From contig JACPHL010000136.1 of assembly GCA_016188625.1 (NCBI GenBank), positions 1 through 7,895 on the forward strand: a stretch of 7,895 bases of DNA, in the 5' to 3' direction. Positions 1 through 7,895 of the stretch are shown one piece after another. The stretch comes from Candidatus Rokuibacteriota bacterium. Its GTDB lineage: Bacteria > Methylomirabilota > Methylomirabilia > Rokubacteriales > JACPHL01. Every line of letters begins with the position of its first letter. Position 1 is the first letter of the stretch. Under the pieces are notes generated by a model. That model was not told the DNA's origin. It did no database searches and saw only the letters and a program-made list of their open reading frames with translations. The position numbers and the translations under genes were made by a program.

Positions 1-235
1 AGATGAGTGCGCCTATCTTACCCCAGTCCTGCGACGAGCGAAAGGGGATCGCGGGGAGGCGTCGGCCCCGAGCGGAACGTTAAGCGGAGCGGCGCGGGTC
101 CCCGTCGTGAGCGAGCCGGGTGGGGAAGCCGGCTCACGGGCTCGGAACGAAGGAGGAGGGGCCCCGCCCGGCGAGCCACTGACGGGTGCGCCGCGGAGCG
201 TGTGGAGCGAGGGGTCGACGCCTCCCGCTCGGGGG
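1..235. other. Left-edge region with no recognised gene
   Basis: I see no convincing coding region here. The open frames on both strands are rich in Arg, Gly and Pro, match no family I recognise and look like by-products of high GC. On the minus strand this is the trailer beyond the transketolase stop. It holds an imperfect hairpin at 205-230 (GAGCG with CGCTC outer arms) and a second inverted repeat, GAGCCGG at 113-119 with CCGGCTC at 129-135. The latter overlaps an alternative pairing of GTGAGC (107-112) with GCTCAC (132-137). No tRNA, rRNA or CRISPR pattern was seen. Confidence 0.6.
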
Positions 236-265
236 CTCGGTTGGGGGGCGGAGCCCCCCTCCGAG
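236..265 (-). terminator. Strong G/C hairpin just past the transketolase stop
   Basis: The inverted repeat pairs CTCGG (236-240) with CCGAG (261-265) and GGGGGGC (243-249) with GCCCCCC (253-259), around a 3-nt loop and one small internal mismatch. It begins 4 bases beyond the transketolase stop codon on the minus strand. Position and stability fit a transcript end or 3' stabilising structure. No U-tract follows it on the minus strand, so it is not a textbook intrinsic terminator. The weaker hairpin at 205-230 lies directly behind it. Confidence 0.5.
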
Positions 266-269
266 TTGT

Positions 270-2117
270 CTAAAGGCTGCGGACCAGGGCGGCGATGTGG
301 CGGGCGCTGATCCCGTGGCGGTCCAGCAGCTCCGCGGGCCGGCCGCTCCGGGGGAGCTCCCGCACCGCCAGCGCGTGGACCCGGACCCCCTCGGTCCCCA
401 CCGCCTCGCGCACGGCGTCCCCCAGCCCGCCCTCGGCGTAGTGGTCCTCCACCGTCACCAGGGTGTCGCGGGTCTCCCGGGCGGCGCGGAGGAGCCCCTC
501 CCGGTCCAGGGGCTTGACGCCGTAGAGGTCGATCACCCGGACGGCGATCCCCTCCCGCGCCAGCTCGGCGTGGGCCCGGAGGGCCTCGTGCACCGTCACC
601 CCCGCGGCCACCACCGTGGCGCGGTCGGCAGGGCTCGAGCGGAGCACCTTCAGGCCCCCGATGGCGAACGGCTCCTCGGGGTCGTAGAGCACCGGCGTCT
701 TGGGGCGCGAGGTCCGGATGTAGACGATCCCCCGGTGGCGGGCCGCCAGCTCCACGCACCGCTCCGCCGCGACCGCGTCGGCCGGATAGAGGACGACCGC
801 GCCGGGGACCGCGCGCATCATCGCCAGGTCCTCGAGCCCCATCTGGGAGGGGCCGTCCTCGCCGATGCTCACCCCGGCGTGGGAGCCGGCCAGCTTGATG
901 TTGGCCCGCGAGATGGCCGCCATCCGGATCTGGTCGAAGGCCCGCGTCAGGAAGCAGGCGAAGGTGGAGGCGAAGGGGATCTTGCCCGCGCTGGCCAGCC
1001 CCACGGCCATCCCGACCATGTTCTGCTCGGCGATGAAGGCCTCCACGAACCGGTCCGGGCAGGCCTCGAGGAACTTCTCCGCGTAGGTGGAGTTCTTGAC
1101 GTCGCCGTCCAGGGCCACGATGGCGGGGTTCAGCTTCCCCAGCCGGGCCAGCGCCTCCCCGTACGCGGCCCGGGTCGCCACCTCCTCGCCGATCCGGTAG
1201 GACGGCGCGGGCAGGGGCTGGAGCTCGCGGGAATTCTCAACGGGAGGGGCCTGGCGCCGCGGCCGTCTGATGCGGGGCGGCGGGGCGCCGTGGAGCCGGG
1301 CCTCGAGGTGGGCGATAGCCTCGGCCGCCTCCGTCTCCTTGAGCGGCTTGCCGTGCCAGCCGTCCCGGTCCTCGACCCCGGGGATCCCCTTCCCCTTCAC
1401 GGTCCGGGCCAGGATCGCGGTCGGCCGGCCCCGCCCCCGGCGCGCCCGCCGGAGGGCGCGGACGATCTGGCCCATGTCGTGCCCGTCGATGGCGATGACC
1501 CGCCAGCCGAAGGCCTGAAGGCGCCGCCGGTAGACGCCGAGGTCGTGGCCGAGCATGGTGGCGCCGGACTGGCCGAGCCGGTTGATGTCGAAGAGCGCCA
1601 CCAGATGGTCGAGCCCGTAGTGGCTGGCGAGCGCGACGGCCTCCCAGGTGCTCCCCTCCGCGCTCTCCCCGTCGCCCACGAGCACGAAGACAGCACGGTC
1701 GCTCCCGTCGAGCCGGGCCGCCAGCGCCATCCCCGCCCCGATGCCCAGACCCTGCCCCAGCGACCCGGTGGCGACCTCCACCGCCCCGAGGCGCGGGGTC
1801 GGGTGCCCCTCGAGCGGGCTGTCCAGGCGCCGGAGGGTCGGGAGGTCCTCCACGGGGAAGGCCCCCGCCTCGGCCCAGGCCGCGTAGAGGACCGGGGCCG
1901 CGTGCCCCTTGGACAGCACGAAGCGGTCGGCCCCGGGCGCCCTGGGGTCTCGCGGATCGAGCCGCATGGTGTCGAAGAACAGGGCGGCCACGAGGTCGGC
2001 GGCCGAGCAGCAGCTCGTGGGGTGGCCGCTCCCCGCGGCCGTGGTGGCGCGGATGGAATGGATCCGCAGCCGGGTGGCGACGTCCTCGAGGCGTTGGAGC
2101 CGGTCAGGTGCCTTCAC
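270..2117 (-). CDS. tkt: Transketolase, full-length, animal-like short form
   Basis: A 615-residue thiamine-diphosphate enzyme that moves two-carbon ketol units between sugar phosphates in the cytosolic non-oxidative pentose phosphate pathway. Both halves are in one chain. The N-terminal ThDP-binding domain (about 10-270) has GSGHPTSCCSAADL (H32), SKGHAAP (H72), EGHP (H105), the GDGESAEG motif (148-155) ending at DINRLGQ (N179), and WHGK (H255). The pyrimidine domain (about 305-470) has the cofactor-activating Glu in AEQNMVG (E364) and GSHAGVSIGEDGPSQMGLED (H413). A C-terminal domain follows to 615. Length and wording (DINRLGQS, FVLSKGHAAP, GVSIGEDGPSQM) resemble vertebrate TKT more than the roughly 660-residue E. 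coli TktA. A Pro/Arg-rich linker (278-300) joins the halves. The start is GTG, chosen because the AAGGAG at 2127-2132 lies 9 bases upstream. It is the last of three minus-strand genes, 114 bases after the membrane protein. Confidence 0.97.
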   Translation of the reverse strand: MKAPDRLQRLEDVATRLRIHSIRATTAAGSGHPTSCCSAADLVAALFFDTMRLDPRDPRAPGADRFVLSKGHAAPVLYAAWAEAGAFPVEDLPTLRRLDSPLEGHPTPRLGAVEVATGSLGQGLGIGAGMALAARLDGSDRAVFVLVGDGESAEGSTWEAVALASHYGLDHLVALFDINRLGQSGATMLGHDLGVYRRRLQAFGWRVIAIDGHDMGQIVRALRRARRGRGRPTAILARTVKGKGIPGVEDRDGWHGKPLKETEAAEAIAHLEARLHGAPPPRIRRPRRQAPPVENSRELQPLPAPSYRIGEEVATRAAYGEALARLGKLNPAIVALDGDVKNSTYAEKFLEACPDRFVEAFIAEQNMVGMAVGLASAGKIPFASTFACFLTRAFDQIRMAAISRANIKLAGSHAGVSIGEDGPSQMGLEDLAMMRAVPGAVVLYPADAVAAERCVELAARHRGIVYIRTSRPKTPVLYDPEEPFAIGGLKVLRSSPADRATVVAAGVTVHEALRAHAELAREGIAVRVIDLYGVKPLDREGLLRAARETRDTLVTVEDHYAEGGLGDAVREAVGTEGVRVHALAVRELPRSGRPAELLDRHGISARHIAALVRSL

Positions 2118-2126
2118 GCGCGTTCT

Positions 2127-2132
2127 CTCCTT
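2127..2132 (-). promoter_or_regulatory. Ribosome binding site for transketolase
   Basis: AAGGAG on the minus strand, 9 bases before the GTG at 2117. It decides in favour of this non-ATG start. Confidence 0.75.
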
Positions 2133-2133
2133 C

Positions 2134-2151
2134 TCTCGGGTCTTCCCGAGA
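2134..2151 (-). promoter_or_regulatory. Perfect 7-bp hairpin in the transketolase leader
   Basis: TCTCGGG and CCCGAGA flank a 4-base spacer, immediately 5' of the transketolase ribosome binding site on the minus strand. It could be a leader stem-loop that affects translation, an operator, or a weak terminator for the upstream membrane gene. No U-tract follows. The role is unknown; the repeat itself is certain. Confidence 0.4.
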
Positions 2152-2231
2152 TCCAGCCTATCGCCCCGGGAGCCGACCGCGCAAGGGGCTCGGCCCCCGC
2201 GCGCCGGCGCGTCCTCGCCACGCGCCCGGGA

Positions 2232-2768
2232 TCAGGGGCGGATCCTGAGCTGAGGGTGCCGGCGCCAGAGGTAGCCGGCCATGGCGGCGGCCGCCAGGAG
2301 GTTGCCGACCAGGACGGCCGGCCAGGTCAGCGCGCGCAGCACCGGTTCGGCGACGACCCAGGCCACCGTGACGAAGCCGAACTCGAAGACGACGAAGAGC
2401 AGCAGGATCCCGAAGCCGAGATCGGGCTTCTTCTCGGCCACGGCCAGGAGCCGCGAGGCGATGCCGCCGAGCACGCCGAAGACGAGCCCGTGCACCCAGG
2501 TGTACATGAGGACCATCTCCAGCGAGGCCGACAGGCTCTCGGGCGAGACGAGCCCCTCACCCCGCCGGAAGAGCATGGTGCCGAGGACCGTGGGCGTGTA
2601 GAAGGGCCGGCCCTGCATGGTGTCCACGATCAGGAACCAGACGGCGATCGTCCCGGCGCCGAGGAGACCGGCGACGATCCCTTCGAGGTAGAGCCTGGAC
2701 GTCTCCGCGGCCTCGGTCTCCGCGGGAGCGGGGCTGGTCACGCCGGGCGGGGCCATCGGGGCCGTCAT
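2232..2768 (-). CDS. Four-helix inner-membrane protein, function unknown
   Basis: A 178-residue protein I do not recognise. An Ala/Pro/Glu-rich cytoplasmic-looking N-terminus (1-25) precedes four hydrophobic segments at about 27-49, 83-109, 117-140 and 147-168. The tail is basic (WRRHPQLRIRP). There is no cleavable signal peptide. The loop between helices 1 and 2 (50-82) contains GRPFYTPTVLGTMLF. The third helix is unusually aromatic (LLFVVFEFGFVTVAW) and helix 2 contains a His (TWVHGLVFG); neither forms a cofactor site I know. The ATG is supported by AAAGGAG (2776-2782) 7 bases upstream. It lies 107 bases after the glutaredoxin-like gene and 114 bases before transketolase on the same strand, so co-transcription is possible but the gaps allow separate promoters. 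Hydrophobicity pattern, ribosome site and codon use make a real gene likely. Confidence 0.75.
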   Translation of the reverse strand: MTAPMAPPGVTSPAPAETEAAETSRLYLEGIVAGLLGAGTIAVWFLIVDTMQGRPFYTPTVLGTMLFRRGEGLVSPESLSASLEMVLMYTWVHGLVFGVLGGIASRLLAVAEKKPDLGFGILLLFVVFEFGFVTVAWVVAEPVLRALTWPAVLVGNLLAAAAMAGYLWRRHPQLRIRP

Positions 2769-2875
2769 CGCTGCACTCCTTTCCGGGCGCTGGGTCGCCC
2801 GTCAAAGGTTCCTTGAGAGAGTATATACCCTGGCCCGGCCCGGGTGGGAGAGGGTGCGTGCCCGGCGAGGGCCGG

Positions 2876-3112
2876 TCAGGACAGGCCCAGGAGGCGCTCG
2901 AGCCTGCCCCGGTCGAAGCCGACCACGGCCTCCCCATCCACGAGCGTCACGGGGGTGGCCCGATACCCGAGCCGATGGAGCTCGTTCAGGGCCTCCGGGT
3001 CCGCCTGGACGTCCTTGGCCATGAACGCGATCCCCTTTCGAGAAAGGAACTCTTTCTCCCGGTCGCAGCTCGCTCAGCCGGGCTGGGTGTAGATGATGAC
3101 CTCTGGGGCCAT
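2876..3112 (-). CDS. Glutaredoxin-like selenoprotein with UASC active site (in-frame UGA)
   Basis: A 78-residue glutaredoxin/NrdH-like thiol-disulfide oxidoreductase read through a UGA codon at 3074-3076. The frame gives MAPEVIIYTQPG, then UGA (residue 13), then ASCDREKEFLSRKGI. UGA stands exactly where relatives have the first Cys of CxxC, and C16 is the resolving Cys. The rest of the fold is intact: ATPVT with the cis-Pro (P54), then a Gly-Phe-Asp-Arg stretch (65-68) typical of the C-terminal helix of small glutaredoxins. Seventy-eight residues is normal for this family. The start is set by GAGGAGG (3118-3124), 5 bases upstream of the ATG. A SECIS-like hairpin follows the UGA. Its likely role is cytosolic reduction of disulfides or of a peroxidase partner; the true substrate and reductant are not visible. 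Alternatives are a Cys-to-stop pseudogene or sequencing error, less likely given the second Sec gene in this window. An ordinary gene caller would miss it. Confidence 0.87.
3040..3076 (-). promoter_or_regulatory. Predicted bacterial SECIS element of the glutaredoxin-like gene
   Basis: Read on the minus strand, the UGA (3076-3074) is followed after 15 bases by GAGAAAG (3058-3052), a 5-base loop AGUUC (3051-3047) and CTTTCTC (3046-3040). This is a perfect 7-bp stem. The apical loop starts 22 bases after the UGA, inside the usual bacterial SECIS range, and has a G in its first two positions, as SelB-binding elements generally do. An alternative hairpin, CCTTTC with GAAAGG, competes for part of the 3' arm. 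Base pairing is directly visible; SelB recognition is inferred. Confidence 0.7.
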
Positions 3113-3117
3113 GGGGG

Positions 3118-3124
3118 CCTCCTC
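3118..3124 (-). promoter_or_regulatory. Ribosome binding site for the glutaredoxin-like gene
   Basis: GAGGAGG on the minus strand, 5 bases before the ATG at 3112. It matters because it shows that translation is meant to begin upstream of the UGA, only 12 codons before it. Confidence 0.75.
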
Positions 3125-3373
3125 TCTCCGCCCCGGAAAGGGCGGCGTATTCCCATCACGATCTGGGATGCGGGCCGGCGGGGCGGGGATTCAGAGCGCC
3201 AGGGGCGGCTCATCACCGCCCTCGCAAGTGCTTGATTTGATGACAGTCCCGAAACGGTCTCCGCGTCAGCCGAAGGTAGCCGACAACTGCCGAAGAAATC
3301 AAGCCCCGCGCCTCACTCGAGTTGGGCCGTTTCCGGGCCGGTCGGCACCTGTACCCGCACAATCTCCGCAGAT

Positions 3374-3402
3374 TTGACTGAGCCCGGGGGTTTGAGTAAA
3401 GT
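3374..3402 (+). promoter_or_regulatory. Predicted sigma70-type promoter of the cyclase gene, near-leaderless
   Basis: TTGACT (3374-3379, 5 of 6 to consensus) and TAAAGT (3397-3402, 4 of 6) are separated by exactly 17 bases. Transcription would start near 3409, only about 5-6 bases before the ATG at 3415. No Shine-Dalgarno-like sequence precedes that ATG (the bases are GTTCAACCAACGCC), which agrees with a leaderless or near-leaderless mRNA. The assignment is inference from spacing and consensus. Confidence 0.45.
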
Positions 3403-3414
3403 TCAACCAACGCC

Positions 3415-6400
3415 ATGAACTGCCCGGGATGCGGCTTCGGGGTCTCGCCTGACTTCGCCTTCTGCCCGCGGTGCGGAGCCCGGCTTGGCGCCCGGCCCGC
3501 GGAGGCCGCGGCGCCTGCGTCGCCCGCTCCCGTGGTTCGCGAGCCGGCGCCGTCCCGGGAGATCCCGCCCCCCGCCCGCACGGACACGGTCCGTCCGGGC
3601 GATGAACGGCCGGACGAGGGGGACCGGCGCCTGGTCACCGTGCTGTTCGCCGATCTCTCAGGCTTCACCGCCCTGAGCGAGCGTGTGGACCCCGAGGAGA
3701 TCCGGGCCTTCCAGAACGATCTCTTCCGAGAGATGTCCGTGGCGCTCGAGCGCTATGGGGGCTTCGTCGAGAAGTTCGTCGGCGATGCGGTCATGGCGGT
3801 GTTCGGTGCTCCGCATGCCCACGAGGACGACCCCGAGCGGGCGCTCCACGCGGCCCTCTTGATGCACGAGCGTGTGGCGACGCTCAATCGCCGGTGGGAG
3901 CGGCGCCTCGGCAAGACGCTCGCCCTCCACATCGGCGTGAACACCGGTCCCGTCGTCGCCGGCACCCTCGGCTCGGCCTCGGCCGGTGCCTACGCGGTCA
4001 CGGGAGACACTGTGAACACGGCCTCGCGGCTCCAGAGCGCCGCCCAGCCGGGCGAGACGCTGGTCAGCCTCTCCACGCACCAGCTCACGCAGCACGCGTT
4101 CCTTTTCGAGCCGCTGGGCGAGGTCACGATCAAAGGCAAAAACCTGCCGGTCCAGGTGTACCGGGTGACGGGCCGGCGCAGGACGCAGGGGTCGGCGCGG
4201 GGCCTGGAGGCCCACGGGCTCGTCGCCCCCATGGTGGGACGCGCCGATGAGCTGGGCCAGATGGTGGCCGCCTTCGACCGGATGGTGCGCGGCCGGGCGC
4301 AGGTGGTGAGCCTGGTCGGCGAGGCCGGCGTGGGCAAGTCGCGGTTGCTCCGGGAGTTCTTCCAGACCCTCGAGGACGGCCAGCGTCTCGGAGCCACCAC
4401 CGTGCGCCGCGCCGTCTGCTCCTCGCTCGGCGAGCAGCCGTACGGCGTCTTCGCCACCTTCATCCGTGATGCGTACGGGGTGGCACCGGACGACCCCCTG
4501 GAGGTGGCCCAGGACAAGCTCGCATCTGGGCTGACGGCGCTGGGCGCCGATGAGGTCGAACCCGCGGCCATCGCACCGGTGCTCGGCTACGTGCTGGGCG
4601 TCGAGGCCGCTGAACGGTTCCGCCACGTGGAGCCGGAGCAGCTCAAGCGCCAGATCTTCCTGGCCCTGCGCCGGCTCGTGGAGCGCCGGCTCCAGCAGGG
4701 CCCGCTGGTGCTGGTGGTGGAGGATCTGCACTGGGCCGACGCCGCCTCCGTGGAGCTCCTCCAGTTCCTGGTCGACCGGCTCGCCGATCGGCAGCTCATG
4801 CTCGTGGCGACGTACCGGCCTTCCTTCGACCCCAGAGCCCTCGCCACCAGCCGCGCGTCACACACCGCCCTCCGGCTCACGCCTCTGTCCCCCGGCGACA
4901 GCGAGGCCCTGCTGAGCGCGTATTTCGGTCCGTCGGCAGGACGCCTGCCCCCGCGGCTACGCCAGCTCGTGCTCCAACGCGCCGGCGGTCATCCTCTCTA
5001 TCTCGAAGAGATCGTGCGCAGCCTCATCGCGGGGGGCGTGCTGGTGCGCGGGGAGGACGGGTGGACCGGTACCGCGGACGCCGCCACCGTGCAGGTGCCG
5101 CCGACGATCCACGGGCTCCTCCTCGCACGCGTCGACCGCCTCCCGGCGGACGCCCGGCGCGTGCTTCACGAAGCCGCCGTGCTCGGACCGGTATGCGACG
5201 TCGCGCTCCTCCGCCGGATCGCCAGCGCCCCGACCGCCGTGGAGGCGGCCCTCAAGGTCCTCCAGGACAACGACCTCCTGGAGGAGGCAGCCCGTCCGCT
5301 CGGGGAGCCTGTGACGACGGCCCGCACCGACCGCGCCTACCGGTTCACGCACGTCCTGCTCCAGGAAGTCGTCTACCAGAGCCTGCTGGTCCGGCGCCGG
5401 GTCGAGCTCCACGGGCGCGCCGGCCGGGCCCTGGAGGCCATGGCCGCGAGCGGCCCGAAGCGCCTCGAGGACGTCGAGGTCCTCGGCCATCACTTCAGCA
5501 TGAGCGACGAGAAACTCAAGGGGGCGAGGTACCTGGTCGCGGCGGGAGACTGGGCGCGCGGGATGTACGCCAACGACGACGCCGTCCGCCATTACAAGAG
5601 TGCGCTCGCCACGCTCCGCGAATGCGACGGCTGCGAGGAGGAGCAGTGGGCGGTGCGAGAGCGGCTGGGCGACCTCCTGGCCCCCATGGGCGGCCGTGCC
5701 GCCGCGTTGGCACACTACGAAGCCGTCCTGGCGGCGTTCGCCACCGCCGAGGATCGGCCGGCCCAGGCCAGGCTCCAACGCAAGATCGCCAGCCTCTACT
5801 GGGAGGCCGGGGACCGCGCCGTCGCCCTGGCGCGCTTGCAGGCGGGGCTCAGCCTGCTCGAGGGCCGCGTGGAGCACATCGAGCTGGCACACCTCTACCA
5901 GGAGATGGGGCGCCTCGCGTTTCGGAGCGGTGACAATCGCCGGGCCATCGACTGGGCGCAGCGCGCGCTCGCCCAGGCTGAACCCCTCACCACGGCCTCC
6001 CCCGAGCCGGACACACCTCTCGACGCGGAGCGCCGCAGGGCGGCCGCCTCTGCCGTCGCTCAGGCGTACAACACCCTCGGCGTCGCCCTCGCCCGCACCG
6101 GGCGGCTTCGGGACGCGGTCGGGCACATCGAGCGGAGCGTCGCGGTCGCCGAGGCTCACGACCTCCTGCAGGCGGCCTGTCGCGGCTACACGAACCTCGG
6201 GGTCCTGTACAGCGCCCTGGACCCGAAGCGGGCCATCGAAACGTGCACCCACGGGCTGGAGATGGCCAAGAAGATCGGCGACCTCGGCTTGCAGTCGCGT
6301 CTCAACACCAATCTCGCCGTGGCCTACTGCGCCCTGACCAATCGCTGCGAGGAGCAAGGGCTGAGCGCGGCCCAAGCCGCGCTCGACCTCGACCGCCAAC

Positions 6401-6687
6401 TCGGGCAGCTCGACCACCTCGCAGTGCCGCTGATCGTGCTCGGCCAGATCCACCAGTGCCACGGGGACCCCGAGCTCGCGCTCAAGTACTACCGGGAAGC
6501 GCTGGAGCTGGTCGAGCAGATCGGGGAGCCCCAGCTCCTCTTCCCCTGCTATGATGGGCTGGCCACGCTCTACCTAGACCGAGGCGACGAGCCCCAGGCT
6601 GAGGAGTTCATGGTGAAGGCGCAACGGGTCTGCGAGGAGGCCGGGCTCGAGCCCGACTCCCTCGTGGTTCTGCCATTCCTCGAATAG
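3415..6687 (+). CDS. Zinc-ribbon / class III nucleotide cyclase / AAA-type ATPase / TPR protein
   Basis: A 1090-residue multidomain signalling protein. A zinc ribbon (C3, C6, C17, C20) is followed by a Pro/Ala/Arg-rich linker (21-70). A class III adenylate/guanylate cyclase domain (about 71-250) has both metal-binding Asp residues (D80 in FADLSGFT, D124 in VGDAVMAVFG), a substrate-type Lys (K120) and the Asn/Arg pair of GDTVNTASRL (N201, R205). The second substrate-selecting position, usually Asp or Thr, is Ala (A194), so nucleotide preference is unclear. A P-loop ATPase module (about 270-660) has Walker A GEAGVGKS (302-309), Walker B LVLVVEDLHWAD (431-442) and a STAND/AAA16-like helical tail. 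TPR-like helical repeats fill about 700-1075. No membrane segment or DNA-binding domain is seen, so it is probably cytosolic. The architecture suggests TPR sensing of a partner, ATPase switching and cyclase output. No ribosome site precedes the ATG; a promoter ends 12 bases upstream. The peroxiredoxin-like gene follows after 34 bases, probably in one operon. Confidence 0.94.
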   Translation: MNCPGCGFGVSPDFAFCPRCGARLGARPAEAAAPASPAPVVREPAPSREIPPPARTDTVRPGDERPDEGDRRLVTVLFADLSGFTALSERVDPEEIRAFQNDLFREMSVALERYGGFVEKFVGDAVMAVFGAPHAHEDDPERALHAALLMHERVATLNRRWERRLGKTLALHIGVNTGPVVAGTLGSASAGAYAVTGDTVNTASRLQSAAQPGETLVSLSTHQLTQHAFLFEPLGEVTIKGKNLPVQVYRVTGRRRTQGSARGLEAHGLVAPMVGRADELGQMVAAFDRMVRGRAQVVSLVGEAGVGKSRLLREFFQTLEDGQRLGATTVRRAVCSSLGEQPYGVFATFIRDAYGVAPDDPLEVAQDKLASGLTALGADEVEPAAIAPVLGYVLGVEAAERFRHVEPEQLKRQIFLALRRLVERRLQQGPLVLVVEDLHWADAASVELLQFLVDRLADRQLMLVATYRPSFDPRALATSRASHTALRLTPLSPGDSEALLSAYFGPSAGRLPPRLRQLVLQRAGGHPLYLEEIVRSLIAGGVLVRGEDGWTGTADAATVQVPPTIHGLLLARVDRLPADARRVLHEAAVLGPVCDVALLRRIASAPTAVEAALKVLQDNDLLEEAARPLGEPVTTARTDRAYRFTHVLLQEVVYQSLLVRRRVELHGRAGRALEAMAASGPKRLEDVEVLGHHFSMSDEKLKGARYLVAAGDWARGMYANDDAVRHYKSALATLRECDGCEEEQWAVRERLGDLLAPMGGRAAALAHYEAVLAAFATAEDRPAQARLQRKIASLYWEAGDRAVALARLQAGLSLLEGRVEHIELAHLYQEMGRLAFRSGDNRRAIDWAQRALAQAEPLTTASPEPDTPLDAERRRAAASAVAQAYNTLGVALARTGRLRDAVGHIERSVAVAEAHDLLQAACRGYTNLGVLYSALDPKRAIETCTHGLEMAKKIGDLGLQSRLNTNLAVAYCALTNRCEEQGLSAAQAALDLDRQLGQLDHLAVPLIVLGQIHQCHGDPELALKYYREALELVEQIGEPQLLFPCYDGLATLYLDRGDEPQAEEFMVKAQRVCEEAGLEPDSLVVLPFLE

Positions 6688-6708
6688 CGTGAGGCCGCAC
6701 CCGCGCGG

Positions 6709-6715
6709 AAAGGAG
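6709..6715 (+). promoter_or_regulatory. Ribosome binding site for the peroxiredoxin-like gene
   Basis: AAAGGAG, 6 bases before the ATG at 6722. It shows that translation starts upstream of the in-frame UGA and not at the later ATG-lacking segment after it. Confidence 0.75.
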
Positions 6716-6721
6716 CGCCCG

Positions 6722-7375
6722 ATGGACCTGACGTACTCGCGACCACCGGTGCAGCTCGGTGAGCCCGCTCCAGACTTCTCGTTGCCGGCCGCCCATGAGG
6801 AAGGGAGCGTGTCGCTCTCCGAGTACCGTGGGCGCAGCCCCGTGCTCCTCGCCCTGTTCCGCGGCCTGTACTGACACTTCTGCCGGCGGCACGTCGTGCT
6901 GCTCAGCGCAACGGCGGAGAAGCTCGAGCGGGAGGGTGTCCAGACCCTTGCGGTCGTGGCGGCGGACGCGAGGCGGGCCCGGATGTTCTTCCGGTACCGC
7001 CGTCCGCGGATGCCGGTGGGCGCCGACCCCGACCTCACTACGCATCGCGCCTATGGGCTCCCGAACGCCGCCATCACCCCGGAGCTCCTGGAGGCCGTGC
7101 AATCCAAGGCCACGCAGCTGCTCGGCGAGTTGAAGCAGCCGGAGGTGCCGACCGCCGAGGCCTACGATACGCTCGGCCGCCTCGACGGCTATCAGGTCAC
7201 CGAGGGCGACGCCGCGGAGGCCCAGCGACACCAGGTCCAGCTCCTCGGGCAGTTCCTGATCGATCGGGACGGCGTCGTCCGGTGGGCCAATGTCGAGTGC
7301 GCCCGGGACCAACTGGCGGGTCTCGCGCAGATGCCCTCCGACGAGGAGCTGCTGGCCGCGGCCCGAGCCGTGTAG
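6722..7375 (+). CDS. Peroxiredoxin-like (AhpC/TSA-type) selenoprotein with UHFC active site (in-frame UGA)
   Basis: A 217-residue thioredoxin-fold redoxin read through UGA at 6872-6874. The N-terminus has the redoxin opening LGEPAPDFSLP (12-22), then LALFRGLY, UGA (residue 51), HFCRRH. Close relatives read RG-x-x-C-P-F-C-R here, so UGA replaces the first active-site Cys and C54 is the second. The frame stays open and family-like on both sides. Near the C-terminus QFLIDRDGVVRWANVE (177-192) is the conserved beta-hairpin of AhpC/TSA proteins. One more Cys (C193) could act in resolution. The site is UxxC, not the PxxxTxxC of classical peroxiredoxins, so it may be a thiol-dependent peroxidase or a disulfide reductase; the substrate is unknown. 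A good ribosome site precedes the ATG and a SECIS-like hairpin follows the UGA. It lies 34 bases after the first cyclase gene and 95 before the second. Standard annotation would split it or keep only the part after UGA. Confidence 0.89.
6872..6907 (+). promoter_or_regulatory. Predicted bacterial SECIS element of the peroxiredoxin-like gene
   Basis: After the UGA (6872-6874), GGCGGCAC (6885-6892) pairs with GTGCTGCT (6896-6903) around the 3-base loop GUC (6893-6895). The stem is 8 bp with two G-U pairs. A further CG/GC extension (6882-6883 with 6906-6907) lies beyond a small internal loop. The apical loop begins 18 bases after the UGA and its first base is G, matching the usual bacterial SECIS pattern. 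SelB binding is inferred. Confidence 0.65.
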
Positions 7376-7457
7376 GCGACGCGCGAGAGGTGACCCCACT
7401 TGTCAGGAGCTAGACGGGACGAAACTCCGGCGCTCGATGACGTTCCCGCGACTCGCT

Positions 7458-7463
7458 GGAGGT
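7458..7463 (+). promoter_or_regulatory. Ribosome binding site for the second cyclase gene
   Basis: GGAGGT, 7 bases before the ATG at 7471. The nearest in-frame upstream stop (TGA, 7438-7440) leaves no earlier ATG. A small inverted repeat, GCGAC (7448-7452) with GTCGC (7462-7466), would place most of this site in a loop; whether it forms is unknown. Confidence 0.7.
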
Positions 7464-7470
7464 CGCTCGG

Positions 7471-7895
7471 ATGAAGTGCCCTCGGTGCCAAACTTCGAAC
7501 CCTGAGGGCGCGCGCTTCTGCGAGGACTGTGGAGCGCGCCTGGAACTGACGTGCCCGAGCTGCGGTCAGCTGGTCGGCGTGGGCAAGAAGTTCTGCCGCT
7601 CGTGCGGGGCGGCTTTGCCGGCTGAGCCAAGTCGCTTCGCCTCCCCCGAGGCTTACACCCCCAAGCACCTCGCCGAGAAAATCCTGACCTCCAAGAGCGC
7701 CCTCGAAGGCGAGCGCAAGCAGGTCACCGTGCTTTTCGCCGACCTCAAGGGCTCCATGGAGCTTTTGGCCGACCGCGACCCCGAGGAGGCGCGTCGCCTC
7801 CTCGATCCCGTCCTTGAACGCATGATGGAGGCCGTCCACCGCTACGAGGGAACGGTCAATCAGGTCATGGGGGACGGGATCATGGCCCTCTTCGG
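7471..7895 (+). CDS. Double zinc-ribbon / class III cyclase-like protein, N-terminal part (cut by window end)
   Basis: The first 141 residues of a second signalling protein of the same broad type as the gene at 3415. Two zinc ribbons are visible: C3, C6, C17, C20 and C28, C31, C42, C45. Then comes the linker motif YTPKHLAEKIL (62-72), seen in a widespread family of cyclase/ATPase/TPR proteins. The cyclase domain starts with ERKQVTVLFADLKGSMELL (first metal Asp D91) and reaches VNQVMGDGIMALFG (second metal Asp D135). The residue aligned with K120 of the first protein is Gln (Q131), so the usual purine-selecting Lys is missing. This domain may be a degenerate or regulatory cyclase, or use a different nucleotide. 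The rest, expected from family architecture to be an ATPase module and TPRs, lies outside the window. It is 95 bases after the peroxiredoxin-like gene on the same strand, with no clear terminator between, so it probably belongs to the same transcription unit. Confidence 0.92.
   Translation, partial: MKCPRCQTSNPEGARFCEDCGARLELTCPSCGQLVGVGKKFCRSCGAALPAEPSRFASPEAYTPKHLAEKILTSKSALEGERKQVTVLFADLKGSMELLADRDPEEARRLLDPVLERMMEAVHRYEGTVNQVMGDGIMALF

Follow-up and report, generated by a model that had tools for sequence, protein, structure and literature searches.

The question raised by this locus is whether a minus-strand reading frame at 2876-3112, interrupted by an in-frame UGA, encodes a complete glutaredoxin-like protein in which the UGA is read as selenocysteine (Sec), as had been proposed from the nucleotide sequence alone (hereafter, the sequence-only reading). 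Standard gene callers, which take UGA as a stop, would cut such a gene short after 12 codons or overlook it. The window analyzed here, a stretch of 7895 nucleotides, is contig C264 of a fragmented metagenome-assembled genome (MAG; G000, 2.6 Mb in 344 contigs, 84% complete). Glutaredoxin selenoproteins with a UxxC active site are listed in two papers from 2005 and 2006 (PMC1088965, PMC1794560) and appear in a 2026 review, where a Methylomirabilota MAG with 63 predicted selenoproteins is also cited (PMC13188914). Knowledge of selenoprotein glutaredoxins goes back to 2005, and the phylum has already been reported to be rich in selenoproteins; the gene in the window adds a member. As described below, the locus encodes a redoxin across a UGA that is most likely read as selenocysteine, a finding that is well supported.

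The gene, its fold and its nearest relatives

Read through on the minus strand from the ATG at 3112-3110, the gene (2876..3112) yields a product of 78 residues, MAPEVIIYTQPG-U-ASCDREKEFLSRKGIAFMAKDVQADPEALNELHRLGYRATPVTLVDGEAVVGFDRGRLERLLGLS, followed by a second, terminal UGA at 2878-2876. The first UGA (3074..3076, minus strand) is codon 13 and lies in the active site YTQPG-U-ASC, where it would specify the Sec of a UxxC motif with Cys16 as the putative resolving residue. A Shine-Dalgarno sequence, AGGAGG (3118..3123, minus strand), read directly, is located 5 nt upstream of the ATG. All coordinates given earlier for this hidden gene check against the sequence, and so does the strong ribosome-binding site that had been placed before the UGA.

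In a Pfam profile search, the read-through protein matched Glutaredoxin (PF00462) with 44.1 bits (cut-off, 22.9 bits; E = 2.4e-11) over residues 5-63, so that a single domain extends across the UGA, in agreement with the claim that the frame is family-like on either side. The overlapping wrong-frame ORFs of 76-140 aa over the redoxin gene produced no Pfam match of any kind. The UGA occupies the catalytic Cys column (U13), with the resolving Cys at +3 (C16), and distant homologs have CxxC in the equal columns. An AlphaFold run without an alignment gave a poor model (pLDDT 51.7) and was replaced by a run with a 40-sequence alignment, which predicted a beta-alpha-beta-alpha-beta-beta-alpha redoxin fold with a pLDDT of 95.0. 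The PF00462 match and the alignment-based model together bear out the proposal of a complete small glutaredoxin fold, provided that the UGA is Sec.

The top PDB match of the model was cGrx1 of Clostridium (Alkaliphilus) oremlandii (7C10; TM 0.93, rmsd 0.7), which is 48-49% identical to the window redoxin and is a native selenoprotein in which Sec was exchanged for Cys in structural work (PMC7642778). The two proteins are of equal length and have the same fold, and in cGrx1 (7C10, 7C12), as predicted for the window redoxin, Sec comes first in the active site and Cys16 is the resolving residue; they differ in the active-site motif (UPHC in cGrx1, UASC in the window) and in the host, which is a member of the Firmicutes in the case of cGrx1 only. 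The selenoprotein Grx family of Zhang and Gladyshev (2005/2006) resembles the window redoxin in the glutaredoxin domain, the UxxC motif and the bacterial SECIS element just past the UGA. No name for the Rokubacteria-type subfamily with UxSC/UxAC active sites was found in the available portions of PMC1088965, PMC1794560 and PMC13188914.

Among the best NCBIfam neighbors of the window redoxin, with near full-length alignments, were Uxx-star (NF041212, 55.5 bits) and YruB (TIGR02196, 67.7 bits); NrdH (TIGR02194) scored 60.2 bits. These scores are below the respective curated cut-offs of 66, 88.55 and 85.75 bits, and therefore the protein is not filed under any of these names. The NrdH-redoxins of E. 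coli (1H75) and C. glutamicum (4FIW) share its fold and size but have Cys where Sec is predicted in the window redoxin. Thus, of the original label, the selenoprotein part stands, whereas "glutaredoxin" needs qualification: the protein is nearer to the NrdH/YruB-type redoxins and cGrx1 than to classical glutathione-dependent glutaredoxins.

Conservation of the UGA and of the hairpin behind it

Matches to the query redoxin (P0001) were found in 86 of 195 genomes, and those that are full-length and come from the same order and class have TGA at codon 13. The nearest homolog, in G002, is 79-81% identical to the query, followed by a paralog on contig C9 of the window's own genome (73-74%) and by homologs in G025 and G039 (72-74%). 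In eleven homologs belonging to genomes outside the class (e.g. L071, L079, L080, L091), the same column holds TGT or TGC as part of a CxxC motif. This distribution, UGA within the class and Cys outside it, is what a search for homologs with Cys or Sec at residue 13, suggested by the sequence-only reading, brought to light, and it places the UGA at the catalytic Cys position, as that reading held. Decay of the frame in homologs had been considered as well; the frame stays open on both sides of the conserved TGA. One relative's copy (L052, G033:C76) is broken at codon 13, and those in G019 and G074 appear to be frameshifted. Plasmid records contained only relatives with less than 60% identity, the best of them annotated as glutaredoxin family protein or NrdH.

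Several contigs carry two UGA-containing redoxin paralogs separated by a few hundred to a few thousand bases (L072, G075:C95; L053, G083:C43; L054, G087:C52), and the family has apparently undergone local expansion.

The UGA is followed, at a distance of 18-36 nt, by the hairpin GAGAAAG-AGUUC-CUUUCUC (3040..3058, minus strand), a SECIS element with a 7-bp stem and an AGUUY-type apical loop, AGUUC, in which the G at 3050 is invariant; the perfect 7-bp hairpin noticed earlier is present at exactly this place. The hairpin contains codons that are rare in the other genes of the window, namely AAA (8.8% of Lys), CTT (2.6% of Leu) and TCT (2.6% of Ser). Single-sequence folding of the redoxin hairpin was unremarkable (z = -0.67), and the case for the hairpin therefore rests on comparison. 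Rfam searches near either of the window's two in-frame UGA codons gave no useful match at the gathering threshold or at relaxed E-values, and none that was significant at the redoxin hairpin.

All seven stem pairs are formed in 50 of the 54 UGA homologs. When the same peptides were recoded with synonymous codons according to the codon usage of the window, 0.14 sequences on average, and at most 2, were fully paired in 500 trials. The hairpin is absent from the 11 Cys homologs, which form 1-4 of the 7 stem pairs. Across 38 distinct sequences, 98.1% of cells were paired versus 84.5% after shuffling, with a covariation score of 0.382 versus 0.128, and 0 of 500 shuffles reached any of the measures; sliding the partner strand abolished the signal. 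Changes on both sides were seen at 5 of the 7 stem pairs, as at column pair 20-36, which is A-U in 19 sequences, C-G in 15 and U-A in 4. The covariance analysis of the 3040-3076 region that had been advised thus supports the stem, with five of its seven pairs showing compensatory change. In the close homologs, the gene differs from that of the window by both synonymous and amino-acid changes along its length, and within the six stem codons no more than a single change is seen, located in the loop portion at a third codon position.

These comparisons bear directly on the possibility that the locus is an ordinary CxxC glutaredoxin gene, or a pseudogene, whose TGA arose by nonsense mutation or through a sequencing or assembly error. 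The MAG is fragmented, and its trxB gene (G000:C147:3652-4584; L127, L131) has an in-frame TGA, just before CATC, that replaces the conserved Gly (GGN) of all inspected relatives, none of which has an in-gene stop. Thioredoxin reductase was accordingly rejected as a selenoprotein; its TGA is probably an assembly or sequence error or a nonsense mutation, and a lone TGA therefore proves nothing. The redoxin TGA, however, is not alone: the identical codon is carried by dozens of independently assembled genomes, both of its flanks are conserved as protein, and the stem downstream covaries. An error at this codon is thus highly improbable, the conservation of the TGA being enough to refute it.

Conservation also bears on a regulatory role of the UGA. 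At low selenium, the UGA might end a 12-residue leader to which the downstream genes respond, so that it would act in part as a selenium sensor. The next gene downstream in the ORF list (2232..2768, minus strand) encodes a 178-aa protein without a Pfam match, which, judged by eye, is probably a membrane protein; it lies on the same strand as the redoxin gene and a transketolase gene, and the order of the three is kept in G002 (L023). Among the loci compared, however, only G002 keeps this order, so that no partner can be named from context, and the full protein is strongly conserved, which means that the read-through product is under selection. We regard such regulated decoding as very unlikely.

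Selenocysteine machinery and proposed decoding

The complete set of selA, selB, selC and selD, for which a search of the same genome had been recommended, is present. Contig C273 carries selC, selA and selB together, comprising a tRNA-Sec with a UCA anticodon (75.7 bits) and, by profile search of the genome, SelA (599.6 bits) and SelB (381.4 bits); SelD (395.7 bits) is encoded on C179 by a gene that has one in-frame TGA.

UGA is reassigned in some bacterial lineages, and several genes of this genome contain it in frame, so genome-wide reassignment, for example to Trp or Gly and without any involvement of selenium, has to be weighed. In the redoxin gene, UGA also acts as the terminal stop, at the place where homologs have TAA or TAG, and the 1090-aa cyclase and the 615-aa transketolase of the window have no internal UGA. 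Moreover, the homologs carry Cys, not Trp or Gly, at codon 13, and selA, selB, selC and selD are all in place. Reassignment is barely conceivable against this background.

By computation, then, the window redoxin agrees with a UxxC selenoprotein glutaredoxin in the features that could be tested: the domain with its predicted fold, a conserved frame, a UGA with Cys counterparts and with Cys at +3, a covarying SECIS element and the Sec machinery. The reading that we consider almost certain is that the gene encodes a dithiol redoxin dependent on Sec, with SelB acting at the SECIS element to decode the UGA. Sec insertion itself, along with the chemistry, reductant and substrate of the protein, is inferred, as follows. 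Ribosomes would initiate at the ATG behind AGGAGG and arrive at UGA13, where SelB and Sec-tRNA(Sec), bound to the hairpin 18-36 nt downstream, would insert selenocysteine; translation would then stop at the second UGA, past codon 78. The product would be a small dithiol redoxin with the glutaredoxin fold, in which, by analogy with the family, the Sec13 selenolate would serve as the nucleophile that attacks a disulfide or a related oxidized target, and Cys16 would resolve the mixed intermediate.

The Sec-Cys bond would probably be re-reduced by thioredoxin reductase and not by glutathione. This preference, which is held with modest confidence, draws on the gene neighborhood of paralogs and on what is missing from an incomplete genome: a UGA-containing redoxin paralog, about 36% identical to the query, is encoded close to trxB in five relatives (L137, L140, L143, L144 and L145), suggesting a thioredoxin reductase-redoxin pair in these organisms, and no glutathione synthetase ATP-grasp domain was found in the window's genome, which is 84% complete. 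A candidate partner of the redoxin is the Sec peroxiredoxin-like protein encoded 3.6 kb away. For cGrx1, service to a Sec-containing MsrA has been proposed; in the window's genome, MsrA was represented by no more than a short C-terminal fragment that lacks a TGA, leaving a Sec-MsrA partner unsupported here.

Other in-frame UGA codons in the window and its genome

All four glutaredoxin-domain matches in the window's genome contain TGA, and because of this, annotation blind to Sec would suggest that the genome has no glutaredoxin. The three matches beyond the window gene are on contigs C9, C140 and C39 (L020, L019 and L021, respectively), the one on C39 being a protein disulfide oxidoreductase with a UPHC motif (TIGR02187, 252 bits; cut-off, 185). 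It is conceivable, albeit doubtful, that the UGA lies in the active site of each of these glutaredoxin domains and that the whole small-redoxin layer of this lineage runs on selenium, driven by thioredoxin reductase without glutathione and handing electrons on to Sec-containing peroxiredoxin-like proteins, of which that of the window would be one.

When the genome was scanned with a covariance model of the hairpin, the hits comprised the three redoxin genes of the training set and one gene from outside it (G000:C292:6073-6117, L107; E = 5.2e-6), in which the TGA lies in a UPTC motif. The encoded ArsC-like protein, which scores 54.6 bits against NF041106 (below the cut-off of 85), is a candidate further selenoprotein. 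The covarying SECIS element provides a ready search model for the Rokubacteria/Methylomirabilota group, to which the redoxin adds a well-supported selenoprotein subfamily that is present in several copies in some genomes.

The window itself contains a second selenoprotein gene, which the sequence-only reading had overlooked. This gene (6722..7375, plus strand) encodes an AhpC/TSA redoxin related to SelL (PF00578, 64.5 bits), with a UGA at 6872-6874 in the motif LYUHFC; at this site, relatives carry either U or Cys, with Cys paralogs located near U copies on the same contigs, and a stop-free paralog is encoded on C299 of the window's genome. A predicted fold downstream of the UGA, GCGGCAC-GUC-GUGCUGC (6886..6902, plus strand), is a candidate SECIS hairpin that is not proven, its single-sequence z-score being -0.73. 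Two further plus-strand genes of the window, at 3415-6687 and 7471-7893, lie close together, and each combines a zinc-ribbon-like CxxC pattern at the N terminus with a region of cyclase type; the former also has AAA and TPR regions, and the latter, which was judged by eye, runs off the window.
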